A stretch of 64,000 nucleotides of DNA from Phanerochaete sordida (Eukaryota > Basidiomycota > Agaricomycetes > Polyporales > Phanerochaetaceae), in the NCBI GenBank assembly GCA_019973155.2, contig BPQB01000010.1, positions 620,001 through 684,000 on the forward strand, written 5' to 3'. Under the pieces are notes generated by a model, which did not search any database, was not told the DNA's origin, and saw nothing but the letters and a program-made list of their open reading frames with translations. Shown in pieces: positions 1 to 64,000 of this stretch (the first letter of the stretch is position 1; every line of letters starts with the position of its first letter). The position numbers and the translations under genes were made by a program.

Positions 1-477
1 CTGCCCACTCGCGCGTCCTCGCCTCTCCGCCCGCGACCCGCGCTGCAGCACGCGCGGGACAGCGAGCAGCCCGCAAAAGCCAGCGTGCGCGCACCACGAG
101 ATGCTGCGCGTCATCATCTGTTTACGTCGCGCTTGCCGCGCCGACGGCAATACCTCCGTCCCTCCAAATGATCGGCTCTCGCCTAGTTACGTGCCCGCGC
201 AGGCGCTCCCGCACCCTTCACCGGCCCTTCACACTTCTCCCGTCGCCAGCGAGGCCTGGATCAGCGGTGGCTGGGCATGCGCCCCCGGCATGGCCTCACC
301 CTCGCGCATCGGCGCGGCGTGAATAATCACAAATTTGTGTGCGTTTTCGCGCTCGTTCGCGCTATAAAAGCCGGGGGGCCTCCTCCCCGGACCAGCACTG
401 ACTTCTTGTCATCTTCTCTCGGACTCTTCAACTCACCTTTACGCTCTCTTACCACCCCACATTCCTTACTAGCAAAC
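1..477. promoter_or_regulatory. Upstream region of first gene, TATA box
   Basis: No gene is supported in this stretch. A TATAAAA box lies at 363-369, followed by a C/T-rich tract up to the ATG at 478. This spacing fits the promoter and 5' leader of the secreted protein gene. Confidence 0.6.
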
Positions 478-1240
478 ATGCTCTTCTTCAAGTCCCTCGC
501 TGTCCTCTCCACCCTCGCCTTCGGCGCCCTCTCCGGCCTCGCGGCCCCCGCCGGCACCACCGAGACCGGCCTTGTCGCCCGCTGCGACTGCGACTCGCTC
601 CCGAACATCATCGCTGTCCTCAAGGACGACATCTCCGTCAGCGTTGGTGCCATCGGTAAGTTTCCTCTCCTTGACAAGTCAGCAATCATTTGCTTACGGT
701 CTTTATTTAGCTGCGATCACCCCCGCGAACTGCACGGTCGACGCGCTGACCCCCGTCGTCGTCGACATCAAGGCGAAGGTCAACGTCGCCATCACTGCCA
801 TTGGCAAGCTCTCGGGCCAGCCGCTCGACGTTGTCATCGGCGCCGGCATCGACGTGAACGCGTTCGCTGCGATCGTCGCTGACCTCGTTGTGGTAAGCAT
901 CTGTTCACTCCTCCTGTACTTGCCTGGTCTGACGAACTCTGTAGTTCATCTTCACCGCGATCCGCGTCTGCCTGACCGTCTGCGTTGGTGTCAACGTCTC
1001 TGCCGTCCTTGCTCTCCTCTGCGGCCTTGGGTAAGCATTCGATTTGCATCATCAGCGCCATCTTACTTACTGTGCTACAGCGAGGTCATTGGCGCGCTCA
1101 TCGTCGCCATCCTCCACGTCTGCGCTGGCCTCTTCGTCGGCCTCGACGTCGCCATCTTCGGCCTCATTGGCGTTGTCGTCGACGTTATCGTCAAGCTCAA
1201 CGTCTCCGTCATCATCTCCGTCTTCGGCATCGTCCTCTAA
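478..1240 (+). CDS. Small secreted/hydrophobic protein, 201 aa
   Basis: Four exons: 478-655, 711-892, 945-1030 and 1081-1240, with introns bounded by GTAAG and AG. The product starts with a clear signal peptide (residues 1-20, ending in LAAPA). Next comes a short segment with the pair CDC, then a long alternation of hydrophobic stretches rich in V, I and A. Cysteines are few (CDC, one in NCT, then VCLTVCV, LLC and HVC). No enzymatic motif is visible. It resembles the small hydrophobic secreted or membrane proteins common in wood-decay basidiomycetes, but I do not recognise a named family. The start is the first ATG after the TATA box at 363, giving a leader of roughly 80-90 nt. Confidence 0.75.
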
Positions 1241-1620
1241 GGACCTCTGCAGGAGGACATCAGCGAGACCACTTCTTGGAATGAGCGTTTGCTTACATAC
1301 TACGAGCCTAATATAATTCGCTCTTCTGAACTCTCCGTCTGCGTGCATGTGTTCGGTGCTGTGAATCTTCGTCACATTTTCCTATTTTTGTGATTTAGTG
1401 ATCTGCATGTCTCGCAGCTGAAGGCTGTGAGCTTGGTCCGGGTTCAGCAAGGGTCGCGACGCGGGCAGCTTCGTGCTCGAAGCCGCAATTTCCGGTCCTC
1501 TGCCACCATTGCCATGAGATGAAATCTGGGTTCACTTCGACCGACGTAGAGCCCGAGGAAAGTAGGAATTAAAGTCGAAATACACAGAATATTACAGTGA
1601 TAAAAGCGTACAGACGGGTT
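1241..1620. other. Intergenic 3' region
   Basis: This is the space between two convergent genes (ends at 1240 on + and 1621 on -). I see no further gene; it should hold both 3' untranslated regions. Confidence 0.5.
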
Positions 1621-3091
1621 TCAGTCTCTGCGTGAGCCTCTGCTCTGAGCGCCCGTGACAGCATCTTGATTGAGCTTCCGTTTCTTCGTACTGCTCTGGG
1701 TCTGAGCGCCACCGACAGATGTACGCGGGTGTTTGGTTGATGTCCGTGTAGCCTTCGCAGCACCGCCGCCCGTCTCGTCCTAGTCACACGCATCAGCCGA
1801 GCCCCGCCGCAAAACCCCAGCACACTCACATCCGACCCGATCAGCAGCTGGTCGTCCTCCGACTCGTCCCGCTCGCTCTCGTCGATCTCGACATAACGCC
1901 CGCCCGCCGCCTGCTTGCCCCTCGCCGCAGACGAGCGCCGCCGCGCCCTGCCCGGCGCCGCGCGCGCGGGACGCTCGGGCACGTACTCCGAGCCGCTGCC
2001 GTCCGACGCCTCGGGCGCGTCGAGGCGCTCGTCCGCGCTGTACTCCTCCTCCTTCACGGGCACCTCGACGACCGCGTGCACGCGCCGGATGAGGCGCGGC
2101 TGCGCGAGCGCGAGCGGCGGCGAGGGCTCCGCGCGCGGGGCCGACGCGCGCGGCGTCGTGTTGCCGGGGCGCGCCTTGGGCGTGCGCGTCGGTGCGGCGT
2201 CCTTGGGTGTGCGCGGCCGCGGCGCGCCGTCGACGTACGTGCGCTCGCGGTCGGTCGTGTAGCCTGAGTTCGGCTTCGCGCGCCGCTCGGATGCGGCGGC
2301 GGTGGATGTGCTCGCTCGCGGTTGCCTGGCGGCGGGCTTCGGGGCCTTTGGCGGCGCGGTCGAGGGACTGTATGTGTAGTGCGAAGGGTCGTGGTGGCCA
2401 TTCAGAGGACGAGTCTGCCGCACTGCGTGTTAGTGCTCAGGCGTGTCTTGCGTCAGAAGCGAGGACAGACCTCGAGCTGCTCGGCGATGAGCTGGTCCAG
2501 CCGTGCAGATAATCGAGAACGCTCTTGTTCTGCTCTGAGATATTGGTCCTTCCAGTCTTGTATCTCGCGCCTGGAGGCGTCTTCAAAGCGCAAGAGCTGG
2601 TTCTTCCATTGCAGTGCTTCCTCGCGCAGCTGGGTGATAGTCTCGGCTTGGTGCTGGATCTGACGTAGCTCGTAAGCGTCAAGAATTAAATAACCTTGTG
2701 TTCACGCTAACCGTGAGCTCCGACTTCTCTATCTGAAAGACGTGATAAGTCAGCGAAATAAACATCATGGAGGGGCCAGTGGACGCACCGAACTCTTCCA
2801 TCCTTCTCCACGGCGCTCCCAATCCTTAGATTCCACTTTGGCAACGTGCAGCAATTTGATAGCTTCATCGCGGTCGCGTCTGAGTGTGGCGATCTCAGTG
2901 TTCGCGCGGGCAAGGTCTGCCTTTCCGTGGTCTTCGGCTGAGGCCAGCTACGGATACAAGTTGGCATGCCGCCCAGCTGGCAGAGTGGGGGATGCGCTTA
3001 CAGCTGTTCCAACAGCTTTCTGCAGAGAGGATATTGCATCTGCAACTAGTGCAGACGGCGAGGATTGACTTGACCCAGCCTTCGGGGCCAT
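1621..3091 (-). CDS. Coiled-coil protein with basic nuclear tail, 400 aa
   Basis: Six exons on the minus strand, all joined in phase 0: 3091-3002, 2947-2789, 2732-2712, 2659-2471, 2414-1830 and 1779-1621. Residues ~30-170 are charged heptad-like sequence (LRRDRDEAIKLLH, LREEALQWKNQLL), typical of a coiled coil. The middle (~175-330) is low-complexity, rich in P, R, A and T. An acidic patch (EIDESERDESEDDQ) follows near 350, then a basic nuclear-localisation-like motif (KKRKLNQD) near 380. Without the last intron the frame runs into an unlikely tail; splicing it restores the KKRK motif. The layout suggests a nuclear structural or chromosome-associated protein. I do not recognise the family. 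It shares a 301-bp divergent promoter with the OGFr-like gene. Confidence 0.7.
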
Positions 3092-3392
3092 CGCGGACAA
3101 CGTTGAGAACAGGTACCTAAGCGCCCGAGGGACGCGTTGATTGACGCGTCTCAGCAGGCTTCAATGCTTTTCAACCTCCGCTTATCTCATCAGTTGACAT
3201 TGCTTACCACGGTCCCAATGCTCTCCGCTACGCGTTGTTACTTCTGTAAGCATGCACTGTGACCCGCTTTGAAACGCGCGTGCATGTCCGCGACGCTGCG
3301 GTAACTCTATGTTCCGTCCATGCTTCAGACGGCTGCCGCACAACCTTCTCAGTCCCTCAGCATCTTTCACGTCTCCCATTAGACGATTCACG
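3092..3392. promoter_or_regulatory. Divergent intergenic promoter
   Basis: These 301 bp separate the starts of the coiled-coil gene (-) and the OGFr-like gene (+). No TATA box is obvious. It presumably drives both genes. Confidence 0.4.
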
Positions 3393-4366
3393 ATGGACTC
3401 CTCGATTCCCAGAGACGTTCGTCTGTTCCTGGAGGGCTACCCTGGACTCCCGGACGACCCGTCCCTGAATGCCAATCTCAAGTTCTACACCTTGCGGCAA
3501 TGGTGCCTGCCCGACAAGCTCAACCTCAATCAGATTCATACCCAGTCAGCACATCGCTCGCATATCATCCTCCAGAGGACCTGACGGCGGGCGTAGGTGG
3601 GCAGGCGACTACCGCACCTTGGAGTCCAACCATAACTTCATACAATGGCTGTCAGTACGCTCGCCCGCCTCCTGCATTGTGCAACATTCTCAGCTCCTGC
3701 ATGGCAGATTTCCCATCCGCGAACAGGGGGTCAACTTCTTCGCTCAGCCTCTGCAAACGCACGAGCGCGACGCGATGAAAAGCGACCCAGACGTAGTCGC
3801 GCGTGTGGTCAAGTCCTACGAGCTCATGCTCGACTTCTACGGCATGAAATTGCTGTCGCAGGAGACGGGCCTGCTCGCGCGCGTCACGGAGCCAGAGCTG
3901 CAGTGGCTGAGCAGATACAGAAACCTCGTCCGTACGTAGTGTGGACGTCCACACCGTTTCCCGCTGACGTCCTTTGGCAGGCATGAGCCACAACAACCTG
4001 CGCATCACTCGCATATTGAAGTGTCTCTCGGAGATGGGGCTCGAGCATCTCAACGCTGGCTTCCTTCTGCACTTCTTGAACGAGCAGAGCGAGCACGGCC
4101 AGCTGGCCCCGTTCTCTCTCATGAGTAGCATGGACCGGTGGTGGGCAAACTGCATCCGCAATGACGAGGAAAGAGCATGGCTTGGCGACTTGATCGAGGA
4201 CGTACGGAATTATACAACAAACACTGTCTGGACAAGAGAGATGTACGAGCGGGCTCTGGAGCGGAGGAAGGAGACGGGGAGCTTCGTCGAGCGAGATGAC
4301 GCAGAGAGCGAGGAAGGCGAGGAGAACAAGAGCGATGGTCAGGTAAGGCGAGCTTATTCGGTCTGA
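3393..4366 (+). CDS. Opioid growth factor receptor (OGFr) domain protein, 271 aa
   Basis: Exons 3393-3544, 3597-3650, 3708-3931 and 3981-4366. The product carries the conserved OGFr N-terminal core in order: FLEGYPGLPDDPS near residue 13, then LESNHNFIQWLFPIRE, then YELMLDFYGMKL, then HNNLRITRILKCL. Fungal members consist of little more than this domain, and the function is not established. The C-terminus is acidic (DDAESEEGEENKSDGQ). A GTAAGG site directly after SDGQ could be a further donor, so the last seven residues are less certain. Its coding end overlaps the end of the opposite GSKIP-like gene by 13 bp. Confidence 0.88.
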
Positions 4367-4744
4367 AGTTCTGTTGGCTGAAAGGCTATCGAAGACAGCT
4401 TCTCCACCAGCAGCCGCTGCTTCGCCTGAACGTATAGCGGACTGACCACCTGGAGAGCGTCTTCGATGGTCTCGTATATCAGCCCTTCGCCCTCGGACGC
4501 GTCGTGCTTGATCTGTACACCGGTCGCACCTTGTAGGATAGAAACAGCGTGGAATTGTACTTACTTGATACCCCCTCTGCGTCAACACCATCGTCACTGT
4601 CTCATTCTCAAGGAGGATGACCTCCGCGGTCGACTCCAGCGGTGATTTCTTGACGAGTTTGTAGCTCTTGACACCATAGGACTGTTCCCCCAAGGACCGC
4701 TCAAGCTCTGCTGGAGTGAAGGAGGGCTGTTCTGGAGTATCCAT
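4354..4744 (-). CDS. GSKIP-domain-like protein, 112 aa
   Basis: Two exons, 4744-4565 and 4512-4354, phase 0, with GTAAGT donor and CAG acceptor. The small protein has an N-terminal helical region (FTPAELERSLGEQSYGV), a strand-rich centre (AEVILLENETVTMVLTQRGYQ) and a C-terminal helix (YETIEDALQVVSPLYVQAK). This order matches the GSK3-interacting-protein domain (GSKIP, formerly DUF727), which in animals binds GSK3 and PKA subunits. The assignment rests on pattern memory and is moderately sure. A longer in-frame ATG exists upstream on this strand, but only the part from 4744 looks domain-like. Its stop codon lies inside the last exon of the OGFr-like gene. Confidence 0.62.
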
Positions 4745-4954
4745 GGATAATGGCACCGCAGCGGTGCGAGTAAGGCGGAGGTGATCGTGGTGGTCGAGTA
4801 TGAAGTCACTGCGCGGCCCGCGGCAAGCGACTATGCTACGCTTTCTGCCTTCTACGACCACTTCCTCCGTCTCCTCTTCCACAAACACGCTGCTTCGTCG
4901 CTCACTATCGTGTCTGACACAGGATAACTCTGCACTGACCGACGGCCAGGCATC

Positions 4955-7447
4955 ATGGATGTCATAAAGGCTGTCGAGACCTACATCACCAAGATGGTGT
5001 CCGAGCCGAGTGCCATGAAGGTGCTACTGCTCGACACACATACAGTTCGCATACATACTGCTTTCCGCACACAGACTGGTCCTGACGATATCATCTGTCA
5101 GACACCCATTGTTTCGCTAGCATCCACACAATCTACGCTCCTCTCTCACCAAGTGTACCTCACAGACCGGATAGACAACAAGAAGCGCGACCGCATGGCG
5201 CACATGAAGTGTGTCTGCTTCTTGCAGCCGAGTGAGGAAAGCTTGGAGGCGTTGGAGGGCGAGCTGCGCGAGCCGAAGTACGGCGAGTACTACCTCTGTC
5301 AGTGCCCGCGCTCGCCCGCGGACGCGCCGCTCACGCCGTGCGCTGCGCAGACTTCAGCAACATCCTCAGCAAGACTGCAATCGAGAGACTGGCGGACGTC
5401 GATGAGTACGAGGTCGTGCGCGAGGTGCAGGTGCGTGCGCCCGCCCGACGCTGCCGGCCCCGCCTGATCCGGGTCTCAAGGAGCACTTTGCAGACTACGC
5501 CCCCGTGCTCCCGTCGCTCTTCTCGCTGAACCACACGCCGACCGCGGCGCGCCCCCTCTATGGTACCTCCCCAAATTCATGGGACCAGAAGGCCCTGGAC
5601 CGCTCGGTGCAAGGGCTCATCGCTGTGCTGCTCAGTCTGAAGAAGAAGCCCGTCATACGGTACGAGAAGTCGAGTCCGATGGCGAAGAAGCTCGGCGTGG
5701 AGATCCAAGTAGGGTTCGTCGTCTGCCAACCTGAACTCTTGTCCTTACCTGTGCCCTTCAGCACCGCATACAAACAGAGTCCTCTCTGTTCGACTTCCGA
5801 GGAACTCAGGTTCCCCCGCTTCTGTTGATCCTCGACCGAAGAAACGACCCTGTGACCCCTCTACTCTCCCAATGGACATACCAGGCCATGGTTCATGAAC
5901 TCCTTGGTATCCAGAACGGCCGCGTCGACCTGAGCCTCGTTCCCGACATCCGCCCTGAGCTCAAGGTACCCACCACCGCCCCGCGTCGCCCGCTCTCGCT
6001 GTACTGACCTCCGACCCCCGCGCAGGAAGTGACCCTTACGCCGTCTACGGACCCGTTCTTCCTCGAGAACCACCTCGCGACGTTCGGCGACCTGGGCACG
6101 GTGCTGAAGCAGTACGTGCAAGCGTACCAGTCGCGCTCGCTCGCGCAGGGCGCGTCGAACATCAACTCGATCAACGATATGAAGCGCTTCGTCGAGGAGT
6201 ACCCCGAGTTCCGGCGCGTAGGCGCGAACGTCAGCAAGCACGTCGCCATCGTCGGCGAGCTCAGTCGCCTCGTCGACCGTGACCGCCTGCTCGACATCGG
6301 CGAGGTCGAGCAGGGGCTCGCGACGGGCTCAGGTGCGGACTTGAGGGTGTGTACATCGCACTTGACAGACGGGAGGTCGTTGATCGAACTTGGGGCCATT
6401 GCAGAACGTGCAGGCCCTCATCACGAACCCGGCGGTTCCTGCGTGGAACAAGCTGAGGCTGGTCATGCTGTACGGCATCCGCTATCAGAAAACGCAGGCT
6501 CACAACGTTGCGTCGCTTATCAACCTTGCGCTTGAGAACGGTGTGCAGCGGGAAGACGCACGGGTAAGCGGTTGCAGTCGAGGTGCATCCGCAAGCTATG
6601 CTGACGGAAAGCAGCTGGTATATGTACTGTTGAACATCGCAGGTTCAGATCAGCGGCAAGATGACCTCTTCTCGGCGGAATCGCTGCTTGCCAAGGGTCG
6701 CTCTGCTCTGAAGGGTTTGAAGGTTGGTCGCCTTATTTTCATTACACCCTCTTTCTTGTCTCAGGTCAGCGGTGACTGATCTGTGTACTAGGGAGTAGAG
6801 AACGTGTACATGCAACATACACCACACTTAGCCCAGACGCTCGAGAGCCTTCTCAAGGGTCGCTTGCGAGACACCAACTTCCCCTTCCTCGATGGTGCCG
6901 GTCCAAATGCAGGCTTGCAACGGTTTGTTCCCCTGCTACGCGTAATGCCGTCGTACTGACGAGGCAGGGAAGGCCTCAAGACGTGATCATCTTTATGGTC
7001 GGCGGGACAACGTACGAGGAGGCTCGGACCGTCGCGCTGCTCAACCAAGAGTCCTCGTCCAGTGGGTCGTTTGCTGCAGGTACACGATTATTGCTCGGTG
7101 GGACGACTATACACAATTCGTCTAGGTAAGCTCGAGACTCCCATGCTGTACAAACATGTCAACCACTGATACACCTTTGTCTGCGTAGTTTCGTAGAGAT
7201 GATACGTTCCGCGGCTGCGCAGTGGCCGTCGACAGTCTTCGACCCGCCGCCAGAGTCTCCGTCGAACATGCCGTCCCTGAACCTAAACCTTGGCGGTGTG
7301 AACGTCAGCTTGGGCGGACGCGCGGGCACCGGCGTGTATCGCACGTCAGGCGAAGGCGTCAGCGTGCAGGCGGACGGAATCCGCGACGGCGTGAAGAACC
7401 TGCTCGGGAAGGTCAAGCAGGGCGTGGACCGAATCGCGGCGCAGTGA
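4955..7447 (+). CDS. VPS45: Vacuolar protein sorting protein 45 (Sec1/Munc18), 645 aa
   Basis: Eleven exons: 4955-5044, 5102-5297, 5351-5430, 5481-5708, 5762-5965, 6026-6346, 6405-6563, 6615-6722, 6792-6922, 6964-7125 and 7189-7447. The product follows yeast Vps45 closely: [10 protein letters not shown] near the N-terminus, the YGEYYLYFSN segment, [15 protein letters not shown] (the SM-family RxxDPxTP motif), [13 protein letters not shown], and [18 protein letters not shown] near the C-terminus. SM proteins clasp SNARE bundles. Vps45 acts with the syntaxin Tlg2 and with Pep12 in Golgi-to-endosome and vacuole traffic. The C-terminus is about 60 residues longer than yeast ([15 protein letters not shown] and following), as in many fungi. 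The start fits because [15 protein letters not shown] aligns with the family's first helix. Confidence 0.95.
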
Positions 7448-7472
7448 GCGTGTTGCTTTGGATGGGATTGGT

Positions 7473-7827
7473 TCACGGTTGGATTGTATTTATTTTGCGG
7501 AGCCTAATGAAGTGCGTGCATTGCTGTTTTCTCTTCGTCTTCACCTCCGTCTTCGTATCTTCCCGCGCGGAGACGGTGTGCGCGAGCGTGTCAGGCGTGT
7601 ACGTAGCGTGTGGCGTCGGGTGGTTATGTAAGCGGAGAGCGTCCGCAGCCCAGCTGACCTGCTCGTCCGACACCCCTGGCATCCTCAGCATCTTCGCCTC
7701 GACCACCATAGTACCCAGTCCTCCTTTCTTGACAGCGTCAGCCCCACGGGGTGAGGAAAGTTACATATTCAACGATCAGCGACCGCCGACAATACTCACG
7801 CGCCGGTGGTACTTCGGTCCTCGCCAT
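7473..7827 (-). CDS. Possible short ORF, 92 aa, doubtful
   Basis: A two-exon reading (7827-7800 and 7723-7473, GTGAGT donor) gives a 92-residue product. Its middle (EAKMLRMPGVSDEQVSW) looks protein-like, but the tail is basic and not persuasive. No family is recognised. It is convergent with VPS45 and could simply lie in its 3' region. Confidence 0.22.
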
Positions 7828-8241
7828 GTTGCCTCTGCATTACTTCGTCCTGATCAGTGCGATGCGGCCCCAAACATGCTGCCTATAACTGCTATCACCA
7901 CGCGAATGGTCTCTGGAGCTGAGCGCTGAGGACTGGCAGCGAGCACGAGCGGCATCTAGGGCGGCTCGTCGATATATGTCTCGTACGTTGCAAATCCCAG
8001 GACTGCTTCTTGTGCTGACGTTCCTACATGTATCTAGAGCTAAAGTTTCGGGGACGTGCGGCGCCGCTCGTCGTACACGTAAAGCAGTCTCCGCTCATCC
8101 AAACACTTGGTGCCACGGGCGTAACTCGCAGCAGAGACATAAAGTACTTAGTCTTCCAGCGGGAATACATTATGTAAGCATAGGCATGTTTTATTATTCT
8201 CGGCCGTCCGCGCTTCGATCCTCAGAACGCTGACTCGTACG
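7828..8241. other. Intergenic region upstream of F-box gene
   Basis: No gene or clear TATA element is seen. It presumably contains the promoter of the F-box gene starting at 8242. Confidence 0.4.
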
Positions 8242-9582
8242 ATGACAGGCCCGGTTTTGCCCCCAGAGCTCACCGACGAGATCATCTCCGCCATCGGCGA
8301 CGACAAGGAGACTCTCGCCTACTCGTCGCTCGTCTGTAGTGGCTGGCTGCAACGCTCACGCAAATGCCTTTTCCGTCGCGTCAAGCTCGGCCATTCGTCA
8401 ATCGCCCCATTCCTGGAATTCATTTCTACAAGTCAGGAACCAAGCGGCGTGGATCCATCGACATCTCCCGCGCACCACATTACGGAGCTATCGCTCGCGG
8501 AGAGCGACCCTGCGGGCCGAGGACGGGATCTCTATGTCGGGGAACTTCTTCTCATGTTTGGGCTTCTCCCGAACCTCGAACAACTCAACATCACGCAGGG
8601 CACGCTCATCGCGTCCGCAGGCGACTGCAGCACACCGATATCCCGCCTCAAGGAGTTGAAGGTACTCAGTACCTACGTACACTCAGACACGCCCCAGGCC
8701 CTCCTCCAACTTCTCTCCGCTTTCATTCATATCGACCATCTCTACGTCTCTTGCCTGAGCTGGGGCGGTGTCCCTACAAACTCCGCAGACGCCGCCGCCT
8801 CATCGGTGCTCAGCGATCGCCCGGGCTTTCCCTCGCACCTCCAAGTGTCCTGCCTCACCATGATCGAAGACGGGCAGCCATTTATACCCGGGCTGCTCGC
8901 GTTGATGCAGCGCACGGCGTCCGTTCACACCGTCGCCGATCTCCGTCTGCAGTGCAGCGATGCGAGAAGCGTGGTCGCCGCCGGGACCTTCTTGTCGCAT
9001 CCGAACACCGCGATCCACAGTCTGTCGATTGATCTAGCCTTCCCCACGCGGGGAGTGATATGTAAGCTTCCAGTCCTGCGCGGATTCCACGATCAGAGCT
9101 GACATGCGCCCACAGACACCCCCTACGAACCAGCGATCTGGCGCCAGCTCAACTTGCGCGACGCACACCCGCTCAAGCACCTCCGCATCGTGGTTCAGCT
9201 TGAGCTGTCGCGCGGCAGACAGTACGTCGCGGACCAAGTCCTGACCGCGACGAGCATCCTCGACGACTGCGCTGACGCGCTGGAGAGCATTACGTTCTTT
9301 GTCTGGGTGGACCTCGAGCCCCATCTCGCGCTACCATGCCTCTACAAACTCGGCTCGGAGTTCGTATGGCTCCGCACGACGCTCCTAAAGAAGCCCGCGC
9401 TGCGGAAAGTGCGCTGGCTGTGGGCCGCACCAGAACAGGGTTTCGACTTAGCGGGGCAACGTGCCGCGCTCGACGCCGCTGTCAGGTCGAGACTGGCTGG
9501 GTTGCAGCGTGAGTGTAGCTTGGACTTTGGGGCTTGGGAAGAGACGGATACCAGTCTGGGCGCATGGCTTCGAGGGATATGA
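8242..9582 (+). CDS. F-box protein, 428 aa
   Basis: Two exons, 8242-9061 and 9116-9582. An F-box lies at residues ~6-40 (LPPELTDEIISAI, then SSLVCSGWLQRSRKCLFRRV), in the usual N-terminal position for recruiting Skp1. The rest is a loose leucine-patterned region (LKELKVLSTYV, LQVSCLTMIEDGQ, HPLKHLRIVVQLEL) resembling the irregular LRR-like repeats of basidiomycete F-box proteins that select substrates for an SCF ubiquitin ligase. The substrate is unknown. These families are large and fast-evolving in Agaricomycetes. Confidence 0.85.
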
Positions 9583-9693
9583 AGTGCAGGTAGGTCGCAG
9601 CATGCAATCTGATCGGACTCATCACTGACACGAGAACATCCGCCCAGCAGACCAATGATAGCATGCATCTGTATCTACCCTCTTATTCAGTGC

Positions 9694-11292
9694 TTATACC
9701 CCAACCGCTGGTTGGTCGGGGTCATAGAACCTGTCTATTTGCCATCCCTGTCTTCGATAACCCGTCCAGAGCACCTCGAACTGCTTGGCTTGTCCCCACA
9801 GCCTGCGCCTGTTCATCATCGAATCCGACTGCCAGCACGCCCTGACGAAGGCTATGCGATCGAAGTGGGGGGAGGTGACGATTGTGAGGACAGACGGAGG
9901 ATCAGATGGTGGCAGGGACTTGTCCACGTCATTGCGGTCCTTGCTCTCGTCGTCCTCGCCGCTGTCCTCTTCGAAGTTGCTGACATACGGGTTATCGTTG
10001 TATACAGGCGGTTCGGGGACAGCTTCCGGTCTATGCTCCTCCGGCAGCCAGAGCCGCATTACGTTGTGCGCGGCGCGCTTCTCTGCAGGGAGGGCATCCA
10101 CCGGCAGTATCCAGCGGAGGCCGCCGCACACGATCGCCTCGAGGAGCACGCGGTCACAGAACGACGGCTCCGTGAGCATGGCATGTAGGGCGCGACACGT
10201 CGCCGAGAGGGCCAGGAACGACTGCAAGGGCAGCTCGCGGAGGATGGCGAGTAGGAGCTCATTCGGCAGGGTCGCCAGTCGGGGCGCGACGCTGTCGCTT
10301 TCAAGTAGGACCTGCATGCGCGAGATGAACGACAGTGTCGTTGCGGGAGGGGTTGGCCAGCTGCCGCCGGTTTGGTCAGTTTGGGGACACGCTGCCATTT
10401 GGCGAGAAGCCGTCGACTCACATGTCGGGACGCATGAACATCCATGCGCGGCAGTCTCGCAGGATTGCGGGAATCAGGTCTGCTCCGCGGAGGCCAGCCT
10501 CGATAGCCTGAGCTACGTGCTTCGACCCCCGCCTGCAAGGCATGAAGAAGTCTTGCCACTGCTCCAAGCTCGCCTCGATGCCCTGATAGTCGATTTCAGG
10601 TGGGAGGCCAGAGGAGGAGTCTGCGTGTGTGGGCAGCCGTTGAGAGTCTGCGAGTCATGGAATTGAATAATCTCACCTCGCTGACGTTTTCTGGAATAGA
10701 TCATCTCGTAAAGCTCTGAAGCGAAAGAAAGAGGTGGCCTGCTCGAGATGTGGTGCTTGGAAGGCGCAGGTACACTCTGCCAATCTACCCAACTTTCCAG
10801 GTAGTGGTAGCACCGTGTGTCAAGCCAGATATTCGGCATCCCTGCAGAGTCTGTGGCGGAGCAATTGGTGTCCCGGTTTTCCTTCACTTGCCTTCCGTCG
10901 CGCTCGACCACGACCTGCGTAAAGCTTCCGCTGCTGATGCCGTCGACTCTCCGGACTTCGACATGTTCGCCGCGGGGAGCCTTGCCTTCTCGCATGGGCG
11001 CGAAACCGATGTTCTCGTCGTCGAAGCATCCGATCGCGATGTAGTCCTCGGCGTATCCGTTGTAGCCCAGGCCATTGACCAGCCAGGGTTTCCGGTCATC
11101 TCGGAGTTCGCCTTGTTCGCCTTCTTCAGATACACGGAGGGCCTGTTCGAGTATCTGCACAAGCTCAACGTTTCCGGGGCAGATCTCGTCCGCTATAGTC
11201 TTCGCCTCCGTTGCGATATCGCGGTGGGCGATGTCGCGAGGGCCGCTGCCTGAGACTCCGCAGAGTAAGCAGAGCTCGTCCCAGCAGCCCAT
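9694..11292 (-). CDS. F-box protein with N-terminal extension, 493 aa
   Basis: Three exons: 11292-10677, 10620-10422 and 10360-9694. The F-box sits unusually far in, at residues ~290-330 (LATLPNELLLAILRELPLQSF, then ALSATCRALHAML). Before it come ~270 residues with a CxxC pair at the very start (LCLLCG) and conserved-looking stretches (GLGYNGYAEDYIAIGCFDDE). A region like DYQGIEASLEQWQDFF leads into the F-box. After it is an acidic tract (NFEEDSGEDDESKDRNDVD). Fungal proteins of this layout often have a CxxC start, an N-terminal domain and a central F-box; I know of no assigned function. Its 3' end lies near, and convergent with, the F-box gene at 8242. Confidence 0.8.
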
Positions 11293-11613
11293 CTTTTATC
11301 TGCTATATTTAAGATGTCAGAGGGGCAAAGCGGAATGAGGCGTGGTCGTGGTTGGAACGAAGCTGGTCGTATTCCTACGCGCTTGTTTTGCACACCATCG
11401 CCAATGCTCGGGCGCGCCACATCATAACCGAGGTAGTGTGAAACAGCGGATCACAAGCATTTCGTTGAAGGAGGCGAGGTCTTTGGCATAAATCTTACAT
11501 ATTGTACAGACTACTTGGCGATCATGCCGCCGTATTCGAAGTGAACGAATTCCCACAGGCGAGGATACCGACGATAAGTGGGATCAAGTGCCGGAGTCGG
11601 TACCGTGACTTTA
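11293..11613. promoter_or_regulatory. Promoter region of the 11292 F-box gene
   Basis: This space between two minus-strand genes should hold the promoter of the F-box gene and the 3' end of the P450 gene. No TATA box stands out. Confidence 0.4.
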
Positions 11614-13937
11614 TCAATTCTCGATGGCCTCTATCTTGATGGGCAGCGCAAGTTTGTCGCTCGTCCGCCCAATGGTGGGATAGCTGATGCCTGCTGAGTT
11701 CCAGTAGATGTCTTTGTGATCATGCGCAGGCTGGAAGCGGAACGCTCTGAGCAAAACGTCCAGCACGACCTCTGCGGAAATGATGATCAGCAAGACGTTG
11801 TAGATGCACGCGACAGATACTAACTCATCTCCAGCTGGGAGAACTTGAAGCCACTGAATATGGGTCAGTCACTTGCATAATTTCAAGGGAGAGCAGCGAT
11901 GCTTACAGGCAAGCCCTGTCGCCGCCCAGGAACGTCATTCTATGCGACACCAGACTTTCGTGAGAGCTGGACCCATGGCTAAAACTTGGTCACTACTCAC
12001 TGGTTCGCGTACACACCAGGCACCCGTGCGTCGTTGAGGGACTTCGGGAGAGGGTTGAGCCAACGCTCAGGCTTCCATTCCGCCGCGTCTTCGCCCCAGA
12101 TGAGCGGGTTACGGTTGCAGGCGCGTACAGAGAGCAAGATCGTCGTGTGCTTCGGCACAAAAACCTCATTGATGACCGTGCCGTCGAGACCATGCACTGG
12201 CTCGTCCACAGGCAACATGATATCTTCACGTGCTCTGGCATGTACATTAGCAGTTTATTTCCAAGCACTTGCCCAAAGCTTACTCGCGAGCGAGGAGACC
12301 GATAGGTGGATACCTGTAACATTCGAGTGAGTAAAACCATGGGTTTTCATGGCGAGATATAAACTCACAGACGCAGCGTCTCGCGGCACACTGCATCTAG
12401 GTAGGGCAGGTGGACGAGTTGGTCGTATGGAATATCTTCCCCGTCGGGAGAAGCCTGCAGGAGCTCAGCGCGCATCTTGTCCTGGACATCTGGGTTCTCT
12501 GCTAGGAGTTGGAAGGTCCTGGCCAGAGCATTGGACGTGGTGTCAGTGGCGCCAAGAATCAGACCACTACATGCAGCGTCAGATGAGGTAGCGTCCCGCG
12601 CGTGGGTATGAGACGTACGACATGTGCGCCATAGTCTCTTCCTTGGGCAGGCGCTCCTCCTCGGAAGCTAGCCCTGCACGAACTGCGCCACGTCACGCTC
12701 AGACTCCATGACTGAGGTGCACGATGTCCGACTTACTGATATAACTGAGCACGTCCCTGCCTTCGCTAATTTCGCGTACGGCCACTTCATCGCCCCTGGC
12801 GAATGCGGCCATTCGGTGCTCGTAAATCTTCTTCGACTGAGCAGAAATTTGTTCCGCGATCATCTGGATCTTGCGGATGTCTTTATGTGGTATCCATTTT
12901 CCGAGGAACAGTCTGACCCTGCGGGGAATATACCACGAGGCATACGGCGACAGGGTGCGCCAGAAATGAAGCGCAATGGTCGTCGGGCTACTAGCGGTCA
13001 GATTGTTATATCGGGTGTCAAAGAGAGATGCGCACCTGTACTGTTTGACAGTCATACCGAAGTCCGAGTTCGGAGAGTTTGGCTCGAGTGCATCGAAGGA
13101 ATATGCAACACCCCCACGTCCGGCGAGCTCGAGGGCAGCGCGGCTGAACCACTCGATCAGGTTCATTTCTTCAGGGCCGTCCTTGAGCTCGGTAGAGATC
13201 GCTTTCTTTAGCTGCATCCGACTGAATCAGATAAATTTCGGATATGCACAGCTTTCGTGGCGAACTCACGCGGTGGGCGACATCGTAGAAAATCGGAGCG
13301 GTGTTTCGCATACGTGCGATCGAGAAAATCGCATTCAATAGCTTGCGCTGCTTGCGATGGTGGTCGCCTGGACAGTAGCCTGAGTCAAATACGGTATCGT
13401 CCGCTGTGACTGACTCACCCGTGGTAGCAATCAGCGTCGGTCCAAAGATCATACGGTGCCACCTATAGAGGCATTATCGAATCGCTGCTATCGAGAGCAA
13501 TCTGCATAAGAGCTTACTCGAGGAACCACCCCGGCTCGTCGTAAATGTACTGATCCTTGAGGATGATGTGATTGAGAGCCTTCGGATCGTAGACGTACAA
13601 GCTCTGGGTCTGGGATATGTTAGTAGGATTACCACCTATGATAAGCATGTCACTTACCCCAAGCACTGTCCGTACCTTCGAGACTGGCCCATACTCTTGC
13701 ATGATGCGGTCGTGGAATGTCCAGGCATGGCGATGAAAGATATCGTTGAGGCTTCCTACAAGAGCGTCAGCTTTCTCGGGCTCATGCAGCGACAAGGGAT
13801 CGCTCACCAAGCCAGAAGGAAGAAGGCTCAGGCCCAGGGATATTGTCCAAAGGCGAGCGGACGACGTAGCGGTGGAAGACCTTCCAGACGCCCCATACGA
13901 GGGTCACCAAAAGCACAGGCTGCAAAAGCGGGAGCAT
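11614..13937 (-). CDS. Cytochrome P450 monooxygenase, 541 aa
   Basis: Fourteen exons: 13937-13808, 13755-13658, 13609-13518, 13462-13419, 13367-13270, 13211-13036, 12987-12737, 12673-12619, 12566-12369, 12313-12284, 12234-12001, 11939-11907, 11853-11825 and 11771-11614. All P450 landmarks are present: an N-terminal membrane anchor (LLVTLVWGVWKVF), a proline hinge (DNIPGPEP), the I-helix oxygen-binding motif GATDTT near residue 320, the K-helix ExxR (CRETLR) near 378, the PERW segment near 453, and the heme-binding loop FLGGDRACLG with its cysteine near 479. It should be an ER-anchored class II enzyme using NADPH-P450 reductase. The substrate cannot be told. The start is the ATG at 13937; the frame extends upstream without another ATG. 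No biosynthetic partner genes adjoin it. Confidence 0.92.
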
Positions 13938-14540
13938 GAGGGCGATGTGCTGTCTCGCATGCAACCAAACTGTTAAATATGCTTACCGCGTCGGTCGCCT
14001 AATTTCCTCTGAAATTTGGGCTCTCCCATGGATCTTGCACTGTGGGACGAAGGGTCATAGCTATCCATGGCTTCCGAGGCCATATTGCGATATCGCTGTT
14101 AGGATGCAGACATCAGGGCTGATCGATACCACGGCGGAGTTGACAGAGGTCCTAAGCACGAGCGCACTCCAGCCCAGTCCATCACATTGGAACTATGCTC
14201 CTCTATGCAAAGTAACACCTTCAAATGCGGATAAATGAGCTCTGCGCACACCGTAAAAGGCTCACCTGCATCTCACGAGAGCGACCATTTGGCAGATATC
14301 CGGTATGGCTGGAGCGCTGCATCCCCTCATCTCGTCTTTAGACTGAAGCACGTGACGCGCAAGGTTCTCAGGCGCACCGCATCGTTGACGAGTTGTACAA
14401 CAAAAGTAAGCTTGCTCGATAGCTGAATGTATCCCAAAATTCACATCGTATCAAAACGCGCATGTAAGTTTAGATGGCATCTGAATTACAGTGTCAGAGC
14501 TCCATAACTGGCAAGGTCGATTCCGTCGGAAGACTCACTA
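13938..14540. other. Intergenic region
   Basis: About 600 bp without a supportable gene. It should include the P450 promoter and the 3' end of the membrane-protein gene. Confidence 0.4.
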
Positions 14541-16767
14541 CTATTTCTCCGGCTCCTCAGCACTCACGGTCTGCAGCCTCCGAATCAGACCGCCACGCCC
14601 ACCAGCGCCCGGCTCGTCAAAATGAAACGCTACACGGCCCCCGCCTTCCTGCTCCCGAAACATGTCGACTCCCGAGGCGTCGAGGGCCACGCCCTTGCCC
14701 TCCGCCCCAGCAAGCTGCTCCGCGATGGCGGCCAGAGGCTCTGTCAGGCGCAGCTGCACAAGTTCCGCCTGTGTTCGCGCCGTGCCCTGGCACGTTGCGC
14801 TATTCGGCGGGGCGGCGACGGCGCGGGACGACACGAGCGCCGCAGAGGCGCCGAGAACGAGCACCACAACGCCGTACGCGCACAGGAGCGCGGCGTACAT
14901 GCCGAGCGGCACGAGCGGGTAGCGGCTCGCGACGACCTGTGCGAGGGTCTTCCCGGCGAGCGCGTACCGCGCCTCGAAGAGCGGCGACGCGAGGGCGACC
15001 ATGGCGTACGACATCTTTTCCGAGATGTAGATATTGAAGGCGTCGCTCGGGGCCACGAACGCCGGCGCGAGCGCGGTCTGCAGGTATTCGGCGAGGCTGA
15101 GAGAGAGCGTGACATCGAGCGCGGCGAAGAGCGCGGATGTCGTGTTGAAGTTGGAGAGCTCCGGGTCTGAGGCGAGGGTGTACGTGCCTTCCGGGGGGTC
15201 GTTTTCGGAACGACTTGACGAGTATAGGAGAGTCATGTTGTACGCGGTGACAGTGCATGCTGAGAGATAATAGGCACTGTCGAACCCATCCTCGGAGCGC
15301 GTGTACCAGCCGGGCCCGCTCCCGATGTACGTATCGCCCGCCGCGGTCGGTCCGAAGCCGAAGGAGACGAGAGCACCATACGGGTTGAGGGCGGCATTCA
15401 TGGGATAACCATACCAACTTTCGACATGATTCTCGCCGTCATTTGCGATGATGTTCCCAGACAGGTTGAATGGCTGCACGCTGAACGACGATTCACCGGT
15501 GAAGTTCAGCCATACCGGCGGCTGAAACTTGGGACAGACGTAGCCGCCACCGGAGGAAGTGCAGTCCGCAACGGGAAGGCATTCTGCGGAAATGCCAAAG
15601 GTCTCGAAAGTGACGTTTGCCAGGCTGGATGGCGGGTCAGCGGAAACCATGACGGCGTACTTGTCGACTATGACCGAGCGAAAGGCGGGCCCCTGCTCGC
15701 TGACAGTTTCCTGGCCTGCGCTCCACAGGGTTGCGTTCCCCCAGGTTTGGTCGACGCCATGGACACCGGGGATACCAATATGTGCGCAGTTGGTGTAGTT
15801 CGTATTATGGTTTGCCCCAAGCCCCTTCGTGTCCACCAGAGCCGGACCCGGGCAGATGCTGAGGTCGATTTGGGCTCCGAGAGCCGGCAGGCTGCTCGGG
15901 GCGATGTCGCTAATCTCGGTATGGATGAAAACTCGGGATGTACTATGCAACCAGATATCCACGATGCTGGACGAAGGTGAGTGTGAGGATATGTATTCTG
16001 ACGGAGACTTGGCGGCGCACCAGAGTAAGTTGCTCAGGACAATCGTGGTAAACACGGCTGCTACCACAAGCGACAGCATTGGCACCACTCTTGCACCGCC
16101 GCGTTTCGTGCCAAGGTATTTTCCGAAGTAGGACAACGACGCAATGGATGGGAAAGAGCACATGATCACGAGAAGGCCGTACTGCGTGGATGTCGGCAGC
16201 GCATCCACGCGCCCGTCTTCTTGGGCCCGTATCCAAACCGCAGCGATCCTCAAGGCAAAAACGCCGATAATGATAGGAGCGGTGAAGCCCACTAACCTCG
16301 TCTGTGCCTTGTGTGAGTGACACCCAACAGACAGAACAGGTGCAAACACTGACCGCTATAGTGGTCACTGTCAGGGCCCACAGCGTACCACTCAGGTTGA
16401 CTGTACCGTCCGCATTCTTGTCGAGCGACGATGATGGGTTTTCGAGGGCCACCAGTGCGCCTCGGAACTGTGAGTTCTCGTTCGGAAGGTGGTCGTGTAC
16501 CCTTCGCGTAAGCAGCCACCCCAGCAGGATCGCGACGATGCCAAAGGTACCCAGCGTGATGCCAACGGCGGGGAGCCAGGTAGTCAACGAAGGGCGGCGG
16601 TATGCTCCATGCAAGATGCCCCGCTGGCTGCTGAGGTACTGCTTGCTTGCGGTGGTTGTCCTGGTAACAGCATCATGCTCGTCGTCTGCCACAACGTCGG
16701 TGTTGTGCGAAATTGCCAGATAGTCGTGCGTCGACTGTCGGCCTTGGCTGCCTCCAGCTGAAGACAT
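14541..16767 (-). CDS. Large glycosylated membrane protein, 724 aa
   Basis: Two exons, 16767-16354 and 16301-14541, phase 0. Predicted layout: a cytosolic N-terminus; a membrane segment near residues 65-85 (AVGITLGTFGIVAILLGWLL); further hydrophobic segments near 130-160, 175-195 and 215-235 (VVAAVFTTIVLSNLL); a long lumenal or extracellular part with many N-glycosylation sequons (NYT, NAT, NVT, NFT, NLS, NMT, NTT) and several cysteines; a hydrophobic segment near 620 (GVVVLVLGASAALV); and a short cytosolic tail. This matches an uncharacterised membrane protein family common in polypores. I know no function. The start at MSSAGG is the first ATG of the frame. Confidence 0.8.
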
Positions 16768-17972
16768 CTGGAGCACTTTTCGCTGGCGATGCAGTGACCG
16801 CGTTGTGTTGAAGGTTTGGGAGCTAGGAGGGTATCAATCAGAGCTGAGCTCGACACGTTCGTCCTGACGCTCAGGCGTGCGTACCATCTGTCAAAGGCGG
16901 TCCAGGAGATACGTCCGGGCAGATAGGGCTAGCATATCAGTGGAAATCAAATGATGCAGGCTGAAAATGCTATCACGGTCTCAGGCCTTGGTCCACTCGA
17001 GGATATAGTCTCTTTTTGCAAGAGGACGTTTGGACGGCCGCCTCGTTGCAAACCAGCATATGGATCCCACCTACGACGTCTTCGGTCAGATCATGATGCA
17101 CGATAGGCCAGTATCTTTCCCAGCCGGGTCTTGTCTCCCTTGCCAAGGCCTTGCGACCTAATAAATAAATGCGAAATGATAGTAAAATGAACAAGGCTCG
17201 GGTACTTACCTGCAGGCTCAATTCAGTGGAGTTGACGAGTTCCTATAAGGAAGGCTGAAACGTGTACAGTATCGAACAACCTTAACAGCGAGTCAGAATT
17301 CGAGGAGAAGTGAGACGCCAAAGTGTTATCTGGCTGAGGCAGTGCCGGGAGGCAAATGCCAGGCAGAGCAACATCCTGTCAAGACCCGTCGGTCCGAGGT
17401 GGTTGACATATGTATATCGCCTTTTCATGAGACCATCTGCCTATATCTTTGTAAAACAGCGTCCCGTACGTGAGGCCTGGCTCGTTTGAGCCAGTACGTG
17501 AATGACTCGGCTCACGTCGAGAAGCCAGGAGTCGAAACTACTATGATTATCGCGTAGGTGAGCCCTGCGTAAATAGTAAGGAAATCGCGACTTCTGGTGT
17601 TGCAGAATCCATAGAAACAACACGTACCCGCTTCATCCCGGACTGGAAGGGGAAGGGGATTGTTGAGTCTCAGAATGTCGATGATCCTCCAACCACTGGC
17701 ATCACCTGTCCATCCGTCTTGAACTTGAGCGGGCGAAAGACATGCCAATCTCAATGCTTCCAAGCCTGGAAAACATCCGAACCGTGCAAAGCTAAGAAAA
17801 GACTGGGTTAAGCGAGTGCAATATCCGAGCTTGAGATGACGGAACTACCGTAGTCGTGACGTGACAGAGTACGGCGCGACTGGTCACAAAAGTCACCATC
17901 CTCGCGTGGCAGTCGCGTGGGTCATTTACGGAAGACCCGTCGGTCTCCTCCAGACATTCCAACACTACGACA
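16768..17972. other. Gene-poor intergenic region
   Basis: About 1.2 kb with only short scattered open frames, none with convincing splice structure or family similarity. It should contain the promoters of the flanking divergent genes (16767 minus and 17973 plus). Confidence 0.4.
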
Positions 17973-18997
17973 ATGTCAGGAATCATTCCATCGCCGCCGC
18001 CGAAGCTCGGAAAGCGCGCCCGAGGCAGCGACAGTGCGTGTCATCGTCGCCGCCCCCGAGCCACACGCTGACCCGTCGGCAGGCATCAATGTTGACTACA
18101 CAAAGCCGATACCGTACCCACCGTCCGTGGAGGCCGTCGAGGCGATGAGGCTCAGGATCCTTCAGGTACGTCTCTCACGGCGTGCTTCGGATGGTTGAGC
18201 GCCGACGACGCGTGATGCAGCTCGAGAACGAACTGCGCGCTGTCAAGAAGCAGAAGACGACGCCCGCCCAACAGACGACGCTGCCGGGCGCAGGACCGTC
18301 CAAGGCTACCGCGGCTCCTGCAGAGCGCGACGCGAAGGCGGATGCAAAGCTCGTCAAGTCGCGCACGAAGAGCCTCTTTGACCAGTACGTGTCGCTCACG
18401 CGTCTGTGCGTGTGTACCGCTGACCTCGGGTGCAGGATCAAGAAGGCGGCCAAGGCCGAGAAGTACCACAACGTGGACCGCGTGGTCAAGGTCGAGGAAC
18501 ACTTCTCCCAGGGCGACTTTGACCTCGTCTTTGGCAGCAGCGGCAGGCTCGTTCAGCCCACCGCAGCAAACAAGGTGCGTCGCTTGCAGGTCCCGTGAAT
18601 GTATGCGCACTCACCTCCTCCACACATAGCCGACGTCGAAAGTCTGGATCAAAAAGTACAGCACAGACGAGGAGCTGCAGGCGTTATTTGGCGCGAACTG
18701 GAAACCAGACCAGCTGAAGGGTGATCAGTGGAGCGTTGGGTGCGTCTTCCATCTGCCCGCTCTGCGTCTCTTGGTACTGACGACACTGCAGGAACATTTT
18801 CGTTGGGAAAGGACAGAAGCTTGGGCAGGTCCAGCTGGTCAGTGTTTCGCCCCTATTCGTATCCAAGTGCTAACGATATCCCCCAGAAAATCTACGACAT
18901 CGAGGTCCAGTGGAGCCAGAACACAGGCAAGGCCGTTCTCAAGGTTGACATATCCGAAGAACACAGGAGCGACTACGGCTTCTACGACGGGTGGTGA
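17973..18997 (+). CDS. Unrecognised protein, 237 aa
   Basis: Seven exons: 17973-18033, 18083-18165, 18221-18384, 18436-18574, 18630-18739, 18792-18837 and 18887-18997, all with canonical splice sites and one continuous frame. The N-terminus is proline-rich and basic (PSPPPKLGKRARGSD). A charged helical stretch follows (MRLRILQ then LENELRAVKKQKTT), then a disordered A/K-rich segment. The C-terminal half is compact, with WIKKYSTDEELQALFG, QWSVGNIFVGKGQKLG and a terminal YGFYDGW. Likely nuclear from its composition. I do not recognise the family. The tight splice structure argues that it is a real gene. Confidence 0.7.
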
Positions 18998-19116
18998 TCG
19001 CCCGGCTCATCGCGTACCCTCAACCCCATTCCATAAACGCGTCTTTTGACGTCCGTCGACCCTAGGAGCCCCGCTGAGGCGTGTAATATATGCACTACGT
19101 TCTGCTAATGTATGTC

Positions 19117-20841
19117 CTATCTTGAACCAGCTGAATCGCTGTCCAACGTCCCCGGCGCGGCCAGCTCGACGCGTTCCAGGTCCTCGGGCGAATGTATGCA
19201 GAGCAATTCGCCTTCGTGCATTCCCAAGCTGCTGTCGGGGTTGCTGGTATACGCGTGCAAGTTGAGCTATCCCGGTATTTTCAGCCGACCCAAAGCGTGC
19301 GTAGTGGCTGCGACTCACAAGCAGGCGACTTGCGATCACGCCTTCGACCGCCAGCGACATCCTGCGCATCCGTCGCGTCAGCGCATGTCCACAACCAGCA
19401 AACCAGCCAGCCTACCCAGGAAACGCATAAAATAACGCTTTCTGCGCCCGAGTCAGCACCCTGTGCATTCGAGCGCACTGAGCAAACTCACGTTTGTGCC
19501 GCACCAGAGCACGATGTTGACGAGCGCGAGCGAGAGCGTGCCCGTGCACGCGAAGAGCGAGTCGCGCATGAGCAGGCGCACGAGGGCGGATGGCTGCTGC
19601 GCGGATGTGTGCTGCGTCGACGGGCAGTGTACGGTCGCGTGCAGCGCAGGGCGCGCCCACGCGCCGAGCGTGCGCGCAAGCGCGAGCGCCAGCAGCGTCC
19701 CTTCGAGCACGACCTTCGCAAGCCAGAACGTCCACGCCCAGCGCGGGAAGGTGATGGTCCAGCAGCGGCTCGTGCGGCCTGCGGGTGCTGCAGCGCGGAG
19801 GGGGCGGCGGCACGTGAGGGCCGCGGTCAGGGAGCTGGAGAGGGTGGACGCACTGGGGCCGTGCACGGCGAGCACCGTGAAGAAGACGACGCCGAAGACG
19901 AGGAGCGCGCCCAGCATCGTGAAGAGCGCGTGGCGGAGGCGGCGGGCGCAGTTGTAGAGCGCGTTGACGCGGAGGATGAGGACGGCTGGGTGGCAGGGTC
20001 AGCTTCGTTATCGGTGGGCAGTTTGGTGGGAGGCAGCGTACACGCGTCCATTGCGTACGTGAGAAGGCTCATGTAGGGGAACCAGTAGTAGCACGATTGA
20101 CATCTGGAGAGGCTTCAGGGGGCTTGGATGCGAGCAACGGGGGCTGTAATTACTTACCGCTAGAGATATTATCGATGAGCGATGGCGAATAGGAGATGGG
20201 TCGCGAACGCACCGCAGACTCAATTCGCGCGAGACCCAGGTCTGACCGCGTTTTGTGAGTGATGACACGCATTTTGGTCTGGGTGAAGACACGTACCGCA
20301 AACAGACATTGTCATACTTGACAGACCTTAGCATCAGGCTCTTCGTTGAGATTGAGAGGCAATCTCACATTAGGGTGACTATTCTGTTGAAGGTGTCAGC
20401 TGTGCGGGGTGTACCTGGCTATCAATCTGCGTACGTCGAATATCGGCACTACGATACGTTTTAAGAGACCGTCAAACAGTGCAGCTAACGATACCAGGAC
20501 GTACAACGGCGAAGATGATCTTTGTGGGCTTGCTACCCCTAGCCCAGATATAATGAACCTAAACCAAGCCATTTTAAAAGAGATGTGCTGCACAGAGTCA
20601 GCAAACCTACCTCGTCACTGAACGTAAGGACTGATAGACGAGCACAAGCTACCATTTGAGCAACCACAGGTGCAGGAACCCGCCACCACTCACGGTAGTC
20701 ATAGGTAATGAGCGCGATTGTGGCGACTGCAGCAGAGCTCTCTCAGCCTATGCAGGAAAGCGATGGGCTCGGGCACTCACGCCATGTGCTGGTGATGAAG
20801 CGCGTATTGTCTGCGACGGCCCGGTCGCTGGCAAGAGCCAT
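19117..20841 (-). CDS. DUF6533-family membrane protein A, 340 aa
   Basis: Exons (minus): 20841-20781, 20726-20694, 20630-20611, 20558-20505, 20448-20435, 20383-20369, 20316-20297, 20241-20213, a 2-nt exon 20159-20158, 20103-20042, 19985-19492, 19441-19416, 19361-19319 and 19266-19117. The N-terminal signature TYDYLLTFSDEVHYIW followed by a CRY segment matches DUF6533. Later come CQSCYYW, LILRVNALYN and several membrane segments, then a charged C-terminus (IHSPEDLERVEL), in the GPCR-like seven-helix style of this fungal family. Exon sizes copy those of the two paralogues at 25707 and 27849: 61, 33, 20, 54, 14, 15, 17/20, 29, 2, about 62 and, at the end, 26 and 43. The central intron of the paralogues is absent here. 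Function unknown. Confidence 0.82.
20158..20159 (-). other. Two-nucleotide microexon (CG) of paralogue A
   Basis: CG sits between CTCTAG and GTAAGT. It is needed to keep the frame between the 29-nt exon and the 62-nt exon and gives an arginine codon with the next A. Same position as the AT microexons of paralogues B and C. Confidence 0.65.
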
Positions 20842-22592
20842 GTCAGGGTGCCCGTGAGCGGGTCGCGGTATACATACGCTGCGCCGGCGTCTAGGGCAAT
20901 GCTGCCGGATGTTTCATGTATGACCGGATCCTCGCCCGCGGGGGACGCGGCACCGTCCTTCTCAAACACTGGCCCGCCGCCGTGAGGGTTTAGCGGGGCC
21001 CGGAGGACCTGGCAGCGGCAGCGCCGCGCGGGCCTATCCGCGACGCGTGCGGACGATTACGAGGGTTGTCTCCAGATGTGTCAGACATCGACTCTGCGCT
21101 GCGTCCAACGGTACTCCAACAGGTCACCAAGCATCTGCAAGCCGTTGATCAGACTATTGCCTTCAGGAGTTTGGTACAGGGCTGGAACTGTGCGCACACC
21201 CGCTCCGAGGACGATTCAAGGCAAGCGTTAACCCCGCCGGTATCGAAGCGGGAGCAAATTCGCGTTTAAGCTGTCGGCGCGGGCGGGCTAGTACCGCCGG
21301 GTCGATAGCCTTCGCCCGCGGCACCTTTGCATTGAAGGCTGCTTATTCGTCGTCCTAGATATCGATATCTGGGATGGTCAGTGGGATATCGGCGATTTGA
21401 CCGTCGTAAGTTGGCGCATCATTGAGCCCCCTCCGCGAAGAGACGTCAGGCGCACTGAAGCAAGCAAAATGCGGACGCATCGGTGTCTGTTGCGACACAC
21501 ACGCATGTCACGGATGACAGGATCGAGAGAGACTGGGGCGAGCCCTCCGACCGGACCGGTAAGAATCGCTCTGGGTTTTGACAACAGCGAGAGTGGTACT
21601 GCGGCGTTTGAAGAGTCCGAACGTGATAATTGTATTTCTGCAATGTTTATAGCCTACAAGCTTGGGCACTGTACACTCACAGCAGATTTTCAATAGGAGG
21701 ATGGCCTGAAGTCGTGGTGATATAATGACCACTCCCATGCCGCATATGCGGCTTCCTAGAGACGGGCGCAGGCGAGCGATGTGCAGCGGACCATGCAGCG
21801 AACTGGATACAGGTTGCCGGTATATGGACCACACGTGCAGCGAGAGAGATAAAGTGGACTATGCTTTTAAGGTGCATCATAAACACAGCAGCAAAGTGCG
21901 AACATCGGGCACGCACCTTCGCACTAACCGAGGCGTCACCAGAGCAACGCTCCGTGAAATGGTAGTCTCCAGCGGGGGAAGGCGACACCCACAACAGTTG
22001 GGTTGCAGAAGACCCAGACCAAGTCTTCCCTACGGGAGCGGCGAAACAGAACCAGGACGAGGCCGCTTTAGCAGGCAGACTAGCGGTGCGCTCGATGACA
22101 CCGTCAAGTTGGAGGACCTAGAAATTCGGTCCAGAGAAAGATCACGGCCGGTTTTGACGTCAAAAATTTGTTGGACATAGTGCGCAGGTGCTCGTTTCGA
22201 AGGCATGAGCGTCGGCGATGGGCATCCGGCTGCATAGGTTCGTGCACCGCCGGTATCTGGGAAATGCCAGGTGACGTGTCGTCCTCCCACTTTTGCGGAT
22301 TCGGAATGCGAACAAGACAGTGGTACCAATATCATGGATGCTCCGAGGGTAAGAAGAGGTGCCCGGGCGAATCTTGGTGAAAAGACGGTGAAAGCGTAAG
22401 GCAAGAGACGAGTGTGATGAGGATCACATGTGGCAAATGACACGTCGCCAGATTCGCAGGCGCGTCTTCAAGTATCCGCGCCGCGGACCCGCCAGCTCTC
22501 CCTCCGACCACCACTACCCCTGCACGGGCCCTGCACCACCCTTCCAGCCTCCATTTGTTGCACATTTGTGACAGAGGCTCAGACTTGCCGAG
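20842..22592. other. Gene-poor intergenic region
   Basis: About 1.75 kb between divergently transcribed genes. It contains a GC-rich block near 20980-21060 and short open frames without splice or family support. No gene called. Confidence 0.45.
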
Positions 22593-24217
22593 ATGGCGAA
22601 GGGAATGTTCGGAGGCATGAAAGGCCTCGATGCCTTCGGTAAGGTCAGCAGGTGTCCGAGCACTCGCGTGCAACCAGCCTCTCACTGCGTCGCGATGTAG
22701 ACTATGGAGGATGTGAAGGTGAAGACAAGGACAGGCGCATTCCGTACGTTCCCACCAAGTTCTCTGCAGAGCTCAGCTCTAAGAAACTATGTCTAGTGAC
22801 CATCCTGTCTGCCGCAATCATCCTGGCTATAACGACCATGGAATTCTTCGACTACCGGAGAGTAAACCTCGACACTTCGATTGCCGTTGACAAGAGCAGA
22901 GGCGAGAAACTCATCGTCAGCTTCAATGTCACTTTCCCCCGCGTGCCATGCTACCGTGCGTATTCACCTCCGAATTTCCGCGCCATGCTCACAGGATTGC
23001 AGTGCTCAGCCTTGATGTTATGGACATCAGCGGTGAGACTCAGACCGACATCGTGCACAATGTTATCAAGACAAGAATGGACGACAAGGGAGTAGCCGTT
23101 CCCGCGAATAAGATTGTCGAGCTTCGGAACGATATCGACAAGCTGAACGAGCAGAGGCAGGCGGGATACTGTGGCTCGTGCTACGGAGGTATTGAGCCAG
23201 CGTCCGGTTGCTGTAACACTTGCGAGGAAGTCCGCCAGGCGTACATAAACCGGGGCTGGAGCTTCAATTCTCCGGATGCCATCGAGCAGGTACGTCGCAC
23301 GAGCTCTATCGAGTGGCTCTCGCTTACAAGAGCCACAGTGTGCGCAAGAAGGCTGGTCCGACAAACTGCGCGAACAGGCGAACGAGGGATGCAACATTGC
23401 GGGCAAAATTCGTGTGAACAAGGTTGTCGGAAACATCCACCTCTCGCCCGGTCGTTCCTTCCGCAGCGGCTCGCAGAACATCTACGAACTCGTGCCCTAC
23501 CTCAAGGAGGACGGCAACCGCCACGACTTCACGCACACTATCCACCAGTTTGCGTTCGCTGGCGACGACGAGTACAACTTCGCGAAGGCGGACAAGGGTA
23601 GGCAGCTCAAGCAGCGCCTCGGCATTACGGAGGGACCTCTGGATGGATCCACCCAGAGGGTAAGTCGGCACTTCATCAGGACGAGAATTACATACTGATA
23701 TCTCTGCAGACTATCAAGCAAGCGTACATGTTCCAGTACTTCCTGAAGGTGGTCTCGACGCAATTCTTGACTTTGGACGGCAAGAACGTGCGTTCTCTAC
23801 CTCCCACCGCTGTGCTTCCTCAACCTGACGCGTCATGCAGATCAAAACCCACCAGTACAGCGCTACGCACTTCGAGCGCGACCTGTCGAAGGGTATTGCC
23901 GAGAACAACCAGCAGGGCGTGTACATCATGCACGGCATGTCTGGTGTCCCAGGTAAACCCGCAGTCATCCACGCAGAAGCGTCCACTCAAACTCGTTCCC
24001 AGGCGCCTTCTTCAACTACGAGATCTCGCCCATCCTCGTCATCCACCAGGAGACGCGCCAGTCGTTCGCGCACTTCCTCACCTCGACGTGCGCCGTCGTC
24101 GGCGGAGTGTTGACAGTCGCGTCGCTCGTCGACAGCATGGTCTTCGCCACGAGCAAGAAGCTGAAGAAGAGCGGCGGCGGGATGAGCGCGGGTTACACGA
24201 ATGGGAAGCTCATGTGA
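22593..24217 (+). CDS. ERV46: ER-Golgi cargo receptor Erv46/ERGIC3, 421 aa
   Basis: Eight exons: 22593-22643, 22701-22743, 22797-22955, 23003-23289, 23339-23659, 23710-23787, 23841-23952 and 24003-24217. The order matches Erv46: a short cytosolic start (MKGLDAFGK), a membrane segment near residues 32-50 (LTILSAAIILAITTMEF), then DYRRVNLDTSIAVDKSRGEK. The lumenal domain has the conserved cysteine cluster (GYCGSCYGG, GCCNTCEEV) and FFNYEISPI. A second membrane segment lies near 375-398, followed by a short basic tail. Erv46 partners Erv41 and retrieves HDEL-less ER proteins from the cis-Golgi; both termini are cytosolic. Length matches the family (yeast 415). Confidence 0.95.
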
Positions 24218-24744
24218 TTGGTTTACGCGTGTTCTGCGGTTTGGAATTTATTCTCTGGATGTATCATTATGCTTCGCTGGGATGGACTCCTCTGTTCAAT
24301 CTCTGAAGCCCGACACCTAATATTTCCGGCACAGGTGGAAGTATCGCGTGATCAAAGGCCCGCTGTTCCTCACACATGTCCTACTCACCACTTGCTCATG
24401 CGCTCATGGGTCAGCTACTCGCGTATCGATCATCTCTGCGGTGTTGGTGAGCATTCCGATATATGATACCGTATACTCTGCGACTCATTGTACTAATAGT
24501 ACTAAGAGCTCCGGTCGTCTTTCGGGTCGAACTCCCAGAACTCGGCAGCATAAAGTTAGCGAGCGCAACACGACGCGGGAGCGAAGACGTACGCATCCAC
24601 TATATGGTATAGCGAAGACCTATGGCACGAGAAAACTCTTCATGACGCTAGGCTCCCCTCCGGGGGGGGGGGGTCTCACCCACTTCGGCTTGTTTATAAA
24701 CTATGATTATACGGGCTACCGGGCGACACGAGCTACCGAGGCCA
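24218..24744. other. Intergenic region
   Basis: No gene seen. A run of 12 G lies at 24662-24673. Confidence 0.35.
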
Positions 24745-25385
24745 ATGCTCACAAATTTATTTATATAGGTATCGGTCACCTCCGTAATGTGCTTCATCTT
24801 AGCTTCGGCCATGCCCGCAGCCTTCAACTTCTTGGGTTCCAGGTATGCCACCTCATGGATGAGCTGCGACACTGGGTGAGTAGATGCAGATTGTAGCCAG
24901 GCCATCAGCGGTACCCACGTGTACGGACAGCGGCTGAGCAACCAGGTCGACGAGGCCTTGCAGGTATACACTAACGAAGGCGGCAGCCTCTTGGGTCGCG
25001 GCCGTGCACTTGCCAGGTCCGTAGTCGTGCTTCAGCGCGAGACAAGGGATGAAATAGCTCACTAACTCGCCCAGGTCATAGATCCCCGAGCACAGGACCG
25101 CCTGCTGATGGCCTGAAGGCCTCGACGGGATCGCGGGAGGTCACACGGTCGTACGGCATGATTTGATACGGTAACAGAGATCGCGATGCCTTGAATCTCA
25201 AGTACTTACATACTGTGCCCAGCGCCCCTCAGGTTGTGGATTTTGTTTAGCGACGACAATGCAGGCTGCGACGCTGAAGCAGTACCGGACATCTCAAAGC
25301 ATCGCGGAGACACGACGACGTACATGCGCCTTGGTTGCTATTCGCGATTGATACTCGGGCTGCTGAAACTCCCGCCACGGGCCTA
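24745..25385 (-). pseudogene. Broken copy of an unrecognised conserved protein
   Basis: On the minus strand several protein-like pieces follow each other. Near 25380-25324: PWREFQQPEYQSRI. Near 25260-25205: VAACIVVAKQNPQPEGRW, ending at a GTAAGT donor. Near 25180-25100: MPYDRVTSRDPVEAFR. After a frame change near 25085 come ELVSYFIPCLALKHDYGPGK and AAAFVSVYLQGLVDLVAQ. Last is KKLKAAGMAEAKMKHITEV near 24840. The pieces read as one globular protein, but the frame breaks between VEAFRPSAGG and YDLGELV with no usable intron. I infer a frameshifted remnant or an unusual splice. Family not identified. Confidence 0.45.
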
Positions 25386-25706
25386 GAAATCAAACCGCTC
25401 CTCCGGGCGGAAGCAGTAGAACATTGCTGACTCGATAATCAGCATTCTTTTGCAGGAACACATATGCGCCCGAAGGCTCCTCCGTCCGACTCGCGCAGTG
25501 TATTGCAAAGGAGACTTCCCTGTAGTCGTGGATCTGACCTGGATGTGGTTCAAGGCAGAACGCTCGGCGCTCCCACGGTTCACCGAACGAGGCGATGCCC
25601 TTCGACGATGTCGATGAACCTTCACTACGGACCTTTGCGGGTGCGGCACCGCTATATACGACTTTGACTGGAGCCTAAGCCCCACCCAACCCTACGAGTG
25701 GACAAC
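25386..25706. promoter_or_regulatory. Promoter region of DUF6533 paralogue B
   Basis: A TATATA element at 25653-25658 lies about 50 bp before the ATG at 25707. No other gene supported. Confidence 0.45.
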
Positions 25707-27395
25707 ATGGCGAGCTTCGATGCATCCGTTGCAGCGCAGGACTCTCGCATCGTCTGCAGCGTTTGGGGTGAGTCTCGTTCTCCTGGCATGCTGCCTTGTT
25801 AGATGGCCCTCAATACTCTTCTGTCGCAGTCGCGACGATAATATTCCTTGTGTACGATTGGAGTACGTAGCTTGATTTCTGGCTGTTAGCCGTACTCACC
25901 CCGCGCGCGATGTAGGTCTAACCCTTGCCAAGGAGGCGAGTTTTGAACGTTACTATCAACTTACGATACTCATATCGTCTAGTCATACCACATATGGACT
26001 CGCGCACAATGGACAATCCGGTTCTTATACGCCTCCGTGAGCTTGTTGGCGTTTTACTTCATCTGTTACGGTTTCTCATGGTCACAATCGATAGTGCAGA
26101 TATGGGTCGTGAGTGAGGAATTCTCGCCTCCATGAGCCTACGGCTGACTAGCTATTGCTTCCAGCATGGCTAGCCTCCTGTAAGTCAGGCGTTTATCAAG
26201 GTTGTTATAGATACCCTTTTAAACTGGCGCGTCGTTCATCGCCCCATTCTCCGCAGTGTTGCTTGTGTCTGCGGTATGTCCGCGTCAAATGTGGGCCAAG
26301 ATGCCTTTGATACTGACTTTGGCATATCTCGAATCAGCGCTCGGCCGTATAGAAGTCCACCAAGAGGTACGGTACCCGCATTGGACATGCGCTGATTACG
26401 AGTTCTTATGACCGAGCACCAGATGTGAGTGCAACTATTGAATGCTTTTGCCTCTTCATGACCTTCATCTTCGAATAAGGTGCATCTTCTGTTACTATTG
26501 GATTGCTTACACCTCTACGTTCAATTACGGTTTAGTCGCAAGTACGCCTTCCTCGGTAACTGAGTCTTGTGTTTTAGTAATCCGTGACCGTCCAGCGGTG
26601 TTGATCCTGCGCATCAACGCGTTGTACAGCTGTAATCGGAAGCTGTTACTCGCACTTCTCACCATGCTCTTTGCGCTTGTGGTATTTGCAGTAATTTTTC
26701 TTACGGTGCTAAACGAAGCGGGCGTCGGTGAGAGCCCTCAGACTCCCATCAGACTCAGGGAACTGCTCAATCTGAATAAGTCTTATAGTCTCATCTAGTG
26801 ACCGCAGCAAATGCCTCGATATCCGATATCACAGCTGGTCGTGGCTCTTCTGGGTGCCGAAGATCAGCTTCGAGAGCCTGCTTATCACGCTCGCTCTAGG
26901 GCGGACTGTTACCACACGATACCACCTTCAAAGCCAGCCGGCCCGACTCGAACGCCTTCTTTTGCGGGATTCTATCTTCGCATGCATAGGCACTCTCACT
27001 TTCGCTATCGTCAATGTCGTGGTATGGCGTATGCGTACTGTAAGCTTTCACTTACTGCCCGTGTCCCCCCGCTAAATATTCGTTCCAAAGCATTATCTTG
27101 TCTTCGCTTTTGCGCCGTAAGGGCTCCCTGCGTCGCTTGCGATGGCATTTGGACTAATGTGAACGCACAGCGCAGCCCAGGCTGTGGAGTCCGTGATTGG
27201 AAGCCGTCTCATTGTAAGTCGCGACAGTGGTATCGTCATGAACTGCCTCACCAATGGCCGGCATAGCTCAACATTCGTGAGTTTGGGGACCCAGTCGACG
27301 GGCAGCGAGGGCGTCGGGGCGGCGTCCTTCAGATACAATCACCAAACGATATAGATCAAGTATATTTGAGTAGAACAGACGAGCGATCTGTATAA
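25707..27395 (+). CDS. DUF6533-family membrane protein B, 295 aa
   Basis: Exons: 25707-25767, 25830-25862, 25916-25935, 25983-26036, 26095-26108, 26165-26179, 26257-26273, 26338-26366, a 2-nt exon 26423-26424, 26480-26541, 26596-26727, 26789-27039, 27091-27116, 27171-27213 and 27267-27395. The DUF6533 signature is VYDWSLTLAKESYHIW, then a CRY segment; later come CYYWIAY, LILRINALYS, LERLLLRDSIFACIG and QAVESVIGSRLI. About seven membrane segments are expected. The intron after the 20-nt exon begins with GC instead of GT; the same intron in paralogues A and C begins with GT. One continuous frame and paralogue-matched exon lengths suggest an intact gene, tandem with paralogue C. Function unknown. 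Confidence 0.8.
26423..26424 (+). other. Two-nucleotide microexon (AT) of paralogue B
   Basis: AT lies between an ACCAG acceptor and a GTGAGT donor. With the following G it makes ATG and restores the frame into CIFCYYW. An alternative that skips it (donor at 26372 within the preceding GTACG) would also keep the frame here, but no such option exists in paralogue C. Confidence 0.6.
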
Positions 27396-27848
27396 CGCTG
27401 TACATGCATTTATTTATCCTGCCATGATTGCATCGCTGATTGCACCGCCGGCCCTCAGTCGGTTATTTCGACAGGCTTGCTCTTTGTCCCGCCGTAGCGA
27501 TATGAAACGGTGTTTAAGACTGGGTCGAAGCAACGATCACTTCGCCTGGACCTCACTACACCTTTCGCTCCGGTCGCGTCTCAACAAGATATTTAGGCAC
27601 AGTCACCGATATGTCAACATGACACACGTTGTGGTGGATAGTATCACGGTATCCCTTCGTACGCAGAAGCGTTTTCACACAATGACGCTGACGATCTGCC
27701 ACATCGTTGGGCGGATTATGATGCGGACGTTACCAGCCTAGCAACAAGTTCGTGGGAGATGCTAACATCGACTGGCCTCGACATCACGGGTGCAATGCAG
27801 GGCATAAAAGCAGGACGAAAAAGCAGACGATCGACTCTCCACCTCACT
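27396..27848. promoter_or_regulatory. Intergenic region with TATA element of paralogue C
   Basis: These 453 bp separate tandem paralogues. CATAAAAG at 27803-27810 lies about 40 bp before the ATG at 27849 and looks like a TATA box. Confidence 0.5.
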
Positions 27849-29544
27849 ATGACAGGCTTCAGCGAGCTGGTTCTCGCGCAAGACGACCGTATCACATCCG
27901 GTGCTTGGAGTAAGCATGTTGTTTTGGCCATCGCCATTTTGATGCCCTACTCACTAATGGATTCGTGGACATTTAGTTGCAGCTATGGTATTCTCCTTCT
28001 ATGATTGGGGTAAGAATATCCCGCCGGCCGCCCACAGTACATGAGCAGATAGCTGATTCGACATATAGCCCTAACTTTAACCGACGAAGTAAGGCGAGTA
28101 TGGGTTGTTTTATCGAGAGACAATAACGTCGGTAAATTCAAGGTATATCTTATTTGGGGCCACGGGACACGAGCCTCTCAGTTCCTATATGCTACAGTAA
28201 GCCCCCTTTCCTTACCGCACCAAAGCTGTGCGGAGTATATAATGTTGCAGAGCAGATATGGCCAGTAAGTCTTGTATTTGATTTTGAAATGATGCATCCA
28301 GCAATGACGGTCTGGATGGCCATCTTTAGGATGATAAGCTTACTGTGAGCGGCTCTGTCTTGACTCCAAAGCTGCCCTAGACACTAACGTGGTGCGTGTT
28401 TTAGGGCAGCGTGCAACTGTGGTGAGTGAACGTCGTCTTGATATACCATGAGCTGAACTCATTTTGACCTGATTTAGCTCTGGGGGATGTTACTATCGAT
28501 GACAAAGTGCGCCACCCCTCATAGGGCCTTGGTTTTATGCTAACATCCAACCAACAGATGTACGCGTGAATAGTTAGCAGATGGTATTGGGGCTTTGCTG
28601 ATGATAGATCCAAATAAGGTGTACATTCTGCCATCGCTGGGTAGCGTGCACCACTTTAATCACCTATTCGCTGGTCGGTAGTAGGTGCAACTCCAGTTTA
28701 TTCGCTAGATTCTACTGACGCTGCAGAGCTCAATAGCTGTCCTTATCATCCGTATAAACGCCCTGTTTCACAAAAATCGGACGCTTTGTATATTTCTCTT
28801 CGTGACGTTGGGCGGAGCCCTCGTTTTCGCAGGTTTTTTTCTGAGCTTCGTCTCTGATATAGGCTCACAGGAAGGTGAATACGCAGGCTCTTCGCATTTG
28901 AGTAAAACGACGGATAGCTCATTCACCGACTGCTATAGCACTCCCAGAACAACAGATCCGCTGCTTCACGGGAATCGAGCACAGAAGCTGGGCATGGATT
29001 TATTGGATCCCTGGAAAAATGGCCTTGGACAGCCTTCTACTAATCCTTGCACTCGGTCGAACCACGGCGCTGCTGCTTAATAATCTCCGGGATAAGCCTT
29101 CTCCGCTCGAACGCTTGCTGCTGCGCGACTCCATCTTCGCGTGTCTTGCTACGCTCAGCGTCGCTATCGTCAACTTGGAAATGTGGCGCGTCCCTGGAGT
29201 GAGTTTTCCATCGAAGGTCAGTCATTGGGCATCCGCTGATGGTGGACCAGCATTCCTTGATATATGCGTTCCCGGCGTAGGTGTTCAGGAACCGTTGAAT
29301 CGCACCTGCCGGCTGATCATTCGTACAGCGTGGCGCAAGCCGTCGAGTCCGTGGTAGCCTGCCGTCTGATCGTAAGCACATCCACTTTGCATCTGGTACC
29401 TCGACCTCACTCTGTCCCATGTAGCTCAACATACGCGGATTCGCCAATCCGATGTGCGGGCAGCTGTCCCTCGATGGCGACGTGCTCCGGATCCATTCTC
29501 CCGGAGATCTAGAGGACATCCAGCTCACCACCATGCCCGGCTGA
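27849..29544 (+). CDS. DUF6533-family membrane protein C, 296 aa
   Basis: Exons: 27849-27909, 27977-28009, 28069-28088, 28143-28196, 28251-28264, 28330-28344, 28405-28421, 28478-28506, a 2-nt exon 28558-28559, 28619-28677, 28737-28874, 28939-29198, 29251-29276, 29329-29371 and 29425-29544. Signature FYDWALTLTDEVYLIW, then SRYG; later CGALGDVTIDDK, CTFCHRW, LIIRINALFH, WIYWIPGKMALDSLLL and QAVESVVACRLI. Exon lengths match paralogue B almost exactly (61, 33, 20, 54, 14, 15, 17, 29, 2, 59 vs 62, 138 vs 132, 260 vs 251, 26, 43). This supports both models, including the microexon. A multi-pass membrane protein of unknown function. Confidence 0.82.
28558..28559 (+). other. Two-nucleotide microexon (AT) of paralogue C
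   Basis: AT lies between CCAACAG and GTACGC. Without it no donor joins the 29-nt exon in frame to the CTFCHRW exon. Flanking introns are 51 and 59 nt. Confidence 0.68.
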
Positions 29545-30101
29545 GCGACCGCGCGGATCGCACTCGCCAGGGCTTAGGCTCTTGTATGTAACTTCGGCGA
29601 TGGACACTCCTTTCATGCTCCACGCCGTTTCACAAGCTCCCCGCTCGACGCCGAAGTCAACTGTTCCCTCCGCCATCTTGAGGAATCGTGCTGCTCTTCG
29701 CTCTGTCACCCTGTGTCGCTTGTGCGCTGCCACGCAGCGCCGCTCCAAAGAACCACGCCTTCAGCTCTGAGTGACGCGAGCAAGCGAGACTGGCGCGAAT
29801 TGGACTCAGACCTGTGACCGGCGAGAAAGAGAGCTGAGCTGCAAGGCCTAGAGGGACGGAGATAGCGCTAGAACCCGCCCGAAGCCCGAGCGGCCGGAGG
29901 TCGAAGGGCAGCTAGAACTTGACGAAATTTGAGACCGAGAGCAGCTCCAGGCGGACAAAACACCAGTCGACGCAGATGAAAATGCAATGTCCAAATGTCA
30001 AGGATGAAGCAAGCCTAGAAGATACACGACACATATGTACATACACGGGTATTCCCTTTCAGTCCATCCAAGAGCCTCTGAAGGGTATACCTAGAACCTG
30101 C
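29545..30101. other. Intergenic region between convergent genes
   Basis: About 560 bp with no supportable gene. It holds the 3' ends of DUF6533 paralogue C and the PAF-acetylhydrolase-like gene. Confidence 0.4.
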
Positions 30102-31938
30102 CTAGAAGTGATACAGCGCGAGCTCGCCGGGCTTGCCCAGCGCGCGGTACATGCCGTCCTCCTTTGAGTGGCGGCGGAAGAGGCGGCGGCGGCCCTTGAT
30201 GCTCATCTTCCACTGCATGTCATCCGCGTCGCGGAAGACCTCGTCGTACGCGACCTGGGCGCCCGCGCCGCCGGCGTCGTCCGCGAGGAACTCGCCCGTC
30301 GCGCGCACGACGCGGTCGATCACCGCGCGCGCGGGGCACCCGAGGCCCGTGAGCTTGTTGATCGTGTGCGGGAGGATGAGGAACACGTCCGAGAACGACG
30401 GGTGCGTCGACCCGCCGATGACGTAGACCTGCACGCCTGCGGTCGCCGAGTGCGCGAACGGCACGAAGAGCTGGCGGAAGTCGTGCCGGACCATGACCTC
30501 TTCGGAGTTGATGACGAGCACCGGGTGCGGGAGCGTGGAATCCCAGGGCATAAGGCCTGAGGATGACGTTAGGGGTGACCGCTCATGAGACATACGTAGA
30601 TAGTGACGCACGTTGTAGGGCCGGATCGAAGGCTACAACTCCGCGATAGTCACACTTGAGATTCGCAGAGACGGCCAGCTGAACAGAGCGCATATAGTCA
30701 GTCGGAGGGACAAGAGAACGGTGCAATGAGCGCGTACCGCAGCACTTCCGCCCAGGGAGTGTCCCGTAAGAACAGGAGTAGTCGTATCGACACATCGCCA
30801 GGCTGCCCAGTCTAGGTTCTCGTTGAGTTGTAGTCGGCAGGGCGGTTCTTCTCCTTCAGAAATGCGCTTCATGATGTCTATTACGGCTTCTATCTCGGCG
30901 ACGCGACACTTGATTTGTTCTCTTCGAAGTATGCTGTCGTCCATAGGCTGTTCGGCAAGCTCTGGCCAGCTATAGTAGCGTGTGAGTACCGAGCGCTGGT
31001 GAGACCCAGTAATTACTCACTGTAGGTCGCTCCATTGTATCCAATCTACAATGCTCTTCGACCCGTCTGCAGCGGCGATGGTCGAACTGGGGCTGGTGCC
31101 GTCTCTATGTTCTAGTGCAACGACGACAAAGCCGCGACTCGCCATTTCTCCGCAAAAGGCGCTGTACATCAGCCGAGAGCAGCCGGCACCATGACTAAAG
31201 ATCATGAGCGGCCACTTGCCGTCTTGATGGAACGAGGAGGGTACGGGGGTCGACGGGGGCATGGCAAGGGGCGCGCATTTGCTTGCCGGAAAGGTGGTTC
31301 CGTGTACGATAGCAGCAGCTGCGGGGTCTGCGGAGTGAGGACGTTAGCCAAGGCTCATGGGGGAGGGCTGCAGGACGCGCACATGCTATCATGCGGTTCC
31401 AGACGTTGGGTGTTCGCTTGGCCATCTTCAACAGTCCGTCTATTGTCTGTCCCATTCTACCAGAGCCCACGCTCAGCTGCTGTACACGCGTAAAGGACTC
31501 ACAGACGCACCTTGGGAACCATGCTACATGCTTGGGTTTATCTTGGGTTTCGCAGGGGTAAAAGATTGTGAAGAGCACAGTGTCTACGGCTATGCCAGCG
31601 ACCGAATGGGGCATGTTCTTGTGCTTGAAGGAGCCAAAGGTCTGGCGAGGTATCGGGATCTCGAGGTCGCGGACGCCAACGGGGAAAGGACCGGTATACT
31701 TAGGGAGAGTTCGTGATAGAAGTGCTCCGAAGGGGGAGTGCTTCGGGAGTTCCTGGATCTTTGGAGGCTCGGGGTCGCTGCTTGAGTCGTCGTCGGCAGA
31801 ACATGAGAGTCGAGGGATGTCTGTGAGAGAGACAGACTGTCGGTTAGACGAGAATATCTTGGGTGTGCCATGAGGCAGCGCCGGAGTCGAGTTCGCGCTC
31901 GAGATGAACATGTCTGAGGACGTGGCGGGCATAGGCAT
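30102..31938 (-). CDS. Platelet-activating factor acetylhydrolase-like lipase, 520 aa
   Basis: Six exons: 31938-31511, 31456-31383, 31327-31021, 30969-30738, 30678-30612 and 30556-30102. An alpha/beta-hydrolase of the PAF-AH/LpPLA2 type. The nucleophile elbow GHSLGG lies near residues 340-345; the oxyanion region WPLMIFSHGAGCSR is near 200; the acid is probably the Asp of VAFDP near 360; the histidine motif is GGSTHPSFSDV near 420. The family cleaves the sn-2 acyl group of oxidised or short-chain phospholipids. The N-terminal ~70 residues are disordered and Ser/Pro-rich, with no signal peptide, so a cytosolic or membrane-associated enzyme is likely. It shares a 369-bp divergent promoter with KRE33. 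Confidence 0.88.
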
Positions 31939-32307
31939 GGTCGGGGTCGACGTGGCAAGAGAGCATGCTTGTGTTGCTTTACATGGAGTTGACGGCAGAG
32001 GTCAGTGGAGGATCAACGGCAAATTTCCAAGGCCAAAAGCTGCCGGAGCTGATTGTGAGAGCGCGGCGTGGGCCCATGGCATCTCCGGTAACGTGACGTC
32101 ACGCTTATCTACTCATCCCCAGCTTTCTTCCACCTCACTTGCCTTTCCGGGACAGGCACCGTCTTAGCGCGCGCAGGCGTGGGCAGCCAATCAGACTCCG
32201 GAAACCAAAATTTGTGGCGAGCGCCCTCCGCCGCGGCACTTGACCATCCTCCTCGCTGTGTTATTCGACCCCTCCGATAACCAGCACCCCAAAAGCATCG
32301 CTCGAAG
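31939..32307. promoter_or_regulatory. Divergent promoter with CRE and CCAAT elements
   Basis: Between the starts of the lipase gene and KRE33 lie a perfect CRE palindrome TGACGTCA at 32094-32101 (bZIP/ATF-CREB type) and a CCAAT box at 32187-32191 (HAP/NF-Y type). No TATA box is evident. Confidence 0.55.
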
Positions 32308-35300
32308 ATGCGCAAACAGCTCGACCCGCGGATACCTATCCTCATCAACAATAATGTCAAGAAGAACCACCGCTCGTTTATAGTACTCGTCGGAGACAAG
32401 GGACGAGACCAGGTGCGCTCTCCCGTGGGTTTGACCACAAATGTCAAGCTGACTGTAGTAGATTGTGAACCTGCACTTCCTGCTCTCCCAATCTCGCGTG
32501 TCAGCGCGCCCGTCTGTGCTTTGGTGCTACAAGAAGGAACTTGGATTCACAAGGTGCGCTTTGAGCCATGCCGTCTATAGCTTGCGCTCACCCTAACATG
32601 ACCTCAAGTCATCGCAAAAAGCGCGAAGCAAAGATTAAACGAGATGTCAAGCGGGGGATACGAGAGCCGAACGAGCAGGATCCTTTTGAGATATTCATTA
32701 CCGTAACCGACATCCGTTACACGTACGTCTCCATCCTGTCTCTCCGATACTAACGGCTCACGACCGAATGCCAGATACTACAAAGAATCTCACAAAATCC
32801 TTGGTAACACCTATGGCATGCTCGTTCTGCAAGACTTTGAGGCTATCACGCCGAATCTTCTGGCAAGAACAATCGAGACGGTGGAGGGTGGTGGACTAGT
32901 CGTGCTCCTGCTGAAGACGATGAGCTCGTTGCGGCAACTGTACACCATGACCATGGTGCGTCGCAGACGTTGCGAGACATTGTGCGCATATTGATATTTT
33001 ACAGGACGTCCACTCGCGGTACAGGACATCCGCGCATGACACGGTAGTTGCACGGTTCAACGAACGGTTCATTCTCTCCCTCGGCTCATGCGACGACTGT
33101 CTAGTCCTTGATGACGAGCTGAACGTGCTACCAATATCTCGCGGCAAGGACATCAAACCTATTGAGGAAGACCGCGGGAAGGGCAAGGAAGAGTCCGAGC
33201 TCAAGGACCTCAAGGAAAGCCTTGCGGACACTAAGCCTGTCGGAGAGCTTGTGAAGTTGGCCAAGACGATCGACCAGGCACAGGCGATCCTCACCTTCGT
33301 CGACGCCATCGCGGAGAAGACGCTATCCTCGACTGTCACTCTGACCGCAGGCCGTGGTCGCGGAAAGTCTGCTGCCCTTGGTCTGGCGATTGCGGCTGCC
33401 GTAGCGCATGGCTACTCGAACATCTTCGTCACCAGTCCTACGCCAGAGAACCTGAAGACTCTGTTCGATTTCATCTTCAAGGGTCTCGACGCGCTTGGAT
33501 ACGAAGAGCACCTCGACTATGACATCGCTCAGAGTACAAACCCCGACTTCAACAAGGCTATCGTCCGTGTCAACATCTTCCGCCAGCATCGCCAGACTAT
33601 CCAGTACATTCAACCCGAAGACGCACATGTCCTGGGCCAGGCCGAACTTGTTATTATCGATGAGGCTGCCGCCATTCCCCTTCCCCTCGTCCGTAACCTC
33701 ATCGGTCCTTACCTCGTCTTCATGGCCTCCACCATCAACGGCTACGAGGGTACCGGCCGCTCGCTGTCCCTCAAGCTCATCCAGCAGCTGCGCGAAAGCA
33801 CGCGGCCGTCGCTCGCGAAGGATGCGCAAGCGGCGGAGGACGATGTGCCTGCCGCGTCCTCGTCCAAGAAGGCGGCAGTGAAGGCCCCGCCGAAGGCGCG
33901 CACGCTTCGCGAGATCAAGCTCGAGACGCCGATCCGGTACGCGGCAGGCGACAAGGTCGAGAAGTGGCTGAACAGCCTGCTGTGCCTCGACGCGTCGGTG
34001 CTGCCGAAGGCCGCGCACCAGGGGTGCCCGCACCCGTCCGAGTGCGAGCTCTTCTACGTCTCGCGCGACACGCTCTTCAGCTACCACCCGGCCTCGGAGG
34101 TCTTCCTCCAGCGCATGATGGCGCTCTATGTCGCGAGCCACTACAAGAACCAGCCGAACGACCTCCAGCTGCTGTCCGACGCGCCCGCGCACCACCTCTT
34201 CGTGCTCCTCCCGCCGATCAAGGACGACGAGACGCACCTGCCCGAGCCGCTCGTCGTGCTCCAGGTCGCGCTCGAGGGCCGCATTAGCAAGGACGCGATC
34301 ATGGAGGGCCTCAGCCGCGGCTACCGCGCGGGCGGAGACATGATCCCGTGGCTCATCTCGCAGCAGTTCCAGGAGAGCAAGTTCGCGCTGCTCTCCGGCG
34401 CGCGCGTCGTCCGCATCGCGACACACCCAGACTACACAAGTGTACGCAGTGCCGAACTATCTGGACTCGCTGTTCTGACAACTCTCTCCACAGATGGGCT
34501 ACGGCGCGCGCGCGATCCAGTGCCTCAATTCGTTCTACAGCGGCGAGTACTTCAACCTCGACGAGGCGGCCGAAGCGGAGCAGGCATACCCGGACCCGGC
34601 GCGCGTCGACGCGAGCACAGACCTCCTCACGGACACGCCGGCGGTGCGCGCACCCAGCGCAATGCCACCACTCCTCCAGCGCCTCAGCGAGCGGCGGCCG
34701 GAGACACTCGACTACCTCGGCGTGTCGTACGGGCTCACGCCGCCCCTGCTGCGCTTCTGGAAGCGCATGGGCTTCGTGCCGCTCTACCTGCGCCAGACAC
34801 AGAGCGAGCTCACCGGCGAGCACACGTGCGTCATGGTGCGCGGCCTCAACTCGTCCGCCGACGACGAGCTGCAGTGGCTCGGCGAGTTCGCGAAGGGTGC
34901 GTCGCCTACATTTCGCCGACATTACCTGCCGCCGCGCCGCATGTGCTGACAAGACGTCCCTGCAGACTTCCGCCGCCGCTTCCTCACGCTGCTCTCGTTC
35001 AAGTTCAGGGAGTTCGGTGCCGTGACGGCGCTGAGCGTGCTCGAGGCGGCGAACGCGGGCGTGCGCGCGCTCGACGCGGACCCTGCGCGCGTGCTTGGGC
35101 CGGCCGAGCTCGCGTTCGCGATGTCGCCGTTCGACCTGAAGCGGCTCGAGTCGTACGCGAACAACATGCTCGACTACCACGTCATCCTCGACCTGCTGCC
35201 GGCCGCGGCAGGCTTCTACTTCGAGCGGCGCCTCGGCGACGTGCGCCTCAGCGCGGTGCAGAGCTCGATCCTGCTCGCGCTCGGGCTGCAGCGGAAGACG

Positions 35301-35943
35301 ATCGAGGACGTCGAGGTGCGTCCTTTCCGCCGTTTGCCTGTCCTCATCGCAGTTTAATGATGTGCGATCGCCAGGCGGAGCTGCAGCTCCCTGTGAACCA
35401 GGCCCTCGCGCTCTTCGGGAAGCTCGTGCGCAAGCTCAGCAAGCGCCTGCAGGACGTGCAGAAGGCGGCCGTCGAGGCGAGCCTTCCCGAGGCGCCGCGC
35501 GCGCTGCCCGCGGCCGGCGCAGACGCGGCCGACGGCGCGTGGAAGCCCGTCGCGGCGCGCCTCGAGGACGAGCTCGACGCGGCGGGCGACGAGGCGACGC
35601 GTGCGCTGCGCGAGAAGCAGCGCGAGATGATCGACGCGCTCGACCTGAGCAAGTGAGTGTCTTGTATTTCTTTCGTGTGTGAGCTGGTGCACGGCGGCGA
35701 ATGACGATCTGACCAGGCTGCGCGTGTAGGTACGCGATCAACGACGCGGCGGCGGACTGGAGCATGGCAGAGGCGCAGGTCGCGCGCCTTGCGACGGGCG
35801 GCGCGGAGGGCAAGTCCACCATCATCACCGTCAAGAGCGCCGACGCGGCGGGGAAGAAGCGCAAGGCGGACGAGGACGCCGGCGCTGCGAAGGACAAGGA
35901 GAAGAAGGGCGCGCGGCGGAGCATGAAGAAGGCAAAGCGGTAG
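32308..35943 (+). CDS. KRE33: RNA cytidine acetyltransferase (NAT10/Kre33), 1057 aa
   Basis: Nine exons: 32308-32412, 32462-32553, 32609-32722, 32775-32955, 33005-34441, 34494-34896, 34966-35315, 35375-35652 and 35730-35943. The length equals yeast Kre33 (1056). Visible in order: the TmcA N-terminal domain (MRKQLDPRIPILI, SFIVLVGDKGRDQ), a helicase-type Walker A (AGRGRGKSAALG near residue 280), Walker B-like VIIDEAAAIPLP, the GNAT acetyl-CoA site (HPDYTS then MGYGARA near 640-650), and a basic nucleolar C-terminus (KKRKADED, MKKAKR). The enzyme makes N4-acetylcytidine in 18S rRNA and some tRNAs using ATP and acetyl-CoA, in the nucleolus. Confidence 0.96.
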
Positions 35944-37395
35944 AGCGGGAGCCGTGTGGCTATGCTTCATGTGGCTTTGGAATGTCAGCGGGGAGGTCCA
36001 AAAGTACCATATCGATTTGTCTTGCTGCTCATTGAACTACGGTGCCTTTGCACCTCCGGTCTCACGAGTTGGTCGGTTCTGTGTGCCGACGAGCATCTGG
36101 AGATTGTGCAAGTGCACATGATGCGCTGTTAAAAATGCGCAATCAACAAGTGTACAGTTTGTCTCATGTTCCTGACATTGAATGGCCAGCCATCTGCCAA
36201 GGCAGACTCGTGTCTGCGACTCTGCGCGTGGCCGGTGTGGGAGCGCATGCAAAGCTCTGCCTGAGCTGGCTCGAGTCCGCTGGCCCTGCGATTATGTAAG
36301 CTATGTGCGGCGCGTCGGTCTGATGCGCCTTTTCTTCTTCCACTTTGCCACGAACATCAGCAGACCTGCCTCCATCGTACCCTCGGCTGCGTCTGCATGC
36401 GCCCACAAAGAGAAGCTCGATGCCCAAGGTCTTCGTCACTGACGTCACCCGCCCTTCGAAGTGCTATAAAACCTCGGCGCGCCGCGACGTGTCTCTTTCC
36501 TCTCCTTTCCCCCGTCCCTCAAGCTCAAGTTCTGCGCTGAAACCATCGACACTATTCAGACCACCTTATTCTTTCCGCAGAGCAGTATGAGGGCCCCAGC
36601 GTGGGCAATATGGGCGCATACATGCTACATACAAGCCGGCTACACTGCCACTGACAACTGTCGTCAGATGGGTTTGAAGCTGGCTCGCAATTAGCCCGAC
36701 ACGTCCTTTCAGGAATACAATGCGTGAGGGCTAACTTCACTCAGACGGATGCAGTTCGCCTCACGCTTACAGGATACTACATATCAGCGAAAGGTCGTTA
36801 CGCATAACTGGGCCCTTGCTGGCGCCGGCGGCCTCTGGCTTGTTGAAAGTGCCAAGCTTCGGGCTGCTGCAGCGGGCTTCCGTCTGCAACGCGATGAGTG
36901 CAGCCTCTGCTTTTCCGGAAGGGATTTTGTCTTGACCGACCCTTGATTGGAGGGAAAGAGGGAAGGATCTGAGGAACGAGATCCGGTGGTGTGGGGCATG
37001 CCCCGCGTGATGATCGTGGCGGCGGGGTAAGCGGCGGGGTCAACCGTTGTTGATATCTCGGGCGACTCGTCCACCGCCCGTTTTCGATGCCTTTGTCGGG
37101 CTCTGTGCAGTCAAGACGTACAGACACGCTGTCTGAAGCTTGGAAGGCACCGTAGATCCCGTGGAAGAGACCCGGGCCCTGAGATACACGCGGAGCGGCA
37201 GCGCGTGGGTGGCAATGCAGGCTTTGGCTCAGAAGGAATCGATGCAGCTGGCTTTGGGAAGCTCTCCCCATCCGACCTGATGGCGATCAGCAGCTGCTTG
37301 AGCCGGGCAAGTGACGCTCATCATCAGTGGGAGAACGCATATAAAAGCGTACGACGGCCGACACCTAGGCTTCTTTCGCGCCGCCTCTCTCCTCC
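35944..37395. promoter_or_regulatory. Long upstream region of the JEN1-like gene; also an orphan CRE-TATA promoter
   Basis: No convincing gene. An orphan promoter-like block has TGACGTCA at 36440-36447, TATAAAA at 36465-36471 and a C/T-rich stretch. The first ATG after it (36588) opens only 35 codons. Nearer the transporter lie the palindrome GTGGGG...CCCCGC at 36991-37006 and GCGGGG at 37022-37027 and 37034-37039, all matching CreA/Mig1 sites (SYGGRG). A TATAAAAG box is at 37339-37346. Confidence 0.5.
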
Positions 37396-39484
37396 ATGGC
37401 TCCCCGCTTCCTCACCAGCCTCGTTCCCCGCAGAGAGCAGCGCGAGGAGGGCCGCCCCCTCCTCCAGGTCCTCCGCTCCCTGACCTGGGTGCAGTGGGGC
37501 CACTTCTGGTCAGGTATGTCATCGACTTTTCTGCGAGCGCGCAGCCGCCCCGCTGATAGCGGTTTGTGCGCAGGATGGCTCGCCTGGACGTGCGACGCGG
37601 TCGACTTCTTCAGTGTCTCCCTCAGTGTGACGAACCTCCAGAACCAGTTCCACAAGGACACGAACCATATCGTGCGCAGCCCTCCCATCCGTGCCCCGTC
37701 TCGGACCGCTGATGATGGACGCAGACGACCGCCATCACGCTCACCTTGCTCCTCCGTTCAGCCGGTGCCGTAAGTCAGCTGCACACCGTCTGGCGCGCAG
37801 GGTGCTCACCGCGCGTGCGCTGTCTCAGATCATCTTCGGCATCCTCTCAGACCGCTACGGCCGCAAGTGGCCGCTCGTCGTGAACCTGCTGCTCGTCGCG
37901 GTGCTCGAGCTCGGCTCGGGCTTCGTGCAGACGTTCCAGCAGTTCCTCGCCGTGCGCTCCATCTTCGGCATCGCGATGGGCGGCATCTGGGGGCTCGCGG
38001 CGTCGACGGGCCTCGAGAACCTGCCCGTCGAGGCGCGTGGGCTCGCGAGCGGCGTCCTCCAGCAGGGCTACGCCGTCGGGTACCTCATCGCCGCCGTCGT
38101 GAACCTCTTCCTCGTCCCCGAGGTCTCCGTCGGCTGGCGTGCGCTCTTCTGGACGTCCGCCGGCATGTCGCTCTTCGCCGCCGTCATCCGCATGCTGCTC
38201 CCCGAGAGCGAGATCTTCCTCCGCGCGAAGGCGGCGCGTGCGCACACCGGACACTCGACGAAGAGCAAGACGCGCATTTTCCTGCACGAGACGAAGGAGA
38301 TGCTCAAGAAGCACTGGCTCCTCTGTATTTATGCTGTATTATTGATGACTGGTGAGTGCTCCTGGTGTTGGAAGAGAACACAAAGCTGACGCGTAAACAG
38401 GTTTCAATTTCCTTTCGCACGGATCTCAAGATCTCTTCCCCACATACATGCAGAAGTCCAAGGGCTTCAGCCCCCACGATGCGACAGTGGCGACTATCAT
38501 CGGTAATTGTGTACGTCTCGTTCGACGGCTGTATCTCTTGTCCTTGAATGCTAATCCATGCTTATAGGGTGCTATTGCGTATGTTTTCCATGCCTGTACA
38601 CCGAAGTCCGCTACTGACTTGGTATTAGCGGAGGTGGAATCGCGGGTTGGGTCAGCCAATACATTGGGCGCCGCCTGACCATAGTGTGAGCATCCCGTAC
38701 TTGCATACACAAGCCCAAACTAAGTTTCCTCCCCAGAATCTTCGTCTGCATCATCGGCGCGTTCATTCCGCTATGGATCCTGCCTAGCACGTTCGGCGCG
38801 CTGTCCGCGGGTGCATTCTTCATTCAGTTCGGCGTACAGGGCGCGTGGGGTGTGGTACGTGCTGGCCCATTTGAATCGGGTTCCTGCTTCTCACTCTCGC
38901 ACGCAGATTCCCATCCAGCTCGCCGAGATGTCGCCCCCAGCCTTCCGTGCGACGTTCCCCGGCGTCGCGTACCAGGTCGGCAACGTGAGTCGAGGTTCCG
39001 CCCCACCGCGCGAGCTGCGTGCTGATTGCGTTCCGACAGATGGTGTCGTCTGCATCCGCGCAGATCGAAGCGAGTGAGTGCAAGGTTCAGGTGCCCAAAG
39101 TCCGAGCGGACACTGACACCCGCGACAGCCGGCGGCAACCACCTCAAGACGCACATCGCGGGCAACCCCGACCCCGTGCCGGACTACGCGACGGTGCAGG
39201 GCATCCTCATCGGCGTCGTCTCCGCGTTCGTGCTCGTCGTCACGATCATCGGCCCCGAGTGCGTCTCGCCCCACCTGCCTCTCTGAACCGGACTGATGGG
39301 CTGATCTTGGAACAGGAATCACGGCTCGCACTTCGAGAAGCACAAGACCGCGATCGAGGAGGGCGGCGGGCGCGACGAGATCGCGGAGGACGACGACGAC
39401 GCGGAGCGCCGCAGCGAGTCGCGCCCGGACAGCATCCGCGTCGAGGACGAGAAGCGGTCGACGGACGAGAAGCAGCCGGTGTAG
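37396..39484 (+). CDS. JEN1-type monocarboxylate/proton symporter (MFS), 496 aa
   Basis: Twelve exons: 37396-37513, 37574-37671, 37725-37769, 37829-38351, 38401-38510, 38568-38578 (11 nt), 38629-38685, 38737-38854, 38907-38984, 39040-39073, 39129-39258 and 39316-39484. The MFS signature between helices 2 and 3 is GILSDRYGRKWP. The Jen family fingerprint NxxSHxSQDxxxT appears as NFLSHGSQDLFPT near residues 264-276, and a second GRR loop as QYIGRR. The C-terminus is hydrophilic and acidic. Jen proteins import lactate, pyruvate and in some fungi dicarboxylates at the plasma membrane, and are repressed by glucose. The GCGGGG/CCCCGC cluster upstream suggests CreA control here too. Confidence 0.9.
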
Positions 39485-39815
39485 GCGTGAGGCCTGCCCG
39501 CCGGCGTTGTGGTATCATGATTTGCATGACCGACTGTTGTACGACCTGTTCACGATGTTGTCCGGCTCGAGTGTTGTACTGTATTATTAGTTGCATGGTT
39601 TGTGGTCGCTCTCCTACGTTGTGTGGGCACTCGTGCGATACGCCATGTGTGGGACATCGATATAAGAAGCATGTATTGATGTCCAGGGGTCGGCGAGGCT
39701 GTGAAGCGTCCAGTCTATCGCAACACAGTGTAGGCATAGTCTCGTTCGGAGACGATGAGGGAGCTCTGGAAGTACGCGTTTGGCGAGATTGTGGTGGATA
39801 TCATGGGATGCCCCG
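39485..39815. other. Intergenic region between convergent genes
   Basis: No gene seen in 331 bp. A GTGGATATCAT sequence at 39794-39804 recurs at 43847-43857, each just beyond the stop of a duplicated F-box gene. Confidence 0.4.
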
Positions 39816-42755
39816 TCATGATCTATCCCAGCAGATAACGGGCTGCCAGCTTCCCTGCGAGACGTGCCTCAACTCGATGAGGTACAGCTCCTCGAAGCAG
39901 CCAGGGACGATTTGCCAGTCCGGCTCGCCAGGAGACTCCTGGCACTTCGCCTGCTCGGTGCAACATTGTGAGCGGGGTGAGATGTACGGTAGCAATGAGG
40001 CACTTGCCTCGCAGAAGTCGCGAAGTTGCATCGCGATGCGTTGAGCAAGCTGCTCGAGTGTCATGGCTCCCGCTTTCCGTGTGGGATCATTCAAAATGAG
40101 CTTGCGGCGCCATAGCACGTAGCCCGGCCACTGCCTGCGATGAGCGATGGGCAATGAACAGGTACAAATTCGACTCACGAGGATTCGTAACGTGATGTGA
40201 GTACCGATCTCCGATGGCTTCAGCTCAGACTTTGCGTCGTTAAGACGCGGGAGGGGAAGGCATAGTGCATCGGCTAGGCGGATGCCCATTTTCCCGCCAT
40301 GCATTGTGAACGAAATGACCGCTGATCGGCAGAACCTGGGCTGGTCGCCGGGAAGTTTGTAGATTGCTTGAGGGACGATTAAGCCGGGCAAATGTCCCAA
40401 GCACGTGTCCTTGTGGTCCAGGTAGGAGTGTTGGGGAAGCTGTGGAGAATATTCGTAAACACTGTCCCGACGAATGCGAAAATGAACCTTACTGGAGGGT
40501 CAGAAACGGGTAAGTTCTGGACTTCATCATCAGAGCGGCCACACTCAAGCTGGGGCAAGGGTGATGGGGCTGCTGACAGACGCTCTATTCGAGCGGGGCG
40601 TCGAGGTTGGCTTCTCTAAAGCGCGGTCAGCAGATGAACCAGACATTTGTTGCTCACGGTGGTGCGATATGAATGGGAGGCAGACTGCGCACGCTATACG
40701 TTCTACAGCTAGAGTGCAAAAAAAAAAAAAAATGAAACTCACTGGGGACTCGCGTTGAACGCTATCTTCGAGACCAGTATCATGCCCCATTATCCACGTT
40801 GAAAGCGCTAAAGTTGCTGTTGGATCCGTTTGAGAGCAGCTTGTAGCTTTGCTATCCTGGTGTATGTAGTCAGAGAATGATGACGACTTCTGCGGCTCGT
40901 GGTGGAATGATTTCGCTCACCAGATATCTAGTCTCCGTTGCACAGCAGCCGGGCTCAATTGAGGGAAGGAATCTCTTCCTGACCCTCTGTTCCGTCTTGC
41001 TTTCCACCCTCTTTTCGGCTTCGCTATCCTTTCTGCTCCGCTCCTGATACAGAGATCCGGCTGTCACGGCAGCTGTGACTAGTACTGGCACCACCATCAA
41101 CGCATCTCCGGCGCGGACGCGATCTGGAGCCGGAATACGCCCATGCGAGGGCTCGAGGGGCCTGCGGACGGGGCGAGGGCGAAGGTTTCCCAGCTGAGTA
41201 GCGATCTTGTACGAGATCGATGCAGATCCACGGGTTCCCGCAGCCAGGTTGGCGGCAGCGTGGTGTGCGGTGGACTGATGTTTACAAAGAAAGACTGATT
41301 ATGTATGCCAGACTCTGAATTATGAGGATCACGGTACCTTGTCACATACCACGCGTGCCCGACCGGACTTTATTAGTCTGTGGATTGGCTGTTCCGGCTT
41401 GTCGTCGGGGCCATGTAAATAGGCCGCACAGTCCGCATCATAAGCTTGAATAAAAAGAGTGCCGAACAGATTCCCTTCTAGCTGCTCACTAAAGGCCGAC
41501 CAGTCTAGATGTTCTTCAATATTCTTGACTTCGCCAGAGGATATGATCAGCAACAAATTGATGACCGCTGGCACGCCGTCTTCAAGAATGAAAGAAGCTT
41601 CCAAAGATATGTTGCAGGTTGAGGATGGCTGGATCGCTTGGTATTCTCCTAGTAAGGACTCAAAGGTAAGAAACACCGTGGCACAGATTGATGCAGAGTG
41701 AGAGTCGGACGCACCGTCTCCTGGAACGAAATTCACCTTAACATAATCACACTTGCAGGAACTACATAGAGTCGATAGCAGCGACGCTGTACGCTTCCAC
41801 TCGTCCGCATAAGCAGGAGGACACCGCACGGAGACGAGAACCGAGGAAGAAACAGCGTAGGAGTGATCTTCCATGTAGGCCTCTGGATCTGCGAAACCGA
41901 GGGTGCATCGAACTGACATGAGCTCTAGAGGTCGCAGCAGATCCCTATGCGTAGCATGACGCTCTGCGAGCAGGCCAACACCCGAGTCCAATGTGGCAAA
42001 ACAGATGTCTTGGCAGCGACAGGACCTCACGGTCTGCAGCTGGGCGATGAGTCTGCTGACGACGGCGACGCTGGTGATCTCCAGGCCATACAGGAGGAGT
42101 TCTGCAATGCATAGAATCCATGCGGGGACCGAAGGGGGCAAAGTATCCAAGACAGCGCATTTCATTTTAGCATGTGTTTTTAGGGGTGTCGAGCTCTTCA
42201 AGCTGGACGCAGGCTTCCACGAAGTGGGGTTGGGAAGTACGATGATGCGTACTGCGGCGTTGGTTTGCTTCAACTCACGAGCGCGGTGTAGCCACGGTCG
42301 CTTTGGCCGCGACGGACCCACTGCAAGGTCCACTTTGTCGATCAGCTTGATTATGGGAGGACCTAGAGCGAGTAGCACGTCGATGTCCTTCTTCGACCTA
42401 AGGACGAGATGCTGGAAGAGAAGAGGTCTCAGCACGGTCGCCCAGTGCCTACAAGTTAAGGAGCATTGGGATAAGATACGCTTGTCTGAGGTCGATAATG
42501 GTTGGCTGGACGGGTAAATGAGTAGGATGGCGTGTATAATTTCAGGAGGAAGACATATTGCCGGGCTTGTCTTGTTGGGCTGCATGAACCATCTAGTCAG
42601 AACGCGCAAAGCAGGTATTGCAGTATGTACAATGCACATGCCTTTCTGTACCATCCGAATCTCTTCAGGAGCTCTGGGAAGCTCTCCTGGGCACGGCATG
42701 TGGCTTGGATGATCAGGAGTACAGCCAGGAATCCGCTCAGAAGTTTGAGTAGCAT
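39816..42755 (-). CDS. F-box protein fused to a novel C-terminal domain, copy 1, 817 aa
   Basis: Exons: 42755-42642, 42579-41350, 41274-40921, 40856-40743, 40615-40493, 40439-40179, 40130-40008 and 39950-39816, all phase 0. Residues 1-25 are hydrophobic, signal-like. The F-box is at ~46-95 (CLPPEIIHAILLI, LTCRHWATVLRPLLFQHLVL). An LRR-like region runs to ~445. A hydrophobic segment lies at ~505-522 (ALMVVPVLVTAAVTAG). The C-terminal domain follows (LPGLIVPQAIY, RLADALCLP, WPGYVLW, LEQLAQRIAMQLRDF, LYLIELRHVS). The F-box frame ends in a stop unless the GTATGT intron at 41349 is spliced; then the frame runs on through six more exons. Copy 2 has the same exon plan. Introns 1 (42641) and 7 (40007) start with GC. 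Confidence 0.75.
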
Positions 42756-43863
42756 GTCGTGTCGCAGCGAAGTCTGTCAGATGGCCGCGAACGCAGGAGC
42801 AAAGCAGTTACTAATATACGGCAGAATGTGCGCACCTTCGCCCTCGCAGTGTCGCCAGAGTTAAGTTGCCGTCGGTAGGAGGTACGATCGTGGTAAATCA
42901 TCAATACCACGCTGCCTCGCGACGGTTCGCTCATCACACTTCTTAGCGTTCATGCGCACGAAATGCATATTGCGAGGAAGGGTGATCAAAAAATCTGGTA
43001 AGCGGTACCACCAGAATGCAGTCCTTGGGCTGCGTGTCCGTTATATGCACAGCAAAACGGCGCGATCTACGTTCGACTCTATTATCGAACAAAGTCGCGC
43101 AGTCGAGCCTGAAGACTGTGGCAATACATGGCGATATGCAGCTAAATTGAGCTCATTTCCGCTACTCGGCTGATTCTCCACGCACCTAGGTACCCCACGT
43201 GCACCGCAGGCCGGTGCAATACGTGGCCGCCGCGTTGGGGGCACACCGTCGTCTTGCGTGCAAAACCTGTATTTGATTGATCTAGTCACAAAGGTCGCGC
43301 CTTGGCTGAGGGGGGTCGTGGGAACGCAATTTGGCCGTGATTTGGCCTGCCGGCTGGACCTGAAAGATGGCGCTTAGACCCCCCTCAGCCAAGGTGCGAC
43401 TTTTTGTGACCAGCCTAGTATTTGATGGCACATCGTCCAATCGCAGGCATCAGATGACCACTATCAGATAAGATAGTGTACTGCGCCCCGTCGCGGCCTT
43501 CGCATCCGTTCCTCGTCGACCGTCCCTGCATCCATTCGCTGCGGCCGCCACGTAAAATGTACAGAGGTAGCCAAGGTGGACCCGTACAAATTTCAGCACG
43601 CAGGATGTGGCCCCTAGAAGGCTCCGCTGACCAGTACGGCGGCCGTCCTCTGCGGGGCTAGTACACGGAAGTTCGTGCGCGCGGAAGCTGATGTTGCAAC
43701 GCGACCTTCATCCGCCATCCGAGGCCATGATACGGACACTATGTAGTCTCGCTTACTATCCTTTCAATATTGCAGAGTAACGTAGGCAGGGTTTTGCTCA
43801 GACACGGGGGTGAAAGGTACTGTAGACTACTCTCTCAGAATGTGGTGGATATCATAAATAATA
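42756..43863. promoter_or_regulatory. Promoter region of F-box copy 1, interrupted by a MITE
   Basis: Homologous to 46613-47290 upstream of copy 2. Shared blocks include GAGCTCATTTCCGCTA (43149-43164) and a paired GATA-type element TATCAGATAAGA at 43462-43473. No independent gene is supported. Confidence 0.55.
43278..43418. mobile_element. hAT-like MITE, 141 bp
   Basis: The element is bounded by an 8-bp direct repeat TATTTGAT (43270-43277 and 43419-43426). It has inverted termini of about 35-38 bp: the left end reads GTCACAAAGGTCGCGCCTTG and the right end, reverse-complemented, reads GTCACAAAAAGTCGCACCTT; both arms continue into GGCTGAGGGGGG. No coding capacity. 8-bp target duplications are typical of hAT transposons. 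The duplicated promoter near 47100-47130 shows the uninterrupted site. Confidence 0.85.
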
Positions 43864-46612
43864 TCAAGATACGTCCCGGCAGATAACTGGCTGCCAGCTG
43901 TCTATTGAGACGTGTCTCAGCTCGATGAGATAGAGGCGCTTGAAGAGTTCGGTGTCAAGCTTCCACGATGGCTCCGAGGCATGGTATTTCTCGTAGGATT
44001 TCTCCTGCATCGGGACGCATAGTTACATTGCCTGAGACGTACGACACTAGTATAAGTCACTTGCCTCGCAGAATTTACGGATCAGCGTGGCGACGCGCTG
44101 AGCAACTCGCTCAAGCGTCACAGGCTTCTTTTCCCACACATGCTCGAAGATGTCAATAGCATTGTGGCGGCACCATGGGGCGTAGCCCGGCCACTGTCTC
44201 CGATGAGCGACGGAGGCTGGACATGCACTTACACGACTCACGAGGATATGCAAAGCGACACGTCCACCAGCCGATAGCTTTGGTTGAGACTGTGCACCGT
44301 CAAGACACCAGATGGGAAGGCGTAGTGCATCAGTGAGGCGGACGCCCGGTCTCCCGGCGTGCACGAAGGGTATGCTTGCGAGTCGATCGAACGTGGACTG
44401 GTCCGCGGGCGGTCTGTAGTCTTGCTGAGGGACGATGATTCCGGGAAGCTCCCGGCTAATGGCGTCGCCGTAGTCGCAGAATGAGTGATAAGAGGGCTGG
44501 GGTGATATGAGAATGCACGCGCGCCACACGAGCGCAAACGTGGACCTTACCGGAGACTCAGAAACAGGTATAGATCGAGTTTCGTCGTCGATTCGGGCAC
44601 ATTCCGAGCGCGTCAAGGCGGGTGAGGTCACTTTGAGATATCCTTCGGCACTTTCTCCAGCTCTCTAGAGCGCGGTGAGTGAACTGTAATTATCGGTACA
44701 AGTCGGGTGAAGTAATAGAAAGCTAGGGAAGAATATGCACGACGTGCACTCCACAATCGAAGTGTAAGAAATGAGCTCACTGAGGACTCGCACACAGTCA
44801 GGGGCCAAGCTTCATGAAGGCGCAGATTGGTAGTGGGAATAGGCATTGAGGTGGCTGAGTAGTTTCTGTGGATAATACTTCCATAGTAGTTTACCTATAG
44901 TGCAATAGGCGAAAGATCAGGATTTTGATGGTCCGTGATGAAGTAGTGAGAAATTCAGCCCACCAGAGATCCGGCGGTGGCCAGTGCAGACACGAGTGAC
45001 AGCGCGTCTTCGATGCCTATATGGTTTGGGTCCGGAGAAGGCTCATGCGAGGGCTCGAGGGACCCGCGTTGAAATCGAGGGCGCAGGTTTCCCAGCTTAG
45101 TGACGATGCTGTAGGTGCTTGTAGTGACGTCATGAGCCTCTACTGCTGCTGAGGCAGCAGTAAAGTCGTGGGTTGACTGGTATTTCTAGAGGACAGATTA
45201 TTATCATATGTTCAAAGACTCCAAAATTCGAAGACGATCACGGTACCCTGTCACTTACCACGCGCACTCGACCGTACTTGATCGCCCTCTGAATCGGCTG
45301 CTCCAGCGTGTCGTCGGAGATATCGAGGTAAGTGGCCCATTTGATGTTTGAGGTCTGAATGATAAGATCGCCGAACGGACTCTCTTCCGTGAACGCGTCG
45401 CCGAGAGCCGACCAATCCAAGTGGCTTTCAATATCTTCCACCAGACCAGAAGAGACCGTGAGCAAGAAATCGATAGCTGCTGATATGTCGCCTTGGGGAT
45501 CCAGAGTGAAGGATGCCTCCAGCAAGATGTCGCAGGTGGAGTACTGCTCGATCGCTCGAGATCCACCTGGAAAGCAGCTCGAAGAATCAGGAATATCTCG
45601 ACAGAAAACGATATGAAAGAACATGGTAGACGCACCGCCTCCTGAAACGAAGCATACCTTCGCGTAATCATACACGCAGGTATTGCATAGACGTGGTAAC
45701 AGCGACGTCGTATACGTCCACGCGTCCGCGAGATCGGGAGCACACCGCACGGAGACGAGAATAGAGGAAGATACCAAGTCAGAATGGTCAGGCGCGTTGT
45801 CCTGTAGTAGGGCCGCACTGCCAATGGTACATCCACTCGACGTGACCTCGAGATCTTGCATCGATCTCCTATAGGCAGCACGGCCCGGGCGCAACGCGAG
45901 TAGGGGCGTAGCTGAGTCCAAGATTGCGAAGCTGACGTCTCGGCAGCTGCAGGACCGCACAGTCTGCAGCTGGGCGACGAGTCTGCTGACGACGGCGACG
46001 CTGGCGAGCTGCAGGCCGTACAGGTACAGCTCGGTGATGCATAGCGTCCATGCAGGAACCAGGGGAGGGAGGGAGTCCAACATCGCGTACTCCATCTCGA
46101 TATGGTGGTTCCCCAGGACTGTCGGGATGGTTGAGCCGGAGGTAGGCCTCCAAGACCCCGGGTCGTGGAGTGCGAGTAGGCGTATGGTGACGGAGTCGTT
46201 GATGTGCTTCAGCTTGCGGGCGTAGTGTAGCCACGGCTTCTCTGGAAGCGACGGACCTATTGCGAGATCCACGGTGGAGACCAGCTCGATGACGGACCGA
46301 GGTAGAGCGAGGAGCGTGAGGATATCCTCCCTCGACTTGAGAACGAGATGCTGGAAGAGAAGAGGTCTTAGTACGGTCGCCCAATGCTTGCATGTCAATG
46401 AGTATTGAGATAAAGTGCGTTTTTCTTGCGACGAGAACGGCCGGCCTTCTGAGTAAGTCAACAGGATAACGTGAATGACTTCAGGAGGAAGGCATGTTGT
46501 GGAGCTCTGCTTTCTCGGCTACATTCATAAAGTCAGGGCACGTCCAGCAAGCATTGAAGAGCGCACATACCTTTCGGTACCTTCCCAGTCCGTCTAAGAG
46601 CTTTCGTAGCAT
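43864..46612 (-). CDS. F-box protein fused to a novel C-terminal domain, copy 2, 758 aa
   Basis: Exons: 46612-46571, 46518-45259, 45185-44964, 44894-44781, 44664-44551, 44496-44242, 44193-44065 and 44004-43864, all phase 0, matching copy 1 one for one. The F-box is at ~22-70 (CLPPEVIHVILLT, LTCKHWATVLRPLLFQHLVL). An LRR-like region follows, then a shorter linker with weak hydrophobic character (ALSLVSALATAGSL). The C-terminal domain has LPGIIVPQQDY, RLTDALRLP, WPGYAPW, LERVAQRVATLIRKF and LYLIELRHVS. Intron 1 here has a normal GTATGT donor; the last intron has GCAAGT, as in copy 1. The protein lacks the hydrophobic N-terminal insert of copy 1. Likely an SCF adaptor; target unknown. Confidence 0.75.
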
Positions 46613-47331
46613 GTCCCCTTGTAGCAGAGTTTGTCTCGATGGCTGCGAGTAAGAGGGAAGGGCAGAGTTCAAGGCTCTCAGTCGATAGAGCAATGCGAGT
46701 GTTCCTCAAGGCATTACCGCTCTCAAACCGTCGTTCTCATGATTGTCGTCGGAAAACGGCGCGATCCTAGTAAACCAGCGTCAAGTTCAAGTTGCTTCAC
46801 AAGGCACGTCTCTTTGCGTCCATGCACAAGAAAGGCGTACTCCAATGGGCGCAGCGTCATCGTGTTGTGCTCCTCGGGCCGCATGACTGCGACGCCTACA
46901 GCAAAACGGCGCATCGCCTGCGTACAATGTCCCCAAACAAAGTCGCGCAGCCAAAGACCCTAGCAAAAATGGGCGACACGCGCCCAGAGTGAGCTCATTT
47001 CCGCTATTCTGGGGCGATGCCCGACGCACCTGGGCCCCTCATGCCCCCTTCAGACCGATGCAATGCGCTGTCGTCGGAGAGAGGCCCCCGCCTTACGTGC
47101 AAACCCCGTCCGCGACGGCACGCCGTCCAATCGCACGCCGGCTCGCGTGAGGTCCATTATCAGATAAGATGCGCGGAGTGGTGTGATTTGATCGCGTCTT
47201 ATCTCATCGCGCGCCGGCCGCCCCCTGGACCGCCCACCATCTTCACCCTGCCCTGCGTCCGCTCGCTGCGGACGTCGTATAAAAATGGCTGGTACACGAG
47301 ATGGGGGCATACACACTCACGAACATACAAG
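46613..47331. promoter_or_regulatory. Divergent promoter of F-box copy 2 and the AIFM2-like gene
   Basis: TATAAAAA at 47278-47285 lies about 50 bp before the ATG at 47332. A paired GATA element TATCAGATAAGA lies at 47158-47169. The 5' part is homologous to the promoter of copy 1. Confidence 0.55.
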
Positions 47332-49090
47332 ATGGCTCACAAGGCGCCGTTGACTAGAACTGTCGCCGTCCTCGGCGGATCGTACGGAGGTGGGTGCGCG
47401 CGGCTGGAGGTGCGACGCGACGCTCACTGGCGTGCTAGGGCATGGCGCGGCGACTACGCTCGCGCATAACCTGCCGGAGAACTGGAGGGTAGTCGTTATT
47501 GACCGGAATAGGTGCGTTATGCGGGTACCCCACGTCCGAGTGACGTCTGACGGTGTATGGTCTCCAGCCACATGAACCGTGCGTACCTGCTTTCCTCTAG
47601 CCCCACCAAGCTACTGAACACGTAATCCAGATCTCTACGTCTTTCCGCGCTACTCCGTGGTCCCTGGACACGACCACAAGGCCTGTACGCACACGACCCC
47701 TGCGAAACCCGCCCCCACCCTGCTGACGCGCCCCCAGTCATACCCTACACCGGCCTCTTCAACACGCGCGACGCCTCCGGCACCCCCATCCCACCTCAGA
47801 ACCCGCGGCACGCCGTCGTGCACGCCTCCGTGCTCGCGATCGCTGAACACACCCTCACGCTCTCGCGCGCCGCGCCCGAGGCGGGCGTCCCCGAACCGAC
47901 ACTCACCTTCGACTACCTCGTGTACGCCGCCGGCTCGCACCAGCCCGCGCCGATCGACCTCTGGGGCGCGCGGAACCTCGCCGGCGCGGCGTGCGACGGC
48001 ACGCAACCGGCCGGCGTGCGCTGGATGCAGGCGGCGCAGGCGCGTGTGCGCGCGGCGCCGAGTGTGCTTGTCGTCGGCGGTGGCGCGCTTGGCATCCGTG
48101 CGTGTTTTCTTTTTTTTGGGGGGCGCGGGTGGCGGGGTGCTGATGGAGTGTAGAGTATGCGACGGACATCGCGAGTGCGTATCCCGAGAAGCGCGTCACG
48201 ATCCTGCACTCGCGCGCGCAGCTCCTGCCGAAGTTCGACGCGCAGATGCACGAGCGCAGTGCGTGTCCATGTTGGGTGTGCCGCTGAGCGTTGGGCTGAC
48301 CGACTTTCACAGTCGTCACGCGCATGGCCGAGCTGAAGATCGACGTCATCCTCGGCGAGCGCCTCGACCTGTCCACCGTGCCGCCCAGCGCGCTCACCGA
48401 CTCGGGCGAGCACGTCCTCCGCACGCTCTCCGGGCGCGAGATCCGTGCCGGCCTCGTCGTACGTCCCCACACCTCTTGCGCACCCCGCACAACAGCTCAC
48501 GAACGCGCACGCAGCTCCTCTGCACGGGTCAGCGCCCGAACACGGAGCTCCTGAGCACATTGGCGCCAGACGCGATCCTTCCGGACGGCCAGGTGCGCAT
48601 CACGCCGACGATGCAGGTCGCCGCGTCGTCGGGAGAGGGGGCCGGGTATGATGGCCTCCGGGTGCTGCATCCGCATATCTTCGTCATTGGCGACGCCGCG
48701 GACGCGTTTGGAGAGTGCAAGCTTGGGCATTGTGCCTCGAGCCAGGTATGCGTCGTCGTTTTTGAGTGACACTCCTGGGCTGACTTCGTATAGGGCAAGG
48801 TCGCCGCGAACAACATCCTCAAGCTAGTCCGGCGCCAGGAGGGCTCCACAGAGGAAGAGCCTCTCGACACTTACACGCCTGGCCCGCCGGGCATCAAGCT
48901 TTCCCTCGGACTTGTGCGTACTTTCTGCACCGAAGCTGACGAGACGCTCACCACGTCGTTCGTGCCGCAGGGCTATGGGTTGTTCCTGCGCGGAAGCAAC
49001 GGCGGGGCCATCGACGAGATGCTCAATCCGCCTGAGGACTGGAACGCGGCGTACATGTGGCGCGTCTTTGGCCATGCTGGGGTCCACTAG
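47332..49090 (+). CDS. AIFM2/FSP1-like FAD-dependent oxidoreductase, 434 aa
   Basis: Ten exons: 47332-47389, 47439-47511, 47568-47578 (11 nt), 47631-47684, 47738-48097, 48154-48258, 48313-48458, 48515-48745, 48794-48913 and 48944-49090. Type II NADH-dehydrogenase-like fold: an FAD dinucleotide-binding motif at the N-terminus (VAVLGGSYGG, then NWRVVVIDRN), the family segment NHLYVFPRYS, an NAD(P)H Rossmann motif (VLVVGGGALGI near residue 195), an FAD-site motif (HIFVIGDAAD) and KVAANNI. Such proteins reduce quinones with NAD(P)H and occur in fungi as AMID-like oxidoreductases. The 11-nt exon supplies SHMN, which is conserved in the family. No targeting peptide is evident. Confidence 0.87.
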
Positions 49091-49958
49091 TGCCAGTGAT
49101 TGAAGAAGATTTGGGTTGTGGGACGATGGCCGCAAGATGAGTGGTCTTCTGCACTCGAGGGGCTCGTAGATACGTAACGTCAGTGCCTCACCACGACATA
49201 GATGAATATACTTTCGAATTCGAAGCTATGTTTTATCCGTCATGGGAGGTCGTGGATATCCATGTCAACGAGCTGGCGCTCCGCCGGGCGTCAACGTTCT
49301 GGGCGCATCAGAGGTCTTTGTGGCGCTCACGTGGCTCTGGCTTCTTGCCAAGACTTTTCCTGTCGTGGGGGACGACCTCTCCCCACCAGCCCCCAAGCAC
49401 TTCCAGACGGCACAGAACACACGAGTGGTGGGGCTATTTCACCACAGCGGCCATGGCATGCGCATTTCGCGGGGTAGCCTGCGTGGAATGGGGAGAGGTG
49501 CGCCGTGCCATGTTCTCGTCCCCAGCGGAACGCAGCTTCGGCTGACCGCGTTGCGGTTGCCTGCAACGTCTTCCTCGGATTCTAGACTGCGCTTTACGCG
49601 TCCTGCGCCTTGTGCGCTGGGCTGGTTCCACTCGCTTGAACACAGCCGACGCCCACGAAGGCGCATTTATTTCTGGCAGAATGACCTCCTGCCCGACCGG
49701 GTGGGCTTGGCAGGGCCCCACGCGTCGTTACCATCACGGACACGGCTCGCCGCGGAGGCACCCTTCTCGCCTCGCCCAGCCAATCCGCGCGTAGCGAGGC
49801 GTATCAACCGGCGACTGCGTTTCAAGGCCCGCCGACAATATATGAGGGGGCCCCCGCGCCCTGCGCCCTCCACATCCCCGCCGTCGCCCTCCTGCCCCGT
49901 GCTGTCATTCCTGGACCCCTACTTTCCTCTCTCTAGACACTAATTACTTTCTTGGGAT
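49091..49958. promoter_or_regulatory. Intergenic region, promoter of glycoprotein 1
   Basis: No gene supported in ~870 bp. A TATAT element at 49839-49843 precedes a C/T-rich leader before the ATG at 49959. Confidence 0.45.
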
Positions 49959-51295
49959 ATGTCCCGCGCCGCTCTTTCCGTGCTCCTTGCGTTCGTCGCT
50001 GCCGCCGTTGCCCAGCAGGACCCGCCCGGCTCGACCCCGCTTGCTGAGAAGCACTTCTCCTACCCCGATGGCATCGTACGTCGCATCGCCCGCACACACC
50101 GTTACCTCCGCCGCTGACGCCGCCCCACAGCCCTACAAGGTCGACACCCTGACCGGTATCCGTGGCACCCAGTCCGGCTACAACATGTGTAACTCGACGA
50201 CGGAGGGCCCCGAGTCGCTCTGCCAGACCGGCTTCATCAACCACATCGATGGTGCGTCGCCTTGTCCGCGCTTGCGTACCGCCAGCTCATCCGCACGCAG
50301 ACTGGTGTGTGTGGGCGCCGCCCAGCGGCCCGACCACCATCGGCGACTCCGAGGGCGACGAGGTCGCGTGGTGCACGAAGCCCGGCCGCGGCACGCGCAT
50401 CATCCCCGCGGGCGCGATCACTGGCGTGCAGTTCCTCCGCGCCAAGTCGTACGTCGAAGTCCTCGCGTTCTTCGACCAGACCCTCCTCAACATGACGCCC
50501 GACGACTTCGGTGGCGAGCTCGACCCCCACGGCCGTGATCTCGTGAGTCGCCCGGCGGCGAGCTTTGCAGGGGTGCTGATTATGGGACTGTGTAGCGTGG
50601 TAACCCCATGGGTGGTCTCATCTACTCGAACGGCCTGCCCATGAGCGGTTCGGGCGACAACAACACCTTCACGCAGGTCATCGAGTGGCACAAGTACGTC
50701 TGCATTTTATTCCGCTGCACCAGACACTAACCACCGCACGCGCAGCTTCATCGGCGCGAACTTCTCGTGCTTCAAGGCGTGCGACCCGCAGGACCCCGAC
50801 GCGCCCAACTACTGCTACAACCGCCTCGACCGCGTCGGCATCAGCTACGTGTGCCCGAACCAGGCGCAGAACAACGTCTTCGAGGTCTGCGACTCGGACA
50901 ACCAGGACTTCGTCGGCGTCTACACCTCCGACGGCCAGACGCTCACCTACACGCAGCCCGCGGACGACGTCCCGATCACGATGCCCTACACCGCGCGCAT
51001 CCCCGCCTCCTCGAACTGCGTCACGTACCAGAGCACGGACCTCTTCCCGAACCTGCCCACGCCCACGCGCGCGGCGGCCTCCGCCGGCGCGACGCCCACC
51101 GGCTCCGGCTCCGGCGCGGGCTCGCCCTCGCGCACCGGCTCCGCGGGCTCGTCGCCGACGGGCGCGAAGGGCTCCGGCTCGTCGAGCGGCGGTGCGGCCC
51201 CCACGGGAGGCGCTGCGACCGGCGGTGCGGCGGCGCTCCACGGCTCTGCGTTCGCGGCCTTTGCGGGCCTCGCGGGTGCCGTGTTCTTCCTGTAG
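49959..51295 (+). CDS. Macrofage activating glycoprotein-like secreted protein 1, 375 aa
   Basis: Five exons: 49959-50075, 50131-50251, 50301-50542, 50596-50693 and 50746-51295. Signal peptide at residues 1-18 (LLAFVAAAVAQQ). Then a cysteine-rich core: YNMCNSTTEGPE, DWCVWAPPSGP, ANFSCFKACDP, NYCYNRLDRVG, SYVCPNQAQ and VCDSDNQDF. A Ser/Gly/Ala/Thr-rich stalk follows (~300-355), then a hydrophobic C-terminus typical of a GPI signal. This is the arrangement of basidiomycete proteins annotated as macrofage activating glycoprotein, probably cell-wall attached; their native function is not established. Tandem with a close paralogue of identical exon plan. Confidence 0.88.
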
Positions 51296-51959
51296 GGACC
51301 GTGCGCCGTATGGACGCTGTGATGCTTGGATTTCGCTTATAATGGACTGTCACGGCTTATAGGCCACTCGGATGTTGCTCTGGCTGCGCTGTGCTTGAGG
51401 TCGACGCCCGAGGGCTGGAAGGTGAGTGGAGGTAGGTCGGAGGTAAGATCCTGCTGCGGGATGTGTGCGTTTCCCACGCCATGTCGATCCTGCCTGGCGA
51501 CGCGCTTTGGAGTCGACCTATTTTTGCTGCCGCCACATCGCCGCCTCAAGTTCTCGCGTTCTCACTATTGCTGATCGCTGCAGCGCGGTCAGGTCTCGCT
51601 TTCAGCTCTCTCTTCCCACCTCCCTCTCCCCTCTTCACCTACCCGAGACCCCTTCGGCCGTCTTTCGTAGTGCCTACGGAAGAAAGGTCATGGAGCCCGG
51701 GGCTGTGCCCTTCGCTGTCCAAGGCCAGGCACTCGCCGTGCGCAGTCCTCGTTTTTTCGAGCCGACACCTTCGCGGGGGCGGCACGCGGAGTGTGGTCGC
51801 CGTCAGCTGGCCTGCGCTTGGGCGCCATGATAGCCTGACTGAGTTTGAATTCTGGCAGATCACCCCGGCGTTCCCTCGCTCTCTCTTCCTCCCAACGTCG
51901 TCCGTCTCGTCCTCCTCCCCGTCCCCTTCTTGCCAGGCCCTCTCGGTCGTCTGCCCGCC
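51296..51959. promoter_or_regulatory. Intergenic region between the glycoprotein paralogues
   Basis: The long open frame on + through this stretch is a fortuitous extension into exon 1 of the next gene. The 150 bp before the ATG at 51960 are C/T-rich, as expected for a fungal leader. Confidence 0.45.
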
Positions 51960-53289
51960 ATGTCGCGCGTCGCTCTTTCTGCCCTTTTGGCCCTTGCCGC
52001 CCTCGCTGCCGCTCAGGACACGAACCCTACGGGCACCCAGCCCCTCACGGACAAGCACTTCTCGTACCCCACTGGCATCGTACGTCGCTCGTTTTCCCTT
52101 GTCGCTATCCACAGCTGACACGTCGACTCCTCAGCCCGAGCAGGTGGACCCTAACGATGGCACTCGCGGTCCCCAGAGCGGCTACAACATCTGTAACTCG
52201 ACCACCGAGGGCCCCACGTCGAACTGCCAGACCGCTTTCATCAACCACATTGATGGTGCGTGCAACCGCCTCTCACGCCGCCCTGTCGCTCACCCCTCCG
52301 CAGACTGGTGCGTGTGGGCGCCGCCGACGGGCCCCACGACCATCGGCGAGTCCGAGGGCCAGGAGGTCGCGTGGTGCACGAAGCCCGGGCGCGGCACGCG
52401 CCTCATCCCCGCGGGCGCCATCAAGGGCGTGCAGTTCCTCGTCGCCAAGTCGTACATCGAGGTGCTCGCGTTCCTCGACCAGACGATGCTCAACATGACG
52501 CCCGACGACTTTGGCGGCGAGCTCGACCCCCACGGCGCCGATCTCGTATGTTGTTGTTTTCTATTTATAGCCTCCGCGCGTGGGCTCACGGTGTGCGCAG
52601 CGTGGCAACCCGATCGGTGGGCTCCTCTACTCGAACAACCTGCCCCTCAGCGGCACCGGCGACAACAACACCTTCATCCAGGTCGAGGAATGGCACAAGT
52701 ATGTCGATCGTCTCGTTGTGCTCGTCGTTGGTTCTGACTATGGCCCCTCAGCTTCATTGGCGCGAACTTCTCCTGCTTCAAGGCTTGCGACCCGAAGGAC
52801 CCCAACGCCGGCAACTACTGCTACAACCGTCTTGACCGTGTCGGCATCCCCTACGTCTGCCCGAACGCCGCCCAGTCGGGCGTCTTCGAGATGTGCGACT
52901 CGGACAACCAGGACTTCCCCGGCGTGTACACCACCAACGGCGTGACGACCTCGTATACCCAGCCCCCCGACTCCGTCCCGATTGGCACGCTCCCGTACAC
53001 CGCGCGCGTCCCCGCGTCGTCGAACTGCGTCACCTTCCAGTCCTCGGACCTCTTCGGCGCGCTGCCCACGCCCTCCGGCGCGAGCTCCGCCTCGTCCCCG
53101 ACCTCGTCCGGGGCCTCTGCGTCCGCGGGCTCCGGCTCCGGCGCCAGCTCGCCGTCGCGCACCGGCGCGTCCAGCACGGGCTCAGCCACGCCGACCGGCG
53201 GCGCGCAGAACAGCGGCGCGGGTGCCCTGCACGCGTCCGCGTTCGCGACACTCGCGGGCGTCGTCGCCGCGGTTGTCTTCTTCGTTTAA
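51960..53289 (+). CDS. Macrofage activating glycoprotein-like secreted protein 2, 372 aa
   Basis: Five exons: 51960-52079, 52135-52255, 52304-52545, 52601-52698 and 52752-53289. Exons 2-4 have exactly the sizes of paralogue 1 (121, 242 and 98 nt). Signal peptide (LLALAALAAAQ), the same cysteine pattern (DWCVWAPPTGP, ANFSCFKACDPKDP, YVCPNAAQ, MCDSDNQDF), a Ser/Gly/Ala-rich stalk and a hydrophobic GPI-type end (TLAGVVAAVVFFV). Probably a cell-wall-linked glycoprotein. The two copies come from a tandem duplication. Coding similarity is high while the intergenic spacer differs. Confidence 0.88.
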
Positions 53290-53791
53290 ACGCCTTGACG
53301 CCTTCACGGACAGTACTATACCTCCTACTCACGGACATGATGTCTCCTTTTCCCCTCTTTGTCGTGACATACCGACTCGCCCCCGTCCCGCACGGGCCGT
53401 CGCTCCCTGTTTCGTGGTTCCCGCGAGCCTGCCGACCCGGCTGCGCTGCGCTCGATGCACAGGCGGATCTCTTGGTTGGTTGTGGACTTGTACATATCTA
53501 GGCTGATCTAGCCCCCCGAAGTATTGTATGTGTGTACAGGCTACCTACGTTTGTTTATAATACATCTTATCCCCAACATGCATGCGTGATCATCTGCCTC
53601 AGTGTGACGCTCAAATGGCACACGAAGCTGTCTGGATGCCGTGGTGCGTATGGTGATGTGTGTATTGACACATGTTGTGTTGTGTAGAGATACAGTTCGG
53701 CAGTCCACTAAGAAAGAACATACAATAAAGTAACATCTATCAAGCCAAGGGTTGCGGCGATACAGAGCAGAACAGAAGGCTCAGGCAACGT
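53290..53791. other. Intergenic region between convergent genes
   Basis: About 500 bp of 3' sequence of the glycoprotein and condensin genes. No gene seen. Confidence 0.45.
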
Positions 53792-56700
53792 TCACTCCTC
53801 GTCTTGCTCGTCCTGGGGCACGGCCTTCTTTCGTGCAGCTAAAACTTGAAATCAGTCGCAACTCTAGCGGCGCAGACAGACACGACTCACTCCGCCGTGT
53901 GGCCTTCTTGCGCGCGGCCGCCTTGTTCTTCTCGACGCGCTTCTCGAACGCCTGGTCCTCGGCGCCCTGCCTGCGGTGTTCGTCGAGGATCTGCGCACAC
54001 GCCCGTCAGCACCGCCGCACGCACCACACCGCACGCCCGCACTCACGTTCTCGAACTCGTTCAGCTCCGTCTCGGGCTTGCTCGGGCTCTTGTTCGAGCG
54101 CGCCTTGGCGAGGATCTCCTGGAAGCGCGCGTAGACGTCGGGCTCGTGCAGCTTGTCGCGGTAGAACGGGAGGCCCTCGACGAGCTTCTTCACCGAGCGC
54201 TCGCTCTTGAACGGCAGCAGCGAGAGGCAGAACGCGATGTCGCGCCACTGGCGCGCGTCCTCCGACAGCCGGAAGCGCTGGCAGAGCTTCTCGACGATGT
54301 TCTCGGCCTGCTTTTCCTGTGCGTGTGTCAGTAGAGGGGGAGGGGGGAGGGAGGGGAAGGCGGACCTTCTCGATGAACTTGAAGATGTACTTCATCGTGC
54401 TCTGGAAGGCCTCCTCGTCCACGGCGTGGTCGCCCATCGAGAGGTGGCTGATGACTGAAGGAATGTGAGCAGAGGCGAGCACAGGCTGGGCTCAGCAACT
54501 TACCATCGGGAAGATTGTTGTAGATCGCGTTGTCCTTCGTCGCGAGCTCGGAGAAGAACAGCTTCGCGAGGTCGGCGACGCGCTCGTCGTCGTCCTCGAG
54601 GCACTTGGCCATCTCGCCGAGCTGGCCCTTGACCTTGATCATGCCGTTCAGGATCAGGTGCGTGAGCACCATGAGCGTGTTCTTCTTCACGATGATGTCC
54701 TTGTCCGACAGGCCGCGGTACAGCTCGTTGCTGTTCTCGTCGACGATCGTGCTGAAGGACACCGCGACGTCGCCGAGCGCGATGACGATGTTGCTCCGGA
54801 TGCTCGGGTCCTTCGACGACTCGAGCACGCGGAAGAGCAGCCCGTGGTGCTGGTCGCAGAAGTGCGAGCTCACGCAGAGGAACTTGCTGAACGCCAGCGT
54901 GGCGGCCGCCCGGAGGGTCCGGTTCTGGACAGCGCCAGTCAGGACACGTCGATATACTGGGGGTGCGCGACGTACCTTATACTTGTGGGGGCTACCGGTG
55001 ATGTGGACGAGCATAGGCCCAAATGTGGCCAGCAACGAGTTTGTGTCGACGACGAGCTCAATCTCCCGCATAGTAGCGATCTTTTCGCCGATGTCGTCCT
55101 CGACGTTGCCCGCAACCTGGTCAAGCTCCTCGACGGTATCCCTCGCAGCGTTCCTATCGGCTTCTGGCCCGCGCGCCGCCTTCGCAGCTGCATCGCAAGC
55201 GTGTCAATAAGGAAGGAAGAATCACCATGCAGGTCGCCCACCTTGCTCGCGTTCATGCTTCTGCCTCTTCATCTCGCGCTCGACTAGCTCGAGGAACACG
55301 ATCTGCTTGATCGCGACATGTCCAACAACGAACAGGAGCTGGCTCAGCTCAAACGCATCCCCGGCATCTTTGTCGCCGCCGTCTGGAGAGCCATTGGCGC
55401 TAGCCGCGCCTTGCGAAGGGTTCGCCTCCGCGTTCTCTGCGTTCTCCGAGTTCTCCTCGTCCAATACCATCGCATCAGGGTCTGCTGCAGCTTCAGGTGC
55501 TGCGACACTTGCTGCGCGTGACGGCTTGTCTGGCTTTGGACCAAAGACTCGGCGGGTGAGGTTCTTGATGAGCCTGTCGCAGAAAATGTCTGGCCGCTCC
55601 GCCAGGGCGTAGACGGTGTTGATGGCCTGCTCCGCCATGCCGAACCAGTCCTTGTGCCTGCACGGGTGCTCGAGGGCATCCTGGAGCTTCTTGAACAGGG
55701 GGTTGTCGAGCTGGAGACGAATGGTCTTGTCGAGCAGCGAGCCCTTCACTTTCTTCGCGCTGCCGTTCAGCCGCTGGATCGCCACGCAGGTGTATCGAGC
55801 AAGAAGGAGATCGGACTGGCAAAGCGTGGTTAGCACAAGCTTCAACTCACGTCGATGCAGACCGACCTGTCCCAATTTCCCGAGACCAGTCTTGACGAGG
55901 GTGTCAACACGGTCGGCTACGACACTTCGCCTGGCGAGCGCGAGCATTCCCAAGATGATGACAGCGCCACGACGTTGTGCACGCGGAAGCGGCCGCTCTG
56001 AGCCTGGGGTGCCATCAGCAGCGTGTTCAACGAAACCTTGCATGCACGTACTGTAGACCTGCCACAGCTTCGTAATCACGTCGTTGTGGATTTGATCATC
56101 CTCCATCATAATGCGCAACATCTCCTCGAGACTTGTCAGCTCCGCCAAGGTCGCGTCGTAGGTAAGCCTAGCTCAGGTCAGTGTCGGGAGCGCGTATATA
56201 TCTCGGCCAGAGACGCACTCGATCATGTTCTTGGCGATGCGGTTCACCTGCTGCTTGGGCTCCATGTCGGGCAAGGCATCGAAGTACAGGCTGCGGTAGC
56301 ACTCCAAGAGACGCGGGCGAATACCCTTCAGCTCTTTGCCATCCTCGCTCGTCGCAGAGTGGTCCTTGTGCCAGATCAGGTGGAGCATCTTCTTGATACC
56401 AACCTGATACGCAAGACGTTAGAACACGACGACGCCAAATTTCAACGGGTTTCGACGTACCTCTGCGCCATCGAATTGGTACTCGTACGCCACTCGGTAG
56501 AATTCCATCGCTTCCAGGACCTCTGCCTTGGACGTGGATGCAAGCAGCTGTTCAATGACCTTCATGCCATCTTCGACAAGGCGGATGAAGCTCAGGCCCT
56601 CGGCATAGTAACGCTTCCTGAGCTTGAGGTGGAGCATTTCGTTGCTGTCGAGAATCGCGATGGCTTCAGCTTCGCTCTGAAGTGCGTCGATGTTCAGCTG

Positions 56701-58569
56701 CGACTTGCGGGGCTTCTTCTTGCGCTTAGGCTGGGCTTCCTCACGTTCCTCGCCGTCCGCCATGTCGACGTCACCGTCCTCCCTCGCCTCGGCACTCTCG
56801 TTCTCTTCGTCGTCGTCGACATCCATCTCGTCTCCCGATCCTTCATGCGACTTCTTGGATCTACACACAAACATGAGCTACCACGCGCCACTCGCAGGTT
56901 AAAGACGTACCGCTTCTTCTTGGATGCCCGCTCTTCAGTCTCGTCCCCCTCGCCGTCCTCCGCTTCGTCTTCTTCGTCTTCTTCGCCGTCTTTGTCTTCC
57001 TCACCATCACCTCCGGCATCACCGTCAACCTGCTGCACCGCCTTCGCGACCTCCCTTTCGACCTTCTGCAGCTCCTCCACTACGTTGTCGTAGCGCGTCT
57101 TCCACTCCCGCAGGCCAAGCAGGCCGCCGTGCATCAAGCCGTACGGGTGCGTGACGATAAGCTTGACGATGAGAGACACCGCCGTCTTGCGTACGCCAGC
57201 AGCCTTGTCCTTAAGACAGTCGACGGCAGCGCGCGTGATCGCAAGGCGCTGCTTTGGGAACTTGACAGGGAGGTCGCAAAGCTTGGCGAGAGTGGAGAGG
57301 ACCCTCGTTCGGACGTACGACGAAAGGTCGAGCGTGCGCTCAAGTAGCAGGTCGTAGAGGCCGTTGAGCTGCTTCTGGCTCTGTTGTGGGTCCATGTTGA
57401 GGTCGGCAGAGACAGCAATCTCGCGAATAAGGTGTCCAATGACTTCTACAAGAGCCATACGCATGGGGTATGACTGCATGGTGCGGTGAGTACAATTCGC
57501 CACAAAGGAGCAGATCACGTACCTCGGAGTCTAGATGGGTGAGGAGAAGACTGATCTGCTTGAGAACCAGTCGCGGAGCGAGTTCCGTCAGCCGGACCAA
57601 GAACCGAGAGAATGCCCTAGGACCCTTAGTATCCTGCGCGTTGAAGGTCTTCCCAGCTATCTCGCGGAGAATTTCGTCGCAGAGTTGCGAGTGATCAAAC
57701 TCCTTCGAGAGAATCGTGAGGCACTCGGCCATAGGTTCTGAGAGGTGTTCGTAGTATTGAAGGTTCTGCATGATGGTGATTTGCGCGGCGAGGATATGGC
57801 CATGATGCTTCACGGCGAGACAGATGCATTTGTATACTCCAAGACGGATTTCCTGGGACTTCATGTAACCTTCGTTCTGAGAAATGCGGTGGGCCGGGTT
57901 CAGGAGGCAGCTATCGATAACAGTCAAGTTGCATAGCTTATGTTACAAGCAGAAGGCGTACTTTATGAACGTATCTCTCTCCGGCGTAGTTGTCCACAGC
58001 CGCTGGGTCTTCAGACGTAACACCTTGCTGGCCAGCATGAGCGCAGCGGGTATCTGGTCTTGCCAAGACCAGTGCTCAGACCTCCGGGAAGCGACAGCTC
58101 GTGCAGCAGCAGCCTTCCCGCCTCTACCTCTCCTCGCGCGGGGCGCCGCAGCAGGGGCGTCTTCCTCGCCAGTGGCCTTGACCTTCTCTGCCGCAGACAC
58201 GAACCACTGCAGAAGAAACGCGTACATCTCGAGCGCCATCTTATGCGAAGCAAACGTCTCTTGCTCCTCTGTCTCCGTGTCACGCATAGATGCGTCGACT
58301 TGGGCTTGGAAAGCGGAGGATATCGAGTCTAGCAGCTTGCTCATTGTCGTCCCCTGAAGATGCTCTGCGTGCTTGAGGAGACTACGGTATGCGTCAAAGA
58401 CTTGCGGATCCGTGATGTTGTCTGAAGAGTCCGTGATGGATTCGACTGCGCCTTCGAGCAGCGCAGAGACGGTGCGCGCGTCCATCGAGGAAATGTCATG
58501 TTCGTGGGGGATGTCGTAAGTCGCGACGTCCTCTAATAGCTGGAGTTCTTCCTGGAGGTCGAATTCCAT
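53792..58569 (-). CDS. YCS4: Condensin complex subunit 1 (Cnd1/Ycs4, NCAPD2), 1385 aa
   Basis: Thirteen exons: 58569-57962, 57910-57523, 57473-56911, 56860-56461, 56403-56219, 56167-55867, 55815-55242, 55187-54976, 54924-54504, 54454-54366, 54316-54047, 53990-53891 and 53838-53792. A HEAT-repeat protein with family landmarks: ITIMQNLQYYEHLSEPMAE, APRLVLKQISLLLTHLDSE, PSIRSNIVIALGDVAVSF, GQLGEMAKCLEDDDERVADL and ATKDNAIYNNLPD. Acidic low-complexity linkers occur near residues 480-540 and 950-990. The C-terminus is basic (RRGAE to KKATRR). Cnd1 joins the kleisin Brn1 and SMC2/SMC4 in condensin I, which compacts mitotic chromosomes. Length matches human NCAPD2 (1401). Confidence 0.95.
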
Positions 58570-58893
58570 ATTGCCTCAGCCAGCCAGCCGTTGCGTCGTA
58601 GGTGTCAAATGAGGTGTCGTCGTCGACGTCGAGGACGACGTCGGGGTGAGGAGAAAGGCGTTGCCGGACGCGTAGTCTCGTGCAAGCGCCCTTCGGAGGA
58701 TCCGAAGGGTCTTGTTTCAAAGTCCGGGTCAGTGAAGGGGTTGAGGGAGTGCCGTTTCATTAGCTTTAGATAACAGACCATGTGTATTGGGGTAATAAAG
58801 CTTCGCTTATCAGTTGTTATCAATAAGCTCGCGCGCGGGCAAGCAGCCTTCCCGCGTTTGCTTGACCTACAACGTCGTCCTCTCCCTCCCGGC
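58570..58893. promoter_or_regulatory. Divergent region upstream of condensin
   Basis: 324 bp containing the condensin promoter. No TATA box; a run of GACGACGTCG-type sequence lies near 58620-58650. Confidence 0.4.
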
Positions 58894-59448
58894 ATGGCGA
58901 GCTCCCAGGAAGCTCGTACAGCCAAGATCAAGAACGTTCTCTGCGCCATTTCCGACAATCACTGGACCTCCGTGACCGACTTTCTGCTTGCTTTCTACGC
59001 TAGCTCCGACCCAGAAATCCACACGAAGGCCGCCCGTTCTCTGGCCTACGTGAATGGGCGTCGATTTGCGCAAGAAGCTCTCCTCGAGGCATGGGAGGAG
59101 GCAACCCCATCGAAGTCCAAGGTCCACCTCCGTCGAGTCCTTGCCGAGAAGGTCGGCTCGTTCATCATAGAAGAATCCACGGCTGCGATCCGTAACGACT
59201 CCCTACACCTACCAAGTCAAAAGCTCAGTATTCCCTTCCTCACCACCGAGTTCGCCTTACAGCCATTCGCCTCGCTCTTCCAGACTGTTCTTCCCTGCCT
59301 CTGGATCATCCTCTACATGGTCATCACGGCGCCGAACGACTATGAACGCAAGCGGGGCGTGGAGAAAGCTGAGAAGGGCGACGCCGCAACTCGGGTGGTC
59401 GCCGTGCAATCGTCTCCAGCAGTCGTGCCGCGATCCGCCACCGTTTGA
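58894..59448 (+). pseudogene. N-terminal fragment of a DUF6589-like protein, 184 aa
   Basis: One open exon starting MASSQEARTAKIKNVLC and including SVTDFLLAFYASSDPEIHTKAA, RFAQEALLEAWEEA and TEFALQPFASLFQTVLP. This pattern resembles the N-terminal part of the long DUF6589 proteins that are multicopy in white-rot fungi and probably transposon-related. Those proteins run to many hundreds of residues; here the frame closes at 59448, inside the tail of an opposite RecQ-like fragment. I infer a truncated copy. Assignment from pattern memory only. Confidence 0.5.
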
Positions 59449-59918
59449 GCGCCCCGAGGGTTATTCAGGCGGCGTACCTGAAAGGATGATGGTGAGCTAG
59501 CTAATTTATTCACTATGTCGAGACATACCTGATCCATCTGTAACGCTTTCAGAGGGCATATCACGATGACGACGCGCTGCAGACCCAAGAGCCGAGCTGC
59601 GATCGCGACCAGCGCGAAGACGAGGGACTTCCCCGCGCCGGTAGCAGCGACCACGAAGACGTCGTTGCCCTCAAGGATCTTCCTCGCCGCGCGTAGCTGG
59701 TCAGGACGTGGCCTGTATCCAAAAATCTCCTCCGCCGCATCTGCAAGCATCTCGTCGGAGAGACAGTGTCCGTCTAGCCTTGGCCAAGGACGGTGCGGAG
59801 GTGGACCTGCCTCTGGCGGCTCTGGCGCGTTGGGAGCGGGTGTAGAGCGCGGCTGCTTACGCCGTCGGGGTGTGGTATGGATAGCATGGTGTATATTCGG
59901 CTCAACCGAGCGCGACAT
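59340..59918 (-). pseudogene. Truncated RecQ-type helicase fragment
   Basis: Two exons, 59918-59529 and 59477-59340, would give 176 residues. After a basic, proline-rich start come the RecQ zero/I motifs: IFGYRPRPDQLRAARKIL, then Walker A AATGAGKS, then VIVICPLKALQMDQ (motif Ia). The product ends ~50 residues later; the DEAH box, motifs IV-VI and the zinc/RQC part are missing. The last 109 bp overlap the end of the DUF6589-like frame on the other strand. RecQ-like helicases of this short-start type are multicopy in polypores and often truncated. Confidence 0.65.
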
Positions 59919-60325
59919 GACGGGAGACGAAGACGGGCTACGCTGACCATAGGGGTGCGCGACGCGGTGACGGCGGCGTCGGTCCCTTTACTTCGAGTCT
60001 TACTCCCATTAGTGTCTCGCTTACTGTAGAAGTGAAATCGTCTGTATTGACATCACAATTGCTCATCAATGTAAATGAAACCCGAGCGCACCCCCTCAAC
60101 CCCTTCAACCTGCGGGACTTTGCTACAAACCGCTCTCGCGTTTCACGCTTGAGAGCGGTTTGAGCACGTGCCCCCGCACGGGCGGCTCCGAACCTAGCCG
60201 GACGCGAACCACATTGGCGCGAAACTCCTGAACGAGCCACGTGATCCGTGTCTAACCACGTGAACCTGCCAAATTTGGGGGGATCGCCGCCTCTCTTCTT
60301 ACCACCACCTTATTCACCGCTCAGC
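59919..60325. other. Intergenic region with a hairpin repeat
   Basis: No gene. Contains the inverted repeat at 60127-60161 and should include the RPB10 promoter. Confidence 0.4.
60127..60161. repeat. Short inverted repeat
   Basis: Arms AAACCGCTCTC and GAGAGCGGTTT, perfectly complementary over 11 bp, with a 13-nt spacer. It could form a hairpin or be a dyad protein-binding site. Confidence 0.75.
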
Positions 60326-60941
60326 ATGGTCAGCGAACCCGCTTCACGTCTCTAGCCAGCGCTGACCTAGCGTAACTTTCTAAGATCATTCCAGTTCGCT
60401 GCTTCTCGTGTGGAAAGGTCGTCGGTGATAAGTGGGCGGCGTATCTCAAGCTGCTGGAGACCATGTCCGAGGGGTACGTCTGCGAAGTTCCTTCTGCACG
60501 AACTTTGTCATTGAACCTCATCTCGTCTCCTAGTGAGGCCCTGACCGAGCTTCAGCTGAAGCGCTACTGCTGCCGTCGCATGGTTCTGACACACGTCGAC
60601 CTTATTGAGAAGCTGCTGCAGTACAACCGTACGCTTTCAGTCTTCCTCCTCCGCTCGCAGACTACTCACCAGCCCCAAAGCGAACGAGAGGTCAAAATCA
60701 AAGCAAGACTATGCATAGATATGCCACTCTTCCGCACACCCGGTCAGCGGCGCTGGACCGGGTCTTGTACATTCGTGTCATGCACGACAAAAGCAGCGCT
60801 TCAAACCAAGGGCACGCCAGGTCAACTCAGCATTTCCCCTCTCATACACAGAACTGGGCTGCATTCACGGTTCTACTAGAGGGGGCGCTTGCGGCAGCTG
60901 CCGAAGACTTGTGCGTGGACGACCATACATTTCGTCTCTAA
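60326..60941 (+). CDS. RPB10: RNA polymerases I/II/III subunit Rpb10 (ABC10beta); C-terminal end uncertain
   Basis: The ATG at 60326-60328 is followed at once by an intron (60329-60384). Exon 2 (60385-60473) begins [17 protein letters not shown], exon 3 (60534-60628) gives [20 protein letters not shown]. Spliced, the protein starts [18 protein letters not shown], the hallmark of Rpb10. Four zinc-binding cysteines are present (CFSC and the adjacent CC of YCCRR). Rpb10 is a ~70-residue subunit shared by the three nuclear RNA polymerases. After YN a GTACGC donor follows. The acceptor at 60672 would add PPKRTRGQ, but that frame stays open to 60941, far longer than any Rpb10, so the true end is probably reached by another splice. 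Confidence 0.85.
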
Positions 60942-61309
60942 CTACCTCTCCTTCCCGTCCATGTTGTATTCTAGAGCTCTAATCAGATCACCTCATTTGC
61001 GAGGCCTATACGTTCGATCGTTGAATACTAACATCACAAAACCATTGTGTACTGGGCGCGTAGTTGAGCGGGGCAGCTATATCTGGAATGTCTCTAGACT
61101 GCCGCAGACCAATGCGGTCTCGGTGCTTGGTCCACGACTCTGAGCTGCAGGTAAACTCTTCACGTTGAGCATCAGCTCATGGGGCGGAGGTGTTTCGCTC
61201 TCTTTTCCGCTCATCCTTCCGGAAAGTACGCGAAGGCCGATTTATACCAGGTGAGTAAATTGATACTTGCTTGTCGCATGCGCTGCCAGCGACGCGAGCC
61301 AATTGATTA
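60942..61309. other. Intergenic region
   Basis: No gene supported. Confidence 0.35.
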
Positions 61310-62259
61310 TTTTATTCCCCTCGTTGTTCCCCAGTGACCCTCCGCTCTGACCCTTTTACGTACAGATACGAGCTCCACCAGGCTGCAAGAGGAACGTATT
61401 TGGACGTGCTCGTGTCGTTCATGACGAAGCGCCGAAGATTCACAAGTTTGGCTCGGAGGTTCCCCAGCAAGTAATTGCTTTCGTAATATGGGAGAATGCC
61501 ACCAAACGCACCATCGAGCCAATATTCGGGCTGGCCCTGCTCGCATGGCGATCTACACAGTACGTGGTGGATCAGTGAACGACGGCTGATGGCGTACCTC
61601 AGGCTCGAGTGCGACATGTGCGACGTAGCCTGAGGCGGAACTCAGTGTCCTGCCCCACGATGCAGCTCTAGCAAATGAAGATCGTACAACTGGATGCTGG
61701 AGCGGCCGAGGCCAAGCGTCCCGCCGTGCTTGCTTGTATTCTGACCCTTCACGAGACCCCCGGCGAGCATTTATTGCAGATAATGAGACGATTTGGAAGT
61801 CCACCAAATGTTAGATTTCATAGACAGCCTCTGCGGTACAGCACCGCACTTTGTGGTGCTGAATAGGCAGCGGAGTGCCGTCGCGGCCGCACTGCATATT
61901 CTTCAGCTTGCAAAGGAACCTGTCACCGTCGATCTCAAGTCTCTTATGAGCCACACGCTGCCAAGAGTTGGCGGTCTAGAGGATTCACTCACTACTATGA
62001 GATGACTGGGCTTGCCGATGATTTCCGGGAGTAAGTCATCACTGTGTCCATGGAGACCTCGGAGCTGATCGTTGTATGCGCACAGCAGAGGGAACCCTTC
62101 GACGCCGTTCCGCGAAGACGACCAGGAGGTCCGCTCTCGAGGCCCCATGACTTCCTGGCGCGCGTGTGTCTGCAGCGTACGCTGGGCAAGCGTCGAAGGT
62201 AGGCGTGCTTGCTCATGCGTGGGCCAGGAAGCTTGGCGAGGTACCAGGTGGAAGAACAT
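61310..62259 (-). pseudogene. Degenerate paralogue of the 62692-63418 gene
   Basis: Minus-strand blocks align in order with the neighbouring intact gene. GVEGFPLLCAYNDQLRGL corresponds to GVQGVPLLDAFAGQLQGL. KLKNMQCGRDGTPLPIQHHK corresponds to KMKNVQCVRGGLPQPIQRHR. SSIQLYDLHLLELHRG corresponds to HGIGLENLYLIELQRHG. A block with GYVAHV corresponds to GYMVTRV. The second block ends at a TAA (codon EI-stop, near 61824) where the intact copy reads EFLGK, and the third and fourth blocks are in different frames. This looks like an inactivated tandem copy. Confidence 0.7.
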
Positions 62260-62691
62260 GCGCGAACTATAGACATATGTGTACGGTACGTGAGGACTTC
62301 CGCTGGCTATGGTCCTTGGGATTCGGGAAAGATGTCATCCGCAGTGCGTCAGGAAGGGGTCAATAGTCTCTCATGATTCATTGGCTAGTGACCGGATATC
62401 TTGACGCTCTGTTGCGATCGGGCTCGCTCCCATGCCAAACCTTTCATTATAGCCTCCGGTGTCTGGATGCGGTTCCGAGGCACTGCACGCTCCGCACATC
62501 TGCCTCCCTTCAGCCCTTGTTTACTTTCCATACGACCGTCCAGACTTATAAGTATGGTCCCAATTTACGCAGACGTGTTCTTCTACTTGGTGAGTAGGTT
62601 TGTTCCCGCCCTCGGATAATGTTCTCGCCTTTGACTGTCTGACGTGTAGCTGTCTATAATCAACAAGGTGGAAATTCCGGACTGCATGTAT
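62260..62691. other. Intergenic region
   Basis: No gene supported in ~430 bp between the pseudogene and its intact paralogue. Confidence 0.4.
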
Positions 62692-63418
62692 CTAGAAGCC
62701 TCCGCCGTCAATGATGGTGAAGGTAGAATCGAACCACATGGGGAACACGGGCTGCTGTGAGCAAAGTCAGATAATTCATGCAACCATGGCACTGACATAC
62801 CATGAATTCAGGGTCAACCCTCGTGACCATGTAACCCAGAACGGGCAGCAAGGTCTTGCCGTGGCGCTGCAACTCAATTAGGTAGAGGTTTTCGAGCCCG
62901 ATGCCGTGGGATCCGAGCACGAACGTGCCGTCATGCTCGCTCGTAGGCTCGGCCTAAGATCCGGCGTCAGTGGGTACGCTCAAAGACGCGAAATCCATTA
63001 GAGAGCTCTCTGACCTTTCCTAAGAACTCATGCACGACCTCGGCTATGCAGCGCACCAACCTGTGCCGCTGGATAGGCTGCGGCAGGCCTCCTCGAACGC
63101 ACTGTACGTTCTTCATCTTGCGGAAGGCCTTGTATCCTTGAACCTAATGGCCACGGTCAATGAAAGGATTCTCGATGTAGCTGTGAAGCCACGGACCGCA
63201 ATAAGGCAGTTGGCCTTGCCAAAGTTCGCGGGGAGCAGCTCGTCGCTGAGCCCCGCCAGTCCCTGGAGCTGCCCGGCAAATGCATCGAGGAGAGGAACTC
63301 CCTGAACACCGTTGTAGAAGAATTTCCAGATCGCTTGCTCGTCCGGTCGCATTGATGCATGACGCGGATGCAGGAACGAAGCGTTCGGCAAAATCTGGAG
63401 GGTAGTTTGCTGGGCCAT
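62692..63418 (-). CDS. Standalone protein with the F-box-associated C-terminal domain, 188 aa
   Basis: Four exons, all phase 0: 63418-63197, 63143-63015, 62953-62801 and 62754-62692. The product reads MAQQTTLQILPNASF, then GVQGVPLLDAFAGQLQGL, GYKAFRKMKNVQC, RLVRCIAEVVHEFLGK, LENLYLIELQRHG and a hydrophobic end with MWFDSTFTIIDGGGF. The order GY..R, then a helix ending in F, then LYLIEL, parallels the C-terminal part of the F-box fusion proteins at 39816 and 43864 (WPGY, LRDFCE, LYLIELRHVS). No known domain recognised. No signal peptide. A broken copy lies 0.4 kb downstream. Confidence 0.65.
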
Positions 63419-64000
63419 CGTCTGCCGGGAATTGGAAGCTGAGAAAAGGTAAGAGTATCGAAGCGAGTGCAGTAGCGGGTGAGCGACGTGTTATGGGCTG
63501 TAGCAAATGATTGGTAGCCTTATATCTTGGTCATAGCCTGACATTGTCCAGCAATGGAGTTTGCAACGAGGAAGCCTCGCAAGTGGATCGCGCTTTGTCA
63601 AATCCGTATTGGGCGCAGGGATCAGGTCTTATGGACAGACTACCCTATCTTCTCTCTGCGATCCGCAGGCCAAGCAATTGTAAATACCGCTGCGCTGCCC
63701 ATGCCGGGGCGCCGAGAGGGTAAAGCGGCAAACACGAGGCCAAATCTCTACTAGCTTCCTTTATAAATCCTTCGTGTTGCTGTTAAATCGATGATCGCTG
63801 TGACATGGAACTCATGAATATGCTTCGAGGCTTGATACGCTCATGACGCGGATGAACAAGACAGCAGAAATATTTGCGCGTGGAAGAGTTGAAACGTATC
63901 TGACTTACAAACGAGACGATGTAAAGCATCATATTATACTGCACCAACCTTGAGCTTAAAGCCGCTTCCTTCATTGTAACATCAAATGAGGGTAGAAGCT
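63419..64000. other. Terminal region without a clear gene
   Basis: No gene supported. It should hold the promoter of the 63418 gene. TTATAAA at 63760-63766 is too far upstream to be sure of. Confidence 0.35.

Follow-up and report, generated by a model that had tools for sequence, protein, structure and literature searches.

To our knowledge, exons of 1 or 2 nt have so far been described for a handful of genes only. In plants, APC11 and VPS55 contain single-nucleotide exons (PMC4674806, PMC8831610), and among fungi the Fusarium CYP621A P450 genes contain a single-nucleotide exon that was confirmed by reads (PMC12940212). The genes that we describe here, which belong to the DUF6533 family, resemble the plant cases in that an ultra-short exon needed by the frame is overlooked by annotation and lies within a larger exon in some homologues; intron definition with stepwise removal was proposed for APC11, as we propose here (PMC4674806, PMC8831610). 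The plant exons differ in being 1 nt long, one per gene, in two conserved gene clusters, and according to the published accounts they are backed by RNA and, for APC11, also by reporter constructs, whereas the 2-nt exons of the DUF6533 genes are predicted from sequence. CYP621A offers a fungal parallel in which the clues to the exon were likewise mismatched phases, an intron of doubled length and a homologue lacking introns, but there it is 1 nt at one site in 20 Fusarium orthologues with read confirmation (PMC12940212), whereas here 2-nt exons are predicted from the genome sequence at two sites per gene in tens of paralogues of one basidiomycete. Within the same genus, P450 genes of Phanerochaete chrysosporium are rich in small exons and often have introns of 45-55 bp, but the shortest exon reported in the available account is 6 bp (PMC1184071). 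Fungal stwintrons, also two short introns removed successively, leave no exon (PMC6616335), whereas the DUF6533 sites leave 2 coding nt. The DUF6533 protein SNB1 is a seven-helix membrane protein from a family termed basidiomycete-specific, and exon structure is not mentioned in the available part of that report (PMC10949477). Our search of open-licence papers returned neither a 2-nt exon in the DUF6533 family nor any large gene family in which 2-nt exons occur at two sites. The original prediction had placed 2 nt at the lower limit of what spliceosomes use; since 1-nt exons are published (PMC4674806, PMC8831610, PMC12940212), that statement needs amending.

The DNA examined comes from Phanerochaete sordida (GCA_019973155.2, BPQB01000010.1, forward strand 620,001-684,000), and the window is this entire stretch of 64,000 nt, in which positions are counted from the first letter. 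Three of its genes, A (minus strand), B and C (both plus strand), have an open frame only when split into about 15 exons each. Gene A starts with a 61-nt exon bearing the ATG (20781..20841), followed by exons of 33 nt (20694..20726), 20 nt (20611..20630), 54 nt (20505..20558), 14 nt (20435..20448), 15 nt (20369..20383), 20 nt (20297..20316) and 29 nt (20213..20241), the 2-nt exon 9 (20158..20159) and a 62-nt exon 10 encoding CQSCYYW (20042..20103). Our first model of A, with 14 exons, continued with a single exon of 494 nt, which most likely contains a further in-frame intron of 66 nt (19853-19788, minus strand), as suggested by a public protein, P0001, that lacks the residues encoded there. 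Removing this intron leaves exon 11 of 132 nt (19854..19985) and exon 12 of 296 nt (19492..19787; the aligner would divide it further), ahead of exons of 26 nt (19416..19441), 43 nt (19319..19361) and 150 nt with the stop codon (19117..19266), and therefore brings A, B and C alike to 15 exons.

Gene B runs from a 61-nt exon with the ATG (25707..25767) through exons of 33 nt (25830..25862), 20 nt (25916..25935, then a GC donor, gcgagt), 54 nt (25983..26036), 14 nt (26095..26108), 15 nt (26165..26179), 17 nt (26257..26273), 29 nt (26338..26366), 2 nt (26423..26424), 62 nt encoding CIFCYYW (26480..26541), 132 nt (26596..26727), 251 nt (26789..27039), 26 nt (27091..27116) and 43 nt (27171..27213) to a 129-nt exon with the stop (27267..27395). 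Gene C comprises a 61-nt exon with the ATG (27849..27909) and exons of 33 nt (27977..28009), 20 nt (28069..28088), 54 nt (28143..28196), 14 nt (28251..28264), 15 nt (28330..28344), 17 nt (28405..28421), 29 nt (28478..28506), 2 nt (28558..28559), 62 nt encoding CTFCHRW (28619..28680), 138 nt (28737..28874), 260 nt (28939..29198; the aligner favours 28948-29198, 251 nt), 26 nt (29251..29276), 43 nt (29329..29371) and 120 nt with the stop (29425..29544). At the 3' ends the aligner departs in places from these models, adding an extra intron in A and, in B, a terminal exon that is spurious. The 251-nt exon of B can also be written as 92+2+141+16, a coincidence that we dropped because the introns are out of register. 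No convincing further copy was found on either strand of 24200-25720 (best 34 half-bits).

Exon 9 is CG in A, supplying bases 1 and 2 of an Arg codon, and AT in B and C, where exon 10 finishes a Met codon; the introns on its two sides are 53 and 54 nt in A, 56 and 55 nt in B, and 51 and 59 nt in C, and the donors that follow it are gtaagt, gtgagt and gtacgc. In these genes and in a relative on a different contig, gene D, AG and GT immediately flank the 2 nt, and the frame is broken without the 2-nt exon, the end of exon 8 being in phase 0 and the start of exon 10 in phase 2. We ran leave-one-out spliced alignments, in which the aligner was blind to exon lengths and was fed the proteins of other genes only. 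Exons 2-10, including the 2-nt exon, were placed at identical bases in A, B and C, in agreement with the original prediction of 14-15 exons with CG, AT and AT and the donors above; its microexon model is upheld by sequence evidence, as is the paralogy of the three genes. The interval it proposed for checking C, 28478-28677, ends 3 nt before the end of the 62-nt exon at 28680.

If there were no 2-nt exon, a single intron of about 110 nt would have to lie here, with gene-specific alternative splice sites restoring the frame by chance. A workable, frame-compatible but non-homologous alternative does exist in each of A-D (for example, an acceptor 11 nt upstream in C, or a different donor and acceptor in A). 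However, these alternatives vary by gene, and barring the 2-nt exon at its specific sites in the aligner cost 46 (A), 32 (B), 25 (C) and 28 (D) half-bits. The single intron would moreover measure 109, 113 and 112 nt in A, B and C, double length at this spot alone, against 47-77 nt for their remaining introns. We consider this account very unlikely. Stwintrons, in which one intron is nested in the splice signal of another and two-step removal leaves no exon, resemble two adjoining short introns. They are described in several fungi (PMC6616335), but complete removal here would join exon 8 in phase 0 to exon 10 in phase 2 and break the frame, which requires 2 additional nt. Comparing introns 1-10 between genes, 29/30 comparisons scored no higher than the best of 50 shuffles, the exception being intron 8 of B versus C (alignment score 2.0 versus best shuffle 1.5).

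Whole-genome protein searches for near relatives of A-D yielded D, a gene E and more distant family members. In D, leave-one-out spliced alignment with a minimum intron of 45 nt recovered the 2-nt exon (465.3), whereas with a 40-nt minimum the aligner favours an 11-nt exon (470.1). In gene E the intron downstream of the 2 nt is missing, so that they form one exon with the following 62 nt (64 = 2+62); the same 64-nt form occurs in two canonical genes, C2:644096 and C2:141907. The AG and GT flanks, the need of the frame and these three fused homologues are among the marks by which constitutive ultra-short exons of the APC11 and CYP621A type are recognised. Since the fused members retain the 2 nt as coding, they argue against the single intron and against a stwintron alike. 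Length variants in steps of three (5 nt at site 1 in C2:710956; 8 nt at a second site in five C8 genes) likewise stand against a stwintron, a reading that we find scarcely credible. An exon plan of 33-20-54-14-15-(14 to 20)-29 is common to at least five genes (A-E). Their extra micro-exons derive from introns at columns 11, 18, 36, 40 and 45, none of which occurs in the 12 other genes that were mapped alongside. The intron at column 50/51 of A-E is also present in the C54/C126 subfamily. The 2-nt exon looks older than this micro-exon plan, as it is predicted in most of the readable DUF6533 genes, many of which have neighbouring exons of ordinary size. The claim that the arrangement predates the duplications agrees with the sequence evidence but was understated.

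To follow the exon through the family, we listed 151 DUF6533 loci in this genome, of which 69 were readable. A 2-nt exon was predicted at one of two fixed positions in 57/69 loci and at both in 28/69; 12/69 had none at either position, and site 1 was classed as 'other' in 26/69. By family column, the 2-nt exons fall at 58 (n = 40), 57 (n = 1), 142 (n = 45) and 143 (n = 3), with only 2 elsewhere, and at column 58 the exon begins in phase 0 in 40/40 genes. Site 2 lies further 3' and has a predicted 2-nt exon in most of the genes read, but not in A, B and C; one donor after a 2-nt exon at this site is GC. When candidate lengths of 1-12 nt ahead of the 62-nt Cys exon were scanned, 49 of the 69 loci had a candidate, and the best length was 2 in 43/49 (5, 7, 10, 11 and 12 in 1, 1, 1, 1 and 2, respectively), which again disfavours the single intron. 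Above a score of 45, length 2 was found in 36 genes, but length 6 also in 8, and several length-2 candidates have weak splice sites. Controls with shuffled introns gave a 2-nt exon in 4/164 and 11/192 trials, and five-fold held-out profiles reproduced the same set in 68/69 genes. Numbers obtained with a low intron penalty were excluded, since that setting created spurious micro-exons in the more distant genes. Introns flanking 2-nt exons average 54.3 and 55.0 nt, near the 57.1 nt of the others, and no compensation by stronger splice sites at 2-nt exons was seen (p = 0.36 for donors, 0.31 for acceptors). Four loci fetched later all had at least one predicted 2-nt exon (both in 2); at one of them, L064, the best model of a 117-nt interval at site 1 has no 2-nt exon there, as a single intron would have it.

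Gene decay, with the micro-exon reading as an artefact of frame fitting, might be suspected from the heavy fragmentation, from the low mutual identity of A-C (38-48%) and from D and E, whose 3' ends are modelled in part, with a poor fit in D. Yet the spliced A-C have splice signals at all junctions, lack internal stop codons and share Cys, Trp and DUF6533 motifs, and the pattern recurs in 57 of the 69 loci, so that decay seems to us highly improbable.

Wherever a public P. sordida model was comparable, it either fails at the 2-nt sites or leaves them out. A protein search with A matched solely its own truncated public model, P0001, which begins within exon 10, and a search with an alignment of A-D gave no match. 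At other loci the public models P0006, P0010 and P0035 take alternative splice-site detours round the 2-nt sites, as expected if a single intron were spliced with shifted sites. In other fungi, short contigs that resemble transcripts carry continuous ORFs, some of which agree with the predicted junctions, and P0028, P0005 and P0008 align to the models gap-free at the 2-nt sites. Transcript-like ORFs mostly agree at site 2, near which P0041 has gaps; at site 1 the transcript-like proteins do not discriminate, and comparing indels there with other proteins was uninformative because the loop length varies.

Together, position, frame, splice signals, conservation among paralogues, fused members and in-frame variants (5 nt, 8 nt) argue that A-C are micro-exon-rich DUF6533 membrane-protein genes, each with a genuine, frame-needed 2-nt coding exon inherited from an ancestor that most of the readable DUF6533 genes share (probability about 0.9). 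That ancestor would have had two introns 2 nt apart just ahead of a conserved Cys where predicted helix 3 begins (site 1); in most genes read, though not in A-C, another pair of this kind would lie close to the beginning of predicted helix 5 (site 2). Splicing would proceed by intron definition, each intron of about 54 nt being recognised singly and the pair removed in succession, because two spliceosomes could hardly fit 2 nt apart; the exon sequence itself seems to contribute little. Both constitutive splicing of the exon and its single ancestry we infer. We lean, with less assurance, towards the broader view that most DUF6533 receptor-like genes in mushroom-forming fungi have conserved both 2-nt exons as an ancestral feature. 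One genome would then hold at least 100 2-nt exons, all routinely spliced by intron definition, and these would account for the failed public models and perhaps for a Pfam model spanning only 46 residues. A large family appears to depend on 2-nt exons at two independent sites. Within a single organism this provides tens of natural replicates in which to study the definition of a 2-nt exon by the spliceosome, whether the two introns leave in a set order, and the gain and loss of such closely spaced intron pairs. Annotation failure is also indicated in a family tied, through SNB1, to fruiting-body development; since the public models compared are wrong at the 2-nt sites or lack them, protein sets and domain models derived from them would be wrong from there on.

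When spliced, the proteins of A, B and C match Pfam DUF6533 (PF20151) with 48.5, 34.2 and 35.3 bits (E-values 9.5e-13, 2.8e-8 and 1.2e-8) against a gathering score of 24.1, and all three are missing among the 150 six-frame DUF6533 matches listed. For another family member, P0004, structure prediction gave seven long helices, one short helix and a hairpin (pLDDT 81.5), and the 50 PDB matches listed by a structure search were GPCRs, with an E-value of about 1e-3 at best and TM scores of 0.29-0.44 when normalised by query length, consistent with a predicted seven-helix, receptor-like protein.

The original prediction gave three DUF6533 (PF20151) genes in the window (C10:620001-684000 of a 40.8 Mb genome), A on the minus strand and B and C on the plus strand, an almost identical micro-exon plan that includes an exon of 2 nt. 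In gene models built by hand, the first ten exons of A, B and C are indeed equal in length except that the seventh measures 20 nt in A and 17 nt in B and C. The ninth is CG in A and AT in both B and C, starting in phase 0 and ending in phase 2. All three spliced proteins match DUF6533 in Pfam, the match spanning residues from exons 1-5. We then ran a spliced alignment scored on protein similarity and splice-site matrices, without any use of exon lengths, supplying for each gene the proteins and splice sites of the other genes, with the sites beside 2-nt exons excluded. This leave-one-out alignment recovered the 2-nt exon at identical bases in A, B and C, bearing out the predicted exon. In D, a further micro-exon-rich DUF6533 gene (contig C19), the 2-nt exon (TT) was recovered when introns had to be at least 45 nt long, while a 40-nt minimum returned an 11-nt exon instead. 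Barring the 2-nt exon sites cost 46, 32, 25 and 28 half-bits in A, B, C and D, respectively. Introns beside this exon are 51-59 nt each in A-D; without it, the single intron would be 109-113 nt, about twice the usual length. Among the introns of A-C, 29 of 30 between-gene pairs scored no higher than the best of 50 shuffles (intron 8 of B versus C was the sole pair above it, narrowly). Since these introns are nearly all unalignable, the shared structure is not leftover sequence identity. A plus-strand multi-exon gene lies between A and B (22594-24217), which by eye we take to resemble an ERV46/ERGIC-type cargo receptor.

D and E (a similar gene on contig C76), whose 3′ ends are only partly modelled, have a common exon plan of 33-20-54-14-15-14-29. 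E is without the second of the two introns that flank the 2-nt exon elsewhere: after its 29-nt exon comes one of 64 nt, or 2+62; this serves as a length marker, as does the intronless homologue in the Fusarium case (excerpts of PMC12940212). A GC-AG intron recurs at one position, after the 20-nt exon, in B (gcgagt, 25936-25941) and, at the minus-strand loci L009 and L024, in D (gcaagt) and E (gcaagt); the corresponding intron begins with GT in A and C.

The genome holds at least 150 DUF6533 matches (150 of 203 candidates scored), with one more from another search, giving 151, and among the matches listed they were strongly clustered on contigs C2, C58, C86 and C104, where stretches of tens of kilobases hold many copies. 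A-E lie outside the 151, of which we read 69 loci in the DNA. A scan of these 69 for micro-exons of 1-12 nt ahead of an in-frame 62-nt Cys exon gave a candidate in 49, the best length being 2 nt in 43 and 5, 7, 10, 11 and 12 nt in 1, 1, 1, 1 and 2 genes. Counting all candidates scoring >45, length 2 occurred in 36 genes, length 6 in 8, and any other in at most 2. Some C86 and C58 genes had only weak candidates at this position. The usual plan from the family profile, 152-192, 2, 62, 98, 92, 2, 141, 16, 49 and 32 nt, implies two 2-nt exons per gene: site 1, before the Cys-rich exon, and site 2 further 3′, A-C having the first only. Predicted 2-nt exons fell at profile column 58 in 40 genes and column 57 in one (site 1), at column 142 in 45 and column 143 in three (site 2), and elsewhere twice. 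By columns 58 and 142, 28 of the 69 genes have both, 57 at least one and 12 neither, 10 of these 12 being a subfamily on C54, C126 and C173 with other introns; 58 have a 2-nt exon at any position.

When the interval was shuffled with dinucleotides preserved and realigned, a 2-nt exon arose in 4/164 cases at site 1 and 11/192 at site 2. Five-fold held-out profiles, which omit the tested genes' own proteins and take the remaining models from the first round, returned identical 2-nt exons in 68/69 genes. Four later loci, hand-picked among unread ones before their sequence was seen, all had at least one 2-nt exon (both in two; one of the four, L066, scored low). At site 1, another of the four, L064 (C104:28900-30600), has instead an interval of 117 nt, in which the best model places no 2-nt exon. 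Length variants comprise 64 nt replacing 2+62 in two canonical genes, 5 nt (2+3) at site 1 in one gene and 8 nt (2+6) at site 2 in five clustered C8 genes; these changes by threes or fusions, as required of coding sequence, speak for coding.

Among models scoring ≥200, flanking introns average 54.3 and 55.0 nt versus 57.1 nt elsewhere, and their splice sites are ordinary in strength. G is the final exon base at 14/88 donors after a 2-nt exon versus 145/318 elsewhere, so the exon seems not to help its donor. These observations fit a probable intron definition, with the two flanking introns removed in turn, a mechanism also considered for the APC11 exon of 1 nt (excerpts of PMC4674806). Splicing would be constitutive, judging from the reading frame.

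The literature already has 1-nt exons in APC11 and VPS55 of plants (PMC8831610) and in CYP621A of Fusarium (PMC12940212, which also refers to reports of 2-5 bp exons from Arabidopsis, Drosophila and humans), and the smallest exons in P. chrysosporium P450 genes are 6 bp (PMC1184071), all from excerpts of these papers. Literature on 2-nt exons, mushroom micro-exons and DUF6533 yielded no 2-nt exon in this family. The kind of exon is already known; as far as the literature searched extends, the scale, two sites per gene and lineage are new.

We compared seven public P. sordida proteins. P0001, the public model of A, begins inside exon 10 and therefore misses exons 1-9. At site 2, P0006 has 7 and P0010 has 20 extra residues; P0010 also departs at site 1, where the predicted model lacks a 2-nt exon. 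P0035 is 10 residues short at site 1 and shifts out of frame at site 2, and P0106 begins past both sites. For P0071 and P0091, none of the predicted family models matched at >60% identity. From other fungi, 109 proteins were returned, 22 being classed as transcript-like (source 'lgn' or 'jgi', longest contigs 1,026-3,868 bases, contig nature not stated at source). Two of these, P0057 and P0079, both continuous and from 'lgn' contigs, differ by a 17-residue insertion, at a family intron position as judged by eye, that fits a retained in-frame 51-nt intron; an insertion of intron size fits an RNA origin of these contigs. Counting indels in 28 overlapping profile windows, columns 134-145 (site 2) had one in 6/22 transcript-like proteins versus 43/66 others (Fisher p = 0.003) and columns 126-137 in 5/21 versus 45/75 (p = 0.006), both uncorrected over the 28 windows. 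In a tight window (columns 138-150), 20/22 transcript-like proteins were free of indels versus 37/68 others. Loop length varies at site 1, making the comparison there uninformative. Of six protein/model pairs compared in detail, the alignment of P0028 to C2:230887 has no gap at either 2-nt site, and the same holds at the single site (site 2) of C2:141907, aligned to P0005, and of C2:644096, aligned to P0008. P0056 and P0051 show gaps near site 1 but none at site 2, and P0041 has gaps near site 2.

The predicted fold of the family member P0004 (pLDDT 81.5, 47 sequences) has seven long helices and, separating the fourth from the fifth, a hairpin; its closest solved structures are GPCRs, with weak scores. 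Seven helices are also predicted for SNB1, a DUF6533 protein required for fruiting-body patterning (excerpts of PMC10949477). Two nearly invariant cysteines, Cys 94 in helix 3 and Cys 164 in the hairpin, sit where many GPCRs carry a disulphide. Site 1 codes for the residue immediately ahead of Cys 94, and site 2, by counting columns, is near the start of helix 5.
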